A DNA stretch of 64,000 nucleotides from Tetragenococcus koreensis. GTDB lineage: Bacteria; Bacillota; Bacilli; Lactobacillales; Enterococcaceae. Numbering within the stretch: the first letter of the stretch is position 1; every line of letters starts with the position of its first letter. This document shows, piece after piece, positions 1 through 64,000 of this stretch. The notes under the pieces are model-generated. The model was not told the origin of the DNA. It was given only the letters and a program-made list of their open reading frames with translations, and did not search any database. The stretch is taken from NCBI RefSeq assembly GCF_003795145.1, contig NZ_CP027786.1, forward strand, positions 1,922,001-1,986,000, written 5' to 3'. Position numbers and translations under genes: made by a program.

Positions 1-692
1 GCTGCTGGTATCAGTTTTGGCATAATCATATCTAAACTATTTTGCAAATCCAGCGGTACACCGCCGATACTTGGTGCTGCAGCAATATTGACATTAATCA
101 TAGTCGCAACTAAGGCCCCTACCATGAATACCCCTAGCAAGGTTGCAGCATCGGTTAAAGCAGCCAGTTGATCTTGCATGTCCGTTATTAAAGAAACCCC
201 TTGTCGATGAGCAATTTCTAGTTGCTTCCAACGAAAAATCATCACTAAAACTTGCGCTACTATCCAAATCAAAACACCTACTGCGCTTCCGTTGGTTGCC
301 ATATTTGCAGCTAAAGCCCCAAAAATTGCTGGTATCAATGCCGCGAAGATAGAGTCGCCTATGGCCGCAAAAGAGCCCATCAAACCAACTTTTAGTCCAT
401 TTACTGTTTCTTTTCCATCAATTCCTTGTTCTTCTTCAACGGCTAAATCAATACCTGTGATAATAGTATTAAAGAAATTGGATGTATTAAAGAATTGGGT
501 ATGAACTTTCATCATTTCTTTTAATTCGGGCGTATCATCACCATAAATTTTACGTAATTGTGGTAAGATCAGATATAAATACCCAGTCCCTTGCATACGC
601 TCATAGTTCCAGCCTGCTTGAAAGGTCAACAAACTTCTACGGTTGATTTGATTAAAATCTTTTTTTGTTAACTTATAATTAGAGTTCGTCAT
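1..692 (-). CDS. PTS mannose/sorbose-family IID component (partial)
   Basis: Membrane subunit that works with IIC to carry sugar across the membrane for phosphorylation by IIB. I read the frame from the ATG at 692 to the window edge: it opens MTNSNYKLTKKDFNQ and has the family stretches GWNYERMQGTGYLYL, LKVGLMGSFAAIGDS and GVSLITDMQDQL, which are typical of IID (AgaD/ManZ) proteins. About 230 of the usual 270-300 residues are present; the C-terminus lies outside the window. The start overlaps the end of the IIC gene by 14 bp, so translation is probably coupled. A IIA gene is expected further left but cannot be seen. Confidence 0.9.
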   Translation of the reverse strand, partial: MTNSNYKLTKKDFNQINRRSLLTFQAGWNYERMQGTGYLYLILPQLRKIYGDDTPELKEMMKVHTQFFNTSNFFNTIITGIDLAVEEEQGIDGKETVNGLKVGLMGSFAAIGDSIFAALIPAIFGALAANMATNGSAVGVLIWIVAQVLVMIFRWKQLEIAHRQGVSLITDMQDQLAALTDAATLLGVFMVGALVATMINVNIAAAPSIGGVPLDLQNSLDMIMPKLIPA

Positions 693-1578
693 CTTCAATT
701 TCCCCCTCTGTTGACTCCTCTTGAGTGTTTGCTGTGGTTTGCTGTGGTGTACCTTTGCCATTTTGCCCATTCTTATAACTAATTGTAGCTAAGGCAAGAC
801 CAATCAAGGTAATCGCCAGCATAGGTAAAGCATTGAATGTTCCTTCAAAGTTTTCTACGACTTCAGCTACATTTTCTCCTAACAATTGAATGTCGCTAAA
901 TACTACAGTTAATAAAGCAGTTATGGTGAAACCTAGTATAAGATAGGGTAAGTGTTTTTTGACTGGTAAATAACGTAGTAAAATAGCAAAACCAACAGCT
1001 GGTAAAACAGCACCAGCAACTTCCAATCCATCTCCTAACCATTGCAGTTCATTATTTAAGACACCAACCACACTTTGAACCAGACCACCGCCAAAAGTTA
1101 AAGCTAAAAATACGGGGACCATCCGAGACAGCGTCCAGGGCGCAATGCCTAGTAAGAAATTACGTTCGATCCCTTTGTAATCAAATTCTTCAATCTTTTT
1201 ATCTATACGATGTGCAAAAAAAGTATTGGCAAAACGCGCCAAAATATCTAGTTGGACTAACAAACTAGCTACCGGGACGCCAATTGCTGAAATGGCTTGT
1301 TGTGGATTCATTCCCAAAGAAACAGAAAAAGCCGTCGCCATAATCGTTCCTGTGTTGGCATCGATACGTGTCGCTCCTCCAAATGTTCCTACGCCTAAAA
1401 TCGTCAGTTGCAGCGAGCCGCCGATCACCAGACCTGTGGTTAAATCTCCCATGATCAAACCACTGATCATCCCTGCAAAAACAGGGGAACTTGCTGAAGA
1501 GTAAATGTGTAACTCATCCCAAATTTGATAACCTGCATACAATGTTAATAAAAGAATCTGCCACCATGTAATTGTCAT
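679..1578 (-). CDS. PTS mannose/sorbose-family IIC component
   Basis: Integral membrane permease subunit, 299 residues. It has a run of hydrophobic segments, the conserved stretch GLIMGDLTTGLVIGGSLQL near residues 40-58, and MNPQQAISAIGVPVASL near 90-106, all typical of the EII-Sor IIC family (AgaC/ManY). A good RBS (GGGGAGGG) precedes the ATG. It lies 14 bp downstream of IIB and overlaps IID by 14 bp, in the same operon as a GH35 galactosidase, AgaS and LacD. From that context the cargo is probably a galactosyl or amino-galactose sugar; this is inference. The C-terminal tail is acidic and probably cytoplasmic. Confidence 0.92.
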   Translation of the reverse strand: MTITWWQILLLTLYAGYQIWDELHIYSSASSPVFAGMISGLIMGDLTTGLVIGGSLQLTILGVGTFGGATRIDANTGTIMATAFSVSLGMNPQQAISAIGVPVASLLVQLDILARFANTFFAHRIDKKIEEFDYKGIERNFLLGIAPWTLSRMVPVFLALTFGGGLVQSVVGVLNNELQWLGDGLEVAGAVLPAVGFAILLRYLPVKKHLPYLILGFTITALLTVVFSDIQLLGENVAEVVENFEGTFNALPMLAITLIGLALATISYKNGQNGKGTPQQTTANTQEESTEGEIEDDEL

Positions 1579-1592
1579 GATTTTCCCTCCCC

Positions 1593-2069
1593 CTATGCTT
1601 TCAAAAGACTCATAAAGTCTTCAGCTTTGTCATTGGGTACCATTTGGGAAATCAAATGAACCCCTTTTTCATTTAATAATTTAAAGTTTTCAACATCATC
1701 ATCTGTTACATTAATCGAACGTGTTATTGAGCGCGTTTCATCGTTTTGTGACATATTACCGATATTGATTTCTTCAATAGGAACCCCTTTTTCCGTTAGT
1801 GTTACAAAATATTCAGGTCGTTTTGCGATAATCAATAATCGCTGTGAATCATATTTACCAGCTAAAATGTTATTTATGGCTTTTTCAATTGGCAAAACAC
1901 TTAACTTCACGCCAGTTGGTGTGGCCATTTTCAATCCGCTTTTTTCGACATCATTCGTTGCTACTTCATCATCTACTACCATAATGCGTGTAATATTTAA
2001 TTTTGTGGTCCATAAATTAGCTACTTGTCCATGAACAAGCCGTCCGTCGATTCTTGCTGCGATAATCAT
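1593..2069 (-). CDS. PTS mannose/sorbose-family IIB component
   Basis: Cytoplasmic phosphotransfer subunit, 158 residues, which takes phosphate from IIA and hands it to the incoming sugar. The motif ARIDGRLVHGQVANLW at residues 5-20 contains the expected phosphorylated histidine, His13. Length and the closing region (LISQMVPNDKAEDF) match the AgaB/ManX-IIB family. It begins 7 bp after the GH35 gene stop and is followed after 14 bp by IIC, so it belongs to the same transcript. Confidence 0.93.
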   Translation of the reverse strand: MIIAARIDGRLVHGQVANLWTTKLNITRIMVVDDEVATNDVEKSGLKMATPTGVKLSVLPIEKAINNILAGKYDSQRLLIIAKRPEYFVTLTEKGVPIEEINIGNMSQNDETRSITRSINVTDDDVENFKLLNEKGVHLISQMVPNDKAEDFMSLLKA

Positions 2070-2076
2070 TGTTTTT

Positions 2077-3879
2077 TTACCCTTCTTTCATCGTTTTAAA
2101 TACAGGTACTGCTAGCAAATTGATCTTTGGCTGATAACGCCCTTCCGTTTCAAAAATAACGATTTTATTATTGCCTGGATTTAAATATCCTTTGGGTATA
2201 TATAACGAAAGTGTCGGTCCAACTTCCCAAAAGCGCCCTATATTTACATCATTAACGAAAACTATGCCTTTTCCAAAACCACTTAGATCGATAAAACAAT
2301 CTCTAGGATCTTCAATCTCTGTGTCAAACTGATAAAAACTTGGCACTCCTTCCTCCCATTTCCCTGTAAAATCAATTGTTTGACTCGTTTCAAACGGCAA
2401 ACAAAACTGCTGCCAATTGGTAACAAAATGTAAGTCTGCCATCACTCCTTGACGTAACCCTTTTCTCTGTGTGTCTGCAAGTAATTTGGGACCATAGTTT
2501 ACACGTCCCATATTTTCCATTAACAAATCAAGTTGCGACCCCTCCTCTTTTTGCCAAATAAAGATATCTTCTCCAATTTCATTTTGATTCTGCGTTGCCA
2601 CCCATTCATAATCGACAAAAAGCTGCGCACGATCCCTACCGTCAATCATTCGAATCTTTTCTTTGTCAGCATCTTTAGAGATTATCGTTCGATACAATAG
2701 ATATCCTGTGTTTTGTCCAAGTTCTTCCATTGTTTTTGGGTAGACGGATGAAACAGGTCGACTGATCGCATCGATTGTGGCAAAAAGAGAAACTTTTGCT
2801 GTTAAAGGAATACCTTTCATCGTCATACTTTCTTTGACCAACGGCTCTTTTTGCTGAATTTCTGGATAATAGTGATGCAGCATCCGAGAAATCGCGTAAT
2901 ATTTTTCCGTTGGATTTCCTTCTTCATTTAAAGGCGCACCATAGTCATAGGATGTAATCTGGGGAAGGTCGGTTTGTCTTCGCGCGGAACAGCCATTCAT
3001 AAAACCAAAGTTGGTTCCACCATGGAACATATATAAATTAATACTACCTAATTCAAGTACTTCGTGGATCGCTTCAGCCAATTCCTCTGGTTCACGCTCC
3101 ACAATGGGTTCTTGCCAACGGTTAAACCAGCCATCCCAAAACTCCATACACATTAACGGCCACTTTTTATCATACTCATCAAAAAATGCTTGCATTGAGG
3201 TAAAGTTTTCTTTGGCTTTAGATCCAAAATTACCCGTTGTAAGAATATCGTCTTCGATCATACTTCCTGCTCTTAAGGTCGCCCGCCAAGGACCATCCGA
3301 AGTAAAGAAAGGAAGATCGATTCCCTTTTGCCGCATCAATTTAACCATCGTACGCAAGTATTCTTTTTCTTCTCCGAATGAACCATATTCATTTTCTACT
3401 TGCATCATTAAGATATTTCCGCCTTGCGATAATTGATAAGGGGAAAGTTTGGCCATTAATACATCGTAGTAGGCATCCACATGAATTAGGTAATCTGGAT
3501 CACTCGTTCGAATTTGACAATTTTCATTTAATAACCAAGCCGGCAAGCCACCAAATTCCCATTCTGCACATATATATGGTGATGGACGAACAATCGCATA
3601 TAATCCCATTTCTTGAGCGATTTTTAAAAACCTTTCTAAATCAAGGATTCCGTCAAAACAAAAGTTTCCTTTCGTCGGTTCATGCATATTCCACGGAACG
3701 TAAGTCTCAACCGTATTAAATCCAAGCGCTTTCAAATTATATAAGGAATGGTACCAATCATCTGGATGAATACGAAAATAATGAATCGCACCAGATAATA
3801 TCTTAAAAGGTTTGTTATCCAATAAAAAATCTTCTTTGATTTCGAATATAGTCTTTCCCTCCTTTGATAGCGGTTTCAA
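2077..3879 (-). CDS. bgaC: GH35 beta-galactosidase, BgaC-like
   Basis: A cytoplasmic-looking 600-residue glycoside hydrolase with no signal peptide. It shows the GH35 signatures LSGAIHYFR (28-36), QVENEYGSF with acid/base Glu164, and MCMEFWDGWFN with nucleophile Glu246. From memory it closely follows pneumococcal BgaC, which cleaves beta-1,3-linked galactose from GlcNAc- or GalNAc-type disaccharides. The gene sits between lacD and PTS IIB, as BgaC does beside a PTS and AgaS in streptococci. The start is uncertain: the outermost start is TTG at 3879 with no visible SD, whereas AGGAGG at 3858-3863 lies 8 nt before an ATA codon at 3849, where homologues begin. The real start may be that rare AUA. 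Confidence 0.92.
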   Translation of the reverse strand: MKPLSKEGKTIFEIKEDFLLDNKPFKILSGAIHYFRIHPDDWYHSLYNLKALGFNTVETYVPWNMHEPTKGNFCFDGILDLERFLKIAQEMGLYAIVRPSPYICAEWEFGGLPAWLLNENCQIRTSDPDYLIHVDAYYDVLMAKLSPYQLSQGGNILMMQVENEYGSFGEEKEYLRTMVKLMRQKGIDLPFFTSDGPWRATLRAGSMIEDDILTTGNFGSKAKENFTSMQAFFDEYDKKWPLMCMEFWDGWFNRWQEPIVEREPEELAEAIHEVLELGSINLYMFHGGTNFGFMNGCSARRQTDLPQITSYDYGAPLNEEGNPTEKYYAISRMLHHYYPEIQQKEPLVKESMTMKGIPLTAKVSLFATIDAISRPVSSVYPKTMEELGQNTGYLLYRTIISKDADKEKIRMIDGRDRAQLFVDYEWVATQNQNEIGEDIFIWQKEEGSQLDLLMENMGRVNYGPKLLADTQRKGLRQGVMADLHFVTNWQQFCLPFETSQTIDFTGKWEEGVPSFYQFDTEIEDPRDCFIDLSGFGKGIVFVNDVNIGRFWEVGPTLSLYIPKGYLNPGNNKIVIFETEGRYQPKINLLAVPVFKTMKEG

Positions 3880-3911
3880 TTATGGCATAAAAACAAGCAA
3901 TAATTGAAACC
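3872..3911 (-). repeat. Perfect 11-bp inverted repeat before GH35 SD
   Basis: GGTTTCAATTA at 3872-3882 and TAATTGAAACC at 3901-3911 are exact inverted repeats separated by 18 nt, in the 65-bp gap between lacD and the GH35 gene. In the mRNA this would be an 11-bp stem just ahead of the AGGAGG. No U-run follows on the transcribed strand, so a simple terminator is unlikely. It could be an intercistronic stabilising or processing hairpin, or an operator. Confidence 0.6.
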
Positions 3912-3944
3912 CCTTAAACATGTAATGATATAAGCTTCATTGAC

Positions 3945-4934
3945 TTATTCCACTTCCACTTTATCATGCCAAGAACTAGCTGTTTGTTTCAATACTTGAT
4001 TCAATGTCTCAATGTTTTCTTTTCCTTGGGTTCTTAACCAATCCAAAGCTTCCTTTTCACCCTTTTCAATAAAAGGAGCCACACCATTTTTCCAGGTTGC
4101 TCGTCCACAAAGAACACCATTAAACGTAGATCCCGCTTCTTTGGCTAAAACAAGTGATTCTTGAAACATTTCAGTTGATACCCCAGCGCTTAAGAAAATA
4201 AACGGCAGGTCAGTTATTTGGCTTTGTGCTTTAAAATAAGCTTTTGCTTCCTCTTTGGTATAAATTGCCTCCTCATCCGTATAACCTGCAACAAATTTCA
4301 TATTTACCGGAATTTCAACTTTCAACACGTCTGCTTTATATTGTGGTTTTGAAAATTCTTTCATCATTTCAATGACTTTATGCGGTTTAACTTTAGCAAA
4401 TTCTTTTGAATTTGTATCTGCATTTTGTGCATCATAAGAAAGTAATTCTAAATAAAATGGAATTTCTTCAGCAGCACATTCACTACCTAAGCGTTCAATA
4501 AAAACATGCTTCAGATGATTAATATGCGGATCTTCGTCTATATCATAATAAAGCAAAAATTTCACTGCATCGGCACCTTCAGCTTTTAGACGTAAGGCTG
4601 ACCAATCTTCTAATAGATCTGGTAGGCGTCCTAATTGAGTCGTATCATAGCCGCTTTTTTCATATGCCAGCAGCAAACCAGCTTGGTCATCGCGCACATT
4701 TGCTGCTTTTAAGCCATATTCAGGATCCAACAAAATTGCTGAAGTATAGGAAGTTAATTCTTGTGATACTAGTGCTTTAAATTCTTCGATCGTTTTTCCT
4801 TTAGGTTCACCATCAAGCGCATTAATCATTTTCTTTAAAGCACCACGCTGATCAATCGCTAGTGCGTTGATGATCCCATCAGAGGTAGATAATTTATCCA
4901 TTTTTTCTTTCTTTGCTTTGGACAGTTTCAGCAT
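3945..4934 (-). CDS. lacD: Tagatose 1,6-bisphosphate aldolase
   Basis: Class I aldolase of 329 residues that splits tagatose 1,6-bisphosphate into dihydroxyacetone phosphate and glyceraldehyde 3-phosphate in the tagatose-6-phosphate pathway. The Schiff-base lysine lies in ADVLKVEIPV (Lys205), with Glu163 in FYLELLSYD and the opening block IINALAIDQRGALKKM. Length matches LacD (about 325). It follows agaS by 23 bp, so the operon would take an amino-galactose phosphate through tagatose 6-phosphate to triose phosphates. No lacC kinase is visible in the window and it may lie elsewhere. Confidence 0.93.
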   Translation of the reverse strand: MLKLSKAKKEKMDKLSTSDGIINALAIDQRGALKKMINALDGEPKGKTIEEFKALVSQELTSYTSAILLDPEYGLKAANVRDDQAGLLLAYEKSGYDTTQLGRLPDLLEDWSALRLKAEGADAVKFLLYYDIDEDPHINHLKHVFIERLGSECAAEEIPFYLELLSYDAQNADTNSKEFAKVKPHKVIEMMKEFSKPQYKADVLKVEIPVNMKFVAGYTDEEAIYTKEEAKAYFKAQSQITDLPFIFLSAGVSTEMFQESLVLAKEAGSTFNGVLCGRATWKNGVAPFIEKGEKEALDWLRTQGKENIETLNQVLKQTASSWHDKVEVE

Positions 4935-4957
4935 CGATTGATTCCCCTCTCTTCCCT

Positions 4958-6133
4958 TTACTTTTTATATTCATGAATAGTTACACCTTTTACAACACGG
5001 TTAACAGTTCCGCTTGGCGATGGCGTATCGGGTGTATTTTTTATCTTAAGCGAAGTTAAAATAGCGATTGTTTGTGCGACCATAATATCAGCTAAAGCCA
5101 AATATCCATCAGGCAGTAATTTCGTTTTTTCAGAAAAAGTAAATTGATCGCCAGAAAAATTACGTTTTCCTGCTTGACCAATGGCAAATACTCCGGAGGC
5201 GATTTCATCGTCTTTAACTTCTTCTAAAATATCTAAATCATAATCTCGGGTGTATGGATCATTATTGACAAAGTCAAAAACCAAAGTTCTTTCATTAACA
5301 AAGGATTTAGGTCCGTGGCGAAATCCCATGGAAGAATCAAATACGGTCGCAATTTTTCCAGCCGTTAGTTCTAAAATCTTCAATTGTGCCTCTCGTGTCA
5401 AACCGGAAAGACTACCTGACCCTAGATAAACAATCCGCTCAAAGTCACGATCTACAATGGCTTGAATTTCTGCTTCGCGTTGAATGACTTCTTGTCCCAT
5501 ATCACTAAGTGTGTGGACGTCATTTGTTTTTTGTTCCATAGCCCTCGTATCAAAAATCAACAAGGCACTCAAGGCCATACAAGAAAAACTGCCTGTCATC
5601 GCAAAACCATCATCATTTGCTCGTTTGGGTGTTAACAACATAAAATTATTTGATTCCTTTTCACTTCTTTTAGCTAATGTACCATCTGAGGCACAAGTGA
5701 TGGTTAAATGATGGACATTTTTAACGACCGTGTTTGCTACATCAACCGCTGCAATACTTTCTGGACTATTGCCGCTTCTGGCAAAAGAAACTAAAAGTGT
5801 GGGTTCATCCTCAAAAAGATATTCCGTAGGACGTGCGACAAGGTCTGTGGTGCCTATACTTTGGAAAATATAGGAACTGCTATCGCCATTAGCATTTAGA
5901 TAAGGAACGATCGTATCGCCGACATATTGCGAAGTACCAGCGCCTGTAAACACGACACGTACTCTACGACCATGGGCGCTTTCTTTTACTTTTTCCAAAA
6001 ATTCTTTCATCTCATTTTTGGCTGCTTGATGAATTTCCAGCGTTTCTTCCCAAAGTTCAGGTTGTTGTTTAATTTCACGAGCAGTAATTTCTGCACCCAT
6101 TTTAGTTAATTCTTCTTCAGTTAATGAAAACAT
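4958..6133 (-). CDS. agaS: AgaS-family sugar-phosphate isomerase/deaminase
   Basis: A 391-residue protein with two SIS (sugar isomerase) domains. The first has VVFTGAGTSQYVGDTI followed by SFARSGNSPESIAAVD; the second has IVYLGSGSLSGLTREAQLK and GFRHGPKSFVN. AgaS proteins convert galactosamine 6-phosphate to tagatose 6-phosphate with release of ammonia, which fits the downstream lacD. The ATG at 6133 (MFSLTEEEL) is chosen because AGGAGG at 6141-6146 sits 7 nt upstream; a longer frame from 6208 would run into the end of gntR. Gene order gntR-agaS-lacD-GH35-PTS supports amino-galactose or lacto-N-biose-type use. Confidence 0.92.
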   Translation of the reverse strand: MFSLTEEELTKMGAEITAREIKQQPELWEETLEIHQAAKNEMKEFLEKVKESAHGRRVRVVFTGAGTSQYVGDTIVPYLNANGDSSSYIFQSIGTTDLVARPTEYLFEDEPTLLVSFARSGNSPESIAAVDVANTVVKNVHHLTITCASDGTLAKRSEKESNNFMLLTPKRANDDGFAMTGSFSCMALSALLIFDTRAMEQKTNDVHTLSDMGQEVIQREAEIQAIVDRDFERIVYLGSGSLSGLTREAQLKILELTAGKIATVFDSSMGFRHGPKSFVNERTLVFDFVNNDPYTRDYDLDILEEVKDDEIASGVFAIGQAGKRNFSGDQFTFSEKTKLLPDGYLALADIMVAQTIAILTSLKIKNTPDTPSPSGTVNRVVKGVTIHEYKK

Positions 6134-6152
6134 TATTTTTCCTCCTACTACT

Positions 6153-6884
6153 TTAATCATTACGAACATGACGAATTTTATAATGAAACTGGTCAGCTCT
6201 AGCAACACTTAATGTGTATTCGATCACCTCATTTTTCATATTGTAAGTGGTACGCACTAAATGCAACACAGGTGCGCCAATGGCAACCTTTAATATTTCT
6301 GCGTCTTCGTTTGATGCTATGCTGGCATAGAATTCTTCATCAGCTAAGCGAATCTTTTGACCAAAATCTTCTGAGAATATGTCATACAAAGGTTTATTTT
6401 CCATTTGTTCTTTCGTCAGGGAAAGAAATGGCTTAACTGGTAAAAAAGACGTTTCAACCATTAACGGTTCTTTATCAGCCGAACGTAAGCGCTTTAATTC
6501 AAAGATAGACTCTCCTAAGGGGACATTCAAAGCACGAGCAACTTTTTTCGTTGCTTCAATTTGTTTGAATGATAAAACAATAGTTTCAGGATTTCTACCT
6601 AATTTTTTCATCTGTTCTGTGAAGCTATAGGCGCCTGCTAGATCAGCGGCGGATTTACTTAGATCAGATACGAATGTTCCCTTTCCATGCTGACGATAAA
6701 TGTAGCCTTCTGTCTCTAATTCTTGCAAGGCAAGGCGTACGGTAATCCGGCTGATCCCATACTTCTTTTCCAATTCTCTTTCAGAAGGAAGTTTTTCATG
6801 AGGAATCATATTACTTTCGATTTGTTTCTTTAATATATCAACAAGTTGATAATACAACGTTTTACCATTGGATGAATGTACCAT
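6153..6884 (-). CDS. GntR/HutC-family sugar operon regulator
   Basis: A 243-residue regulator. Residues about 8-75 form a winged helix-turn-helix of the GntR type (LYYQLVDILKKQIES, LPSERELEKKYGISRITVR, GKGTFVSD), followed by a UTRA effector domain with FELKRLRSADKEPLMVE and a C-terminal PVLHLVRTTYN block. The ATG at 6884 is chosen over one 54 bp upstream because a GAAAGG SD lies at 6895-6900. It is the first gene of the amino-sugar operon and probably represses itself and the downstream genes through the palindrome at 6904-6915. The effector is likely a phosphorylated amino sugar; that is inferred from family and context. Confidence 0.92.
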   Translation of the reverse strand: MVHSSNGKTLYYQLVDILKKQIESNMIPHEKLPSERELEKKYGISRITVRLALQELETEGYIYRQHGKGTFVSDLSKSAADLAGAYSFTEQMKKLGRNPETIVLSFKQIEATKKVARALNVPLGESIFELKRLRSADKEPLMVETSFLPVKPFLSLTKEQMENKPLYDIFSEDFGQKIRLADEEFYASIASNEDAEILKVAIGAPVLHLVRTTYNMKNEVIEYTLSVARADQFHYKIRHVRND

Positions 6885-6903
6885 TGTTTTCTGTCCTTTC
6901 AAC

Positions 6904-6915
6904 TGGTTATAACCA
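6904..6915 (-). promoter_or_regulatory. Candidate GntR operator palindrome
   Basis: TGGTTATAACCA is a perfect 12-bp palindrome about 8 bp downstream of the -10 box and 19 bp upstream of the gntR start. HutC/NagR-type GntR regulators bind TGGT-N4-ACCA palindromes, so this is a good candidate for autoregulation and control of the whole operon. Confidence 0.75.
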
Positions 6916-6922
6916 CAATATA

Positions 6923-6952
6923 AGTATAGCGCTTTCATTTATAATTTGTCAA
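6923..6952 (-). promoter_or_regulatory. Promoter of amino-sugar operon with cre-like site
   Basis: On the minus strand TTGACA (6947-6952) is followed after 18 bp by TATACT (6923-6928). TGAAAGCGCTATAC (6924-6937) lies between and over the -10 box and matches 12 of 14 positions of the CcpA cre consensus TGWNANCGNTNWCA, so glucose repression is likely. Confidence 0.78.
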
Positions 6953-6953
6953 T

Positions 6954-6993
6954 AAAAAAATGCGGGATCCTAAATAAGATCCCGCAATTTTTT
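6954..6993 (-). terminator. Rho-independent terminator after dhaL
   Basis: TGCGGGATC (6961-6969) pairs with GATCCCGCA (6978-6986), a 9-bp GC-rich stem with an 8-nt loop. Read on the minus strand it is followed by a run of seven Ts (6954-6960). A T-run on the other side means it could also work in the plus direction. Confidence 0.88.
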
Positions 6994-6999
6994 AAATTT

Positions 7000-7599
7000 T
7001 TATTGAATGACTTCTACTAATGCATCAAAAAACAAGGCACTTGAAGCGGCTCCCGGGTCAATATGACCTTTGGAACGTTCGCCTAAATACGAAGCCCGTC
7101 CTTTTTTAGCGATCAATCCTTTGGTATGCTCTTTGGCTTTTTCAATCTGATCTTTATCGAGGCTTCCTGCTTTTAAAGCTTGTGTAACGGGTTCCCAGAC
7201 ATCCACCATCGTTTTATCTTCAAATTCAGTCTTCCCTCTTTTTTTGATCCCTGCTAAGCCTTGCGCCACGATTTCCCCTAACTGTTCATAAGCGTCAATC
7301 GTGTCGATTCCTTTGGTTTCTTTGACCATGTTCATCAGTGCTGACCCGTACAAAGGACCCGAAGCGCCCCCCACTTTGGAAATCATTGCCATCGAAAACA
7401 CTTGGAAAGTCTCACTGATGGTTTCGGGTTGTTTTTGTTCAAAGGATGCTTCATAAGCAGCGACTCCACGCGCCATGTTATTGCCATGGTCGCCATCGCC
7501 AATTGGGGTGTCTAAATCGCTCAAATAACCTTTATTCTCTTTTATCTTATCGGTAAATTTTTCAAACCAGTTTTGTACCTCTTTGACCGTTAATTGCAT
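7000..7599 (-). CDS. dhaL: Dihydroxyacetone kinase ADP-binding subunit DhaL
   Basis: A 199-residue soluble subunit that carries bound ADP as phosphate relay between DhaM and DhaK. The nucleotide-site segment TPIGDGDHGNNMARG and the later GGASGPLYGSALM and SYLGERSKGHIDPGAASS are diagnostic. The ATG at 7599 is chosen over a TTG further upstream because GAGGAGG lies just ahead of it; the SD overlaps the end of dhaK. It is the last gene of dhaM-dhaK-dhaL and is followed by a strong terminator. The set phosphorylates dihydroxyacetone using PEP, feeding glycolysis. Confidence 0.94.
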   Translation of the reverse strand: MQLTVKEVQNWFEKFTDKIKENKGYLSDLDTPIGDGDHGNNMARGVAAYEASFEQKQPETISETFQVFSMAMISKVGGASGPLYGSALMNMVKETKGIDTIDAYEQLGEIVAQGLAGIKKRGKTEFEDKTMVDVWEPVTQALKAGSLDKDQIEKAKEHTKGLIAKKGRASYLGERSKGHIDPGAASSALFFDALVEVIQ

Positions 7600-7616
7600 A
7601 AAAAGTTCCTCCTCGT

Positions 7617-8600
7617 TTACCAAGAAATCGTCGTTACTTCGCTTTCTAGCGCTTCTTTTAAGGTTTCATCTGCCAAATCAATCAAAGTCAATGAGACCCC
7701 TTCCATATCAAGCGAAGTCATATAATTGCCGACTTTATGAAAAGTAACAGCGATGTTTTGCTCTTTTAGTAAGTTTAAGACATCGTTCATAAAAATAAAT
7801 TGTTCCATTAAAGGCGTGCCACCCATGCCATTGACCAACACGCCCACTTTTTTCGGCTGTTCTTCATAATCCGCTAAAATTTTCGTGGTTAATTCTTTGG
7901 CTAGTTCTTTAGAAGGTTGAATTTTTTCACGGCGGTAGCCCGCTTCCCCATGGATGCCGACCCCATATTCAATTTCATCTTCCGCCAATTCAAACCCAGG
8001 CTTGCCCACTTCCGGTACGGTCGCAGCACGCAAAGCTAACCCAATGGTTTTGATTTTTTTAACTACATCATCTCCGCGCTTTTTTAATTCATCTAACGAA
8101 GCGCCGGCACGCGCCGCATCGCCTAAAATTTTATGCACGAGGACGGTTCCCGCAACGCCGCGTTTACCGGCAGTAAACTCACTGTCTTCAACAGCGATAT
8201 CGTCATCAACCACAACGATTTCTGAGTGGATATCTTCCATCTCAGCCATTTCTTGTGCCATTTCAAAGTTCAAATTATCGCCCGTATAATTTTTGACAAT
8301 CAGTAGTACGCCTTCCCCTTGGTCGGCTTCTTTCATCGCAATTTGAATTTGGTCTGGCGTAGGTGAGGTAAAAACATCCCCAGCTACAGCGGCGCTTAAC
8401 ATCCCGTCGCCCACAAAACCAGCGTGAGAAGGTTCATGACCACTGCCGCCTCCTGAAACTAAAGCCACTTGCTTTTTCTCTTGATTTTTAGCAACCACTC
8501 GGGAATCTTCAACCCGGTGAACAAGATGAGGGTAACTCGCCACTAAACCTCTCAGCATCTCTTCAATAATATCGTCTGTTTTATTAATAATTTTTTTCAT
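7617..8600 (-). CDS. dhaK: Dihydroxyacetone kinase substrate-binding subunit DhaK
   Basis: A 327-residue subunit that binds dihydroxyacetone covalently through a histidine: His217 in EYGVGIHGEAGYRR. Other family marks are ALVSGGGSGHEPSHAGFVG (47-65), VFTSPTPDQ and IVKNYTGDNLNFEMA. It overlaps the dhaL SD region and follows dhaM by 26 bp, so the three are one transcript. The length is typical of PTS-dependent DhaK rather than the fused ATP-dependent kinase. Confidence 0.95.
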   Translation of the reverse strand: MKKIINKTDDIIEEMLRGLVASYPHLVHRVEDSRVVAKNQEKKQVALVSGGGSGHEPSHAGFVGDGMLSAAVAGDVFTSPTPDQIQIAMKEADQGEGVLLIVKNYTGDNLNFEMAQEMAEMEDIHSEIVVVDDDIAVEDSEFTAGKRGVAGTVLVHKILGDAARAGASLDELKKRGDDVVKKIKTIGLALRAATVPEVGKPGFELAEDEIEYGVGIHGEAGYRREKIQPSKELAKELTTKILADYEEQPKKVGVLVNGMGGTPLMEQFIFMNDVLNLLKEQNIAVTFHKVGNYMTSLDMEGVSLTLIDLADETLKEALESEVTTISW

Positions 8601-8626
8601 CGTGCATCCTCCATTTTTATTATTGT

Positions 8627-9028
8627 TTATGAGTCCCAGTCTTTTTTTCCAGCTTTTTTGGCTTCTGACATAACTTGTTCAAGGTCGTTTGACGTGCCAG
8701 CAGTAATTGCTGCTGCAAAAGCTCCTTCGACTAACGGCGCATCTACAAGATAGTAGCGGTTTTGTTGCTCTTCTTCTAACATATCTTGAGCCATTTCCGC
8801 ATTGAGTATGGCACTGCCAATATCGGCAAACACTAAGAAAGTATCTTCTTCAGCAGCCTCATTGACAGCATCAACGATTTTAGTTGGATCTGAGCCAATC
8901 TCATTATCTGCAGTCCCGCCTAACGAGTAGATCGACACTTCACTTGAAGTTTGCATTTGTTCAATCATCTTTTTAATCCCATCCGTAATTTCTTTACTAT
9001 GAGAAAGTAATAAAAGACTTGTTTTCAT
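8627..9028 (-). CDS. dhaM: PTS-dependent dihydroxyacetone kinase phosphotransferase DhaM
   Basis: A 133-residue single-domain protein related to mannose-type EIIA. It takes phosphate from HPr at His10 (LLLSHSKEITDG) and passes it to ADP bound on DhaL. ADIGSAILNAEMAQDML is the other diagnostic segment. It lacks the HPr and EI-like extensions found in enterobacterial DhaM, as is usual in Firmicutes. It is the first gene of the set. The 200 bp upstream are AT-rich; I could not pick a convincing promoter there, and no dhaS/dhaQ activator gene is nearby. Confidence 0.92.
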   Translation of the reverse strand: MKTSLLLLSHSKEITDGIKKMIEQMQTSSEVSIYSLGGTADNEIGSDPTKIVDAVNEAAEEDTFLVFADIGSAILNAEMAQDMLEEEQQNRYYLVDAPLVEGAFAAAITAGTSNDLEQVMSEAKKAGKKDWDS

Positions 9029-9221
9029 ACTATTCTCTCCTCTGCTTTTGAGTTGACTTTGGGACTTTGCTTAACCAATTCAAATGAACACTTTTTATTC
9101 AATGACTAATTCGTTAAAGCTTGTTTCTTACAATACAAAGAAAACACTTTATATGCCTAATCATATCATAGCTAAAAAAACGTTACAATTTTTTGAAACG
9201 CCTAAAATAGGCAGATGACGA

Positions 9222-9255
9222 TAAAAAAACCAGCGAATCTATATCCGCTGGTTTT
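9222..9255 (-). terminator. Rho-independent terminator after nox
   Basis: AAACCAGCG (9227-9235) and CGCTGGTTT (9246-9254) form a 9-bp stem with a 10-nt loop. On the minus strand it is followed by a T-rich tract, 12 bp after the nox stop codon. Confidence 0.88.
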
Positions 9256-9265
9256 GAATCATCTA

Positions 9266-10630
9266 TTAGCGATTTTTTACATCACGTAAAGCTTGTTGCG
9301 CGCCTACGTTGAGAATACTCCAAGGTCGATCGAAATCTGGTTGGAAGAAGAAGTCTGCATATGCAAGATCTTCTAATGTTAGCTTTTCTTGAATAGCTAA
9401 AGAAATGACGTTCATATTTTGGGTAACGTCTTCTTTAGACATAATTTGGGCTCCTAAAATTCTGGTTGTATCTGGATCATAAGTTAATTTGAAATAAACT
9501 TTGGCATTTCCATGTTTTTCCGGTACAAATGGTGGGCGATAGCTATCTGTTACAAGTGTAGACATAGTATCTACCCCATAATTGCTAGCAGTCCCTTCTT
9601 TAATTCCGGTTGAAGCAAAGTTGTAATCAAATAACGCAAGCGCACTTGAACCTGAAACACTTGGAGCAGCTTTTTGATGGCCCAACGCGTTTTTAGCAGC
9701 AAAACGTCCTTGACGTCTTGCATTTGTTGCTAAAGCAATACGAGCTTCTGTACCATCTGTTGGAGCGAATTTCACTAAGGTTGCATCGCCGACAGCATAA
9801 ACATCTGGTGCACTTGTTTGCAGGTAGTCGTCAATTTTAATTAAGCCACCAGTGGTTAGTTCTAATGTACCATCTAACCATTGTGTATTTGGTTTAATTC
9901 CAGCAGCGACAACCACTAAATCTGCATCATAAGTTGCTTGATCAGTTACCACTTTTTCGACTTTGCCATCTTTTCCTTCAAAGCGTTGGATGTTTTGGCT
10001 AGGAGCCGCTGTGATATTATTTTTTTCCATTTCTTCTGTTAAAATATCAGTGAACTCTTTATCCAAGTACGTATCTAACATTCTTGGTAAAACGTCGATT
10101 ACTGTTACGTGCATTCCAGCATTTGCAAAAGCTTCTGCTGCTTCAATACCAATATATCCAGAACCGACAATAACGACGTTATGCACATCTGGATCGACTG
10201 TTTTTTGTTTTAATTTGATTGCCCAGTCGCGGCCACGCATTGCATATATATTTTTCAGGTCGTTTCCTTCAACTGGTAGAGTTGCAGGAACGGCACCAGA
10301 GCTTAGAATTAATTTATCATAAGTTTCATCGCGTTCTGAACCGTCACGATGGTTAACTACATGGACAGTATGTTTGTCTGGGTTAATTGCAGTAATTTCT
10401 TGTTCAACAAAAACAGAAACACCTTTTGCCTGCATTTCTTCCTCAGAAGCATAGCTGACATCATTAACATTTTTGACATAGCCTTCAAGGTATAATTGCA
10501 TTCCGCAAGATAAGAATGAAATAAAATCACCCTTTTCATACCATTGTATTTCTGTATCTGGTTCGTCCATTAACAATTCGCGGACTGCTTCGTATCCACC
10601 GTGGGAAGAGCCAACAACGATAACTTTCAT
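9266..10630 (-). CDS. nox: Water-forming NADH oxidase
   Basis: A 454-residue FAD enzyme that oxidises NADH and reduces O2 fully to water. It has the N-terminal FAD fold ([15 protein letters not shown]), the single redox Cys42 in [14 protein letters not shown] that forms the sulfenic acid, the NADH site [17 protein letters not shown] (about 152-168), and the second FAD segment [13 protein letters not shown]. Length is typical of Lactobacillales Nox. It recycles NAD+ in air and stands divergent to phosphoketolase; electron disposal by Nox lets phosphoketolase-derived acetyl phosphate go to acetate and ATP. GGAGGG precedes the ATG. Confidence 0.95.
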
Positions 10631-10679
10631 GTAATTCCCTCCATTTATTAAAATTTCAGATGTGAAAACATCTACTTTT

Positions 10680-10708
10680 ATTTTAAAACAGAACCCATTT
10701 CATTGCAA
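10680..10708 (-). promoter_or_regulatory. Putative nox promoter
   Basis: On the minus strand TTGCAA (10703-10708) is spaced 17 bp from TAAAAT (10680-10685), about 50 bp upstream of the nox ATG. A small hairpin AGATGT-GAAA-ACATCT (10658-10673) lies in the predicted leader. The boxes are imperfect. Confidence 0.5.
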
Positions 10709-10800
10709 ACAAATCATTTAACCGTTGTACAACTAATTTTTAATTTATTTCGTTATTTGCCTGACTTTTCACAAGAAAAGAGCACCATGACTTGAATACA

Positions 10801-10828
10801 GTGATCATTTCACATGAAAACGCTCGTT
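10801..10828. promoter_or_regulatory. Possible cre and GTGA/TCAC dyad between nox and xfp
   Basis: TGAAAACGCT at 10815-10824 fits the core of the CcpA cre consensus, though the last positions (CGTT) do not. Immediately before it GTGA-N5-TCAC (10801-10813) resembles a Rex (NADH sensor) dyad but with 5 rather than 6 central bases. Both lie in the 496-bp gap whose remaining sequence is AT-rich and without an ORF. Confidence 0.35.
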
Positions 10829-11051
10829 ATTAAAGTTATTCACTTAATTTCCATGTAGAAAAAATTTTTTAAGATTTTTTACGTACTTACTTATAACATG
10901 GATAATAGAAAAATAACTCATGCGTTGCAATGGCTCCCTCTTTTAAATCAGGCTCTCGTTTGGACGAAAAGATAAAATTTCACTATGCTACCTAAAAATC
11001 TGCTCAATGTTTAAGCTTTTCTTCTTTATATATAAGGAATTTCCATGAAAC

Positions 11052-11119
11052 TTTACACTTCAATCAATACGCGTTATACTTGTTATGGAAGTATTTAAGT
11101 AAAAAATACTAAAAAGGAG
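11052..11119 (+). promoter_or_regulatory. xfp: xfp promoter and ribosome binding site
   Basis: TTTACA (11052-11057), 17 bp, TATACT (11075-11080) make a good sigma-A promoter. AAGGAG at 11114-11119 precedes the ATG at 11127 by 7 nt. The expected leader is about 40 nt. Confidence 0.8.
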
Positions 11120-11126
11120 TATTCAT

Positions 11127-13490
11127 ATGTCAGTAAATATTGATTCAAAAGAATATTTAGAAAGAATGAATGCATGGTGGCGCGCAGCGAACTATATCTC
11201 TGTTGCACAGATTTTCTTAAAAGACAACCCTTTGTTACGTCGACCAATTGAAAAAGAAGACATAAAGGTTCATCCTATTGGACACTGGGGAACAATTTCC
11301 GGGCAAAACTTCATTTATGCTCATTTGAATCGTGTCATTAATAAATTCGGCTTAAATATGTTTTACATTGAAGGACCAGGACATGGTGGCCAAGTGATGG
11401 TCTCTAATTCTTATATCGATGGTAGTTATTCGGAAATTTATCCAGAAATAACGCAAGATGAAGCTGGATTGAAAAAATTATTCAAGATGTTCTCTTTCCC
11501 TGGTGGAATCGGCTCACATGCTGCACCTGAAACACCTGGTTCAATCCATGAAGGCGGCGAATTAGGTTACTCCATGTCACATGCTGCTGGCGCGGTTTTA
11601 GATAACCCAGATGTTATTGCAGCAACCGTTATTGGAGATGGCGAAGCAGAAACAGGACCATTGGCTGCTAGCTGGATGTCCAACAACTTCATTAATCCAG
11701 TAAACGATGGTGCTATTTTACCTATTCTAAATTTAAATGGCGCTAAGATTGCTAATCCAACGATTTTAGCTCGTAAAAGTGATGAAAGTTTGAAGAAATA
11801 TTTTGAAGGAATGGGCTGGAAGCCTTACATTGTTGAAGGAAAAGATCCTGAAAAAATGCACCCATTAATGGCAAAAACTTTAGATGCTGTTATTAACGAG
11901 ATCCAATCCATTCAACAAGAAGCTCGTAAAAAATCAGCTGAAGATGTAGCCATGCCTCATTGGCCAATGATCATTTTCCGTGCGCCAAAAGGTTGGGAAG
12001 GTCCCGAAAAATGGGATAATGAACAAATCGCTGGAACATTCCGTGCCCATCAAGTACCTATTCCTGTGGATGCTGACCACATGGAATATGCAAAAGACTT
12101 AGAAAAATGGTTGAAGTCTTATCGTCCTGAAGAATTATTTGATGAAAATGGGACAGTTATTGATTCGATTAAAGAACTTTCACCTAAGGGCGATCAACGG
12201 ATGTCAGTCAACCCTATCACAAATGGTGGTCTTGATCCGAAACCATTGAATATGCCTGACTGGCGTAAACATGCAGTAGATACCACAAAACATGGTGCAA
12301 CTACTGCACAAGACATGACCATTCTTGGCAGCTTTATAGCAGATATTATCGAAAATAATCCTACTAATTTCCGGGCTTTCGGTCCAGATGAAACAAAATC
12401 CAATCGTTTGAATAATATGTTCAAGGTTACAAATCGTCAATGGGTTGAACCTAGAGAGTTATCAGATGAATGGCAATCTGCAGTAGGACGGGTCATTGAT
12501 GGACAATTATCCGAACATCAAGCTGAAGGATTTTTAGAAGGATATGTTTTAACAGGTAGACATGGTTTCTTTGCTAGTTATGAAGCATTCTTGCGTATTG
12601 TTGATTCAATGTTGACACAACACTTCAAATGGATAAGAAAAGCAAGCGAAAAAAGTTGGCGTAAAAACTACCCATCTTTGAATGTGATTTCATCGTCAAC
12701 TGTCTTTCAACAAGATCATAACGGCTATACCCATCAAGATCCAGGCGTCATTACTCACTTAGCTGAGAAAAAACCAGAATATATTCGGGAATATTTCCCC
12801 GCTGATGCAAACACATTGATGGCTGTTATGGATAAATCTTTGAAAGAAGAAGAAGTTATCAATTTAATTACTTCAAGTAAGCATCCAAGACCACAATTTT
12901 ATTCCGCTGAAGAAGCGCAAGAACTTGTTACTCGCGGCGTGAAGAAAATTGATTGGGCAAGTAATGATGACGATGGCAAACCTGACATTGTATTTGCAGC
13001 TGCTGGTTCAGAGCCAAACTTAGAAGCTCTAGCTGCTATATCGATATTGCATGAACAATTTCCAGAAGTAAAAATTCGCTTTATCAATGTTGTTGATCTT
13101 TTGAAACTGCGTCACCCTGATGTAGATCCTCGTGGGTTGAGCGATGAAGAATTCGATGAGTTGTTTACGACAGACAAACCGATCGTGTTTGCTTTCCATG
13201 GCTTTGAAGGATTGATTCGTGATATTTTCTTTACACGTCATAATCGAAACTTAAGTATTCACAGCTATCAAGAAAATGGCGATATTACAACTCCATTTGA
13301 TATGCGTGTGCTTAATGAATTGGATCGTTTCCACATAGCTAAAGATGCTGCTGCCACAGTTTATGGTAAAAAAGCAGACGACTTTGCCAAGGAAATGGAT
13401 AAAACATTGCAATTCCATCATGATTATATTCGTGAAAATGGCGAAGATATCAGTGAAGTGCAAGATTGGCAATGGAAAGATTTGAAATAA
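11127..13490 (+). CDS. xfp: Xylulose-5-phosphate/fructose-6-phosphate phosphoketolase
   Basis: A 787-residue thiamine-diphosphate enzyme that splits xylulose 5-phosphate (and often fructose 6-phosphate) with phosphate to acetyl phosphate plus a sugar phosphate. It shows [18 protein letters not shown] near residue 52, IEGPGHGGQ, the ThDP-magnesium motif [10 protein letters not shown] near 168-177, [16 protein letters not shown], and the late HQDPGVITH and [11 protein letters not shown] blocks. Length is normal (about 790). With ackA, also in this window, the acetyl phosphate gives acetate and ATP. It is monocistronic between its own promoter and terminator and divergent from nox. Confidence 0.97.
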
Positions 13491-13522
13491 GCTCTGATGA
13501 GCTAATATAGAGTAGAAAAAAG

Positions 13523-13565
13523 AGAGGGTTTATGTTCAGCGTATGAGCATAAATCCTCTTTTTAT
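13523..13565 (+). terminator. Rho-independent terminator after xfp
   Basis: Positions 13523-13537 and 13545-13559 form a 15-bp stem (AGAGGGTTTATGTTC pairing with GAGCATAAATCCTCT, two G-T pairs) with a 7-nt loop, followed by TTTTTAT. It starts about 30 bp after the xfp stop. Confidence 0.9.
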
Positions 13566-13638
13566 ATATACAAGCTTTTCTTTCAACGCTGTAAAATATT
13601 ATGATTGAAGTGTTCAACTTTCTTTTTTTCGTTCTAAA

Positions 13639-13673
13639 AAATAAACTATTGGCAAAAAACCAATAGTTTATTT
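13639..13673 (-). terminator. Stem-loop, probable terminator after dinB-like gene
   Basis: AAATAAACTATTGG (13639-13652) and CCAATAGTTTATTT (13660-13673) are a perfect 14-bp inverted repeat with a 7-nt loop. On the minus strand the stem is followed by a short T-run, so it may end the transcript of the DinB-like gene, although 110 bp away. Confidence 0.6.
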
Positions 13674-13785
13674 CTCTTAATCGCAAAATCCCAATACTAA
13701 ATGTAATCCTTAAGTTATAAATGATCGTTCAACATTACTATCAGTATTGAAACCTTCAGCACTTTCGTTGTCGTTTGTATTACAA

Positions 13786-14295
13786 TTACTTACCAATAAC
13801 TAATCTTCTTGTATAAACTGCTTGTCCTGAATGCATAGCAGCGTCATCAATACTAGAGACTATTCGAGCTTGACGCGTAACCGCAGGCGTCCAGCTTTCA
13901 TCTATAATCTCCTCCAGTTCGTCATCTTCTACTTGTCCTAAATAAGTTTTTGTAAGCTTAACAGCAGCATCTAAATAGTTAACTAATAACTGTTTATCAG
14001 ATACAACGACTTTGGCCGCTTCCTCGGGCGTGTGCTTATAATCTTGTGTGTCATCAGGCAAGTCTAATGAAAATTTATCATTCCATCCCTCACTCGTCCA
14101 TAATGGGGCGCTTCCATTAAGTTCTGAAATTTGTAAATCAAGCATTCGCGCAGTATGCCATATAAGCCAAGTGACTGACTTAATAATCGGCTTAGGCATG
14201 GTGTTGGCTTGTGTCATATCCATTTGATTAAGTGTATCAATAAAGCGTTCTTGAGCTCGATCTAAAGTGTCCATAGATAACTGTGTACTTCGCAT
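13786..14295 (-). CDS. DinB-family protein
   Basis: A 169-residue helical protein of the DinB/YfiT-like superfamily. Metal-ligand histidines are seen at about residue 47 (TWLIWHTARMLDLQI) and near 155 (DDAAMHSGQAVYTRR); proteins with this layout include thiol-dependent transferases and many of unknown role. A good RBS precedes the ATG at 14295. The neighbours are xfp (convergent) and a repeat array upstream, so context does not reveal a pathway. Proximity to a thioredoxin/glutathione peroxidase operon is suggestive only. Confidence 0.8.
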   Translation of the reverse strand: MRSTQLSMDTLDRAQERFIDTLNQMDMTQANTMPKPIIKSVTWLIWHTARMLDLQISELNGSAPLWTSEGWNDKFSLDLPDDTQDYKHTPEEAAKVVVSDKQLLVNYLDAAVKLTKTYLGQVEDDELEEIIDESWTPAVTRQARIVSSIDDAAMHSGQAVYTRRLVIGK

Positions 14296-14479
14296 AGTAT
14301 ATCTCCTCCATTTTTATAATGTATAAATAGATACTTCCTTCAAATTAAACCTTCCATTACCAATCTAACACAGCCAGTATTTGTCAACAAACGTTTCACC
14401 TTTTATGTTTGATATAAATAAAAGTGAAAATTGGCTCTCTATGTTTGAAAAAAGCAGACTAGCTTTAACTAATAACACT

Positions 14480-14768
14480 ATTGGTGGAACATTAAATGAT
14501 GTCCCTCCAATCTATAAACTATTGGGGGTATCTTCCTTGATGTGCCTCCAATCGATGAATTATTGGGGGCATCTTCCTCGATGTCCCTCCAATCTATAAA
14601 TTATTGGGGGCATCTTCCTTGATGTGCCTCCAATCGATGAATTATTGGGGGCATCTTTCTCAATGTCCCTCCAATCTATAAATTATTGGGGGCATCTATG
14701 GGAAAACAAGCTATTTTCCGCTTAAGAAAACGACTCCCATTACTATAAGGCCTTGGCTAAATAAATAT
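14480..14768 (+). repeat. 41-bp tandem hairpin repeat array, copy A, with tail
   Basis: Units begin with ATTGG at 14480, 14521, 14562, 14603, 14644 and 14685: an exact 41-bp period. Each of the first five ends CCTCCAAT after 32 bp, and a full unit can fold as ATTGGGGGCATC pairing with GATGTGCCTCCAAT (2-nt bulge, loop TTCCTC). Units alternate: those ending GTCCCTCC are followed by CTATAAA, those ending GTGCCTCC by CGATGAA, giving an 82-bp higher-order period. The sixth unit runs into a tail (about 14691-14768) with a GGAAAA/TTTTCC hairpin, also found after array B at 32643. The period is not a multiple of 3, so it is not coding. Confidence 0.92.
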
Positions 14769-14791
14769 TATGCTTAGTCTTCTTACCATAT

Positions 14792-14829
14792 AAAAAAACA
14801 CCTAAGCAAGTTTGGCTTGTTTAGGTGCT
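14792..14829 (-). terminator. Rho-independent terminator after trxA
   Basis: CACCTAAGCAAG (14799-14810) pairs with CTTGTTTAGGTG (14816-14827) with one mismatch, and on the minus strand is followed by seven Ts. It ends the trxB-ohrR-gpx-trxA transcript. Confidence 0.88.
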
Positions 14830-14845
14830 CAAATAGTAGTTACCC

Positions 14846-15163
14846 TTATCCAATATAAGGTTCTAAAGCTTGTTCTAATTGTTCTTTGGGATGAAAGCCT
14901 ACTAATGTATCAACGACTTCGCCGTCTTTTTTAATCAATAAAGTAGGGATACTCATAATGCCAAATTGACTTGGCGTTTCTGGGTTTTCATCAATATCCA
15001 TTTTATTAAAAGTTACTTTATCGCCCAATTCTTCAGATAATTGTTCAACTGCTGGTGATTGCATTTTACATGGGCCACACCAAGTCGCCCAAAAATCGGT
15101 TAATGTCACACCGTTAGCTGTATCTTGTTCAAAAGTTTGATCCGTTGTTACGTTTACACTCAT
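14846..15163 (-). CDS. trxA: Thioredoxin
   Basis: A 105-residue thioredoxin with the active site WATWCGPCKM, the conserved PTLLIKKDGEVV with cis-proline, and G at the end of the fold. It reduces protein disulfides and is itself reduced by TrxB, which is encoded in the same operon. The ATG at 15163 is chosen because the upstream ATG at 15181 overlaps the GAGGAGG SD. It is last in trxB-ohrR-gpx-trxA, 44 bp after gpx, and is followed by a terminator. Confidence 0.93.
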   Translation of the reverse strand: MSVNVTTDQTFEQDTANGVTLTDFWATWCGPCKMQSPAVEQLSEELGDKVTFNKMDIDENPETPSQFGIMSIPTLLIKKDGEVVDTLVGFHPKEQLEQALEPYIG

Positions 15164-15207
15164 GATAAAAGTCCTCCTCATTATTTATGATCACCATTTT
15201 TAAATTG

Positions 15208-15681
15208 TTACTCTGTTTTCAACGCCGCAATAATATCTTCTTCCATTTTTTCTGGTTTAGTTTGCGGTGCGTAGCGTTTGATTACTTGTCCGTCGCGCCC
15301 CACTAGAAATTTAGTGAAATTCCACTTAATTACCCCGTGACCAGCTGCTTCTTTTAGATGGGTAAACAATGGATCGGCTTCATTACCATTTACTTTCACC
15401 CGTTTGGTCATTGGGAAACTAACACCATAATGAACCTTGCAATAATCTTGGGTTTGCTCATCATCATCTAGTTCTTGATGAAATTGATTAGAAGGCAATC
15501 CCAAAACTTCAAAGCCTTGTTCGTTATATTTTTGATATAAAGATTCAAGGGCTTCAAGTTGTGTAGCAAGTCCACATTTACTGGCAGTATTTACAATTAC
15601 GACAACTTTACCTTTATAATCACTCAAATCAAGCGTTTCGCCGCTCATTTCTGTTTCTTTAAAATCATAAATCGTTGACAT
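15208..15681 (-). CDS. gpx: Glutathione peroxidase-family thiol peroxidase
   Basis: A 157-residue GPx-fold peroxidase. The peroxidatic residue is Cys36 in VNTASKCGLATQ, a cysteine in place of selenocysteine as in most bacterial members. The tetrad partners appear in LGLPSNQFHQE (Gln) and IKWNFTKFLVG (Trp, Asn). Bacterial Cys-GPx enzymes usually draw electrons from thioredoxin, and here trxA lies immediately downstream and trxB upstream, so a thioredoxin-dependent hydroperoxide reductase is the likely role. Confidence 0.92.
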   Translation of the reverse strand: MSTIYDFKETEMSGETLDLSDYKGKVVVIVNTASKCGLATQLEALESLYQKYNEQGFEVLGLPSNQFHQELDDDEQTQDYCKVHYGVSFPMTKRVKVNGNEADPLFTHLKEAAGHGVIKWNFTKFLVGRDGQVIKRYAPQTKPEKMEEDIIAALKTE

Positions 15682-15713
15682 AGCAAGTCACTTCCCTTTC
15701 AAAGAGCAGTTTA

Positions 15714-16181
15714 TTAAAGCATTTCTTGGGTAGGTTGTTTTAAATAATCTTTCAAGCCATCCATCAAATTTTTATTATCTGCTAGCATACGATAATACTG
15801 TTCAGCATTTATTCCTGCTTGTTCTTTCATACATTTCTCCAGGCGTTTTTCGATTGCTGATTTTTGTTCTTTTCCCTTTTCGGTAAGCTGTACCATCAAC
15901 TGCCGTTGATCATCTTCTGCTCGACAACGAGTCAACCAACCAGCAGATTCTAAACGTTTTAATAAGGGGGTTAATGTATTACTTGCTAAATCCAACTCTT
16001 TAGTTAAATCACTCAACGTTTTACAATCCTGCTCCCAAAGAGCTAGCAATACAATATATTGCGTATAGGTCAAATGATAGGGCTCCAACGCTTTTTGGTA
16101 GAATTTGGCAAAAAGCCGATTCGCATTATAAATCGAAAAACAAAGTTGGTCAGCTAATCTTGTATCTGTCGTATTTTCCAT
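15714..16181 (-). CDS. OhrR-like MarR-family peroxide sensor
   Basis: A 155-residue winged-helix MarR protein. Its start, LADQLCFSIYNANRLFAK, aligns with the OhrR family, with Cys14 at the place of the organic-peroxide sensing cysteine. The DNA-binding part includes LTYTQYIVLLALWEQD, LTKELDLASNTLTPLLKRLE and a wing with RAEDDQRQL. OhrR proteins release DNA when the cysteine is oxidised by organic hydroperoxide or hypochlorite. It is second in the trxB-ohrR-gpx-trxA operon, so it probably autoregulates a peroxide defence set rather than ohr itself. Further cysteines near residues 52, 84 and 116 allow a mixed disulfide. Confidence 0.85.
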   Translation of the reverse strand: MENTTDTRLADQLCFSIYNANRLFAKFYQKALEPYHLTYTQYIVLLALWEQDCKTLSDLTKELDLASNTLTPLLKRLESAGWLTRCRAEDDQRQLMVQLTEKGKEQKSAIEKRLEKCMKEQAGINAEQYYRMLADNKNLMDGLKDYLKQPTQEML

Positions 16182-16208
16182 ATAAGACCACCTTCTGTTC
16201 TTAAGTTA

Positions 16209-17156
16209 CTATGCATTGGCTGCTTCGGTTTTTGCCTCTAACTCAGTGATATATTGATAGGCTTTTTGTCCAGCAATACCACCATCATTAGTAGCGGTAA
16301 CCACTTGTCGCAATTCTTTCTTACGAATATCGCCTACAGCGAAAATGCCTGGAATTGTTGTTTCCATATTTTCATTTGTAATAAACCAACCATCTTCATC
16401 TGTAATGTTTAAGGGTCTAAAAGGTTCACTCATAGGTTCAATTCCTACATAAATAAATGTTCCTCCTGCTTCCACTTCAAAAGGTTCACCTGTTTTATTA
16501 TTGATTCCTTTAACGCCAGTTACTTTGTTTCCGTCACCAACGATTTCTTGAACATTGCTGTCCCAAATAAAATCAATTTTATCATTTTTAAACGCGCGAT
16601 CTTGAATGATTTGTTGCGCTCTTAATTCATCACGGCGATGGATAATCGTTACCTTGTCAACCAGGCGAGTCAGATATTCCCCTTCTTCTACTGCGGAATC
16701 GCCACCACCAACGACGACTACATGTTGGTTACGGAAAAAAGCTCCGTCACAAACAGCACAGTTAGAAACGCCACGTCCTCGGTATTCTTCTTCACCAGGT
16801 ACGCCTAAATCACGATAATTAGAGCCTGTCGCAATAACGATTGCTTTAGTTTCGTAATCATCGGCATCTGTTTCAATTGTTTTATAGTCACCATGGTCTG
16901 TCACTGACTTAACCGTACCATAGCCAAAATCAGCGCCAAATTGGATCGCTGAACCATACATTTCTTGTGATAGGTCGGGGCCTAAAATAGATTTAAATCC
17001 CGGATAATTTTCAATTTCTGCGGTATTATTCATTTGTCCACCATAAATACCACGATCTAGTAGCATTACTGATAGATTTGCTCTTGAGGCGTAAAGTGCT
17101 GCTGTCATACCTGCCGGACCTGCACCAATAATGACTACATCATATTTTTTTTCCAT
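16209..17156 (-). CDS. trxB: Thioredoxin reductase
   Basis: A 315-residue FAD/NADPH flavoenzyme. It has the FAD fold VVIIGAGPAGMTAALYA (8-24), the redox disulfide CAVCDGAFF (about 137-145), the NADPH fold VVVVGGGDSAVEEGEYL and the final FAD block GIFAVGDIRKKELRQVVTA. It passes electrons from NADPH to thioredoxin. It is the first gene of the operon with an OhrR-like regulator, gpx and trxA, an arrangement that couples peroxide sensing to the reducing system. Confidence 0.95.
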   Translation of the reverse strand: MEKKYDVVIIGAGPAGMTAALYASRANLSVMLLDRGIYGGQMNNTAEIENYPGFKSILGPDLSQEMYGSAIQFGADFGYGTVKSVTDHGDYKTIETDADDYETKAIVIATGSNYRDLGVPGEEEYRGRGVSNCAVCDGAFFRNQHVVVVGGGDSAVEEGEYLTRLVDKVTIIHRRDELRAQQIIQDRAFKNDKIDFIWDSNVQEIVGDGNKVTGVKGINNKTGEPFEVEAGGTFIYVGIEPMSEPFRPLNITDEDGWFITNENMETTIPGIFAVGDIRKKELRQVVTATNDGGIAGQKAYQYITELEAKTEAANA

Positions 17157-17183
17157 TTAAACACTTCCTTTGTTCCAACATTC

Positions 17184-17238
17184 AATCGCGCACGATTTAT
17201 TCTGTAACTATACTAAACCTGTTTCCTAAGTTTGGCAA
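17184..17238 (-). promoter_or_regulatory. trxB operon promoter and candidate OhrR operator
   Basis: On the minus strand TTGCCA (17233-17238) and TAGTAT (17210-17215) are 17 bp apart. AATCG-CGCA-CGATT (17184-17197), with perfect 5-bp arms, sits about 12-25 bp after the -10 box, overlapping the expected transcript start. This is where a MarR/OhrR repressor would block transcription; binding is inferred. Confidence 0.6.
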
Positions 17239-17392
17239 TGATTTTGTTTATAAGACAACCACAAGTTTTATTTGTTTAAAGAAGTTTTATATTATCTGAG
17301 GTTTCCTTTGACTGACAAGTGCTTCTCTACTTGTTCTCATCCCTTATCTGAGCATGTAACTTCGATTCCTTCACTCGACTGTATAGTACCTT

Positions 17393-18346
17393 TTATTGGA
17401 CTATTATTTGTGATTCTAAGGAATTTGAATACCGTAGCTGGCCATCTTTCGTAATTACCAAGCCATTTAAATCCTCTGATTGATTTAAAATATCAATAAT
17501 TTCTTCAGGTGTTTTTCCAAACAAGCGCGTAGTCCAAATTTCACCGTCAACTGATTTATCAGAAACGATTGTGATACTAGCCAAATTTGTTTCAAGCGGA
17601 TAGCCGGTTTTTTGGTCAAAGATATGATGGAATGTTTTTCCGTTCAATTGATTGGTGCGTTCATAAATCCCTGAAGTAACGACCGATTTATCTTTTACTT
17701 TGATCGCTGCTGCCAATTCACCTCGTGGAGAAAACGGGCTTTGAATACCAATACGCCAATAACCATCTTCATGTTTGGGTGCATCTCCGTAAGTTAGAAC
17801 ATTTCCCCCTAGATCAATTAACGCAGAATTGACGTTGTTTTCTTTAAAGTAAGTCAACAACTTATCTGCAAAGTAACCTTTTGCAACGGCCCCTAAGTCT
17901 AATGACATCCCTCTTTTTGTTAAAAAAACCGTTTTAGCTTCTTCATTCATATAAATATTTTTCGGGTCAATTCGCTGCAGCAACATGTTAATTGCTTGAT
18001 CTGAAGGACGGTTAGCATCATCAAAGCCTATGTGCCAAGCTTGAATTAAGGGGCCGATCGCAATGTTTAAAAAACTATTCTGCGGCAAACTGTGTTTTTT
18101 CCCTAATTTAATTAATTCAAATAACTCATCATCGACTTTTACAGGAGCCACACCTGCTTGATGATTAATCACCATCAATTCTGACGCGTCATCGTTGGCA
18201 CTAAAACGTTTTTCATAATCAATCAATTGTTTTTCAGCTTCTGGCAAAAGCTCTACAGAATGCGCATGTTCTACCCATAATTTGATAACCGTCCCCATTA
18301 AATGAAGGGTTCTTCTTTCCTCACTCATATACACCCTACTCCCCAT
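17393..18346 (-). CDS. apbE: FAD:protein FMN transferase (ApbE family)
   Basis: A 317-residue ApbE-type enzyme that attaches FMN to a threonine of target flavoproteins using FAD. It has the family blocks LDLGAVAKGYFADKLL (about 152-167), ALIDLGGNVLTYG and the late threonine/aspartate region. No lipobox is visible, so it seems cytoplasmic, unlike secreted ApbE of electron-transfer systems. The start at 18346 has a weak SD; an ATG at 18328 with GGGGAG upstream is an equal alternative. It follows the glycosylase gene by a few bases, probably in one transcript. Its substrate is not evident in the window. Confidence 0.9.
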   Translation of the reverse strand: MGSRVYMSEERRTLHLMGTVIKLWVEHAHSVELLPEAEKQLIDYEKRFSANDDASELMVINHQAGVAPVKVDDELFELIKLGKKHSLPQNSFLNIAIGPLIQAWHIGFDDANRPSDQAINMLLQRIDPKNIYMNEEAKTVFLTKRGMSLDLGAVAKGYFADKLLTYFKENNVNSALIDLGGNVLTYGDAPKHEDGYWRIGIQSPFSPRGELAAAIKVKDKSVVTSGIYERTNQLNGKTFHHIFDQKTGYPLETNLASITIVSDKSVDGEIWTTRLFGKTPEEIIDILNQSEDLNGLVITKDGQLRYSNSLESQIIVQ

Positions 18347-18351
18347 CTTTT

Positions 18352-19002
18352 CTATTCGTTAAAGTTTAATTGATAGCCAACCAAAAAGCTATCCGCAAAT
18401 GTTACTTCATCCTTTACATAAATCTTACCAAATTCATCGAGTAACCCATGGAATTCTTGCGCATCTTGCAGCGTAAAACCTATTAATTCAGGTACTTGTT
18501 TTTTTAAGGAAGAATAGTTTTTAATACCATCTACACCAAGAAAACCGAATAACTTTTGCGTATACTTATCTGCAATAAATACTTTTTCGTCAAAAACGTA
18601 TAGTAATAATGCATCCGCCGTCTCTTCCCCGATTCCTCGTAATGACAGCAATTGTGAACGCAGTTTTCGTTTATACGCAATCTTTACTTTTTCTAAATCA
18701 AAGTTGTAGTCATTAAGCCACTGAAATGTCTCTAAAATTGCCCTACTTTTATTTTTATAAAAGCCGCTAGGACGAATCAGTTCCATTAAATGCTCTCTTT
18801 CCAACTGATGAATCTTTTCGGGCATAAAAGCTGTTTCTGCTTTGATATTAGCCAAAGATTTTTCGACATTGTTCCAATTGGTATTTTGCACCAAAATCGC
18901 ACCTAAGATAATTTCAAACTTACTATCGGCCGGCCACCATCCTTGTGGTCCCATTTTTTGCAACATTTTGGTATAAAGTTGATATAGCGTTAACCTCTGC
19001 AT
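18352..19002 (-). CDS. HhH-GPD base-excision glycosylase, MagIII/endonuclease III-like
   Basis: A 216-residue endonuclease III-fold protein. The helix-hairpin-helix is LLSLRGIGEETADALLLY and the catalytic aspartate is in FIADKYTQKLFGFLG. The lysine of bifunctional Nth enzymes (GxGRKTA) is replaced by Glu (GIGEETA), and there is no four-cysteine iron-sulfur loop at the C-terminus. That suggests a monofunctional glycosylase such as the 3-methyladenine type (MagIII). It begins the glycosylase-apbE pair. The damaged base it removes cannot be told from sequence. Confidence 0.82.
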   Translation of the reverse strand: MQRLTLYQLYTKMLQKMGPQGWWPADSKFEIILGAILVQNTNWNNVEKSLANIKAETAFMPEKIHQLEREHLMELIRPSGFYKNKSRAILETFQWLNDYNFDLEKVKIAYKRKLRSQLLSLRGIGEETADALLLYVFDEKVFIADKYTQKLFGFLGVDGIKNYSSLKKQVPELIGFTLQDAQEFHGLLDEFGKIYVKDEVTFADSFLVGYQLNFNE

Positions 19003-19062
19003 CTTTTTCTATTCTTCCTTATTTTTATTTTAATATTTTAACATAAAAGCACAGTAAGAATA

Positions 19063-19100
19063 ACAAAAACAGACTGAATATTATCGTGATATCCAGTCTG
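19063..19100 (-). terminator. Rho-independent terminator after DUF4387 gene
   Basis: CAGACTG (19070-19076) and CAGTCTG (19094-19100) form the outer stem with further A-T pairs inside; the minus strand continues with TTTTTGTTATT. It closes the AtuA/DUF4387 transcript. Confidence 0.8.
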
Positions 19101-19113
19101 GGTTTTACGTTTT

Positions 19114-19431
19114 CTATTTTTCAGGTACCTCTATCGATAAAAGGTTGGCATATTGTTGGGAACCATGCATATCACTTTCTCCTACCGATCCTTGTGACCA
19201 AGGACGTGGAATTGTGATTTTGATGCCTCGTGCCGGTTTTACATGTTCGAAAGTAATAATATCGTCTACCTCTATTTGATACAACTTAGCAAAACTTTCT
19301 TTCGTTAAGACTTTACTGGCCACAAAATGCTCATAGTCCTCTAAGTTATCAAATAAAATATCAAATGTTAACTCAAAGGGACCTGAATTTTTACTGCGAA
19401 TTACCCGCGCATAATCTTGTAATTTTATCAT
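19114..19431 (-). CDS. DUF4387 family protein
   Basis: A 105-residue protein opening MIKLQDYARVIRSKNSGPFE and containing FDILFDNLEDYEHFV, matching the DUF4387 family from memory. Such proteins are usually encoded directly after an AtuA-like (DUF1446) protein, as here, with the start ATG overlapping the stop of the upstream gene by 4 bp. The two are probably subunits or partners. The biochemical function is unknown. Confidence 0.82.
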   Translation of the reverse strand: MIKLQDYARVIRSKNSGPFELTFDILFDNLEDYEHFVASKVLTKESFAKLYQIEVDDIITFEHVKPARGIKITIPRPWSQGSVGESDMHGSQQYANLLSIEVPEK

Positions 19432-20789
19432 TTGCCCACCTCCTGCATTATCACTGGAAATTGTGCTACTGGCTCCTCAATTTTTAGTAAATGATACACA
19501 TTAAATTGACAAACTTTACCTAATGGGATTTCTAATGGCGTAAAGGGCATCCCAATATTGCCAGAAGTCGCCACACGACCTGGATAACCATAATGTAGTA
19601 AGGTAGTACGAATACGATTTACCACTAATTGCGCCATTTCTTGTGTAGGTGCAGCTACTTCTGCGATGACACACATTTCATGGCCCGCTTCATCGGTTAA
19701 ACTTTCTAAATTTTTCATTGTCGCATTCTTCCCATATGGATGAAAAATAATTTGGGATTGGCTGCATTCCTCTGGTAATTCTTTTTCCATTTGTTCTTTG
19801 ACATAGGCGAGTGCTTCATCCATTTGCGAAATTAAAATCGGATCACGCACGCCCATAACTGTAATCGAACGATAACCAACGACTTTTGCGCCTTCTAATT
19901 TAACCATGTAATTTTCATCTTTTATAAAACGACTCCCAGAAATTCGAGTGGTGCGATCTGTTTCCGCTTTAAACTCACATTCTTCCAGATTTAAGGTTCC
20001 GCCAGGTCCTGGTAAATTGAAGGCGCTGCTTTTTTCATACATCGTATGAGCCGCAACAGTATGCGGCAGCGCTTTGGCGTCAAGGTTCATTGGCTCAATC
20101 AAAAAATGATCAGAACGCAAAGTTCCCAGTACGGTTTTACCGGCGGGCACACAACAAATCGCGCCACACTCAATAATTTTTCCCATATGCCAAGCTAAAG
20201 CAGAATCAAAACCATAATACATTCCTAAAGCAGCTGTAGGTGCTGGATCATAGGTTCTGCCGCCAATAATCACATCAGGCTTTTTTTCAGCTTTTAATAA
20301 TGTCAAATACGGTTCAGCGCCCATTTGTGCCGTAACTACTGTCGTTTGGTCCACTTCTTCTTGTGTTAGTTCAGGAACATTTTGCATCGCCGTGATTTTT
20401 CCATCTTGCAAAGCGCTATCAATTTGTTTTTTAGGAATATCACTATAGATCTTTGCTAAGTTAATCGATAATTCTTGTTCATTGGCGATTTGTTCCACGA
20501 TTTTTATAAATAAATCCACATGCTGATTCGTACCGTCACCGCCCGCCGAACTGACGATTAAAGGGATCCCTGCTTTTTTAGCAGCTGGAACTAAAACAGA
20601 CAGTTCTTTATAGTAGGCGGATTCAGGACAAGTCATTTCGCCTAGTGCTAATTTTTGCGGTCCTGAATCTGTCGAGCCAGCATCAACAACAATCCCGTGT
20701 GGTTGCCTTTTCATTCCACGCTCAAAATCTTCTAAAGGAAATCCATAACCTAGCATCCCATTAGGTACTAGTACACGTAACTCTTCCAT
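19428..20789 (-). CDS. AtuA-like (DUF1446) protein
   Basis: A 453-residue protein with the family features GIVVDAGSTDSGPQKLALG (33-51), SSAGGDGTNQHVDLF, VIIGGRTYDPAPTAALGMY and FNLPGPGGTLNLEECEF. The family is named after AtuA of acyclic terpene use in Pseudomonas, but its reaction is not settled and relatives in Firmicutes probably act on other substrates. GGAGGTAAT precedes the ATG. It forms a two-gene unit with a DUF4387 gene, with no other metabolic gene next to it to hint at a substrate. Confidence 0.85.
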   Translation of the reverse strand: MEELRVLVPNGMLGYGFPLEDFERGMKRQPHGIVVDAGSTDSGPQKLALGEMTCPESAYYKELSVLVPAAKKAGIPLIVSSAGGDGTNQHVDLFIKIVEQIANEQELSINLAKIYSDIPKKQIDSALQDGKITAMQNVPELTQEEVDQTTVVTAQMGAEPYLTLLKAEKKPDVIIGGRTYDPAPTAALGMYYGFDSALAWHMGKIIECGAICCVPAGKTVLGTLRSDHFLIEPMNLDAKALPHTVAAHTMYEKSSAFNLPGPGGTLNLEECEFKAETDRTTRISGSRFIKDENYMVKLEGAKVVGYRSITVMGVRDPILISQMDEALAYVKEQMEKELPEECSQSQIIFHPYGKNATMKNLESLTDEAGHEMCVIAEVAAPTQEMAQLVVNRIRTTLLHYGYPGRVATSGNIGMPFTPLEIPLGKVCQFNVYHLLKIEEPVAQFPVIMQEVGK

Positions 20790-20931
20790 TTTATTACCTC
20801 CAATTACTTGAATACTTATATTTATTGTATACTCAAATGAAATAAACGTCTAATCCACTTTTTAAATTATTTGTTCTGGGCTTAACAGAAAGTAAAAACT
20901 AGCTATTAGATAAGCCCAACAGGCAGAATTA

Positions 20932-20959
20932 TTGAATTTTTCACAAATTTTGCTATAAT
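20932..20959 (+). promoter_or_regulatory. uvrC: uvrC promoter
   Basis: TTGAAT (20932-20937), 16 bp, TATAAT (20954-20959). The perfect -10 and position put the transcript start near 20966, just before the inverted repeat at 20967. Confidence 0.78.
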
Positions 20960-20966
20960 GAACATA

Positions 20967-21019
20967 AGTTCTCAATGACTGTTTGGAAGTTTCCGGCACA
21001 ATGTTTGAGAACTATTTTT
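20967..21019 (+). promoter_or_regulatory. 5' stem-loop in uvrC leader
   Basis: AGTTCTCAA (20967-20975) and TTGAGAACT (21005-21013) form a perfect 9-bp stem enclosing a small GGAA/TTCC hairpin, followed directly by ATTTTTAT. Placed at the very 5' end of the mRNA it could act as a weak attenuator or protect the transcript. Confidence 0.6.
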
Positions 21020-21037
21020 ATGAACGTAAATAAGGTG

Positions 21038-22852
21038 ATGACAACGAATCAACAAATAAAAAACAAATTAGCCTTACTGCCTGATCAACCTGGTTGTTAT
21101 ATTATGAAAGATAAAACAGGTACGATCATTTATATCGGCAAAGCAAAAATTTTAAAAAATCGTGTACGTTCTTATTTTACTGGTGGTCATGATACAAAAA
21201 CTGAACACTTAGTTAGTGAAATTGCAGATTTTGAATACATCGTTACTGAATCAAACATTGAAGCATTATTACTGGAAAATAATTTAATCAAAGAAAATCT
21301 GCCAAGATATAATATTATGCTGAAAGACGATAAAACTTATCCTTTCATCAAAATTACGAATGAAAAATATCCACGCTTGTTGATTACCCGTAAAGTGTTA
21401 AAAGATGGAGCAGAGTATTTTGGTCCTTATCCAGATATTGGTGCTGCCAATGAAACAAAGAAAATTCTGGATCGTATTTTTCCTTTGCGTAAATGCGGAC
21501 CTCATCAAAAAACGCCTTGTTTGTATTATCATTTAGGTCAATGTTTATGTCCGTACGCTTTTAATGTGGACCCTGCTGTCTATACGAAGATTGTTAAAGA
21601 AATCAAACACTTTTTTAATGGCGGCTATAAAGATGTCCAACAAAGTTTGAAAGAACAAATGGATGACGCTGCTGAAAATATGGAATTTGAAAAAGCAGCA
21701 GAGTTGCGCGATCAAATCAATTCTATTGAAACAATTATGACACGACAAAAAATGACTTCTACCGATTTGAAAGATAAAGATGTCTTTGGCTACACAGTGG
21801 ATAAAGGTTGGATGTGCGTCCAAGCATTCTTTATTCGTCAAGGTAGGATGATTAAACGTGATGTATCGATCTTTCCATTTTATAAAGAAGAAGCCGATGA
21901 CTTTTTGACTTATGTTGGTCAATTTTATCAACAAAATGAACATTTTATTCCAAAAGAAGTATTAATTCCAAACGATATTGACAAGACTGCTGTAGAAGCA
22001 TTATTAGATACAAAGGTGATTCAACCACAACGTGGACAAAAGAAAAAACTAGTAGAGCTCGCTAATAAAAATGCTCGTGTAGGTTTAAAAGAGAAATTTG
22101 ATTTGATCGAACGAGCGCAAGAACGGACGGTAGGAGCTGTCGAAAAACTAGGGCAAGCATTAAATATTCCTACCCCTGTTCGTATTGAAGCTTTCGATAA
22201 CTCGAACACAATGGGGACAAACCCTGTTTCTGCGATGGTGTCCTTTGTTGATGGCAAACCATCTAAAAAAGATTATCGCAAGTACAAAATCAAAACAGTA
22301 GATGGGTCAGACGATTATGCATCTATGCGTGAAGTAATCTATCGTCGTTATTCACGTTTGCTAAAAGAAGAAAGCACACTCCCTGACTTAATTTTAATCG
22401 ATGGTGGTAAAGGACAGGTAGACGTAGCAAAAGATGTATTAGAAAACCAACTAGGTGTTGATATCCCTATTGCAGGACTAGCCAAAGATGATAAACATAA
22501 GACAAGTGAATTATTATTTGGCGAAGATTTACATTCGGTAATGCTAGAACGTAGTTCCACAGAATTTTTCTTATTGCAACGCATTCAAGATGAAGTGCAT
22601 CGTTTCGCGATTACTTTCCATCGTCAATTACGCAGTAAGAACAGTTTTTCTTCTAAGTTAGATGGCATTGCTGGACTTGGCCCTAAGCGAAAAAAGAATT
22701 TGCTGAAAAAATTCAAATCATTAAAAGGCATTCAACAAGCAACTATTGAAGAAATAAAAGAAGCGGGTGTTCCTAAAAATGTAGCGGAAAACGTTATGGA
22801 AGAATTAGCGCCTGCAAAAAAAGATAAAGAAAACTCCACTGCGAAGGAGTGA
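21038..22852 (+). CDS. uvrC: Excinuclease ABC subunit C
   Basis: The nuclease subunit of nucleotide excision repair, which cuts on both sides of a lesion marked by UvrA/UvrB. In order: GIY-YIG domain ([20 protein letters not shown], then RSYF), UVR motif ([20 protein letters not shown]) that binds UvrB, the C-terminal RNase H-like part ([42 protein letters not shown]) and a tandem HhH region ([19 protein letters not shown]). The ATG at 21038 gives 604 residues and fits where homologues begin; an ATG at 21020 is possible and a frame from 20975 would run through the leader hairpin. SD is weak (AAGG at 2 nt). Confidence 0.95.
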
Positions 22853-22934
22853 TGGAGTCTAGTTATTGAGAGAGTAATAATTTTGACTCATTTCTCCCAT
22901 TGATGTTGTTATAATATAGAAAGCTAACAGAATG

Positions 22935-23089
22935 AAGAAGCTGTGACATAAGTTTTTTTGATAATAAAATATCCGAACTATAGAGAGATTACTCCTGCGA
23001 TTACTCGTCGTAAATTCACGACAATTGGCAATTTCATCAACTATAGTTCGGGTATTTTTGTCTGGTTTTTACTTATGTCACAGCTTCTT
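22935..23089. repeat. MITE-like palindromic element
   Basis: A 155-bp element with perfect 19-bp terminal inverted repeats: AAGAAGCTGTGACATAAGT (22935-22953) and its complement (23071-23089). A second, inner pair of 15-bp arms (22969-22983 and 23041-23055, one mismatch) surrounds a centre holding a smaller TCGTCG-type dyad. It carries no gene. It lies between the ends of uvrC and the original crtM stop. It looks like a small non-autonomous element or a large conserved RNA hairpin; no clear target duplication was found. Confidence 0.75.
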
Positions 23090-23109
23090 TCTTTATTTAT
23101 TATCTTCAA

Positions 23110-23225
23110 TCAAGCTTCAGCAGCAATTCTAGCGATTTCAGGTAACAAAGTAAGTTTTCTTTGTCGGCTGACCTTTTGCCTGGTAGTTAAAACAGCATAA
23201 TTTTTCTTTCGAATCACTGTTAATA
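23110..23225 (-). pseudogene. crtM: 3' fragment of crtM, cut off by IS insertion
   Basis: Read on the minus strand from the IS edge, the frame gives (LL)TVIRKKNYAVLTTRQK and continues to LLPEIARIAAEA and a TGA at 23110-23112. Joined to residue 250 of the main crtM frame on the other side of the element this restores a protein of about 285 residues, the usual CrtM length. The 5-bp TAATA at 23221-23225 is the target duplication. No start codon or SD is available, so this part is not translated as a CrtM fragment. Confidence 0.9.
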
Positions 23226-24775
23226 ACTCAAGTTTCGCACATGTAAAATGATATTAAACAACGGTCTTATCAACTCTTAGGTCGAAAAAAGTCCTGATAT
23301 TGACTGCCTACCTTTTTATACAAAAAGAACTCCTTTTGTTTTATAATTGATTTAACCACAAACCAAAAACAAAGGAGTTCTTGCCTTTATGGTACACTTA
23401 AAAGCTATTAAAAATCAATTACCGAATGAAATAAAAGCCCTTTTTTCTGAATTAAAAGTCACGCAATTTTTAAAACAAGCCCATATGGAAAAGCAAAAAG
23501 GGTATTCGGTGGCTATTCTATTCACTTTTCTCTTTAGCCTCGTCTTTAAAGGAAAATCCTTAAACCAAGTTCTCAGTGGGCGGGAAAGCGACCAATACAT
23601 GAAAAAAGATACCGTGTATCGATGGATGAACAATCCCCATAACAACTGGCGTCTGTTTTTACTTCGGTTTAGTGCGTCTGTCATCGAAAAGCTCCATTCT
23701 TTAACGGATACGAAAACCCATATTCGGACGTTGATCTTGGATGATTCGACGTTTTATCGTAATCGAAGCCAAGAGGTACCAGGCTTAGCTCGTCTTTGGG
23801 ATCATGCGCTCAAACAAGGATACAAAGGGTATCGTATGCTTACTTTAGGATTCTCCGATGGCTATTCTTTCATTCCGATTGATTTCGGGTTACTATCCGG
23901 TAAGAAAAAAGTGAACCAAACAATAGCAGAAAAAGATCAACGAACCGTAGGAGCCAAACGATTCAACGAACCGTAGGAGCCAAACGATTCAACGAATCAA
24001 GTCGTAAAATGCCCGAAGTGGCACTTGAGATGGTTCAACGCGCCTTGAACCAAGGGATTTACGCCACCCATGTGTTGATGGATAAATGGTTTACTTCCCC
24101 TAAAATGATAGACCAATTACACGATATGGGGATTCACACCATTGGGATGGTGAAAAATGGAAAAACCAAATACCTTTTTCATCAACGTTTATACAAGCTG
24201 GAAGAACTTTATGCCAAATCTACGAAAGAATATACACAAGAAGCGATTATTTCCTCGATTGTGGTGAAACCAAGCTCCGGCAAAAATCCCGTGAAAATCG
24301 TTTTTGTCAAAAATCACAATAAGAAAAGTGCTTGGTTGGCGATTATGACCGATGATCTGGATTTATCTTCCCAAGAAATGGTCAAAACATACTCGGCGAG
24401 ATGGGACATCGAGACATTTTTTAAGGCATCGAAATCATTGCTTCATCTGACTAAAGAAACACAAACGCGACATTATCAAGCCTTAATTTGTCACACCACC
24501 ATTGTGTTCACACGGTATATTTTATTAAGCTGGCAGCAGCGCTGTGCCAATGATGAGCGGACCTTAGGTGGCTTATTTTATGAACTGGGCGATCAAATAA
24601 AAGAACTCGATTGGTCCGCTGCTCTTATCGAATTAGTACATATTATTCAAGCGGTAAGCGAAGAATCAGGAAGCCAATTACAAGATTTTATTACAAGTCA
24701 ACTCCAACACTGGGTGGATACTCTGCCCCGTTATATCAAGGCTTATCTCCCAGATTTGGTGTGCGAAACTTGAGT
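23226..24775 (+). mobile_element. IS4-type insertion sequence within crtM
   Basis: A 1550-bp element with 16-bp perfect terminal inverted repeats: ACTCAAGTTTCGCACA at 23226-23241 and its complement at 24760-24775. It is flanked by a 5-bp direct repeat TAATA (23221-23225 and 24776-24780). One transposase gene fills it, broken by a 26-bp tandem duplication. It inserted in crtM about 105 bp before its original stop. Without the duplication the element would be 1524 bp. Confidence 0.93.
23389..24773 (+). pseudogene. IS4-family transposase, frameshifted by 26-bp duplication
   Basis: A DDE transposase now in two frames: 23389-23976 (195 residues) and 24009-24773 (254 residues). The segment CAACGAACCGTAGGAGCC...ATT occurs twice head to tail, at 23938-23963 and 23964-23989. 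Removing one copy leaves 1359 bp, an unbroken 452-residue protein reading DQRTVGAKRFNESSRKMPE across the join. Visible motifs are LILDDSTFYRN (first Asp), VLMDKWFTSPKMID, and WDIETFFKASKSLLHLTKET near the catalytic Glu region. The element is probably unable to move on its own. Confidence 0.92.
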
Positions 24776-25522
24776 TAATAACTCGCGATAGAAGAAACTA
24801 GCAGCCACAACCGCCTTGCGTGCCTCTTGATCAATCAAGGGGAGCATGGTTAACCCGTTTTGATAAGACTTTTCAGCAATGTGAGCTTCAAATTCCCATG
24901 CAGCAATAAATTCATCTGTTACCTTTTTTTGCTGCAGCATACGCTTAGATACGCCAAATTTAGTTAGAACTTCTTGTGGCAAATAAATTCGATTGTTATC
25001 AAAGTCTTCTCCTATGTCACGCAAAATATTCGTTAATTGCATCGCTTCGCCCATCTTTTTGGCTTGTGCTGTAATTTTCCGCCAATTTTTAGAAAGTATC
25101 GGCAACAACATCAACCCAACTGAGCCTGCTACATAATAACAGTAATCAATCAGTTCAGCTTGTGTTTCAGGCTGAGTAAACGTCTCATCTTGCTTTTGCC
25201 CTTCCAGCATGTCGAAAAATGGCTGTATAGGCATATCGTAATTTTGAAATACCACTGACAGTGCGCGCCACATCGCTTGATTGGGTATATGTCCTGTTGC
25301 AAACGCCTGGAGTTCTTGTTCTAATTTAAGCAGGCCTGTAATATCGTGATGTTTATCAATTAAATCGTCTGCCTTGCGACAAAACGCATAAACCGCAAAA
25401 ATGCTCCATGCTTTTTCTTTTGGTAATTGTGAAAAAGCCGCATAAAAGCTTTTTGAATGCTGTTGAATTATCTTTTTGCACGTAAGAAAATCTTCTTTAT
25501 ACCGTTCAAACTCATTGGTCAT
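24743..25522 (-). CDS. crtM: 4,4'-diapophytoene synthase, truncated by IS
   Basis: A squalene/phytoene synthase-type enzyme that joins two farnesyl diphosphates into the C30 carotenoid precursor. Both Asp-rich sites are present: AFCRKADDLIDKHHD (about 46-60) and NILRDIGEDFDNNRIYLP. The reading frame gives 259 residues, but the last nine (QVSHTKSGR) are encoded by the right end of the IS element; native sequence stops at FFYRELLT. The missing 35 residues lie at 23110-23225. Loss of the last helices probably weakens or abolishes activity. It overlaps crtN by 11 bp. Confidence 0.92.
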   Translation of the reverse strand: MTNEFERYKEDFLTCKKIIQQHSKSFYAAFSQLPKEKAWSIFAVYAFCRKADDLIDKHHDITGLLKLEQELQAFATGHIPNQAMWRALSVVFQNYDMPIQPFFDMLEGQKQDETFTQPETQAELIDYCYYVAGSVGLMLLPILSKNWRKITAQAKKMGEAMQLTNILRDIGEDFDNNRIYLPQEVLTKFGVSKRMLQQKKVTDEFIAAWEFEAHIAEKSYQNGLTMLPLIDQEARKAVVAASFFYRELLTQVSHTKSGR

Positions 25523-26999
25523 CTTTTAGCAACTCCTCCACTGCTAGTTTGGCACTTTGCATAACGATTGGCACGCCCGCTCCTGGATAAGTACTACTCC
25601 CGCAAAAATATAAATGATCTGCATAGGCAAATTTGTTATGCGGCCGATAATAATTACTTTGCTTGAGCGTCGGTTTCAAACCGAATGTTGCTCCGTTATA
25701 GGCGTTAAAATCCGTTTGGAAATCTTTAGGCGTATACTGTTTTTCAAAGACAATATGCTCATCAATATCTTTAAATATTGTTTCTTCTTTTAGTTTATTA
25801 AGCACTTGTGTCCGGTACTTTTCAATCGTAGCTGAACTCCAGTCTGAAAACTTAGATAGCTCAGGAACAGGAACTAGGATATAGACTGCTTCATTTTCGG
25901 ATGGAGCCAAAGATTCATCCATCAATGTCGGAACATAAATATAAAAAGAGGGGTCATCTGGAAGAGTACCTTCTTCAAATAATTGATCAACATTACGTTT
26001 GAAATCTTTAGCAAAATAAATCGAATGCAAAGCCTGCACATCATATTTTTTATCTACCCCTAGATACATCAAAAAACAAGAACACGAATATTCCATTTTT
26101 TTAATTTTCTTATCAGTATATTTTCCTCGGTCATTTTCATTAGGAATAAGTGCTGTCATTGCGTAAGGAAAATCTGCGCCACAGATAATAGCATCGCCAA
26201 AAACTGTTTCCTTTCCGATTTGAAGCCCAATCGCTTGCTTGTTTTCAATTAAAATTTCATCCACAATTGTATTACAATACAGTTTACCGCCAAGCTCTTT
26301 AAACAATCGCTCTAAAGCTTGCGCAAGAGTATACATCCCTCCTTTAATAAAATAAACACCATAAAATAATTCAATCATAGGTATCATTGTATATAATGAA
26401 GGGCCCTGATATGGTGAAACACCAATATAAAGGGTCTGGAAAGCTAACGATTTACGTAACCGTTCATCTTTTACAAATTTTACAATTGAACTATATGCAT
26501 CGTTAAATGTTCTCAGTTTTAATCCAGCCATCAATGAACTGGGATTATAAAAATCCCAAAATGAACGAAATGAGCGTGTAATAAAAGCATCTTTAGCTAT
26601 CAGATAACGCTTATAAATATCAGACAAAAAGCCTAAATATCCTTGGGCGTCTTCTTCAGAAATTGATTCTAAGGTATGCATCAACTGAGTTAAATCCGAA
26701 GAAAATGACAGTGGCGGTTCTTCAAAAAAATATAAATGAAGCATGGGATCTACTTTTTCCATTGGTAAATAGTCTGCTGGATTTCGCTGACAGAAAGAAA
26801 AAATCTCCTCGTAAATATCTTTCATCATAACAATCGTTGGACCAACATCAAAGCAGAACCCTTCTTCCTTGATTTGATTCATTTTTCCGCCAACTTGGTT
26901 ATTTTTTTCGTAAAGTGTCACATCATAACCTAAATACTGTAAACGCACAGCAGCGGTCAAACCAGCAACACCAGCTCCTACAATCAATACTTTCTTCAT
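25512..26999 (-). CDS. crtN: 4,4'-diapophytoene desaturase
   Basis: A 495-residue FAD-dependent desaturase that introduces double bases of conjugation into diapophytoene to give yellow diaponeurosporene-type pigments. It begins with the dinucleotide fold KKVLIVGAGVAGLTAAVRL and has KMNQIKEEGFCFDVGPTIVMM and the C-terminal LYFCGSSTYPGAGVPIVMQSA, all typical of CrtN/CrtI enzymes. The ATG at 26999 is preferred; a GTG two codons upstream is possible, and a GGGGGAG SD serves either. The gene is intact, but its partner crtM is cut by an IS, so pigment is doubtful. A TATAAT near 27087-27092 may be its -10 box. Confidence 0.94.
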   Translation of the reverse strand: MKKVLIVGAGVAGLTAAVRLQYLGYDVTLYEKNNQVGGKMNQIKEEGFCFDVGPTIVMMKDIYEEIFSFCQRNPADYLPMEKVDPMLHLYFFEEPPLSFSSDLTQLMHTLESISEEDAQGYLGFLSDIYKRYLIAKDAFITRSFRSFWDFYNPSSLMAGLKLRTFNDAYSSIVKFVKDERLRKSLAFQTLYIGVSPYQGPSLYTMIPMIELFYGVYFIKGGMYTLAQALERLFKELGGKLYCNTIVDEILIENKQAIGLQIGKETVFGDAIICGADFPYAMTALIPNENDRGKYTDKKIKKMEYSCSCFLMYLGVDKKYDVQALHSIYFAKDFKRNVDQLFEEGTLPDDPSFYIYVPTLMDESLAPSENEAVYILVPVPELSKFSDWSSATIEKYRTQVLNKLKEETIFKDIDEHIVFEKQYTPKDFQTDFNAYNGATFGLKPTLKQSNYYRPHNKFAYADHLYFCGSSTYPGAGVPIVMQSAKLAVEELLKDDQ

Positions 27000-27005
27000 A
27001 CACAC

Positions 27006-27335
27006 TCACTCCCCCATCACAATTATTCAAAAAATCCACTTAAACAACAAGAACAGCTTCTTTAACATTTTGTTTTTAAAATCACAAGATTATTATAACA
27101 GGAGTGATTGAAATTTTACCAACAATTACCCTTCACAAAATGATAGCTTAAATTTCTCTTTTTACTATTGAAAAAAATAGAGCAGCATTCTTTAATCACG
27201 CCAGCCGTGATAAAAATGCTAACTCTATAGGTGAGGTTATTGAAGCAGTTCTTATTAAAACAATTAAATTTAGTTACATGCACTTTCTTATGAGAATCAT
27301 TGTCTATCAATTCTTTGATTAGGATTAGGGTAGGG
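27006..27335. other. Gene-free gap between crtN and msrA
   Basis: A 330-bp AT-rich stretch. It holds a candidate crtN -10 box (TATAAT, minus strand) without a convincing -35, and a short ATCACG/CGTGAT dyad near 27195-27215. I see no convincing gene; a 64-codon minus-strand frame has no family resemblance. Confidence 0.5.
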
Positions 27336-28169
27336 TTAAGTTTTTCCTTTCTTCCATCTCATTCGAATTTCACCTTTTAGATATTGATAAAGCAAAAAAC
27401 GTTGACGGTAACGCTTAATTCTTTTATATCTTTTATAGTGCTTTTTATAGAACTGTTGATAGTGGTTTTCTGCCGGCCAAAAAGTGCTTGCGGGTTGAAT
27501 TTCAGTTACGATCGGTTGTTTATATCTGCCAGAATCAATCACTTTTTGTTTTGATTCTTCGGCGATTTGTCTTTGTTGTTCATTTCTCACAAAAATAATT
27601 GGTCTATATTGATAACCTCTGTCTTGAAATTGACCTAACCCATCTGTTGGATCGATGAGTTGCCAGTATAAATCAACTAATTCTTTATAGCTAATCATCT
27701 GCGTATCAAAAATAATTTCAACCGCTTCGACATGGCCTGTAAAACCGCCAAGTACTTGGTCATAACTTGGATGTGGTGTATGTCCGCCCGTATATCCTGA
27801 CAAAACAGAATCAATGCCCGACTTAGTTTCAAAAGGTTCTACCATACACCAAAAACAACCGCCACCAAATATCGCATAATCTTGATAGTTAAAATCTTCA
27901 ATACTATGTTTCGAAAAATCAAAACGTGCTTCTTCAACTGACTCCCCTGTAATTTTTAAATAAAAATCAGCAACATCCCCCGTTAAGTTATCTCTAAGGG
28001 CAAGTGGACGAAATTTTTCTTCCAATTTAGCAAGCTGAGCGTTGACGTTGGCGCCTGCTTCCAAAGCATCCTTTGTTGAAGTTAACACAGACCGTTCCCA
28101 ATCACGTGTTCCCTTATTGATGATAAGATTATAAAGTTCTCTTAGCACCTCTTCTCTTGTCCGTTCCAT
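27336..28169 (-). CDS. msrA: Peptide methionine sulfoxide reductase A with extra N-terminal domain
   Basis: Reduces methionine-S-sulfoxide in proteins with thioredoxin as donor. The MsrA core starts near residue 97, with the catalytic motif [13 protein letters not shown] (Cys105), then [15 protein letters not shown] and GHVEAVEI. Ahead of it lies a helical extension of about 95 residues ([20 protein letters not shown]) with no family I can name, and at the end a basic tail rich in Lys and Arg. At 277 residues it is about 100 longer than common MsrA. GGAGGGG precedes the ATG. It appears monocistronic. Confidence 0.9.
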
Positions 28170-28364
28170 TTTTATCCCCTCCTGGAGATATAGCCAAAAC
28201 CAGAAAATAATTATGCTCTATTTTATACATCAAATGTTTTATGATACGCCGCTAAGTTTAGAAATGAATAGCAATCTTTTTCTTTATTATAAACGCTAAG
28301 TTTGTATACTACTAATATTCGAATTTTATTCTAGCTAAAACGTGACCTTTAACATAGCTATACA

Positions 28365-28892
28365 TTATGGAAGTATAGTGTCAATAATTTCAATGTTTTC
28401 ATCACTTTTTAAGGCGCCGTCTATCACTAAGTCTACATCTTGTATAATAAATCTTTCATAGTCTATAAAAATAGGACGCCCGAAACTCAAATAATGCCTA
28501 GCCATCTTTTGTATATTATCAGTAGTTTCACCTTTAAAATCTCGTATCAATCTCCGAGCAAAGCAAATATCTAGTGGTGTTTTAACGTAAATAACCTTAT
28601 CAACCATTTCTTGGATTGCTTTATGTTTATAACCAAAGGGAAAATCAACAAATAGGTAAGAATACCGACCATAAGCTGCTTTAAGATCTATTAATAACGC
28701 ACTAACATCATATTGATTGACTGCAATTTCAATAGGCGTAGAAATAGCGGGCGCCGAGGGCAAAGCATCAATATCGTAATCATCAAACGATAAGCATTTA
28801 CTATTTGGATATCGTTTGATCAGCCCCTTAACGATAGTGGTTTTACCACTACCGCCCATACCACTTACTACAATTACTTTACTGTCTTTCAT
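28365..28892 (-). CDS. P-loop kinase-like NTPase
   Basis: A 175-residue nucleoside/shikimate-kinase-like protein. Walker A is VSGMGGSGKTTIVKGL (residues 9-24), then SFDDYDIDALP at the place of an acidic substrate/metal site, LFVDFPFGYKHK as a Walker B-like strand, and ARRLIRDFKGETTDN as a probable lid with two arginines. It resembles the AAA_18/uridine-kinase-like group of unspecified small-molecule kinases. The substrate is not known. It is separated from msrA and rlmH by about 195 and 55 bp and may be alone. Confidence 0.75.
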   Translation of the reverse strand: MKDSKVIVVSGMGGSGKTTIVKGLIKRYPNSKCLSFDDYDIDALPSAPAISTPIEIAVNQYDVSALLIDLKAAYGRYSYLFVDFPFGYKHKAIQEMVDKVIYVKTPLDICFARRLIRDFKGETTDNIQKMARHYLSFGRPIFIDYERFIIQDVDLVIDGALKSDENIEIIDTILP

Positions 28893-28947
28893 TTGTTAGC
28901 TATCCCTCCAGATTCAAAGCCAAGTAACCAATTGTCTTATAAATACC

Positions 28948-29427
28948 TCACTTATGATACGGTTCTCCACGGTTAATCCGAAATGCACGATAAATTTGTT
29001 CAACTAAAATTAGGCGCATCAATTGATGGGGGTAGGTCATTTTACCAAAAGAAAGCTGAGCGTTGCTTCTATTTAAGACACCCTCACTCAAACCTAACGA
29101 ACCCCCAATCACAAAAGTTAAGTTGCTCTTGCCTTGAATCGTCAATTGGTCAATTTGTTTAGCAAAGGCTTCACTGGAAGGATTTTTTCCATCAATTGCT
29201 AATGCGAAAAGAAACTCGTCCTCCCGAACTTTTGCTAAGATACGTTTTCCTTCTTTTTCTTTTACTAAAATCATTTCTGTCTCACTCAGATTTTCTGGGG
29301 CTTTTTCATCTGGAACTTCGATGAACTGAATCTTGGTATATGCTTGTAACCGTTTGGCATATTCCTGGATCCCTTGTACTAAATATTTTTCTTTTAATTT
29401 TCCTACACTGATAATTTTAATATTCAT
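28948..29427 (-). CDS. rlmH: 23S rRNA pseudouridine1915-N3 methyltransferase
   Basis: A 159-residue SPOUT methyltransferase that modifies helix 69 of 23S rRNA in assembled ribosomes. It opens [20 protein letters not shown] and has the SAM-binding knot segments [14 protein letters not shown] and [26 protein letters not shown], ending in GEPYHK, all diagnostic. It is divergent from htrA across a region with DnaA boxes, a pairing common in Lactobacillales. Confidence 0.96.
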
Positions 29428-29478
29428 AAATGTTCTCCTTTTACTTTTTCAACATAGTTATGCACAGTTTGCACAGAG

Positions 29479-29642
29479 TTATCCCCAGTTTTCTGTGGAA
29501 AACGTTCCTTTTCTAGCAAGGTTTTATATAGGAACGTATGTTTTAAACAAAAATATCCACTTTATCCACAAGCCTGTGGATAAAGACTACTTTAATTATA
29601 CACAACTTTTCCTCAAAATTTTACACAATTGTTGTGGAAATT
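29479..29642. promoter_or_regulatory. Cluster of DnaA boxes between rlmH and htrA
   Basis: Two perfect DnaA boxes face each other: TTATCCACA (29562-29570) and TGTGGATAA (29575-29583). Near matches are TTATCCCCA (29479-29487), TGTGGAAAA (29494-29502), TTATACACA (29596-29604) and TGTGGAAAT (29634-29642). The region is AT-rich. This may be a DnaA-controlled promoter, a DnaA-titrating site or part of an origin region; dnaA itself is not in the window. Confidence 0.65.
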
Positions 29643-29769
29643 GTTTCTTCATTTTTTTGAAAATTTTTTATCCCAGCTTTTTCACAATTATTTCAAAGTC
29701 TGACAGTAGACTAGACTTACCTAATAATATTATACTAGGTATATAGAAATTACCAAGGAGGTAATGACC

Positions 29770-31044
29770 ATGGCAAAAAAAGATGTGACTCCCCGTCCTA
29801 AAAAGAGTGGGTGGGTTAAAAAATTTGGAATTGGTCTGTTAGGTGGGGTAATCGGTGGACTACTTGTAATCGGTGGATTTTATTATCTTTCCGGCGGTTC
29901 AGTTAACCCCTTCCAATCAAACGAAGCAACTTCCACATCCGGTGTAACGGATGATAATGACAATGTACAAGTAAGTAATGTGAAAGTCGACGCGGATAGT
30001 GACACAACTGATGCAGTAAATAAAGTGCAAGATGCGGTTGTTTCCGTTATTAACCTACAAAACGCTTCACCACAAGGAAGTGAGGGCTTCTTTGATACAG
30101 AACAACAAGAAGATGACTCAGAGGAAGAACCTGCAGGTGAAGGTAGTGGTGTGATTTATAAAGAAGATGGCGATAATGCCTACATCGTAACAAATAACCA
30201 CGTTGTCGAAGGTCAAAATGGACTAGAAGTTTTGATGTCCGACGGCACAAGAGAAACTGCAGAATTAGTTGGAACAGACGCATATACCGATTTAGCTGTT
30301 TTGCAAATTTCTTCTGATAATGTAGATACTGTTGCAACATTTGGAGATTCAGATGAGTTAAAAGTCGGTGAACCTGCTATTGCAATTGGCTCTCCTTTAG
30401 GTTCTGACTATGCCAATTCTGTAACACAAGGAATCATTTCTTCTTTAAATCGTTTGGTATCAAGTCAAAGTGAATCTGGTGAAGATGTGAATATCAATGC
30501 TATTCAAACCGATGCTGCAATCAACCCTGGTAATTCTGGTGGACCTCTAATCAACGCTGGTGGTCAAGTAGTTGGTATTAATTCTAGTAAAATTGCTAGT
30601 TCCGGCCAAGCAGGTGTAAGTGTTGAAGGCATGGGCTTTTCTATTCCAAGTAACGATGTGACTGATATTATTAACGAATTAGAACAAAATGGTGAAATTA
30701 CTCGTCCAGCACTAGGCATTTCCATGCTTGACTTAAATACTATTTCTACTGAACAAAGGGAACAAGTTTTGAAAATTCCTGATTCTGTAGAAAATGGTGT
30801 TGTCGTCCAAAATCCTGGTAATAACTCTCCAGCAAGTGACGCAGGTTTAGAACAATACGATGTCATTACAAAAGCTGATGATAAAGAAATAACAAACTCT
30901 ACCGAACTTCGAGCTGCCTTGTATAAAAAATCAGTAGGAGATAACTTGAAACTTACTTTTTATCGAGAAGGTGAGGAGCAGTCAGTAAACATTAAATTGT
31001 CAGAAGATCAATCAATCATTGAACAAAATAACGGAAACCAATAA
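29770..31044 (+). CDS. htrA: HtrA/DegP-type serine protease
   Basis: Surface quality-control protease. Start ATG 29770 is preferred because AGGAGG (29756-29761) is 8 nt upstream; another ATG at 29764 is too close. One N-terminal transmembrane helix (GIGLLGGVIGGLLVIGGFYY) anchors it, followed by an acidic, Ser/Thr-rich linker. The trypsin-like domain has the triad His144 (IVTNNHVVEG), Asp174 (TDLAVLQI) and Ser256 (NPGNSGGPL), then one PDZ domain. Its high Asp/Glu content is notable. TATACT at 29731-29736 could be the -10 box. In relatives htrA is stress-induced; no regulator is encoded beside it. Confidence 0.96.
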   Translation: MAKKDVTPRPKKSGWVKKFGIGLLGGVIGGLLVIGGFYYLSGGSVNPFQSNEATSTSGVTDDNDNVQVSNVKVDADSDTTDAVNKVQDAVVSVINLQNASPQGSEGFFDTEQQEDDSEEEPAGEGSGVIYKEDGDNAYIVTNNHVVEGQNGLEVLMSDGTRETAELVGTDAYTDLAVLQISSDNVDTVATFGDSDELKVGEPAIAIGSPLGSDYANSVTQGIISSLNRLVSSQSESGEDVNINAIQTDAAINPGNSGGPLINAGGQVVGINSSKIASSGQAGVSVEGMGFSIPSNDVTDIINELEQNGEITRPALGISMLDLNTISTEQREQVLKIPDSVENGVVVQNPGNNSPASDAGLEQYDVITKADDKEITNSTELRAALYKKSVGDNLKLTFYREGEEQSVNIKLSEDQSIIEQNNGNQ

Positions 31045-31055
31045 TAAATAGTAAA

Positions 31056-31088
31056 GGACGAGGTTAATTGACCTCGCCCTGTTTTTTT
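31056..31088 (+). terminator. Rho-independent terminator after htrA
   Basis: CGAGGT (31059-31064) and ACCTCG (31071-31076), extended by outer G-C pairs, are followed by CCCTGTTTTTTT. It starts about 12 bp after the htrA stop. Confidence 0.85.
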
Positions 31089-31697
31089 CTATTCTCCAAA
31101 AAATGCTTTTCCTACAACCGCATCTTCCGATAATTCTAATATACCACGCTTTTCTGGAGCATCAGGCAACTGCAATTCTTTAGCCGAGCAAATCATCCCA
31201 AAGCTTTCGACGCCTCGTAATTCACCTGGCCAAATCATTGTGCCATCTGGCATCATCGCTCCTGGTTTTGCAACAACAACTTTTAGCCTTTCACGAATAT
31301 TGGGGGCCCCACAAACAATCTGCAGCGTCTCTTCTTGATCGACCTCAACCTCAGTAATTGATAAATGATCGCTATCTTTATGCGCTTCACAAGTTTTCAC
31401 ATAGCCTATAACAAACTTTGTCTGAACCTTTGTAGGTAAAGTTTCAGTAAAGCCAGCTTCTTGCAAAGTCTGGTTCAGTAAGCCAATTTGTTTTTCTGTA
31501 AGTTCTACTTGGCCCACATCTTGTAACGCCATTAACTGAGAAATCCCAAAGATATTCCAACCAACGGTGCGTTTATCTTCAGTTTGAATTCGGGCAACCT
31601 TTCCTTTGCGCGTCACCTCTTGTAGTAGCCCCTTATCATCGTCTGTAATGATTAGCAGTGTGTCACCGACATAAGCTGGATTATAAGCAAAAATCAA
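31089..31697 (-). CDS. ytpR: YtpR-family tRNA-binding domain protein
   Basis: A 202-residue protein with an N-terminal DUF4479-type part (MIFAYNPAYVGDTLLIIT) and a C-terminal EMAP/PheT-like tRNA-binding OB fold: VIGYVKTCEAHKDSDHLSI, LQIVCGAPNIRERLKVVVA, PGAMMPDGTMI and RGVESFGMICSAKEL. It resembles the free-standing relatives of the PheT N-terminus found in Firmicutes. The role in the cell is not established. AGGAGG precedes the ATG. Its end abuts the htrA terminator. Confidence 0.9.
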   Translation of the reverse strand: MIFAYNPAYVGDTLLIITDDDKGLLQEVTRKGKVARIQTEDKRTVGWNIFGISQLMALQDVGQVELTEKQIGLLNQTLQEAGFTETLPTKVQTKFVIGYVKTCEAHKDSDHLSITEVEVDQEETLQIVCGAPNIRERLKVVVAKPGAMMPDGTMIWPGELRGVESFGMICSAKELQLPDAPEKRGILELSEDAVVGKAFFGE

Positions 31698-31756
31698 AAT
31701 TGTTCCTCCTAAAAATTCATTTCACAACATATTTTCTTTATTCATACAAAATCGTT

Positions 31757-32218
31757 TTACGATTCTGACTCTTTACTAGGTGTGATAATCAATACATCGC
31801 ATGGTGCTTGGCGAATAACATAACTTGCTACGCTTCCCGTAATGAAACGTTCTACAGCATTTAAGCCGGATTGGCCAACCATGATCAAGTCCACACCATA
31901 TTTTTCGGGAAGTTCAGCGGTTAAAGCCGTTTTGGTTGAACCATAGACAACCAAGCCTTCAATATTTTCAAATGAAACAGAAGCAGCATAGTCTTTGCAT
32001 TCTTGAATCAGTTCATTTGCATCTTTTTCTTCTTGTGCAAGCACTGATTCACCTAAAGGAGCAAACCCCATAGTTGAAGGAACTTGCTGTTCGATGACTT
32101 TGACCACAAGGACACGTCCATTATTTCTTCTAGCAACTTCAACTGCTTTTTCAAATGCTTCGTTTGCTTGAGAAGAACCATCCACGCCAACTAAAACTGT
32201 TTGATATGTTTGATCCAT
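31757..32218 (-). CDS. Universal stress protein (UspA family)
   Basis: A 153-residue single-domain UspA protein. The ATP-binding pattern is visible: VLVGVDGSSQANEAF at the start and VGQSGLNAVERFITGSVASYVIRQAPCDVLII at the end carry the expected GxSG...GS-type phosphate-binding residues. The ATG at 32218 is used because AAGGG lies 8 nt upstream; a GTG at 32227 is in phase. It lies between ytpR and a thioredoxin-like gene, with a 21-bp gap to the latter that suggests cotranscription. Confidence 0.9.
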   Translation of the reverse strand: MDQTYQTVLVGVDGSSQANEAFEKAVEVARRNNGRVLVVKVIEQQVPSTMGFAPLGESVLAQEEKDANELIQECKDYAASVSFENIEGLVVYGSTKTALTAELPEKYGVDLIMVGQSGLNAVERFITGSVASYVIRQAPCDVLIITPSKESES

Positions 32219-32239
32219 TTTGCTCACCCTTTTTATTTT

Positions 32240-32554
32240 TTATCCTACACTGCGTAAAAAATCTTCAATTTCTTCTTTTGTTTTTCGTTTTTTATTAACG
32301 AGACGACCACTTTCTTCGCCATTTTTTATGACAACAAAACTTGGAATACCAAAAATATCCCACATTTTTGCAATTTCTATATACCTATCACGATCAACTG
32401 CAATAAATTGCAAATTGGGAAAGTCTGCTTCAATTTCCGGTAAAAATGGCTTGATAAATTGACAATCGCCACACCAATCTGCCATAAAACAAAAGACGTT
32501 CGTCCCTTCTTCTACATAACTAGCCAACTCTTCAACATCTTTTGGAATAATCAT
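32240..32554 (-). CDS. Thioredoxin-like protein with CGDC active site
   Basis: A 104-residue thioredoxin fold with active site FMADWCGDCQFIKPF and cis-proline in FGIPSFVVIKNGEESG. The CGDC dipeptide differs from the CGPC of the trxA product at 14846, which usually means a different redox potential or partner. It precedes uspA. A second repeat array lies just upstream of it. Confidence 0.88.
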   Translation of the reverse strand: MIIPKDVEELASYVEEGTNVFCFMADWCGDCQFIKPFLPEIEADFPNLQFIAVDRDRYIEIAKMWDIFGIPSFVVIKNGEESGRLVNKKRKTKEEIEDFLRSVG

Positions 32555-32642
32555 AAATTGCCAACTTTCTTTTTATACTAATTTCATTATATCACTTTTT
32601 ATTCAAAGTCGTTATATTTGAAATTTGTCACATCTATAAATT

Positions 32643-32935
32643 ATTGGAGGGATCTTCCTCGATGTGCCTCCAATCTATAATTTATTGGGGGCATCTTCCT
32701 CGATGTGCCTCCAATCTATAAACTATTGGGGGCATCTTCCTCGATGTGCCTCCAATCTATAAACTATTGGAGGCATCTTCCTTGATGTACCTCCAATCTA
32801 TAAACTATTGGAGGCATCTTCCTCGATGTGCCTCCAATAATTATGGATAATGGTGGCATGTATGTGAGAAAATAAGTTATTTTTCCGGTTAAGAAAACAA
32901 CCCCTGTTACTATAAAGTTTTGTCTCAATAAATTT
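32643..32935 (+). repeat. 41-bp tandem hairpin repeat array, copy B, with tail
   Basis: Five units start with ATTGG at 32643, 32684, 32725, 32766 and 32807, again exactly 41 bp apart, each ending CCTCCAAT and joined mostly by CTATAAACT. Some stems carry GGAGGC, pairing perfectly with GCCTCC, others GGGGGC, pairing with one G-T, so the fold is kept. After a degenerate sixth unit (about 32849) a tail of about 80 bp (GTTAAGAAAAC, TTACTATAA, CAATAAATT) matches the tail of copy A at 14691-14768. Both copies point the same way. No gene or cas-like context is present. Confidence 0.92.
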
Positions 32936-32982
32936 TACTCTTGAAATATTTTTAGAATTGGTTTTTTAGTCTTTTACTTTAC

Positions 32983-34059
32983 CTATTTCCCTTTAACAAT
33001 CGTTTCCACAGTACTTTTATCTAGACCTTTTAATACCTGGATCAGCATTTCGCGCGCAGCTTCAAAGTCAGCAATATTAAACATTGTTTGGTGCGTATGA
33101 ATATAGCGTCCACATACTCCAATAACCGAACTTGGAATCCCATGATTCGTAGTGTGTGCATTACCGGCATCAGTACCCCCTTTTGAAACGAAATATTGAT
33201 AAGGAATATTATGGGTTTCTGCTGTATCCAACAAATATTCTTTTAAGCGTGGTAACATGATCAAACCTGGATCGTAGATACGTAATAACGTGCCTTCACC
33301 TAAGTGTCCGAAGGTCCCCTTTTTGGTTTTCGTATCATCTGCTGCGGAACAATCGACCGCAAAAAACAAATCCGGATCAAATTTGGTTACTGCCGGTTTT
33401 ACACCTCGCAAACCCACTTCTTCTTGCACGTCAGCACCTGCAATCAACGTGTGGCCTAATTTTTCATTTTTTAAGGCTTCCAAGGCTTCTAAAACTACCG
33501 TACATCCGTAACGGTTGTCCCATGATTTTGCGATGATATTTTTTCCATTCGCTGTTTTCGTCGTTTCAACTTGAGGAACCAGGGTATCGCCAGGGCGTAC
33601 GCCATATTCTTCTGCTTCTTCTTTGGATTCAAAGCCAGCATCAAATAAAATATCCGTCACTTGCACAGATTTTTGACCTGCAGTTCCTCGTAAAAGATGT
33701 GGTGGGACTGATGAAGAAATACAAGGATAGTCGCCTTTTGCCGTTTTCAAAGTAAAACGTTGCGCCGAAACCACATAAGGATTCCAACCACCTAGAGGCG
33801 TTACTTCAAATAATCCGCGATCCGTAATTTGAGTAACCATAAATCCAACTTCATCCATGTGCGCTGCAACCATGACACGTGGCGCTGTTGTGTCTTCGTG
33901 CGGCCGAATTCCAAAAATCCCCCCTAAACCATCTTGTTCGACATCGTCAACTAGAGGTGATATCGCTTCTTTCATATAAGCCCGAATGTCTTGTTCAAAT
34001 CCACTCGTTCCTTGTAGCTCTGTTAATTCTTTAATTCGTTGAAATGTTTTTTCTTCCAT
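32983..34059 (-). CDS. pepA: M42-family metallo-aminopeptidase (PepA-type)
   Basis: A 358-residue dinuclear metal aminopeptidase of the glutamyl-aminopeptidase/YsdC group. Metal-site blocks are VMVAAHMDEVGFMVTQI, NRYGCTVVLEALEAL, VQEEVGLRGVKPA and KGGTDAGNAHTTNHGIPSSV. It trims N-terminal (often acidic) residues from peptides in the cytoplasm. ATG 34059 (MEEKTFQRIKELTELQGTSGFE) is chosen by homology; the frame is open further upstream. The SD (AAAAGGGGG) is about 30 nt away with a hairpin between. Confidence 0.92.
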   Translation of the reverse strand: MEEKTFQRIKELTELQGTSGFEQDIRAYMKEAISPLVDDVEQDGLGGIFGIRPHEDTTAPRVMVAAHMDEVGFMVTQITDRGLFEVTPLGGWNPYVVSAQRFTLKTAKGDYPCISSSVPPHLLRGTAGQKSVQVTDILFDAGFESKEEAEEYGVRPGDTLVPQVETTKTANGKNIIAKSWDNRYGCTVVLEALEALKNEKLGHTLIAGADVQEEVGLRGVKPAVTKFDPDLFFAVDCSAADDTKTKKGTFGHLGEGTLLRIYDPGLIMLPRLKEYLLDTAETHNIPYQYFVSKGGTDAGNAHTTNHGIPSSVIGVCGRYIHTHQTMFNIADFEAAREMLIQVLKGLDKSTVETIVKGK

Positions 34060-34066
34060 ATTATTG

Positions 34067-34096
34067 TTTGGCAAAAGCCAAAACCTGCCCCCTTTT
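34067..34096 (-). promoter_or_regulatory. Hairpin between SD and start of M42 gene
   Basis: In the mRNA, AAAAGGGGGCAGG (34084-34096) is followed by TTTGGC-N4-GCCAAA (34067-34082) and then the ATG at 34059. Folding of the small hairpin would bring the SD near the start codon. Confidence 0.45.
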
Positions 34097-34203
34097 AATT
34101 TCTTACTTATACTTTTTATTATAACGTAAATTCGATTATAGAAAAGCCACCTCATAAAAACTAACAAATTTTGTTATAATAGTATAAAAAGGAGGGCCTA
34201 GCC

Positions 34204-35061
34204 ATGCGTAGTGAAGCAGAAATGATGCAGCTGATTTTAGCAGTAGCACAAAAAATCTCGCAAGTAAAAGCTGTTGCTATGAGCGGCTCACGGGTAAATA
34301 AGAACGTTACTAAAGATGAATTCCAAGATTACGATATTGTCTATATCGTAGATGACAAAAAAACGCTCCTAGAAAATCGCCAATGGCTAAACGCCTTCGG
34401 TCAACGCTTGATCATGCAAACGCCCGAAGAAACTGTACTCTGGCCCTCTGAATTAGGCGAGTGTTTCACTTTTTTAATGTTATTTGAAGATGGCAATCGC
34501 ATCGATCTAACGCTTTGCCCTATCTCTTATATTCAGCAGTGGTCAGCGGGTGAACCTATGATAAAAATACTCTCTGATCCACAACGTTTGTTAGCTAACC
34601 TACCTGAACCTTCCGATAATGCTTATCAGTTCCTCTCTGCAACCCAACGTACTTTCAATGAATGTTGCAACGAGTTTTGGTGGGTAAGCACTTATGTTGT
34701 AAAAGGTCTAGCGCGCGGCGAATTACTGTATGCTAGCGATCATCTATATACCATTTGTCAAAAAGAACTATTAAGATTGTTAAGTTGGAAAGCTGTCTTG
34801 CAGAAAGATAAGATCAACGTTGGTAAAAATTATAAATATCTATTCAACTTTCTCCCTGAAAAACAGCAGACATTTGAAAATTTGTTAAGTTTTTCTAGTA
34901 TTGATGCTTGTTGGCAATCGTTATTTGCAACACAAACTTCCTTCCATGATGAAGCAAAAGATTTTGCTCAGATAGCTGGATTTGAGTATATAAATAGTAC
35001 TGCTGAAAAGATTATAGCGTATACTCAGCAGCATTATGAATTAGCAAATAACCGAGATTGA
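34204..35061 (+). CDS. ANT(6)-like aminoglycoside nucleotidyltransferase
   Basis: A 285-residue protein of the streptomycin 6-adenylyltransferase family (AadE/ANT(6)). It has MRSEAEMMQLILAVAQK, a nucleotidyltransferase core with MSGSRVNKN and the metal carboxylates DEFQDYDIVYIV and NRIDLTLCP, CNEFWWVSTYVVKGLARGELL, and VGKNYKYLF, all shared with known AadE from memory. It stands alone in ordinary chromosome, with TATAAT (34175-34180) and AAGGAGG ahead of it and no mobile element next to it, so it looks like a resident gene. Whether it gives streptomycin resistance is unknown. Confidence 0.87.
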   Translation: MRSEAEMMQLILAVAQKISQVKAVAMSGSRVNKNVTKDEFQDYDIVYIVDDKKTLLENRQWLNAFGQRLIMQTPEETVLWPSELGECFTFLMLFEDGNRIDLTLCPISYIQQWSAGEPMIKILSDPQRLLANLPEPSDNAYQFLSATQRTFNECCNEFWWVSTYVVKGLARGELLYASDHLYTICQKELLRLLSWKAVLQKDKINVGKNYKYLFNFLPEKQQTFENLLSFSSIDACWQSLFATQTSFHDEAKDFAQIAGFEYINSTAEKIIAYTQQHYELANNRD

Positions 35062-35182
35062 GTCCAGCGGCAACTAGAAGCAAAAAAAACAATTTTCAAC
35101 TGCAAACTTTTAGTAAACGACGATCAGTGTTCTATGTTAAAATATAGACAAGATTATTTATCGAAAAGAGAGGAGCATGGCG

Positions 35183-35524
35183 ATGTATGAAGAAGATCAA
35201 GTAAGTAATTTCAAAGGCGGAGTAGCTATTGGCGTAGGTATTGGTCTTTTAAGCGGTATCGCTTCTGCATTATTTATCCAAAATAAACAACGACTATCAG
35301 CTGATGACATCTTACAAGGTATCAAAAAAGCCTTTTTGAAAGAAGGCCCTATTGAAGGTTCTTGGATTAATTTTGAAAAACAACCGATACGAAAATTTGC
35401 CGTTCGTACAGAAGGTTATAACGGTGGAATTACACGTCTAGAAGACGACCATTTGATTACCTATGAATTTTTAGCTGACGCTAAAACTGGTAGCGTATTG
35501 GATATTAAACGTACCAGCATTTAA
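35183..35524 (+). CDS. Small membrane-anchored PepSY-like protein
   Basis: A 113-residue protein. Residues about 11-33 (GVAIGVGIGLLSGIASALFI) make one transmembrane helix, and the remainder (PIRKFAVRTEGYNGGITRLE, LITYEFLADAKTGSVLDI) resembles a PepSY-type fold found in small secreted Lactobacillales proteins. ATG 35183 is chosen because GAGGAG lies 7 nt upstream; the ATG at 35177 is too near the SD. Function is unknown. Confidence 0.72.
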   Translation: MYEEDQVSNFKGGVAIGVGIGLLSGIASALFIQNKQRLSADDILQGIKKAFLKEGPIEGSWINFEKQPIRKFAVRTEGYNGGITRLEDDHLITYEFLADAKTGSVLDIKRTSI

Positions 35525-35657
35525 AGTAAGAGACTGATACAAAGAGGATTTCAATTATGAAAGAACTGCTAGTCCATTTTCGTTACAAAAGGCGAGGGTT
35601 TAAATTATTGCTAAAAAGTAAGTAATATAGCAAATTCACTTATTTTTGTTATAAAAA

Positions 35658-35697
35658 AATTCCGAGTAGCGTGGCCAAAGCCGCTTTACTCGGAATT
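35658..35697 (-). terminator. Bidirectional terminator after pepV
   Basis: AATTCCGAGTA (35658-35668) pairs with TACTCGGAATT (35687-35697) with an inner GCG/CGC, giving a long stem. T-runs follow on both strands, TTTTTTTAT on the minus strand. It serves pepV and perhaps the convergent PepSY-like gene. Confidence 0.88.
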
Positions 35698-35716
35698 CTT
35701 TATTTTCTAAATTTGT

Positions 35717-37129
35717 TTATTTTGCTAAGCGATAAATCGCGTCAGCATAGATAACTGTAGCCTTATACAAATCGTCTAGTGCAATAAATTCGTTTGGTTG
35801 GTGCATAGTATCTACAAATCCGGGGAACATTGCTCCAAAAGCGACGCCGCGTTCTAATAAACGCCCATACGTACCGCCACCGATAATTTGTTCTTCACCT
35901 TTTTCACCAGTATGTTCTTCATATACATCCAATAATGTTTTAACTAGTGGATCTTCTTGGGGAACGTAATGTGGCAACATATGATGACCACCTTCAGTCA
36001 AAGTAACACCATATTGACCGATCTTGTCATTTATACTAGCTTGTAAGGTTTCTGATGAAGTTCCTTGTGGGTAGCGGAAATTCAAATTGATTAAAGCATC
36101 CTCTTTGTCTGTATCAAAATCAAAAATGCCGGCATTCATAGTCAATTTACCCATTTTAGGATCCTCAAAAGCGGCTCCTAATTTTTCACCATAGAAGTCT
36201 TCATGAACATAAGCTGCAGCAACATGAAGGAAATTTTTGGCGCCCCCAGCAAAATCATAATTATCTAAAAAGGCTGCCAACCAAGTTGCGGCATTGTGAC
36301 CGAATTGTGGGCTAGCCCCATGAGAACCCTTCCCGCCTACTTGGAAAATAATCGTTGTACCATTTATTATACTTGTTCCTGATATTGGTGTTGTACCCAC
36401 GTATTCATTAAAAGCAATTTCCATTGCTTCTGCTTGTTCAGTAGTTGTCGTCTTTACTTGGGCAGAAGCGCTTGTAGGAACCATATTATCGCGCAGACCG
36501 CCTTGGAATTTTTCCAGTGTATAACTGCCTTCATTTCCAATACCGATATGAACTCGGATAGATACATTTCCTTTTTCGCCATTAATAATAGGAAATTCAG
36601 CGTCCGGTGAAAAACCAAAATCAGGTGTTTTTTCTTTTTCAAAATAATGGTCCATATCGCCCCAGCCGCTTTCTTCATCTGAACCTACGACAAAGCGAAC
36701 TTTTTTAGATAAGGGTAGATTTAAATCTTTAATAATTTTCATCGCATAATAAGCTGCGAGACTTGGGCCCTTGTCGTCTGAAGAACCACGTGCAAATAAT
36801 TTACCATCTTTAATCACTGGTTCATACGGATCTGTTTCCCAATCATCGCCTGCAGGTACTACGTCCATATGACCGAAAATACCCAACGTTTCATCGCCTT
36901 GACCAAATTCGATATGCCCAGCATAATTATCCACATTTTTAACGGTAAAACCATCGCGTTCACCGTAAGAAAGCATATGTTTTAACGCATCACGTGGTCC
37001 CGGTCCAAACGGTGCATCGGCTGTTATTTTGTCATCTTCTCGTTCACTTTTTACCTTTAATAATTCTTTTAAGTCGTCTAGAAGGTCGTCTTTTCTTGCA
37101 TCGACTTCTTTTTGCCAATCAATTGCCAT
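35717..37129 (-). CDS. pepV: Dipeptidase PepV (M20 family)
   Basis: A 470-residue di-zinc peptidase that hydrolyses dipeptides and some beta-Ala dipeptides. The metal-binding sequence is LGIFGHMDVVPAGDDWETDP near 83-102, then GSSDDKGPSLAAYYAMKI (bridging Asp) and VGSDEESGWGDMDHY with the catalytic Glu. The C-terminal GGTYGRLLERGVAFGAMFPG and late His complete the site. Length matches lactococcal PepV (472). Monocistronic with its own terminator. Confidence 0.95.
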   Translation of the reverse strand: MAIDWQKEVDARKDDLLDDLKELLKVKSEREDDKITADAPFGPGPRDALKHMLSYGERDGFTVKNVDNYAGHIEFGQGDETLGIFGHMDVVPAGDDWETDPYEPVIKDGKLFARGSSDDKGPSLAAYYAMKIIKDLNLPLSKKVRFVVGSDEESGWGDMDHYFEKEKTPDFGFSPDAEFPIINGEKGNVSIRVHIGIGNEGSYTLEKFQGGLRDNMVPTSASAQVKTTTTEQAEAMEIAFNEYVGTTPISGTSIINGTTIIFQVGGKGSHGASPQFGHNAATWLAAFLDNYDFAGGAKNFLHVAAAYVHEDFYGEKLGAAFEDPKMGKLTMNAGIFDFDTDKEDALINLNFRYPQGTSSETLQASINDKIGQYGVTLTEGGHHMLPHYVPQEDPLVKTLLDVYEEHTGEKGEEQIIGGGTYGRLLERGVAFGAMFPGFVDTMHQPNEFIALDDLYKATVIYADAIYRLAK

Positions 37130-37290
37130 AAATAATTCCCCCTCGTAATTTTAACTTCTTTTTTATGATACCACTTATTTGCTTGATAAAAAAGTTTTGT
37201 AGCGTGCCCATTTCATTTACATTATTTTTCTTCACTAAAGGAAAGAGTTATAATAAAAAGAGCATGAATAAATCTTAAGGAGCTGTTTTT

Positions 37291-38115
37291 ATGCAACGTT
37301 TATCAAAACAATGCCTGTCCATTATTCAAACACGACCACAAAATTCTCATAAAGGAACGTTTGGCCGAACCGTCTTAGTCGGAGGAAATGCCCAGTTTGG
37401 TGGCGCAATTATGATGAGTGCCGAGGCTTGTGTAAATGCCGGTAGTGGTTTAACCACGGTAATGACTGATCCCAGCAATCATCCAGCTTTACATGCGCGC
37501 ATGCCAGAAGCTATGACGGTTGATTGGAACGACAAAGAATTGTGTGATTCTGTGCTTGATTCTGCTGATGTTATATTGATTGGTCCTGGTCTAGGAGAAG
37601 ATAAAAAAAGCCAAGATTTATTGTCTTACATTTTTCAAAAGCAAAAAGAAGATCAACTATTAGTGATCGATGGCTCAGCAATTACATTGTTTGCTAAAGG
37701 CAACGAACAACTTCCTTACCCGACACAAACGATTTTTACACCTCATCAAATGGAGTGGCAACGACTAAGTGGCGTAAAAATCGCTGATCAAACTGAAGAA
37801 AATAATCAAAAAGAACAGAAAAAACTACAAGCAACCATCGTTTTAAAAAGTCATCATACAGAAATTTATAGCAATCAAGGTCGGTTTCAAAATCCATTGG
37901 GTAACCCTGGCATGGCGACAGGCGGTACCGGAGATACTTTAGCAGGAATCATATCCGGATTCTTAGCCCAATTTCCTGATACAGTCGATGCTACAAATGC
38001 CGCCGTTTATTTGCACAGTTACATTGCCGATCAATTGGCTCATGATAATTACGTGGTATTACCCACTAAAATTAGCCAAGCTTTACCTTATTGGATGAAG
38101 AAGTTTGAACACTAA
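37291..38115 (+). CDS. nnrD: ADP-dependent NAD(P)H-hydrate dehydratase
   Basis: A 274-residue ribokinase-like enzyme that repairs hydrated NAD(P)H using ADP. It has GTFGRTVLVGGNAQFGGAIMM near 24-44, VILIGPGLGEDK, the VIDGSAITLF strand, TPHQMEWQRL and the nucleotide/catalytic loop GNPGMATGGTGDTLAGIISG. The epimerase (NnrE) domain is absent, as in many Firmicutes. A TATAAT near 37253-37258 and TTAAGGAG ahead of the ATG give it its own promoter. Confidence 0.93.
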   Translation: MQRLSKQCLSIIQTRPQNSHKGTFGRTVLVGGNAQFGGAIMMSAEACVNAGSGLTTVMTDPSNHPALHARMPEAMTVDWNDKELCDSVLDSADVILIGPGLGEDKKSQDLLSYIFQKQKEDQLLVIDGSAITLFAKGNEQLPYPTQTIFTPHQMEWQRLSGVKIADQTEENNQKEQKKLQATIVLKSHHTEIYSNQGRFQNPLGNPGMATGGTGDTLAGIISGFLAQFPDTVDATNAAVYLHSYIADQLAHDNYVVLPTKISQALPYWMKKFEH

Positions 38116-38261
38116 TAGTATTATAAAGCTGCCTGCGCAGGAAAATAATAATTTTCCTACAAAGATAGCTCTGTGTTTATTAGGACGCCTCTATCAGTAC
38201 ATTTAAAATAAGTAATACTTGGGAAAAAGAGGGCAAATCACTCATACTTTCCTTCGTTTAT

Positions 38262-38304
38262 AAAAAAGACCTTGGGGTTTATTTATATACCCAAGGTCTT
38301 TTAA
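38262..38304. terminator. Bidirectional terminator originally shared by nnrD and ackA
   Basis: AAAGACCTTGGG (about 38265-38276) and CCCAAGGTCTTT (38290-38301) form a 12-bp stem with T-runs on both strands. It lies 150 bp after nnrD. If the ISL3 element and one target copy are removed, it falls about 10 bp after the ackA stop, so it was probably the ackA terminator as well. Confidence 0.8.
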
Positions 38305-38431
38305 TTTCGGGTCTATAATATTTAGTGTTGTTACTCATAGAATGAGTGATAGCACTTATTTTTTTGTATAACAAAAAAGCATTTGTTTCCTTTATAATTA
38401 AGTTGGACACAAAATCTAAAGGAGGAAACAA

Positions 38432-39760
38432 ATGCTTCATTATAAAGATATCAAAAACAAAGACAATAATCTAGACCTAGCGGTTAAAAATCTACTCAAT
38501 ATGAAGGACCCTCACATCTTTTTTTCAGCTCAAGCGGTGCAAAAAGAAAACCTTCATCACCGAATGTCCAATGTCTTTTACGGTGTCCTCACGTACACTC
38601 CGAAAGCTTGCGAGTGTTGTGGTGTGATAAATGAAGGGAACACTCTTATAAAACATTCCTTGAAGCCTTCTGATATTCAGTTACTTCCTTATCAGGAAGT
38701 GCCTAGTATCTTGCGATTATTTAAACAACTCTTTTACTGTAAAGCCTGTCATCATACCCTTAGCGCCAAAACCTATTATATCGCTAAAGATCGTTATATT
38801 TCGCAAGCTTTGAAATTTGCCATTGCCGTCGATCTAAAGAAAAAAATTTCTATGAAGGATATTGCTTTGCGTTATTTGGTTTCGGTTAAAACGGTGGAGC
38901 GTGTATTGGATACCTTCTATAAAGGGCCCCAATTCAGACCAAACGATCTGCCTAAGCATTTATTAATCGATGAATTTAAAGGAACAAAGGATTGTGAAGG
39001 CGCCATGTGTTTTATCTTTAGCGACGCTCAAACCGGGAAAATCATCGATATCTTAGAGGACCGCCGAAACTTCAAATGAGTCGCTTACTTTCAACGGTTT
39101 GCTTACCAAGCCCGTCAAAAAGTCCAACATGTGGTCATGGATATGAATGCTTCTTATAGTCCCATGATCCACCAAGTGTTCCCGAAGGCGAAGATCCTTA
39201 TCGATCATTTCCATGTCATCCAACAAATCTCGCGCGCCTTCAACCAACAACGCATTCGTTCAATGAACAAGCTGAAAAAGGGAGACGCCCAACAAATGAA
39301 AGATTATCGAAAGTTAAAAAAATACTGGAAACAATTGCAAAAGAAACATCAACATTTAGGGTACGAACAACTAAAACAGTTCCCTCTTTTTCGCAAAAAA
39401 TACGTCACAGAATCCGAAGTGGTCGATTATTTATTAACGATTGATCCTGTCCTCCAAGCTTCTTATGAAGTTTATCAAGGGCTCCTGGAGGCTTTTGAGA
39501 AGCGCGAAGCGCAACAGTTCTTTACCATTATTGACCAACTCCCTCAAATGCTAGAAGAACCGTTTCGCAAGTCCCTTCGTTTCTTAACTAAATACCGAAA
39601 CGCCATTATGTTGTCCTTTACCCAGCCTTATTCGAATGGAAAACTGGAAGGGAAAAACAACCTGATTAAAGTCATACAACGGGTCGCTTTTGGCTTTCGT
39701 TCCTTCCAACATTTACGGAAACGAGTGCTTATTCAACAAGGGCTCCTGGAAGTCCTATAA
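38432..39760 (+). pseudogene. ISL3-family transposase with in-frame stop
   Basis: Reads as one frame of 443 codons broken only by a TGA at 39077-39079. The N-terminal part has the ISL3 zinc-ribbon (CECCGVINEG, FYCKACHHT) and a helix-turn-helix (MKDIALRYLVSVKTVERVL), then LIDEFKGTKD with a catalytic Asp. After the stop the same frame continues VAYFQRFAYQARQKVQHVV, MDMNASYSPMIHQVFP and ends with SNGKLEGKNNLIKVIQRVAFG carrying the catalytic Glu. AAAGGAGG precedes the start. A nonsense change is the simplest explanation. Confidence 0.93.
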
Positions 39761-39766
39761 AATAAC

Positions 39767-39800
39767 AAAAAAAGAAGAACCGAAGTCCTTCTTTTTTATA
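39767..39800 (+). terminator. Terminator inside the ISL3 element
   Basis: AAAAAAGAAG (39768-39777) pairs with CTTCTTTTTT (39788-39797) immediately after the transposase stop. Being symmetrical it could also stop transcripts entering from ackA. Confidence 0.7.
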
Positions 39801-39853
39801 AAGGTTTTGCTTAAACAACACTACTTGTCAAAGGCCCTTAATTTCTCTATTTA

Positions 39854-41044
39854 TTAACCATTTTTACGCAATGATTCTACATCACGTGCAATGACTAATT
39901 CTTCATCTGTCGGAACTAAAAGTACTTTGACTTTAGAATCGTCAGTTGAGATTACTTTTTCTTCGCCGCGCACATTATTTTTTTCTGGATCAATTTCGCA
40001 GCCAAACCAAGTCATCCCGTTAATCACATTCGCACGAGCATTCGCGTCATTTTCTCCAATGCCAGCAGTAAATACGATCGCATCAACGCCATTCATTGTA
40101 GTTACATAACTACCGATGTATTTACGAATACGATCAGCAAAAATATCTAACGCAATTTGAACATCTTCATTATCCATATTATCTTCCAAATCACGCATAT
40201 CACTGGAAATACCTGTTAAACCAAGCAAACCTGACTTTTTGTTTAAAATGTTTAACATTTCGTCGATATCAATATTTAATTTATTCATCAAATATTGCAA
40301 AACAGCTGGATCGATATCACCAGAACGAGTTCCCATAGTCACACCAGCTAATGGGGTAAAGCCCATTGAAGTGTCTACGGATTTGCCATTTTCAACAGCT
40401 GTAATCGAAGCGCCGTTGCCTAAGTGACAAGTAATAAGTTTCAAGTCTTCAATTGGGCGTTCTAACATATCAGCTGCACGTTCTGCAACATAGCGATGGC
40501 TAGTTCCATGGGCGCCATATTTACGAATATCATACTTTTCTTTATATTCTTTAGGAATACTGTAACGCGCATTAGATTCTGGCATATTTGCATGAAATGC
40601 TGTATCAAAAACAGCCACATTAATTACATCAGGTAATAATTCTCTAAATGCATTAATCCCCATTAAGTTAGCTGGATTATGCAAAGGAGCAAAATCAGCT
40701 AGCTCTTCAATTTTTTCCAGAACGTCATCGTCAATGACGACTGATTTGTCGAAATATTTCCCACCTTGAACTACACGGTGACCAACACCGGTAATTTCAT
40801 CGTAAGAACCCAAAATACCTAATTCAATCAATTTGTCCAGCAACATTTTAACTGCAACTTCGTGGTCATTAATATCCTTCGTTTCTTCATATTTTTGACC
40901 GTCTCCATATTTAATCGTAAAGATCGAATCTTTTAAGCCGATTCTTTCTACAATCCCTTTAGCAGCTACCTCTTCTGCTGGCATTTCATATAATTGCCAC
41001 TTTAAACTTGAACTTCCTGCATTAATTGCGATTGTTTTTGCCAT
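39854..41044 (-). CDS. ackA: Acetate kinase
   Basis: A 396-residue ASKHA-fold kinase converting acetyl phosphate and ADP to acetate and ATP. It has [17 protein letters not shown] at the start (phosphate site), [61 protein letters not shown] and [14 protein letters not shown]. It completes the phosphoketolase route encoded at 11127. It lies 57 bp after the methyltransferase gene, an order seen after com operons in related genera. An ISL3 element now starts 16 bp beyond its stop codon. Confidence 0.97.
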
Positions 41045-41100
41045 TTTTTATCCTCATTCCTTTTATTTTAAAATTTTAGTACTGATACTAATTTTTATCT

Positions 41101-42126
41101 TTAATTTGCCATATTGGCAGATTGCCATTCTTTGAATTCTTTAAAGAAAGTAGTAACTTGTGCTGGTTCTTTCAATGATGCCACTTTTGCTAATAGCACT
41201 TCCGGCACTTGCTTGGCTGTTTCACCTTTTTGCTGCAAAATTAAAATGCTTTTGCTAGCGGCCTTATTTTTAAATAATTCATCTGGCAATTGGATGATCC
41301 CTTGCAGATACACTTTATCAACCAACCATTTTTTTAAATACTCGCTTTGGTCCGTTTCTAAAAAGTTCGTAGGAACTAAGAACAAGCCAAAACCATCCTC
41401 TTTTACATATTTCATACTTTGCTCAATCAACAAATGATGAGCAAAACTGTGGTCTTCTTCTGCCGCTGTATCAAATTTTTTCGCATTTTCATCCATTGGA
41501 TAATAGCCAACGGGTAGATCGCTAAAAACAGCATCGGTAGGATCCATTAATAGGTCAGTAGCCGCATCTTGATGGAACAAAGTAACATCTGTTGGGATCC
41601 ATTGACTATTACTAGCAGCAACTGCCAACATCGTTTCATCATTGTCTACGCCAAAACCATGCAAATGGTACCCTGCTACTTCCAGATTTGTTAATACGGT
41701 AAAGAGTAAATTCCCCATTCCACTGGTCAAATCAGCAATTGTTTTTAATGAATCTTTTTCAGGATATAGTTGTTCTAATAAAAAAACAAATAAAAAACCA
41801 ATACTGTCAGGAGTCAACTGGTGATTCGGCTGTAGTGGTTCGGTCTGCATTCCTTTTAAAAGCAATAACTGTGAAAGCTTGCGCCGTTCTTCTTTTTCCA
41901 AAGAAATTCCCTGAAGCTTTTGATAAATCCGATCGAGTTCCTCGACAGTCGACTGCTTAGGGACACCATCAACGATACGCACTTGGTAATGGTCGTTAAT
42001 GTTCTCTATATTTTCTATGTAAGCATCTAAATAAGAGGTTTCCAAGGCGTTTTGCAATAACTGAATTGCTTCAAGATGCAAGTGAAAACTTTCTTCAACA
42101 TTTTCTGCAGACACGGTCTCCCTCAC
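41101..42126 (-). CDS. Class I SAM-dependent methyltransferase, YtxK-like
   Basis: A 341-residue N6-adenine-methylase-type protein. The SAM motif is IADLTSGMGNLLFTVLTNL (about 133-151), and the catalytic-type motif appears as FSDLPVGYYP in place of NPPY. It resembles the YtxK family found between comG and ackA in Bacilli. Target and role are unknown; a link to competence is suggested only by position. It starts 133 bp after comGG, past a weak terminator. Confidence 0.85.
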   Translation of the reverse strand: MRETVSAENVEESFHLHLEAIQLLQNALETSYLDAYIENIENINDHYQVRIVDGVPKQSTVEELDRIYQKLQGISLEKEERRKLSQLLLLKGMQTEPLQPNHQLTPDSIGFLFVFLLEQLYPEKDSLKTIADLTSGMGNLLFTVLTNLEVAGYHLHGFGVDNDETMLAVAASNSQWIPTDVTLFHQDAATDLLMDPTDAVFSDLPVGYYPMDENAKKFDTAAEEDHSFAHHLLIEQSMKYVKEDGFGLFLVPTNFLETDQSEYLKKWLVDKVYLQGIIQLPDELFKNKAASKSILILQQKGETAKQVPEVLLAKVASLKEPAQVTTFFKEFKEWQSANMAN

Positions 42127-42240
42127 TTTCTTAATTGACTATAACAACAAATTTACCTGTTTAATTCTATCTGATTTAAGTCAAATAATCAACTAACACT
42201 GTTTACAGCGCTTCACTTTCTTTTATTCTATGTGTTTATT

Positions 42241-42270
42241 TAAAATAAAACAGAACAGTTCACTCTGTTT
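42241..42270 (-). terminator. Weak terminator at end of comG operon
   Basis: AAACAGA (42248-42254) and TCTGTTT (42264-42270) make a 7-bp stem; on the minus strand it is followed by TATTTT. The stem overlaps the comGG stop codon. Read-through into the methyltransferase gene and ackA is likely. Confidence 0.5.
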
Positions 42271-42670
42271 GAAGAATTTCACTGCTCTGCTGTGTATCAT
42301 TGTTTGTTTTTTTCTGTACTTTTTTCTTAGCAGACGCCTCCTCTATTTTTTCTTTAAAGTTTCTTTTTCGCTCACCCACACTAATGGTTAGCATTAGTTG
42401 GTCTTTTTCTTTTTCATAAGACAGTTTTCCCTGATTATAAACAGCTTCTCCTTTTTGCGGTCGTTTGTTTTCCGGCAAAGCCTGGTAGTCTGTCAAAAAT
42501 AATTCCTTAATAATTTGGATCTCATAATATTCACGTGTGTTCCGTGTAAATTGCGCTTGTAGACGATAATTTTCTGATAGAAATAGTAATAACACGCTTA
42601 TAATAGCCACCGTGAAAACGGCCGTTAACAACACGCCGCCTTTATGTCTTGTCGATCGTCCATTTCCCAT
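42260..42670 (-). CDS. comGG: Competence pseudopilus component ComGG-like
   Basis: A 136-residue protein with one N-terminal hydrophobic segment (GVLLTAVFTVAIISVLLLFL) preceded by basic residues, followed by a charged C-terminal part ending in a Lys/Glu/Gln-rich tail. It lacks a GFTLIE prepilin site, as ComGG proteins often do. It is the last gene of the comG set and overlaps comGF by 29 bp. Assignment rests on position and topology. Confidence 0.78.
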   Translation of the reverse strand: MGNGRSTRHKGGVLLTAVFTVAIISVLLLFLSENYRLQAQFTRNTREYYEIQIIKELFLTDYQALPENKRPQKGEAVYNQGKLSYEKEKDQLMLTISVGERKRNFKEKIEEASAKKKVQKKTNNDTQQSSEILQTE

Positions 42671-43079
42671 TTTTTTGTTCTCCGTTCAAAAAAGTTACCG
42701 TAAATAAAATATACTGACTACTTTTGCGAAATTGTAATTTTCTCACCTCAGTCAACACTGGTTCATAGCCATTTTTCTCACGTATCGCAATCTCATTTCG
42801 ATTCGAATTTAACTCAATACGACATTCATATTCTCTATTTGTAGCCGAATTTACTTTATTGTAATAAATTTTATTACTTGCTACTCGAGAAAATGTGCCT
42901 TCGGCTAATTTATCTTCAAATTGAATCAAGAATACATGCCATTCTTGCGCATTTCTCCCATAAACAGCTTGTTGTACTTGTTTGCTTTGTTGAAAAACGC
43001 CCAATGTTCCTAGCAAAAATAAACTTAATACCATTAATGCCACTGCACACTCTATAAGTGTAAACCCCTTATTTTTCAC
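42642..43079 (-). CDS. comGF: Competence pseudopilin ComGF
   Basis: A 145-residue prepilin-like protein starting MKNKGFTLIECAVALMVLSL: a short basic leader, the Gly-Phe cleavage site for the prepilin peptidase and a hydrophobic helix. The rest matches the ComGF pattern (FSRVASNKIYYNKVN). It overlaps comGE by 11 bp and comGG by 29 bp, so all are translated from one mRNA. Confidence 0.88.
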   Translation of the reverse strand: MKNKGFTLIECAVALMVLSLFLLGTLGVFQQSKQVQQAVYGRNAQEWHVFLIQFEDKLAEGTFSRVASNKIYYNKVNSATNREYECRIELNSNRNEIAIREKNGYEPVLTEVRKLQFRKSSQYILFTVTFLNGEQKNGKWTIDKT

Positions 43080-43392
43080 GTATGATCGCCCAATCCTGTT
43101 GCTTTGTAGAAATTTTTGCTTGTGCCATAGGACTTGTTTGATAAGAAATTGTAAAACTTCCGTTTCTTGTCACCTGGTAATTTGCCGTTTTCATTTGATA
43201 TTGCCTGCGTTCTTTTGTTTCTTCATATAATACACGTAACATCTGCAATTCTTCTTGGCTCTTTTTGGTTTCTTTTAAAGCATGTACTTGACTTGTTTGA
43301 AAAAGAAAAACGGTCGTTGTTAAAATGGCCAAAGCAACAATACATTCTAGCAAAATAAAACCACTAGTTAATGGTTGTGATCTTTTTTTCAT
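43069..43392 (-). CDS. comGE: Competence pseudopilin ComGE
   Basis: A 107-residue minor pseudopilin with SGFILLECIVALAIL, a prepilin-type site (Gly-Phe) followed by a hydrophobic helix. ATG 43392 is chosen because AGGGGG lies just upstream; the ATG at 43407 overlaps that SD. It overlaps the 3' end of comGD and the 5' end of comGF. Function is inferred from its place in the comG operon. Confidence 0.82.
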   Translation of the reverse strand: MKKRSQPLTSGFILLECIVALAILTTTVFLFQTSQVHALKETKKSQEELQMLRVLYEETKERRQYQMKTANYQVTRNGSFTISYQTSPMAQAKISTKQQDWAIIREK

Positions 43393-43798
43393 AGTGCCCC
43401 CTTGCAAATAAAAAGCTATAGGTAATCTTTTGATTATTTTTATCCCAATAAAAGTGGAGTTTTTGTAAACTGCTGTTATTGCCAGAACCAGAATTAAAAT
43501 AAAGCGTTTTAATTCTGCTTGCTCTTAAATCTTTTGGCATATCAAGTTTTTCTATCGTATCGGTATAAAAATAATACTCAGTCGTCGTATCTCTTTGCAT
43601 CATTCGGGTCCTCTCATTCGATGTGATAGCCGCTTGTTGGGTCATTAGTATATTTTTTTCGAAATGATCCAAAAAATGAACAACTTCCAACGTTTCTTTA
43701 GCATCCTGTATAACGATCGAAGGCAGGGTGATGAATAGTGTTACCACAAATAAGACTACAAGAGATTCAATCAAAGTAAATCCTGGATAAGGTTTCAT
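43364..43798 (-). CDS. comGD: Competence pseudopilin ComGD
   Basis: A 144-residue type IV pilin-like protein: MKPYPGFTLIESLVVLFVV gives leader, cleavage site and helix. ATG 43798 with GAGGCG upstream is preferred over the ATG at 43819, which has no SD. It follows comGC by 24 bp and overlaps comGE. Confidence 0.87.
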   Translation of the reverse strand: MKPYPGFTLIESLVVLFVVTLFITLPSIVIQDAKETLEVVHFLDHFEKNILMTQQAAITSNERTRMMQRDTTTEYYFYTDTIEKLDMPKDLRASRIKTLYFNSGSGNNSSLQKLHFYWDKNNQKITYSFLFARGHYEKKITTIN

Positions 43799-43821
43799 GG
43801 TTGTTCGCCTCATTCTCATCG

Positions 43822-44151
43822 CTAATTGTTATATTTTTTATACACTTTATATTGCTCTGAAGTTACCAGATTTTTTAAGGCACTATCTGTAATTTTTTTA
43901 TTATTGTTAATTTCATAAATTTCAATCTGTGTTTCAACAACTTTGACGATAGCTTCATCTCCTTGGTCTGAAACTGTATCTTTTTGCTTTGATAAATTAG
44001 GAATAAATAATAAGACCAAGATACTAATAATTAACAAAACGATCATCATTTCTATTAATGTGAAGCCGCTTTTCGTTTTTTTCTTAAAATCCGTAAACTT
44101 GCTACTGATTATTTTCCTTAAATTAAATTTCTGCTGCCGTTCTTCTATCAT
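43822..44151 (-). CDS. comGC: Major competence pseudopilin ComGC
   Basis: The main subunit of the DNA-uptake pilus, 109 residues. The prepilin site SGFTLIEMMIVLLIIS comes after an unusually long 29-residue basic leader; there is no other in-frame ATG before it, and an SD (GGAGGG) 9 nt upstream supports this start. The end overlaps comGD loosely and the start overlaps comGB in an ATGA. The prepilin peptidase ComC is not in the window. Confidence 0.92.
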   Translation of the reverse strand: MIEERQQKFNLRKIISSKFTDFKKKTKSGFTLIEMMIVLLIISILVLLFIPNLSKQKDTVSDQGDEAIVKVVETQIEIYEINNNKKITDSALKNLVTSEQYKVYKKYNN

Positions 44152-45170
44152 TCCATAATCCCTCCAATATTTTCATACATAGGTAAAAACATCGCAATAT
44201 AGATTGCCATAATCAAAACCGCAACCACCAAAAATACTACTGGTTGGACCCATTGAATCCAACCTTCTACTTTTTCAACAATTCTTTTGGTTAATAATTG
44301 ACTATAAAGCAATAACTCTTCACCCAGTTTTCCCTTAATCTCCCCTTGTAAAATAATCAGCGAGAATTCGGGTAACAAAAATGTATAATGTTCTAATTCT
44401 TCAGCTAGTGATTTCCCTTGTGACAGCGCATTATTTAATTCCTTAGCTAAGCTGGCAACTAACGAGTGAGGATTGACGGTCGCCATAAAAGCTAGAATCT
44501 GTCGGGCTTCAAGTCCTTGTTTAAACATTTTTCCCCATTCCAAAGCAAAATAGCTGGTTTGAAACATTTTGTATAAAAAACCCACCAATGGCAAATTAGC
44601 AAAAAAGACTGCACGCCAAATAACGGGCTGCTGCCGACTATACCACCAACCGCCCCCAAATAAGCAGCCTATAACAACTATCATCCCCACCATAATAAAT
44701 GGTCCATAAGTTATTAACAAAATACTCCAATGGCTTGTATCAATCATCCCTGATTGCAGCAACGATGGCAGAAGAAAAAAACGCATTGCAAATAATAAGG
44801 TAATCACAAATATAAATAATAAAGCTGGGTATGTTGCGACTTTACTCAATTCCTTTTTCTGCTTTCTTAAAATTTGCATGGTATTCAAAATGTTCTTTAA
44901 TGTTGTAACCACATTTCCATGGACATCTGCTAATTGTACTTGAGTCATTTCTTGCAACGTAAAACCAGCTTGATAGAAACATTCAGCAAAAGTCCCCCCC
45001 TTAGCAAGACCGCTAGTAAAACATTGCAAAATTTCCGGGGAAAACTGTCTGTTACGTTGCATGACCGCTAAACTTTCTTGCAGAGAAAAACCATTTTCTA
45101 GCAAGCTGATCATCATTTCTAAAAATTGTTCACGCATGAGGGCAGTATTTTTATGCTTGTTTTTCGGCAT
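44148..45170 (-). CDS. comGB: Competence pilus assembly membrane protein ComGB
   Basis: A 340-residue GspF-type polytopic protein that anchors assembly of the pseudopilus. It has two repeated T2SSF domains (MMISLLENGFSLQESLAVM early, EWGKMFKQGLEARQILAFM later) and about three hydrophobic segments, with the last near the C-terminus (VVFLVVAVLIMAIYIAMFLP). It overlaps comGA by 20 bp and comGC by 4 bp. Confidence 0.93.
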   Translation of the reverse strand: MPKNKHKNTALMREQFLEMMISLLENGFSLQESLAVMQRNRQFSPEILQCFTSGLAKGGTFAECFYQAGFTLQEMTQVQLADVHGNVVTTLKNILNTMQILRKQKKELSKVATYPALLFIFVITLLFAMRFFLLPSLLQSGMIDTSHWSILLITYGPFIMVGMIVVIGCLFGGGWWYSRQQPVIWRAVFFANLPLVGFLYKMFQTSYFALEWGKMFKQGLEARQILAFMATVNPHSLVASLAKELNNALSQGKSLAEELEHYTFLLPEFSLIILQGEIKGKLGEELLLYSQLLTKRIVEKVEGWIQWVQPVVFLVVAVLIMAIYIAMFLPMYENIGGIME

Positions 45171-46089
45171 ACAGTAAACCTCCCTCTTGGACCTGAGCGT
45201 AGGCTTCAGACCATTGTCTTTTTTCTAAATTACCAGTAAAAAATTCATACGCTAGTAGAGCTCGGCTTTCTTCCTGTTTGTCTAAAAAAAGTTGTTGATA
45301 AATTACACCATTTAAGCAATCACCTAATTCGGTCTGGCTACCTACTAAGTCCAATAAACGACTTTTTGTTTCAAGAACTCCTTTAGCATGTACTGTTGCT
45401 AGTACAGTGTGCCCGGTCAAGGCTGCACGGATAGCTGCTTTTGCTGTCAGTTGATCACGTATTTCACCAATAATCAATAAGTCAGGACGATGCCGCAATG
45501 ATAATTTGATTAATTGATCATACGTCTGTTGAATTTTTTCATTCGTTTGCAGTTGTAAAAAATTCGGCTCTTCGATTTCGACCGGGTCTTCAATCGTAAT
45601 GACTTGTCCTTTTGCATGTTGGGCCAAGTGATACATTAACGTGGTTTTGCCAGAACCTGTAGGACCACTAAAAAGATATAGTCCTCTTTCTTCTTGGATT
45701 TTTTGTTGAACTAATTCGGCATCTGCAGAAAAGAAATATGCCGGCTTCTCCTGATTCAAATTGTATAAAAAGCGGATAACTAAACTTTCATTCCCTTGGT
45801 AATCGCCAACAGTTGATAACCGTAATCTTTGTGTATGTTCTTTAAATAAATAGCTAATAGCGCCAAGTTGAGCTTTACGTTTTTCTCCAACATCCATTTC
45901 ACCCAAATATTTAAATCGTGAAATCAGCTGCTGTGCTTGTTCATTTGAAATTTCTTTGTGCTTAATCGTTTGTGAGTTTTTCCGAAAATAAATAATGGCC
46001 TGTTCATTTAATAAGTACAGATACATATCTTGCATTTTGTGTTGACTTCCATAGTTAATTAATTCATCAGACAGTTCTTCAATCGTCAT
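45151..46089 (-). CDS. comGA: Competence pilus assembly ATPase ComGA
   Basis: A 312-residue GspE/PilB-type traffic ATPase that drives pilus assembly. Walker A is SGPTGSGKTTLMYHL (141-155), the Asp box ITIEDPVEIEE (165-175), Walker B LLIIGEIRD (204-212) and the His box TGHTVLATVHAKGV. It is the first gene of an unbroken comGA-GB-GC-GD-GE-GF-GG operon with AAAGGAGG ahead of the ATG. A late-competence sigma factor or ComK site cannot be named with confidence in its upstream region. Confidence 0.95.
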   Translation of the reverse strand: MTIEELSDELINYGSQHKMQDMYLYLLNEQAIIYFRKNSQTIKHKEISNEQAQQLISRFKYLGEMDVGEKRKAQLGAISYLFKEHTQRLRLSTVGDYQGNESLVIRFLYNLNQEKPAYFFSADAELVQQKIQEERGLYLFSGPTGSGKTTLMYHLAQHAKGQVITIEDPVEIEEPNFLQLQTNEKIQQTYDQLIKLSLRHRPDLLIIGEIRDQLTAKAAIRAALTGHTVLATVHAKGVLETKSRLLDLVGSQTELGDCLNGVIYQQLFLDKQEESRALLAYEFFTGNLEKRQWSEAYAQVQEGGLLYAEKQA

Positions 46090-46225
46090 TTATTTCCTCC
46101 TTTCACTATAAAGTACGCAATTTTTGCTGATTTCTTTTTTTGAAATGGGAAAAAAGTTAAAAATGTAAGTTTAAATTACTTTTAGCACATAAGTTTTCAA
46201 AAATAATGATCGTATTTGGAAATAA

Positions 46226-46296
46226 CCACATAAGTTCAGAAAACTTACGTGGCTAATACTAGATAAGCACGTGACTTTGCCAGTGTTATGTGCTTA
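46226..46296. repeat. Two stem-loops upstream of comGA
   Basis: CCACATAAGTT (46226-46236) pairs with AACTTACGTGG (46242-46252) with one mismatch; further on, TAAGCAC (46264-46270) and GTGCTTA (46290-46296) are perfect arms. They lie 135-210 bp upstream of comGA, between it and the terminator of the acyltransferase gene. They could be regulatory or remnants of a small element. Confidence 0.5.
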
Positions 46297-46302
46297 AGAC
46301 AC

Positions 46303-46335
46303 AAAAAAGCCCGCTGAAAAATTCAGCGGGCTTTA
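46303..46335 (-). terminator. Rho-independent terminator after acyltransferase
   Basis: AAAGCCCGCTGA (about 46306-46317) and TCAGCGGGCTTT (46323-46334) form a 12-bp GC-rich stem followed on the minus strand by TTTTTTGTG. Confidence 0.9.
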
Positions 46336-46344
46336 ATGTATGTG

Positions 46345-48243
46345 CTATTCTAATATAGCTTTAGCTAACAGCGAAGTATACTCCACTCTTCCGACGTCAG
46401 TTGGATGAACTTGATCTTCGCGGAACCAGTTATTATTTGGATTACTTAAGTCGTACCAATCAACTAATGTGACACGTTTGTACTTGTCATCCATTTTTTT
46501 GAACAAGGTATTATTATCATTTTGCCAACGTTGTGTTGGTACTCGAACATTAATTAGATAAACTTTTCGGTTACCAATGACATTCATCAGATCATCAAAT
46601 TGTGCTTCATCTGCATAACCGTTACTACCTAAAGCAATCACAACATTTTCTTTCAAATTATCTTCATCTTTTAATTCCTGCAAAAGATCTACACTATCGT
46701 ATAATTGACGACCAACATCGGCATCAATGACAGCATCAGGAAAAATTTCTTGAATGTTTTTAGTTGAACCTAATAAGACAGAATCTCCGAAAGCTGTAAC
46801 TTCGGTACTGCGCGCACGTTTCACTTGATTTTCTGTCAAATCATATTTTTCCATCACATGATCCGTGTCATTGCTATATGTTTGTAAGATATTCTCATCA
46901 GTTGCTGTGTCTTGCGTTTCTTCTTCATCATTCTCTGCTTCTACTTTTTCACCATCATTTTTGGACTTTTGAGCTGCTTGTTTATTTGCCTGAATCTCTT
47001 CTTGAAATTCCTCTTGATTAGCGTCTACATAGTTGCTAGGAGCTGTAGCAACTCCTATAGTCGCAATTAGGACAACGACAAAACCAGCAATTCCCACTGC
47101 TTTTTCTTTACTAAGCGCAGGCAAGGCAAACCAATCCTTGATTTTTTTCCAGGTTTTTTTATAGTCAAATTTTCTTAATGGTTCTTCAATGAAACGATAA
47201 GATAACTCACTACATAATAAAATCAATGCAAATTCAATGAAAACATGCAACCAGACATTAGTCGCTACATTTACTTTTGCTTCATAAAAAATCATTACAG
47301 GAAATTGGTATAAATAAATACCATAACTACGTTTGCCTAAATAACTAAACACTGGATTAGTTAACCAGCGATTCAAGCTCGCACCAGGATGGGATGTCAC
47401 GGCAACTAAAACAGCTGTAATGAGACTAACTAGATAGATTCCTCCATAATATGGGAAGCTGAATCGATCATCCATAAAAATAAACGAAACCACTAACATG
47501 AACAGCGATGCCAATCCTGCAATATTTAGAATTCTTTTAGCACTGTCGGGAATTTCTGTTTTCAAGCGGGTACTAGGCCATATAAAAGCCAGCGCATTAC
47601 CGATCAAAATCGAAAAGATGCGGGTGTCTGTACCATAATAAACCCTCGTAGGGTCTTCTCCAGGAGTAAAACCAACTGCCATACCGATGGCTGACAAAAG
47701 TGCTGCAATTGATAGTGCGTAAAAAATCCAATCCCTGCGTTTAACAAATTTCATTAGAAAAATAAAAAGAATGGGCCAAATTAGATAATTTTGTCCTTCT
47801 ACAGCCATTGTCCATAAGTGAGTAAATGGAGATTCATTGCCAAAACGATCAAAATAAGAAAGGCCGTGATCGATTTGCCACCAGTTATTCACATACAAAA
47901 GGCTACTAAGTACGGCCCCTCGTAAATTATTTAATAAATTTCGCTGAAATAGCGTTATGTAAGCAGTTGAAATAACCAGCACTGTAACTAAAGACGGATA
48001 CAGTCTTTTTAAGCGCCGTATATAAAATTTCAAAACACCGATTTTTTCATTTTGTTGCCATTCCTGGCGCAATAAATCAGTAATCAAATAACCAGAAATA
48101 ACAAAAAGGATGGGAACCCCTAAATAGCCCCCAGGCAAATAAGATGGCATCAAATGATAAAAAATGACACCAATTACTGCTAATGTACGAACGCCGTCAA
48201 TTCCGGTAATGTAACGGCTATTCTTAATTCTTCTTTTCTCCAT
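46345..48243 (-). CDS. OatA-like cell-surface O-acetyltransferase
   Basis: A 632-residue membrane acyltransferase. Residues about 10-370 form an Acyl_transf_3 domain with ten or so transmembrane segments (TGIDGVRTLAVIGVIFYHL, the active-site His in the last residue), then a linker rich in Gln, Asp and Glu, and a C-terminal extracellular SGNH-type domain with AFGDSVLLGS (Ser), ALGSNGYAD and the Asp-His pair DQVHPTDVGR. This layout is that of OatA, which acetylates peptidoglycan muramic acid and gives lysozyme resistance; acetylation of another surface polymer is possible. ATG 48243 follows an AGAGGG. Confidence 0.9.
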   Translation of the reverse strand: MEKRRIKNSRYITGIDGVRTLAVIGVIFYHLMPSYLPGGYLGVPILFVISGYLITDLLRQEWQQNEKIGVLKFYIRRLKRLYPSLVTVLVISTAYITLFQRNLLNNLRGAVLSSLLYVNNWWQIDHGLSYFDRFGNESPFTHLWTMAVEGQNYLIWPILFIFLMKFVKRRDWIFYALSIAALLSAIGMAVGFTPGEDPTRVYYGTDTRIFSILIGNALAFIWPSTRLKTEIPDSAKRILNIAGLASLFMLVVSFIFMDDRFSFPYYGGIYLVSLITAVLVAVTSHPGASLNRWLTNPVFSYLGKRSYGIYLYQFPVMIFYEAKVNVATNVWLHVFIEFALILLCSELSYRFIEEPLRKFDYKKTWKKIKDWFALPALSKEKAVGIAGFVVVLIATIGVATAPSNYVDANQEEFQEEIQANKQAAQKSKNDGEKVEAENDEEETQDTATDENILQTYSNDTDHVMEKYDLTENQVKRARSTEVTAFGDSVLLGSTKNIQEIFPDAVIDADVGRQLYDSVDLLQELKDEDNLKENVVIALGSNGYADEAQFDDLMNVIGNRKVYLINVRVPTQRWQNDNNTLFKKMDDKYKRVTLVDWYDLSNPNNNWFREDQVHPTDVGRVEYTSLLAKAILE

Positions 48244-48381
48244 GTTTTTGTACCCTCTTACACTCAATTTGCCATTGCGTCAAGTTATATCTAATCAAAA
48301 AAAGCTTGTAAAAGCAATCTGTAACATAATTCTTAAAAAAAATTAAATCTGATGTTTCCTTGAAATAACAGTATAAAACGA

Positions 48382-49257
48382 TTATAATTCTTCTTCATAA
48401 AAATTCCCTAAAATTTGGACATTTTCTGCAATACTGACAAATGCTTTTCCATCAGATTTATTCATCGCCTCACGTAATAAGGGCATTTCATAACGGGTCA
48501 CAATGGTAAACAATACCGTTTCATTCTCTTTTGTATAGGCGCCTTGGGCATTATTTATAATGGTAATTCCCCGTTGCAGACGTTTTTGCAATGCTGCAAT
48601 TACCACTTCTGGTCGGCGAGTAATAATCATTACCTGCATTTTCTTTTGTTTGGTGTAGACCACATCGATCACTTTACCACTGACAAATATCGCTAAGGCA
48701 CTATATAACGCATACTGCCAACCAAATAATATACCCGCTGCGACCATAATCATGCCATTAAAAATAATTGAAAGTGAGCCTACTTCTCTGCCAGTTTTCT
48801 TCCGAATATAAATGGTAATGAAGTCTAAACCACCTGAAGACAGGCCATTTTTAAAAGCATAGCCCATTCCAGCACCATTTAAAACTCCTCCAAAAATCGC
48901 ACAGATAATCGGATCTGTTGTTAAAACCTCTGTTGGTATTAATTCCATAAATATTGAAGTAAACACTACCGTAATCCCAGTGAAAATGGTAAAACGACGG
49001 CTGATTTTAAACCAACCCAGTATAAATAAAGGTAAGTTAATCAGCAATAGTCCCCAGGCAATTGGAAAATCCACCTGTAAAAATTGTTGAAACAGCGTGG
49101 AGATGATTTGAGCAACACCCGTTGCCCCACTGGCATAAATATTGCCCGGCTCATAGAAAAAATTCAAAGCCACAGAAGCTAGTAACGCATAGACAATTGA
49201 AAAAGAAAATCTAGTAACATAATCAGTTTGCAAGAAAAGTTTTAGGGAATGTCTCAT
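48382..49257 (-). CDS. YitT-family membrane protein
   Basis: A 291-residue protein with five or six transmembrane segments (DUF161), including GATGVAQIISTLFQQF and LSSGGLDFITIYIRKKTGREVG, and a cytoplasmic C-terminal DUF2179 domain (MQVMIITRRPEVVIAALQK, VTRYEMPLLREAMNK). The cargo is unknown for most members. ATG 49257 is chosen because AAGGACGGAG lies directly upstream; a longer frame has no SD. Confidence 0.88.
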   Translation of the reverse strand: MRHSLKLFLQTDYVTRFSFSIVYALLASVALNFFYEPGNIYASGATGVAQIISTLFQQFLQVDFPIAWGLLLINLPLFILGWFKISRRFTIFTGITVVFTSIFMELIPTEVLTTDPIICAIFGGVLNGAGMGYAFKNGLSSGGLDFITIYIRKKTGREVGSLSIIFNGMIMVAAGILFGWQYALYSALAIFVSGKVIDVVYTKQKKMQVMIITRRPEVVIAALQKRLQRGITIINNAQGAYTKENETVLFTIVTRYEMPLLREAMNKSDGKAFVSIAENVQILGNFYEEEL

Positions 49258-49360
49258 TAGCTCCGTCCTTTTTTTATTATTTATCACATTATAACAAAAA
49301 AGTTCGAATAAGGATAAAAGCAAACAATAGCCGTTCGTCTTTTTCCTTATTCGATAAGCC

Positions 49361-51130
49361 TTATTCTTCGGTATCTGTTACCTCAATATTTAATTCATAT
49401 AATTGAAGCGGAGAAACAGTGCTTGGTGCATTAGACATAGGATCTAATGCTTTACCATTTTTAGGAAAAGCGATCACTTCGCGGATGTTATCTTCCCCAG
49501 CTAAGAGCATTACTAAGCGATCCAAGCCTAAGGCAATTCCGCCATGGGGTGGAAAGCCATACTCTAAAGCTTCTAGTAAGAAACCGAATTGTTCATTCAT
49601 TGTTTCTGTTGAAAATCCTAACGTTTTAAGCACTTGCTCTTGCAATTCTCTAGTATGAATCCGTAGTGACCCACCACCTAATTCATAACCATTCAATACA
49701 ATGTCGTAAGCTTGGGCATAAACTTTTGCAGGATCGGTCTGCAAATAAGGAATATCTGCTTCTTTAGGCATAGTAAACGGATGGTGAGCAGAAACATAGC
49801 GTTCTTCTTCATGATCGTATTCAAATTGCGGCCAATCAACAATCCACAAAAAGTTAAATTTAGTCTGATCGATTAGGTCTAATTCTCTAGCTAAACGCGT
49901 GCGAATAGCTCCCAATGTCGCAGCCACTACTTCAAAAGAATCAGCACCAAACATAATTAAATCGCCAACTTGGGCCTCCGTTTTAGCAATAATTTCATCT
50001 GACACATCAGTCAAGAATTTCGCAATTGGCCCTTTAAGCCCGTCTTCTTCGACTTTCAACCAAGCTAAGCCCTTGGCACCAAACTGGCTAGCATATTGAC
50101 CTAGATGATCCATATCCTTACGTGAATAGTTGTTTGCTGCTCCTTTGGCATTCAGTGCCTTGACTACACCACCATTTTGTAAGGCCATTTGGAACACTTT
50201 AAAATCTACATCTTTTACCACTTCTGATAAATCAATCAGTTCCATGTCAAAACGGGTATCCGGTTTGTCACTGCCAAAACGATCCATCGCTTCATCCCAA
50301 GTCATTTTAGGAAATGGTAAAGTGACATCAATTCCTTGTGTTTTTTTCATCACATCAGCTAACATTTGTTCCGTATATGTTTGAATATCTTCTGGCGTCA
50401 AAAAGGACGCTTCAATATCTATTTGGGTAAATTCCGGTTGACGATCCCCACGTAAATCTTCATCTCTAAAACAGCGAACAATTTGATAGTAACGATCAAA
50501 TCCAGCATTCATCAATAATTGTTTAAAAATTTGTGGTGACTGCGGTAAGGCATAAAAATGTCCAGGATGTACACGCGAAGGTACTAAATAATCACGAGCA
50601 CCTTCTGGCGTTGACTTGCCTAAAAAAGGTGTTTCAATATCTAAAAACTTATGATCATCTAAAAAGTGACGGATGGTTTGAGTCACTTTAGATCGTAACA
50701 TCAAATTTTCTGTCATATTAGCCCGTCGTAAGTCTAAGTAACGATATTTTAGGCGGATCTCATCGCCTGCTTTTGTATCCTCTTCAATTGAAAAAGGCGG
50801 CGTTTTGGCGGTATTTAAAATTGTAATCTCGTTTGCCATTACTTCAAATTCGCCCGTTTTCATATTAGGGTTAATCGCTTCTTCAGTACGTTGTCTGACA
50901 GTGCCTGTAACTTCTAACACGTATTCGCTACGACAAGAATCAGCGATTTCCCAGGCTTTTTGTGAGACTTCTGGGTTAAATACAACTTGGACAATCCCTT
51001 CACGATCGCGCAAGTCAATAAAAATAACTCCGCCTAAATCTCTTCTTTTCTGTACCCAGCCTTGTAAAGTAATTGTCTGCTCTAAATTTTCTTTAGCGAC
51101 CAGACCGCAATAAACTGTTCTATTCCCCAT
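49361..51130 (-). CDS. aspS: Aspartyl-tRNA synthetase
   Basis: A 589-residue class II synthetase of the bacterial type. It has an N-terminal OB anticodon-binding domain ([20 protein letters not shown]), motif 2 ([20 protein letters not shown]), a GAD insertion domain in the middle and motif 3 ([18 protein letters not shown]). It lies 13 bp after hisS and is therefore controlled by the same T-box leader. Confidence 0.97.
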
Positions 51131-51142
51131 GTTTTTTCTCCT

Positions 51143-52426
51143 TTAAATCATTTCATCAAAAATTTGTGTAAAATCATTATAAATAGCCGTTAAGGCAATC
51201 CGTTTTTCTTCACCGCTTGCCATTGATTTCACGTTGATCATGCCCGCATTCAATTCGTCTTCTCCCAAAGTAAGAACAAGCTTTGCGCCTTCTTTATCAG
51301 CGGATTTGAATTGGGCTTTGGCTTTACGTCCCATAACGTCTCGATCAGCTGAAAAACCAGCCGCCCGGATTGCTTGGGTGACTTTCAATGCTTCAACATT
51401 TGTGAAATCTCCAATGTTGACCACATAAGCGTCCAATTTATGCAATGCAGGTAGTTCAACTTTTTCATTTTCCAAAACTAGTAACAATCGTTCAATTCCC
51501 ATAGCAAAGCCAAATCCTGGTGTATCAGGCCCGCCCAATTCTTCAACTAGCTGATCATACCGTCCGCCAGCGCAGATTGTGGATTGGGCTCCCAATTTGG
51601 GATTGTCATTCATAATTTCAAAAATGGTGTGCGTGTAATAGTCCAAACCGCGAACCATCGTTGGTTCAACCTCATAGGGAACTTCTAAAGCATCCAGCAT
51701 TGCAGTGACTTGAGTAAAATGACTTTGAGCATCTTCACTTAAGTAATCCAAAATCGATGGTGCCTCTGCGACAAATTTTTTATCAGCTTTGTCTTTACTA
51801 TCTAAAATACGTAAAGGATTCTCGTGCAAACGTCTTTGGGAATCTTCACTTAATTCATCTTCATGAGCAGAAAAATGATTCATTAATGCTTGGCGATAAT
51901 TTTCTCTCGTTTCTTTATCGCCTAACGTATTAATGACTAAACGAAGTTGTTGAATCCCTAACTGCTTAAAAAATTCCAGCGCCATAATCATGGTTTCCAC
52001 ATCCGTTGCTGGATTATCTGAACCAAAAGCTTCTACACCAATTTGATGAAATTGGCGCAGGCGACCTTTTTGAGGACGCTCATAACGAAACATCGGTCCA
52101 ATGTAAAATACTTTGTAAGGCTTGCTATATTCTGGGCCAAATAATTTGTGTTCAACATAAGCACGCACAATGGGGGCAGTGTCTTCAGGGCGTAACGTAA
52201 TATGACGTCCGCCTTTATCATAGAAATCGTACATTTCTTTAGAAACGATATCTGTCGTATCTCCCACGCTTCTTGAAATCACTTCGTAGTGTTCAAACGC
52301 AGGTGTACGAATCTCATGATATTGATAGTCATTGAATAATACACGTGCTGTTTCTTCAATAAATTGCCACTTTTCAGATTCACCAGGCAAAATATCATTC
52401 GTGCCTTTTGGGCGTTGATAACTCAT
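51143..52426 (-). CDS. hisS: Histidyl-tRNA synthetase
   Basis: A 427-residue class II synthetase. It has [16 protein letters not shown], motif 2 region [20 protein letters not shown], the histidine-specific [14 protein letters not shown] and [15 protein letters not shown]-like motif (here CAGGRYDQL), and a C-terminal anticodon domain. AGGAGG precedes the ATG. It is the first gene of hisS-aspS and is preceded by a T-box leader. Confidence 0.97.
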
Positions 52427-52471
52427 TGTTTTTCCTCCTAAAACTCATACCGACAACAAAAAACAAATAAA

Positions 52472-52705
52472 AAAACACCCTTGTTTTTACAAGGGCGAAT
52501 TACTCGCGGTACCACCTAATTTTGAAAGTTATGCTTTCCTTTGACGAATAACGCTCGTTTAAGCGGAACGGCTTTTGGCTCGTTCGCCTCTGGAATGTCT
52601 GTACATATAGCAATCACTTAAACTATTTTCAGCCAAGATAGTTTCTCTCTAAAAAGTTCTCTTGCTAAATGTCTGTTCCTTCTTAGGCTTTTTTGTATTA
52701 GCTTT
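52472..52705 (-). ncRNA. T-box riboswitch leader of hisS-aspS
   Basis: The minus strand carries the T-box core AGGTGGTACCGCG (52505-52517), which pairs with uncharged tRNA, and then a terminator hairpin (CGCCCTTG at 52490-52497 with CAAGGGTG at 52476-52483, followed by TTTTTTT). The upstream part folds as a stem I with AGAGAGAAAC and GGCTGAAAATAG. In the likely specifier loop I read ACA-GAC-ATTCC, with GAC (Asp) at 52597-52599, although the first gene is hisS. The specifier assignment is tentative. Confidence 0.93.
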
Positions 52706-52734
52706 AAATTACAAGAAAAACCTTGAAAAGTCAA
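52706..52734 (-). promoter_or_regulatory. Promoter of hisS-aspS
   Basis: On the minus strand TTGACT (52729-52734), 17 bp, TAATTT (52706-52711), placing transcript start just ahead of the T-box stem I. Confidence 0.7.
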
Positions 52735-52852
52735 GTTTTTTAGCAATAATATTACTGAAAATTTTCTTTTTTATTTTCTTAATCTACTACCTAATATTTC
52801 TTGTCATTTAGCTAGAAAAATTTTAGACTATAATTAAGAAGAAGGTGAAAAA

Positions 52853-53284
52853 ATGTATCCTGGTTATTGTCGCAAACCACATTACTATGAAACCGACCAG
52901 ATGGGAATTGTCCATCACTCAAATTATATTCGCTGGTTTGAAGAAGCTCGTGTCGATTTATTAGAATACTTAGGACTTCCTTACCAAGATATGGAACAAG
53001 CTGGAATTATTGTTCCTGTTTTAGAAGTGAGCTGCCAATATAAAGGCATGATTTATTACGGCGAAAAAGTACGTATCGATACTTTTGTCGCCAAATATAA
53101 TGGCGCGCGCTTAGACTTTTCTTATGAAATAGCCAATGAAAAGAACCAGCTAGTAACGACTGGAACAAGCAAACACTGTTTCTTAGAGCAAAATTCGAAT
53201 CGCTTAACCCGTCTAAAAAAAGCGCAGCCAATCTTTCATCAAATTTTTGAAGACTATGCAAAAAATAACCCACAACACCCTTAA
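52853..53284 (+). CDS. YbgC/FadM-like acyl-CoA thioesterase
   Basis: A 143-residue hot-dog fold thioesterase. The active-site motif is YYETDQMGIVHHSNYIRWFEE (residues about 11-31) with the catalytic Asp, and the core VLEVSCQYKGMIYYGEKVRI follows. Such enzymes hydrolyse acyl-CoA or similar thioesters; the natural substrate is unknown. GAAGGTG precedes the ATG. It stands alone, divergent from hisS. Confidence 0.9.
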   Translation: MYPGYCRKPHYYETDQMGIVHHSNYIRWFEEARVDLLEYLGLPYQDMEQAGIIVPVLEVSCQYKGMIYYGEKVRIDTFVAKYNGARLDFSYEIANEKNQLVTTGTSKHCFLEQNSNRLTRLKKAQPIFHQIFEDYAKNNPQHP

Positions 53285-53427
53285 CTTGATCATTCTAGAT
53301 TGAAGTGTTAACCAATCCTACCCCTCTGATGGTGCACTTCAATCAATTAGAGCAGGGTAAAGTATTCTATGATAATGATAACAATTAGTAAAAAAGTTAG
53401 CGTTTTTATAAAATTAAAGCGTTTTTA

Positions 53428-53477
53428 TTGCTTTTTGCCTCCTACTTCGTATAATCTTGACTATACCAAAAAGGAGG
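53428..53477 (+). promoter_or_regulatory. Promoter and SD of small 55-residue gene
   Basis: TTGCTT (53428-53433), 16 bp, TATAAT (53450-53455), then AAGGAGG (53471-53477) 7 nt before the ATG at 53485. Strong initiation signals for a gene this small. Confidence 0.7.
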
Positions 53478-53484
53478 GGATTGT

Positions 53485-53652
53485 ATGTATGTCGTAAAAG
53501 TCTTTCATGGTTACATTGCTAAAGATGGTCGCAGAACAAGAGATAAGACACCCACTAACTTGCTACTATTTCCTACCAAAAAAGAGTCGGAAAATTTTGC
53601 TGATAGAATCGGTGGACGGGTTAAAAAATTAGAGGAAATTACTAAGGCTTGA
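53485..53652 (+). CDS. Conserved-looking small protein, 55 residues
   Basis: An ORF too short for routine gene lists: it opens MYVVKVFHGYIAKDGRRTRD, contains LLLFPTKKESENFADRIGGR and ends with a lysine-rich LEEITKA. Support for it is the promoter, a near-ideal SD, a terminator whose stem begins at the stop codon, and protein-like amino acid use with a basic charge. It is soluble by sequence. No function is recognised. Confidence 0.75.
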   Translation: MYVVKVFHGYIAKDGRRTRDKTPTNLLLFPTKKESENFADRIGGRVKKLEEITKA

Positions 53653-53692
53653 GCTTTTCTTTTAAGAGAAAAAGCTCAAGCCTTTTGTTATT
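53644..53692 (+). terminator. Rho-independent terminator of small gene
   Basis: AAGGCTTGAGCTTTTCT (from 53644) pairs with AGAAAAAGCTCAAGCCTT (to about 53684), then TTGTTATTT. The left arm includes the stop codon of the 55-residue gene. Confidence 0.85.
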
Positions 53693-53761
53693 TATGTTTT
53701 CACAAATATAAATGCCTAAAAAACCAGCATTTATGTTATCATAGAAGGTGGTGTTGCACAA

Positions 53762-54826
53762 ATGGAAAATATGAAAAATAATTTTTTTAAAGATTTACTG
53801 CATTTACATAGACCTACATTTAACGTAGTAAAGCTTTTAGGAACAATCGCTTGCATGGCAATTATATTATTTATCGGCTATTTTTCTCATAATATGTCGA
53901 TTGCAAGTTTTGGTTTTTTAGGCATTTTTATACTTATGTATTACGAAAATATCCCCTTAAAAAACTTGATTTTACGCTTTATAGCTGTTGCGCTTTTCAT
54001 TTTAACTAGCTTTCTTATCGGCTTTTTAACTACTTTTGCTAGTTGGACTGCTCCAATTGCAGTCGGGTTGATTGCCTTTTTAGGACGCATCTTTTTTCGC
54101 CTTTATGATATTAAAAAACCGGGTGTCTTTTTTGCCGTCTTAGTTTCAGCGATGGGCGCAAGTATGCGCATTCCCATAAAACAAGTGCCAGTATTAGGTA
54201 GCTATTATTTATTAGGAGCTTTCATTGCGATTCTTATGGCAATAATTGTGCACTTTACTGAAAAAGAACCCCCTACAATTGTAGAAGAAAAGTCTTTTTT
54301 TCAACGTGTTCACGAGGACCCTAGTGTTTTTATTGACGGTATCTTTTATGGTGCGACTTTGTTCTTAGCCGTTTATTTGAGTTCTGGATTACAATTGCAA
54401 AATCCTTATTGGATGGTGGTATCTTGTGCGGCCATTTTACAAGGAGATAACTTAAGAGCAATTATGCAACGCAACGTCCAGCGTATTTTAGGAACTGTTA
54501 TTGGCATTGGTATTGCTGCTTTATTATTAAATGCTCCTTTAACTACCTTGGAAACCATCTTTTTAATTATTGCCCTTTTTACAATTTCGCAGATCTCAGT
54601 GCGTAGTAACTATGCGTTATCCGCTTTTTTCACAACGCCTATGGCTTTATTACTCTCAAGTTTAACGAAAGACCAAAACGTACCTTCTTTACTACAATAC
54701 CGATTTATCGGAATTGCTTTAGGTGCTTTATTAGGCGCTTTATCTGCTTGGTTAATTACAACTGGACTCAAATTTTATAATAAATCTTTTGACTTACACG
54801 AAAGCTTTGATAAGGAACCCGATTAA
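53762..54826 (+). CDS. FUSC-family membrane protein
   Basis: A 354-residue protein with two sets of hydrophobic segments (from LLGTIACMAIILFIGYF to YYLLGAFIAILMAIIVHF, then ATLFLAVYLSSG to ALLGALSAWLITTG) split by a hydrophilic loop near residues 165-195, the layout of FUSC/aromatic-acid-exporter proteins. The second half has NPYWMVVSCAAILQGDNLRA and MQRNVQRILGTVIGIG, typical of the family. Cargo unknown. It is convergent with an ABC transporter and shares a terminator with it. Confidence 0.85.
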   Translation: MENMKNNFFKDLLHLHRPTFNVVKLLGTIACMAIILFIGYFSHNMSIASFGFLGIFILMYYENIPLKNLILRFIAVALFILTSFLIGFLTTFASWTAPIAVGLIAFLGRIFFRLYDIKKPGVFFAVLVSAMGASMRIPIKQVPVLGSYYLLGAFIAILMAIIVHFTEKEPPTIVEEKSFFQRVHEDPSVFIDGIFYGATLFLAVYLSSGLQLQNPYWMVVSCAAILQGDNLRAIMQRNVQRILGTVIGIGIAALLLNAPLTTLETIFLIIALFTISQISVRSNYALSAFFTTPMALLLSSLTKDQNVPSLLQYRFIGIALGALLGALSAWLITTGLKFYNKSFDLHESFDKEPD

Positions 54827-54863
54827 AAAAGCATTTTTCTCTGAGATGGGAAAAATGCTTTTT
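54825..54863. terminator. Bidirectional terminator between FUSC and ABC genes
   Basis: AAAAAGCATTTTTC (54826-54839) pairs with GGAAAAATGCTTTTT (54849-54863) with a loop of about 9 nt; T-runs on both strands. Confidence 0.85.
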
Positions 54864-54866
54864 AGT

Positions 54867-57605
54867 TTATTCATTTGCTTTCAAAGCACCAATCATGTCA
54901 ATGTTTTTTAATTTAAAATGAGTAATAATCATAACAATTGCAGAAAATACAATTGTCATCAAGGCTGCCATTAAATATCCTATCGGCGGCACTATGAGTG
55001 GAAAGACAATACCATCCGAGGAAGCCATCGTTACAATAAACCAAGTCAAAACTTTCCCTACGCCAAAGCCAAACAAAATACCTAAAATAGTGAAAATGAC
55101 ATTTTCACGCACAATATACATCGTAACTTCTTTGTTAAAAAAGCCTAAAACTTTGATTGTAGCTAACTCTCTTTCACGTTCTGAAATATTGATATTTGTT
55201 AAATTATAAAGCACGACAAATGCTAAAGTCCCTGATAAAATAATGAAAATTAAAATAATAGGCATTAGATTAGCAGAAGAACTTGCTTGCGTTTCAATCT
55301 GATCACTATTAAAAGTGATATTCATCACTTCATCTGTATCTTCTAGCGTTTGTGACAAATCATTTTCCGCTGGCTTATCCATATCTGCCGTTTTGACTAA
55401 ATAGGTATTTAAGTCTTCATCAATATCTGTTACCTCGTTGAAATAATCTTTTGTCATATAAACATTATGACCCAGATAATTTTCTGTAATGCCGGCAATT
55501 TTAATCTCGTATTCATCGCCCTCAGCGCTTTGCATCTTCAATGAACCTCCGACAGAAGCATCATATAATTTAGCCAAACGATCACTTATCATCGCCCCTC
55601 CATTTGTTAGGTGTGTTTGTGAGTCGTCTGTTTCAGCATGGAATGTAACAAAGTCCAAAAAAGCGTCAGGCTGCTCTGTTACAGAAAGCGTAGCGTTTTG
55701 TTCGGTGGCCCCTTTTTCTTTAAATTTTACTTGCTCACTGTAAATTGGCAAATAGCGGTCAACTTCTGCTGTAGCTTTGAACGCTGCTTCTACTTGCTCT
55801 GAATTATCGATGCCCTCTTCATTTAAGGTAACCATGGCTTGGTAATGATTTAATTCTTCAAATTGTTTATAAGCAGGCGCTTCAATTGAATCTTTTAAAC
55901 CAAAACCAGCTACGATAAGTCCGGTACACCCCGCAATTCCTAACACTGTTAAAATCATTCGTGCTTTATAGCGAAATAGATTTCGGGCAGTTACTTTCTT
56001 AATAAAGCCTAGCCTGGCCCATAACGGAGTAATTCGTTCTAAAAAGATGCGTTGACCAGCTTTGGGCGCTTTGGGCATTAGTAAAGAAGTTGGTTTTTCA
56101 CGTAAATCTTTAGCTAATACATATACGGCTGACCCCAGTGTTGCAATAACTGCTGCTATCATTGCAATCATAATTGGAGTAAACCAAAAACTGATCGGAT
56201 AATTTTGGAAAATAAACATTTGTTTTAATAGCAAGAAAACAATGGGTGGAAGAAATTTTGTTCCAACAATAACGCCTAAAGTTGCACCCAATAGCACTGT
56301 AAAAAAAGCGTATAAAATATATTTACTAGAAATCTCTCGGTTACGATAACCTAAAGCTTTTAACGTTCCAATTTCTTTTCTATTTTCTTCAACCATGCGC
56401 GTAATCGTTGTGAAAGTAATTAAAATAGCAATCAAGAAAAAGAAAACCGGAAATACATTGCCGATCGTATCGATGCGGTCAGACAAACTAGTATATTCAT
56501 TAAATCCCGGATAATTTTTCCGAACATCGGTTAAATAGTTAGGCTCTTCCATGTCCTCAGCTTCTTGTCTCGCTTTGTCAATATCTTCTTGTCCTTCAGC
56601 GAGTTTTTGCTGATTTTCGTCTAATGTTCCTTGCTGACCTTTAATACCAACTTCTGCCTCAGCGAGTTGCTCTTGGCTCTCTGCTAGTTGTTCATCAGCA
56701 GCTGCTGCGCCATAAGCTGCAATTACCTGTTCTTTTTGCTCTGAAAATTGGTCTTTTTTCTCTTGCAACTCATCTTTTGCTTCATCTAATTCTTCTTGAC
56801 CATCTGCTAATTTCCTATGATTTTCGTCAAGTTCCTCTTGTTCATCAGCAATTTCTGATAAGGCATCATCTGTTAATTCTTGTTTACGATACTCTTTTCT
56901 TTTATCAAAGATACTGTCAATATCTTCTAATTTCGCATTTAATTGAGCTGCATATGCATCTGAAAAAAAATCATAAGGTAAATTTGAAAAAGTTAAGTTC
57001 ATCATCGAATAAGCGTCTGCAGTAAAATTACTAGCAGAAAGATAAATAAAACCATCAATATCGCCTACCTCAGCTGCCCCTCTTTCAGTTTTATTAATAT
57101 AAAGAGGCGATTCAACATAACCAGTAATTTTTACCTCTTGATTTTCTAATTGATCATCAGCAATAGTAATGGTCTGACCTATTTCATAATCATCTTGCAT
57201 TTGAGAATCAATGACTGCCTCATCATCTGCAGTAGGCATACTTCCTTTTTCTAATGTCAATTGATTTTGTTTTTGCTCTTTATCAAAAGAATATACTTGC
57301 AAATTTCGATCGTTCTCTTCATCGGAATAAGCAAAATTATAGCCCAATTCTGCATGCGCACCATCAATTTGTTCAATAAGTTCTTTATCCTTAGTAGTTA
57401 AACCAGCTGTTCCTCGGATTTGAACATTTGATAATTGCTGCTTTTGAAAATACTGATTTCCTAATTTTTCCAGATCTGGTCCCACTGATTTAATTCCTAC
57501 AAAAAGTAAAACGCCCATAAAAATAATTAAAACAACAGCAATAAAACGACCAAAGGATTGCTTAATATCACGGAAAGTTGAACGGATGTAGACATTATTT
57601 TTCAT
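54867..57605 (-). CDS. ABC transporter permease, FtsX/MacB type with coiled coil
   Basis: A 912-residue permease. One transmembrane helix near residues 17-38 (FGRFIAVVLIIFMGVLLFVG), a large extracytoplasmic part with a Gln/Glu-rich coiled coil at about 240-345 (repeats of KLADGQEELDEAKDEL type), then three helices (about 385-500) forming the first FtsX domain, a second extracytoplasmic domain, and three C-terminal helices (second FtsX domain). Such pairs export or extract peptides, lipids or antibiotics. ATG 57605 is chosen over a GTG at 57614 because of TAGGTG upstream. No two-component system is adjacent. Confidence 0.88.
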   Translation of the reverse strand: MKNNVYIRSTFRDIKQSFGRFIAVVLIIFMGVLLFVGIKSVGPDLEKLGNQYFQKQQLSNVQIRGTAGLTTKDKELIEQIDGAHAELGYNFAYSDEENDRNLQVYSFDKEQKQNQLTLEKGSMPTADDEAVIDSQMQDDYEIGQTITIADDQLENQEVKITGYVESPLYINKTERGAAEVGDIDGFIYLSASNFTADAYSMMNLTFSNLPYDFFSDAYAAQLNAKLEDIDSIFDKRKEYRKQELTDDALSEIADEQEELDENHRKLADGQEELDEAKDELQEKKDQFSEQKEQVIAAYGAAAADEQLAESQEQLAEAEVGIKGQQGTLDENQQKLAEGQEDIDKARQEAEDMEEPNYLTDVRKNYPGFNEYTSLSDRIDTIGNVFPVFFFLIAILITFTTITRMVEENRKEIGTLKALGYRNREISSKYILYAFFTVLLGATLGVIVGTKFLPPIVFLLLKQMFIFQNYPISFWFTPIMIAMIAAVIATLGSAVYVLAKDLREKPTSLLMPKAPKAGQRIFLERITPLWARLGFIKKVTARNLFRYKARMILTVLGIAGCTGLIVAGFGLKDSIEAPAYKQFEELNHYQAMVTLNEEGIDNSEQVEAAFKATAEVDRYLPIYSEQVKFKEKGATEQNATLSVTEQPDAFLDFVTFHAETDDSQTHLTNGGAMISDRLAKLYDASVGGSLKMQSAEGDEYEIKIAGITENYLGHNVYMTKDYFNEVTDIDEDLNTYLVKTADMDKPAENDLSQTLEDTDEVMNITFNSDQIETQASSSANLMPIILIFIILSGTLAFVVLYNLTNINISERERELATIKVLGFFNKEVTMYIVRENVIFTILGILFGFGVGKVLTWFIVTMASSDGIVFPLIVPPIGYLMAALMTIVFSAIVMIITHFKLKNIDMIGALKANE

Positions 57606-57614
57606 TGTATTCAC

Positions 57615-58316
57615 CTACCACACGATCGTATCGACTGAAGAAGGGGCTTTATTTTCTTCAATTGAACGAACTTGCGCGTCATTGATTTGAATCACTCGAT
57701 CAGCCATTTCTGCAATTGCTGAATTATGCGTAATAATTAACACAGTACGACCTAGTTCTCTACTAGCATTTTGTAAGAGCCTTAATATTTGTTTACCCGT
57801 TTCATTGTCGAGTGCGCCAGTCGGTTCATCACAAAGCAATAATTTTGGATTTTTAGCCAAAGCACGAGCAATTGCCACGCGTTGTTGCTCGCCTCCGGAA
57901 AGTTGAGCTGGAAAATTATCCATTCGACCTTGTAAACCAACTTGTTTTAAGACCACTTCAACGTTTAAAGCATCACTAGCTATGGCAGTTGCAAGTTCAA
58001 CATTTTCTTTGGTCGTAAGATTAGGCACTAAATTGTAAAACTGAAAAACAAATCCTACATCTGTACGGCGATATTCGGTTAATTGCTTGCTTGAATACTG
58101 TGCGATATCCACATCATCGATAAAAATTTGTCCTTCACTCGGCGAGTCCATACCACCAAGAATATTTAAAATCGTGGATTTTCCGGCCCCACTTGGACCA
58201 AGAATCACTGCTAATTCTCCTTCTTTTATGCCAAAATTCAGATCATTGTTAGCGGCAATTATTGTATCGCCCATCTGATACTTTTTATAAGTATTTTTCA
58301 CTTCAATAAAATCCAT
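57615..58316 (-). CDS. ABC transporter ATP-binding protein
   Basis: A 233-residue ATPase of the MacB/LolD-type. Walker A ILGPSGAGKSTILNIL (38-53), Q-loop FVFQFYNLVPNLT, signature QLSGGEQQRVAIARAL, Walker B LLLCDEPTGALDNETG and switch His in ILIITHNSAIA are all present. Its stop codon overlaps the SD of the permease gene, so the two form one unit. Promoter not identified. Confidence 0.95.
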   Translation of the reverse strand: MDFIEVKNTYKKYQMGDTIIAANNDLNFGIKEGELAVILGPSGAGKSTILNILGGMDSPSEGQIFIDDVDIAQYSSKQLTEYRRTDVGFVFQFYNLVPNLTTKENVELATAIASDALNVEVVLKQVGLQGRMDNFPAQLSGGEQQRVAIARALAKNPKLLLCDEPTGALDNETGKQILRLLQNASRELGRTVLIITHNSAIAEMADRVIQINDAQVRSIEENKAPSSVDTIVW

Positions 58317-58892
58317 CTTTTCCCCCTAGTTTCATTTACTATGTACCATACTGAATGAATAACACAAACTAAGAGTATAACAAAATGAAGAACGCTTCAA
58401 TAAGCAGGCCTTTTTTAGCGCATTATAACTTCGATAAAAACAATAAAGGAAACCACGGTAATCATTTGAATAACGAAAAAAAATAGTATCTATTACCAGC
58501 CAATTAACCTAAAAACCTTTTTTTTAATATGACTATAAATACTTATAAGTATACCCTTATAGATTGATTCAACAGTAATTTAGCTCTATTGAAAAACAGT
58601 GAGCTCTTTATTGGCTAGTGTATTACCTAGCGAAAATTATTATCTTTCCTCGGCATTACTTAGGTAATAATTGAAAATAGACAACATGAACATAAATGAA
58701 AAGTTAGACAACTTCCTGATATTAAAAGGATGTGACTTAACTTTTTCAATTAAATTATAAAACTAAATAGCGTAGGCATTTACCTAAGAAAGCAAATACC
58801 ACTAATTCAGATATTTATTGTTAACCTATTTTGTAATTACCGATGTTATTCGTTTATTGTACAACTTTCGCATTGCCAATTCATTTTATATA
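58317..58892. other. 576-bp AT-rich gap without a gene
   Basis: No ORF with an SD was found on either strand. It should hold the promoter for the ABC genes on its left side. There are scattered TTACCTA/TAGGTAA motifs (58623-58790) but no convincing long repeat, and nothing I can name. Confidence 0.6.
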
Positions 58893-58922
58893 TAAAAAAA
58901 GTCTACTCAATCGAGCAGACTT
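58893..58922 (-). terminator. Rho-independent terminator after rplT
   Basis: AAGTCTACTC (58899-58908) and GAGCAGACTT (58913-58922) form a 10-bp stem with one mismatch, followed on the minus strand by TTTTTTTATA. Confidence 0.87.
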
Positions 58923-58942
58923 CGTTAAACTTTATTATTTAA

Positions 58943-59305
58943 TTAGTTGTTTTCTAACGCGCTTTTTGCTTGTTCTGTCAATGCAGTAAATCCACTTTCA
59001 TCGCTAACTGCAATATCAGCTAACATTTTACGATTAATATCGATACCAGCTAATTTCAAACCATGCATTAATCGTGAATAACTAATATTGTTCATACGTG
59101 CTGCTGCATTGATACGTGCGATCCATAATTTACGGAAATCACGTTTCTTCTGACGGCGATCACGAAATGCGTAGTTATATGAATTCATCACTTGTTCTTT
59201 TGCTGTTTTAAATAAAGTATGTTTTGCTCCGTAATAGCCCTTTGCTAATTTTAGCGTTTTTTTACGACGTTTACGAGTTACTGTTCCACCTTTAACACGT
59301 GCCAT
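58943..59305 (-). CDS. rplT: 50S ribosomal protein L20
   Basis: A 120-residue, highly basic protein: [20 protein letters not shown] at the start, the globular part [20 protein letters not shown] later. It binds 23S rRNA early in large-subunit assembly and in Firmicutes represses the infC-rpmI-rplT operon through the leader. It is the last gene before a terminator. Confidence 0.97.
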
Positions 59306-59364
59306 GTTTAATTCCTCCTAAATAATTCTTCATTTGAATGGGTATGCAACACTTGCACAACTCA

Positions 59365-59565
59365 CTATTTCATTTTAGCTAATTGTTGACTGATGCGTTT
59401 CATATCATCAGCTGAAACCATAGCTGGTTTGCGCAATTGACGGCGTTGTTTTTTTGTTTTACCGTGGAAACGGTGACTTGTAAACGCACGATGTCTTTTT
59501 AATCCGCCATTACCAGTACGTTTTACACGCTTTGCTAATCCGCGGTGTGTTTTTTGTTTTGGCAT
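59365..59565 (-). CDS. rpmI: 50S ribosomal protein L35
   Basis: A 66-residue basic protein ([35 protein letters not shown]). ATG 59565 is used since the ATG at 59583 lies inside the SD sequence GAGGAGG. Middle gene of infC-rpmI-rplT. Confidence 0.97.
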
Positions 59566-59628
59566 AACTAATTTCCTCCTCAAAATCTATATGATCTGAC
59601 TGTTGACTAATTTTTCAGCAAGTCGATT

Positions 59629-60150
59629 TTACTTGTCATTTTTAGGTGCAAGCATCAAGAACATACTGCGTCCGTCCATCTTCGCTTTTTGCTCAATGGT
59701 TGCAACGTCTTCTGTTTCTTGAGCTAAACGATTCAAGACTTCCTGACCAATTTCTTTATGGGTAATGGCACGGCCCTTAAAACGAATAGAAGCTTTCACT
59801 TTATCGCCTTTTTCAAGGAATTTACGTGCATTACGTAGTTTCGTATTGAAATCATTCTCGTCGATCGCTGGACTTAAGCGTATTTCTTTTACATTGATCA
59901 CTTTTTGTTTTTTACGAGCTTCACGTTCTTTTTTCTGTTGTTCAAAACGATACTTTCCGTAGTCCATGATTCGCGCAACGGGTGGCTTTGCTTTCGGTGC
60001 TACCAAAACTACATCTAAGTTTGCTTGTTCAGCTATCTTCAACGCTTCTGCTTTTGTTTTGACGCCAAGTTGATCTCCATTTTGATCGATCAAACGCAAC
60101 TCACGTGCACGAATGCCGTCGTTAACCATCATATCCTTTGCTATGGTCAT
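59629..60150 (-). CDS. infC: Translation initiation factor IF-3
   Basis: A 173-residue two-domain factor that keeps 30S subunits free and checks start codons. N-domain [19 protein letters not shown] and [20 protein letters not shown]-domain [18 protein letters not shown] and [14 protein letters not shown]. The ATG at 60150 is only 3 nt from the GGAGG SD, whereas an ATA codon two codons on (60144) is 9 nt away and aligns with the start of Geobacillus IF-3. IF-3 genes often start at rare codons for self-control, so AUA may be the true start. Confidence 0.96.
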
Positions 60151-60206
60151 TCACCTCCAAATATTTTGAGAGAAAGAAAGCTTTATAAAAATTCTCCATA
60201 AAAAAA

Positions 60207-60335
60207 CGAGTTCTTCTATAAGAACCCGCACGTATTCCCACTAAGGTATACTTACCCTTAATGCAAAATCCTATTCTGCCCAGTCACTTTTGTCACTAAG
60301 GCGAGAAGCGGGTGCTTCTACTTCCATTTCTCAAC
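60207..60335 (-). ncRNA. infC operon leader (L20-type regulatory RNA)
   Basis: The transcript from about 60335 contains AGAAGCACCCGCTTCTCGCC, and further on a terminator hairpin CGGGTTCTT (60220-60228) with AAGAACTCG (60207-60215) plus T-run. The early AAGCACCCGC can pair with GTGCGGGTTCTT, competing with the terminator. This layout matches L20/IF-3 operon leaders of Firmicutes, where L20 promotes termination. The class is inferred from position and the alternative pairing. Confidence 0.82.
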
Positions 60336-60341
60336 TTAAAT

Positions 60342-60370
60342 AGTATAGCACATATTCACTATTTCGTCAA
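60342..60370 (-). promoter_or_regulatory. Promoter of infC operon
   Basis: On the minus strand TTGACG (60365-60370), 17 bp, TATACT (60342-60347), an almost consensus sigma-A promoter, directly ahead of the leader. Confidence 0.85.
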
Positions 60371-60587
60371 CTTTTTTCTTATGTTTTCTCTAAACATCTG
60401 GTGATTCCTATTTATCCTTTTTTAGAGCCCTTTTTTTACTTTGTACAAAATAACCAAATACAAATACGCTTTATTGTAACTTTTAACGGTTCCTTCTTTT
60501 ATTAATTGTGGTAAATTGAAAATTACAAATATTTTAAATTATCTGATAATTTAAATCGCTTATTTGTACACAAAGGGGGACGAAAAA

Positions 60588-62252
60588 TTGAAAGCGAAAA
60601 AGTTAACGATATTAGGAGCTGTTTCTACTTTATTACTACTAACAGCTTGTCAAGGTCAATCAGCAAGTCAAGATGCTCAAGGAGAGAATACTGAGCAAAA
60701 GATTGAGTTAAGTTCTACTGCCGCTATTTCTACAATGGAGCCTAGCCAAGCCGGCGATACAACTTCTACTTTAGCTATGAGTCAAGTTTTTGAAGGTCTT
60801 TATGTTTTAGGTCCAGACGATGAATTGCAATTAGGCGCAGCCAAAGAAGAACCGGAAATCAGCGAAGATGAAACAGTTTATACGTTCACCTTAAGAGATG
60901 ATGCAGAATGGTCAAATGGCACTCCTGTTACAGCAGATGATTTTGTCTTTGCCTTTCAAAAAATTATCGATCCGAAATACGCAGCGCCAAATGCCGATGT
61001 GCTCTTTGACGTTGTCAAAAACGCTCGCGAAATTAATTTAGAAGAGGGCGATATTGATACGCTTGGTGTCAAAGCAATTGATGATAAAACATTAGAGTTT
61101 ACTTTGGAACGTCCTGTACCATACTTCAAGTCATTGCTTGCTTATCCGGTATTGTATCCGCAAAATAAAGAATACGTTGAAGAACAAGGAGACGAATACG
61201 CTATTGATTCGGAACACCTCATTTATAATGGTCCGTTTAAATTAACCGACTGGAGTTCTTCCAGTGATGATTGGGGCTATGAAAAAAATGACACTTACTG
61301 GGATAAAGATCAAGTTAAATTAGAAGAAGCAGGTGTTACCGTGGTAAAATCTCCTGCAACTGCCCTTAACTTATATACAACCGATGAATTAGATATGATC
61401 GATAAACTAAGTAGTGAATACATTCCTTCTTATAAAGATGATCCATCGTTTGAATCTGTTGAACAATTTACCACGTTCTTTTTAAAAATGAACGGTGAAC
61501 GTGACGGAAAGAAAAATGCCTTAGATAATGAAAATATTCGTAAGGGAATTGCTCAAGCTTTCAATAAGGAAAATTTCGTAGAAAAAGTACTACAAGATGA
61601 GTCAAATCCAACCGACCATTTGATACCAAAAGGTCAAACCCAATCTCCAGATGGAGAAAAAGATTTTACAGAAGTGGCGGAGGAAAGAAACGATTATATG
61701 ACTTATGATCCTGAAAAAGCGAAAGAAGCTTGGGAAAAAGGAAAAGAAGAATTAGGTGTAGATAAAGTACAGCTCGACTTTTTAACGGATGATACCGAAG
61801 AAGCGAAGAAAAACGCTGAATTTTTCCAATATGAATTACAAGATAACTTGCCAGGCTTAGAAATAACTGTAGAACAAGTTCCTTTTACCGTTCGTGTTGA
61901 ACGTGATCAAAACAAAGAATATGATTTAGAATTAGCAGGTTGGGGAACTGATTATCGCGACCCATTAACCGTGATGCGTATCTTTATGTCTAGCAGCGAT
62001 TTAGGAGGCGTTACCTATAGTAATGAAGAATATGATAAGTTGATCCAAGATACAAGAACAACTCACGCCGCTGATTTAAATGCACGTTTTGATGACTTTA
62101 TTGAAGCACAAGATATTTTAATTAATCAAGATACGATTATTGCACCAATTTATAACAGAAGCTTGTCTACTTTAGTTAATCCAAGCGTCAAAGATTTGCA
62201 TTGGCACGCATACGGTCCAAGTTACAGTCTAAAATGGGCCCACAAAGAATAG
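60588..62252 (+). CDS. Oligopeptide ABC transporter substrate-binding lipoprotein
   Basis: A 554-residue OppA/DppA-type solute-binding protein. TTG start at 60588 with AAGGGGG upstream gives MKAKKLTILGAVSTLLLLTAC, a lipoprotein signal with Cys21 as lipid anchor. SBP_bac_5 family features: FTLRDDAEWSNGTPVTADDF, HLIYNGPFKLTDW, and LELAGWGTDYRDP. The mature protein is very acidic. No permease or ATPase genes follow, so it depends on a transporter encoded elsewhere. It may bind peptides or act in signalling. Confidence 0.92.
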   Translation: MKAKKLTILGAVSTLLLLTACQGQSASQDAQGENTEQKIELSSTAAISTMEPSQAGDTTSTLAMSQVFEGLYVLGPDDELQLGAAKEEPEISEDETVYTFTLRDDAEWSNGTPVTADDFVFAFQKIIDPKYAAPNADVLFDVVKNAREINLEEGDIDTLGVKAIDDKTLEFTLERPVPYFKSLLAYPVLYPQNKEYVEEQGDEYAIDSEHLIYNGPFKLTDWSSSSDDWGYEKNDTYWDKDQVKLEEAGVTVVKSPATALNLYTTDELDMIDKLSSEYIPSYKDDPSFESVEQFTTFFLKMNGERDGKKNALDNENIRKGIAQAFNKENFVEKVLQDESNPTDHLIPKGQTQSPDGEKDFTEVAEERNDYMTYDPEKAKEAWEKGKEELGVDKVQLDFLTDDTEEAKKNAEFFQYELQDNLPGLEITVEQVPFTVRVERDQNKEYDLELAGWGTDYRDPLTVMRIFMSSSDLGGVTYSNEEYDKLIQDTRTTHAADLNARFDDFIEAQDILINQDTIIAPIYNRSLSTLVNPSVKDLHWHAYGPSYSLKWAHKE

Positions 62253-62317
62253 ATACGAGATTTGAACAAAAGTCTCAAGTAGCATTAATTTTAAGAACAA
62301 TTGAAAGTTTGTTCCTA

Positions 62318-62363
62318 TGCTCCAATGGGTCCTTGTCGCAAAAAGGCGAGGACCCATAGAGCA
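62318..62363. terminator. Long stem-loop between oppA-like gene and pucR
   Basis: TGCTC and TGGGTCCT-N-GTCGC (62318-62338) pair with GGCGAGGACCCA and GAGCA (62344-62363) around AAAAA. A strong fold but without an immediate T-run (TTTTTT comes about 12 nt later), so terminator function for the convergent genes is probable rather than certain. Confidence 0.55.
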
Positions 62364-62421
62364 GGTAACAGGTGATTTTTTGCAAATCTTGCTGGAAAGT
62401 ACGTACTATTTCAGCCTCTAC

Positions 62422-64000
62422 TCATTCTAATTCATTTTCCTGATAGAATTTTAAAGCTAATTGTAGCGATAATGCAATATTTGGCTCAGTAATATCGATT
62501 GCCAATATATCTTCGATACGCTCAATACGATAAATTAACGTATTACGATGAATATAAAGCTTCCTTGCGGTCGCTGCAATATTTTGTTGATTTGCTAAAT
62601 AACTCGCTAGTGTTTGCAGCAGGTTTAAATGATTTTTTTGATCATATGCGATAAGTTTGTGTAAATAATGAGCAGAGAATTCAGCAGCAGCTTGAGTAGA
62701 GATTTGTTCTGATAAAAATGTATCAAGATAAAATTCATTTAAAAAGTGAATGCCACTTTGTGTTGCAGCTACCGTATTTAACATATTCGTTGCTTCAGAA
62801 TAGCTTTTAGCAACAGATAAAATGGGTTGACTAGATCCTACAACAATTGAAAAATGTAAGGTACGGTTGATTTGTTGTTTTAAATATTTTAATAACCGGT
62901 TTAATATCTTATTTTGCTCTGCTTGGACAGCTGCTTGCTTTGTTTCTTTGGCGTTACCTAATAACCCGATTAACTGATTTCCTTGTTTAAACACATTTGA
63001 ATCTAAGAAATTATTTTGAATATAGCGGTGTAGCGCTGATAACAACATCTGCATCGCTTGTTCTTCATATTTACGTTGCTCAAAAAGGGTTTTATTGCTA
63101 ATTTTAGGGAAATATACAGAGATAATATAAACAGAATAGTCTAATTCCACATTAATATCTATATTAAAAGTCCTTAACGTTTCAACGTTTGTTATCTTCC
63201 CTGCAAATAAATGAGCAAAAAAATCACGATAAACTTGGTTATTTACTCGTTCCTTTTCAGTTTGATGAGCAACTTCTAAAGCAATTGACATTGTACAGCT
63301 TTCTAAAGCAATGTAATCAGTATTCACTAATGAGCGATTCTTTAGATAAACAATGATATAGCCGTAATTAATTTGGTTGAAAAAAATTGGCATAATACAA
63401 CATAGAACTTCTTGTTCATTTTTGTATAATTTACGGTAAAATGGATGTTGTACTTGCTCTACATTTTTAGGCAAATTTTGTAAAGACTGTTTAGGAAAAT
63501 GATATTCTTTGCCTTGCTTATTTAAAGTCTGACGAAACTCATTTTCAAAACCCGCTAGAGACAGCACTTCCCAATTAGAAGTTGTAACTAACACTGGGTT
63601 TTCTACAATTGTTTTAAGTTTTTTAGCAATATAATCGATTCCTCCATTATTTAAAGAAGATTCGAAAAATTGCGAATAAATATCTAATGTAAATTGTTGT
63701 TCACTTGCTAAATCAGAAGATAACTGATTCATCACTGTCTTTAAAACTTTAGAAAAAGCTACCCCGTAAGGAATTTCAATTAACGGGAGCCCGAGTTGTC
63801 GACTAAGTTTAATAAGTTCGTTAGGAATTTCTGTGAAAAATTGACCTGTTTTAATACACACTGCAGCAATATTTAATTCTTGAAAGTGTTGAAAATAGCG
63901 TTTTTGCTGTGCATAACTTTCATAAAAAAAATAGCCTGTAGTAATAATTAATTCGCCGGCCGTTAGCCAATCATCTGCTTTAGGATTATCTAAAATATTT
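62422..64000 (-). CDS. PucR-family transcriptional regulator (partial)
   Basis: Frame open to the window edge: upstream of the GTG at 63861 the reading continues DDWLTAGELIITTGYFFYES and QELNIAAVCIKTGQFF, so the start is outside. The N-terminal PucR domain (LPLIEIPYGVAFSKV), a GGDEF-like middle part and the C-terminal helix-turn-helix (NIAATARKLYIHRNTLIYRI) identify the PucR/CdaR type. Such regulators control purine, amino-acid or osmolyte genes. Convergent with the OppA-like gene; its target is unknown. Confidence 0.88.
   Translation of the reverse strand, partial: NILDNPKADDWLTAGELIITTGYFFYESYAQQKRYFQHFQELNIAAVCIKTGQFFTEIPNELIKLSRQLGLPLIEIPYGVAFSKVLKTVMNQLSSDLASEQQFTLDIYSQFFESSLNNGGIDYIAKKLKTIVENPVLVTTSNWEVLSLAGFENEFRQTLNKQGKEYHFPKQSLQNLPKNVEQVQHPFYRKLYKNEQEVLCCIMPIFFNQINYGYIIVYLKNRSLVNTDYIALESCTMSIALEVAHQTEKERVNNQVYRDFFAHLFAGKITNVETLRTFNIDINVELDYSVYIISVYFPKISNKTLFEQRKYEEQAMQMLLSALHRYIQNNFLDSNVFKQGNQLIGLLGNAKETKQAAVQAEQNKILNRLLKYLKQQINRTLHFSIVVGSSQPILSVAKSYSEATNMLNTVAATQSGIHFLNEFYLDTFLSEQISTQAAAEFSAHYLHKLIAYDQKNHLNLLQTLASYLANQQNIAATARKLYIHRNTLIYRIERIEDILAIDITEPNIALSLQLALKFYQENELE

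Follow-up and report, generated by a model that had tools for sequence, protein, structure and literature searches.

The gene pair crtM and crtN is known from Enterococcus mundtii, where it underlies a yellow C30 pigment (PMC4076982); the excerpted text of that report makes no mention of a disruption of the pair. Insertions of IS elements into a carotenoid gene have been described in Deinococcus geothermalis, where they struck the phytoene desaturase gene and pigment was lost (PMC10892881), and in Tetragenococcus halophilus the IS4-family elements ISTeha3, ISTeha4 and ISTeha5 are reported to have inserted into the arc operon (Wakinaka and Watanabe 2019, cited in PMC8249745). Here we analyzed a 64,000-nucleotide stretch of the Tetragenococcus koreensis genome (hereafter the window) in which the crtM of the same gene pair is split near its end by an IS4-family element. 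As in the T. halophilus arc operon, an IS4-family element disrupts a metabolic operon of this genus, although both the operon and the element differ. As in D. geothermalis, an IS element sits in a carotenoid gene, but there the setting was laboratory irradiation or peroxide, the IS1 and IS5 families are among the elements named in the excerpted text, and the gene encodes a desaturase rather than a synthase (PMC10892881). No report of an IS element in crtM was found among titles, abstract openings and selected passages of the open-licence literature, and the disruption adds one more case to a well-known type of event, namely ordinary gene decay.

The sequence shows an IS4-family element at codon 250 of crtM, and we consider it very probable that this is the insertion of a recently multiplied element, with the enzyme probably inactive and the strain probably lacking C30 carotenoid. 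In this scheme, the crtNM pair would have been acquired horizontally before its breakage; the multiplied element inserted at codon 250 and duplicated 7 bp of its target, and the resulting dehydrosqualene synthase lost its last 35 residues, leaving an enzyme that is probably dead and probably no 4,4'-diaponeurosporene-type C30 carotenoid. A strain that carries the crtNM operon may accordingly be colourless, with the broken crtM as the explanation, and the locus warns that gene presence alone is an unsafe basis for predicting pigment. It also offers one clear case of recent IS-driven gene loss in a Tetragenococcus genome, affecting a gene that appears to have been horizontally acquired before it was lost.

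The crtM open frame runs on the minus strand from 25522 to 24743 and encodes 259 amino acids, 250 of them native and nine contributed by the element. Its 5' piece (24781..25522, minus strand) comprises 247 codons and one base more, which is the first of the duplicated target; together with the target copy and two element bases, this piece codes for residues 1-250. The truncated protein passes the cut-off of the squalene-phytoene synthase family (PF00494, SQS_PSY; 219.9 bits against a cut-off of 26, E 6.4e-65), with the C-terminal segment of the family left incomplete where the frame departs after residue 250; by homology, crtM is a disrupted member of this family. The tail of the truncated frame, QVSHTKSGR and a stop (24743..24774, minus strand), is read directly in the element, in agreement with the first-pass annotation, which had assigned nine terminal residues to the IS end. 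Past the element the minus strand stays in the crtM frame, reading LLTVIRKKNYAVLTTRQKVSRQRKLTLLPEIARIAAEA up to a stop codon at 23112-23110. This stranded 3' piece (23110..23226, minus strand), beginning LLT, holds 35 codons with no counterpart in truncated CrtM (residues 251-285), and its LL and the first base of its T codon fall within the duplicated target. The claim that the lost end of crtM is still readable is borne out both by this in-frame reading to the stop at 23110 and by its matches to CrtM of relatives (below). Similarly, removal of 23226-24780 had been predicted to restore a protein of about 285 residues, and the base count (742 + 116 bases) yields exactly 285 codons and a stop; that cut produces the same empty site as ours, since the element plus one target copy also amounts to 1555 bp.

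The element itself spans 1548 bp (23227..24774, plus strand), is bounded by perfect 15-bp ends, CTCAAGTTTCGCACA, and is flanked by two copies of the target-site duplication TTAATAA, the left at 23220..23226 and the right at 24775..24781. It belongs to the IS4 family by its IS4-type DDE transposase match, its terminal inverted repeats and its target duplication. The transposase of this copy is split into 195 and 254 amino acids by a 26-bp tandem duplication (23938..23989, plus strand) that shifts the frame and is unique to the crtM copy among 22 compared. On the plus strand, the 5' half (23389..23976) matches NF049925 IS4_4 over positions 2-187 with 203.8 bits, which alone is under the cut-off of 250, and the 3' half (24009..24773) matches positions 193-447 with 308.5 bits, above it; the 3' half is also 34% identical to one annotated ISTeha4. 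Apart from the 26-bp duplication, the crtM copy differs from the consensus of the copies by one substitution. Megablast and blastn searches of the element against plasmids returned no match. By contrast with the element, the genome's 11-kb second contig has plasmid relatives: its first 8 kb are 99.5% identical, over 70%, to a Tetragenococcus osmophilus plasmid, with another T. osmophilus plasmid and a T. halophilus one ranking next and T. muriaticus lower, although this query has 4591 matching plasmid records, mostly from other genera, and plasmids are mobile.

Its own genome contains at least 25 matches to the element (with 40 of 58 candidates scored), of which 24 (L010-L033) were checked for their ends, with the 212-bp fragment L034 excluded. 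Both ends could be read in 22 copies, the exceptions being L028 and L030, and exact direct repeats flank every one of these 22, measuring 7 bp in 15 copies, 6 bp in five and 8 bp in two. Since the repeats mostly start with T (20 of 22) and always end with A (22 of 22), a shorter duplication is a tempting reading, and the first-pass annotation had indeed proposed one of 5 bp (TAATA); TAATA is merely part of the 7-bp TTAATAA. A 5-bp duplication is ruled out by L018 and L019, which show A where T would be needed at the element's right end, and is also contradicted by the five copies with a 6-bp repeat. Seventeen of the 22 copies differ from the consensus by two substitutions or fewer, which points to a recent burst, while one copy carries 25 substitutions, one 155 and three about 381.

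With at least 17 near-identical copies in the genome and an odd 26-bp duplication in the crtM copy, an assembly error could be imagined to have joined a copy of the element to crtM. We regard this as extremely unlikely, given that a perfect 7-bp duplication like those around other copies flanks the element, and that both pieces of crtM meet at the element in a genome assembled into only two contigs.

By a simple count of open codons on each flank, ten of the 22 copies, the crtM copy included, appear to interrupt an open frame; an interrupted frame was defined as at least 25 open codons on each side and at least 150 in total, a limit chosen after the list had been viewed. These ten comprise seven of the 17 near-identical copies and three diverged ones (L027, L031 and L033). 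The pieces flanking the nine other insertions (L012, L018, L021, L023, L024, L025, L027, L031 and L033) were searched separately, all nine on the upstream side and eight of nine on the downstream side, where the 28-residue piece of L023 was omitted. In three of the frames the two pieces agree in family: one encodes a 2-hydroxycarboxylate transporter, another an isocitrate/isopropylmalate dehydrogenase and the third a PTS IIA protein. In three others the domains on the two sides are compatible, pointing to a UvrD-type helicase, to a Na/Pi cotransporter with PhoU and to a sigma-54-type activator with PRD, and L023, L025 and L031 have one-sided matches only. From these matches, the element appears to have broken other genes too.

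The 452-amino-acid transposase is kept in 17 of the 22 copies, 12 of them among the 17 near-identical ones, and is absent in intact form from the crtM copy. Precise excision of IS elements is usually rare. The intact transposases could in principle act in trans to remove the element exactly, and with both target copies perfect, crtM would then behave as a reversible switch in a population of pigmented and colourless cells. We consider such a switch very improbable: besides the usual rarity of precise excision, the transposase of the crtM copy itself is broken, and the insertions look scattered, with 10 of 22 copies lying in unrelated open frames. Insertion of a recently multiplied element into crtM remains the reading that we favor.

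We compared crtM across related genomes. A CrtM match is present in 35 of the 105 family genomes searched, this one counted. In each of the 34 others the best open frame reaches 288 codons or more, 288 being the shortest, so the short end seen here is not natural to the protein and a naturally short CrtM is ruled out. None of these relatives ends at the IS edge, an outcome that the first-pass annotation had named as one that would speak against its reading. Thirty CrtM proteins drawn from the 34 genomes were aligned (no locus was returned for G009, G105, G111 and G118), with the 5' piece searched together with its nine-residue tail and the 3' piece searched separately. The 5' piece aligned to all 30, with identities of 48-60% and alignments that extend to query residue 249-256. 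The 3' piece alone matched 28 of the 30, with L083 and L102 giving no match, and its alignments begin at residue 248-257 in 24 of the 28; in the other four, which are longer proteins, they begin at 264-266. The top bit score of this piece was 36.2, as against a maximum of 24.6 among 1000 shuffles. Alignment beyond residue 250, the other point on which the earlier reading had been staked, thus holds in 28 of 30 relatives. From the first Met, the relatives' CrtM proteins measure 286-307 residues, and the 285 of the rejoined protein fall just below the shortest of these.

The best solved-structure match to truncated CrtM is PDB 5iys, titled phytoene synthase and from Enterococcus hirae; this structure and those of S. 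aureus CrtM (PDB 2zco among others), titled dehydrosqualene synthase, are homologous to the truncated protein. Compared with truncated CrtM, 5iys and S. aureus CrtM have about 30 more residues at the C-terminus. Among the missing residues 251-285 are R253 and Y257, neither of which varies in any of the 29 distinct relatives compared. Position 263, also missing, is occupied by K or R in all 29, with the caveat that some of these rows are closely related and so not independent; the stranded 3' piece retains R, Y and R at the three positions. A modelling study lists R45, R171 and R265 of S. aureus CrtM as diphosphate-binding (PMC13304436), and in an alignment of L097 (identical to the 5iys chain) with S. 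aureus CrtM, R265 lies inside the missing segment, where gap placement blurs its exact pairing with position 263. Since two invariant residues, one Arg and one Tyr, are lost together with the stretch that holds R265 in S. aureus, truncated CrtM is probably inactive.

Some residual activity is conceivable, given that the truncated protein keeps both of its aspartate motifs as well as the tyrosine that corresponds to Tyr248 of S. aureus CrtM, a ligand contact in docking work (PMC10635275). With these features retained, the main part of the fold in place and SQS_PSY matched through profile position 247 of 263, truncated CrtM might be active enough to yield some pigment. This is nevertheless unlikely in our view, as the protein has lost two invariant residues, an always-basic position and the segment with the reported diphosphate-binding arginine, and as none of the 34 other family genomes has the short form alone. 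A whole-genome search returned one SQS_PSY match and no second protein of the family. On the preferred reading of an inactive CrtM, the strain probably makes no 4,4'-diaponeurosporene-type C30 carotenoid.

The partner gene crtN (25512..27005, minus strand; TIGR02734 crtI_fam, E 5.4e-128) encodes 497 amino acids and overlaps crtM from upstream. It is full length and open, as had been claimed, and the two genes form a crtN-crtM operon in which crtM comes second and last. Because crtN lies upstream of crtM in the same orientation, a polar effect of the insertion on crtN is not expected. The genome has one CrtN match. Over residues 2/3-496, the protein shares 70-72% identity with the top match from each of five relatives.

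The crtNM pair sits between uvrC and msrA. The CrtM proteins of five relatives within the genus are only about 54% identical to this one. For UvrC, identity reaches 90-93% in seven relatives, with G006 lower at 79-80%. In a tree of 31 CrtM rows, this CrtM pairs with a single member from another genus, G120 (support 95/91), and a single CrtM clade for the genus is rejected (p-AU 0.0004); both paired sequences are on long branches, so the exact placement is unsure. Comparison of relatives at the same locus had been proposed as a check, and we carried it out in three relatives of the genus where the interval between uvrC and msrA is readable. All three lack crtNM at this site, having instead a gene-free stretch of about 110 bp in G005, an insert of two genes in G001 and one of three genes in G007, and hence the comparison revealed no uninterrupted crtM. 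Elsewhere, only uvrC was found in the G006 stretch among 12 window proteins tried, and crtN and uvrC are on separate contigs in G002, G003 and G004. An SQS_PSY match is lacking in two of seven good-quality relatives, G006 and G007, and also in G008 (88% complete). Taken together, the low identity of CrtM and CrtN relative to UvrC, the CrtM tree and the other contents of the uvrC-msrA interval suggest, from comparison of sequences, that crtNM probably entered this genome by horizontal transfer and was broken later.

With its contents differing between the genomes read, the uvrC-msrA interval (22853-27335 in the window) resembles a small gene-exchange site. Separately, G005 has a second crtN-crtM pair (L073 6730-7460), whose crtM carries a frameshift near residue 58 that splits it, as well as an unbroken pair elsewhere; some 0.4 kb further along there is a related IS (75%). 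In the window, uvrC and crtM converge, and the space between their ends holds a long hairpin repeat (22928-23098), with a predicted fold of -62.7 kcal/mol (z -11.2; none of 200 shuffles equally stable). A search of 22000-28500 at the Rfam gathering score found no match, the hairpin repeat included. The repeat has at least 46 matches in its own genome (with 40 of 54 candidates scored, and some matches being the two strands of one palindrome) and is matched in eight of nine genomes of the genus, with 48 matches in G007, 38 in G004 and 28 in G005; it is possibly a MITE-like or terminator-like family of the genus.
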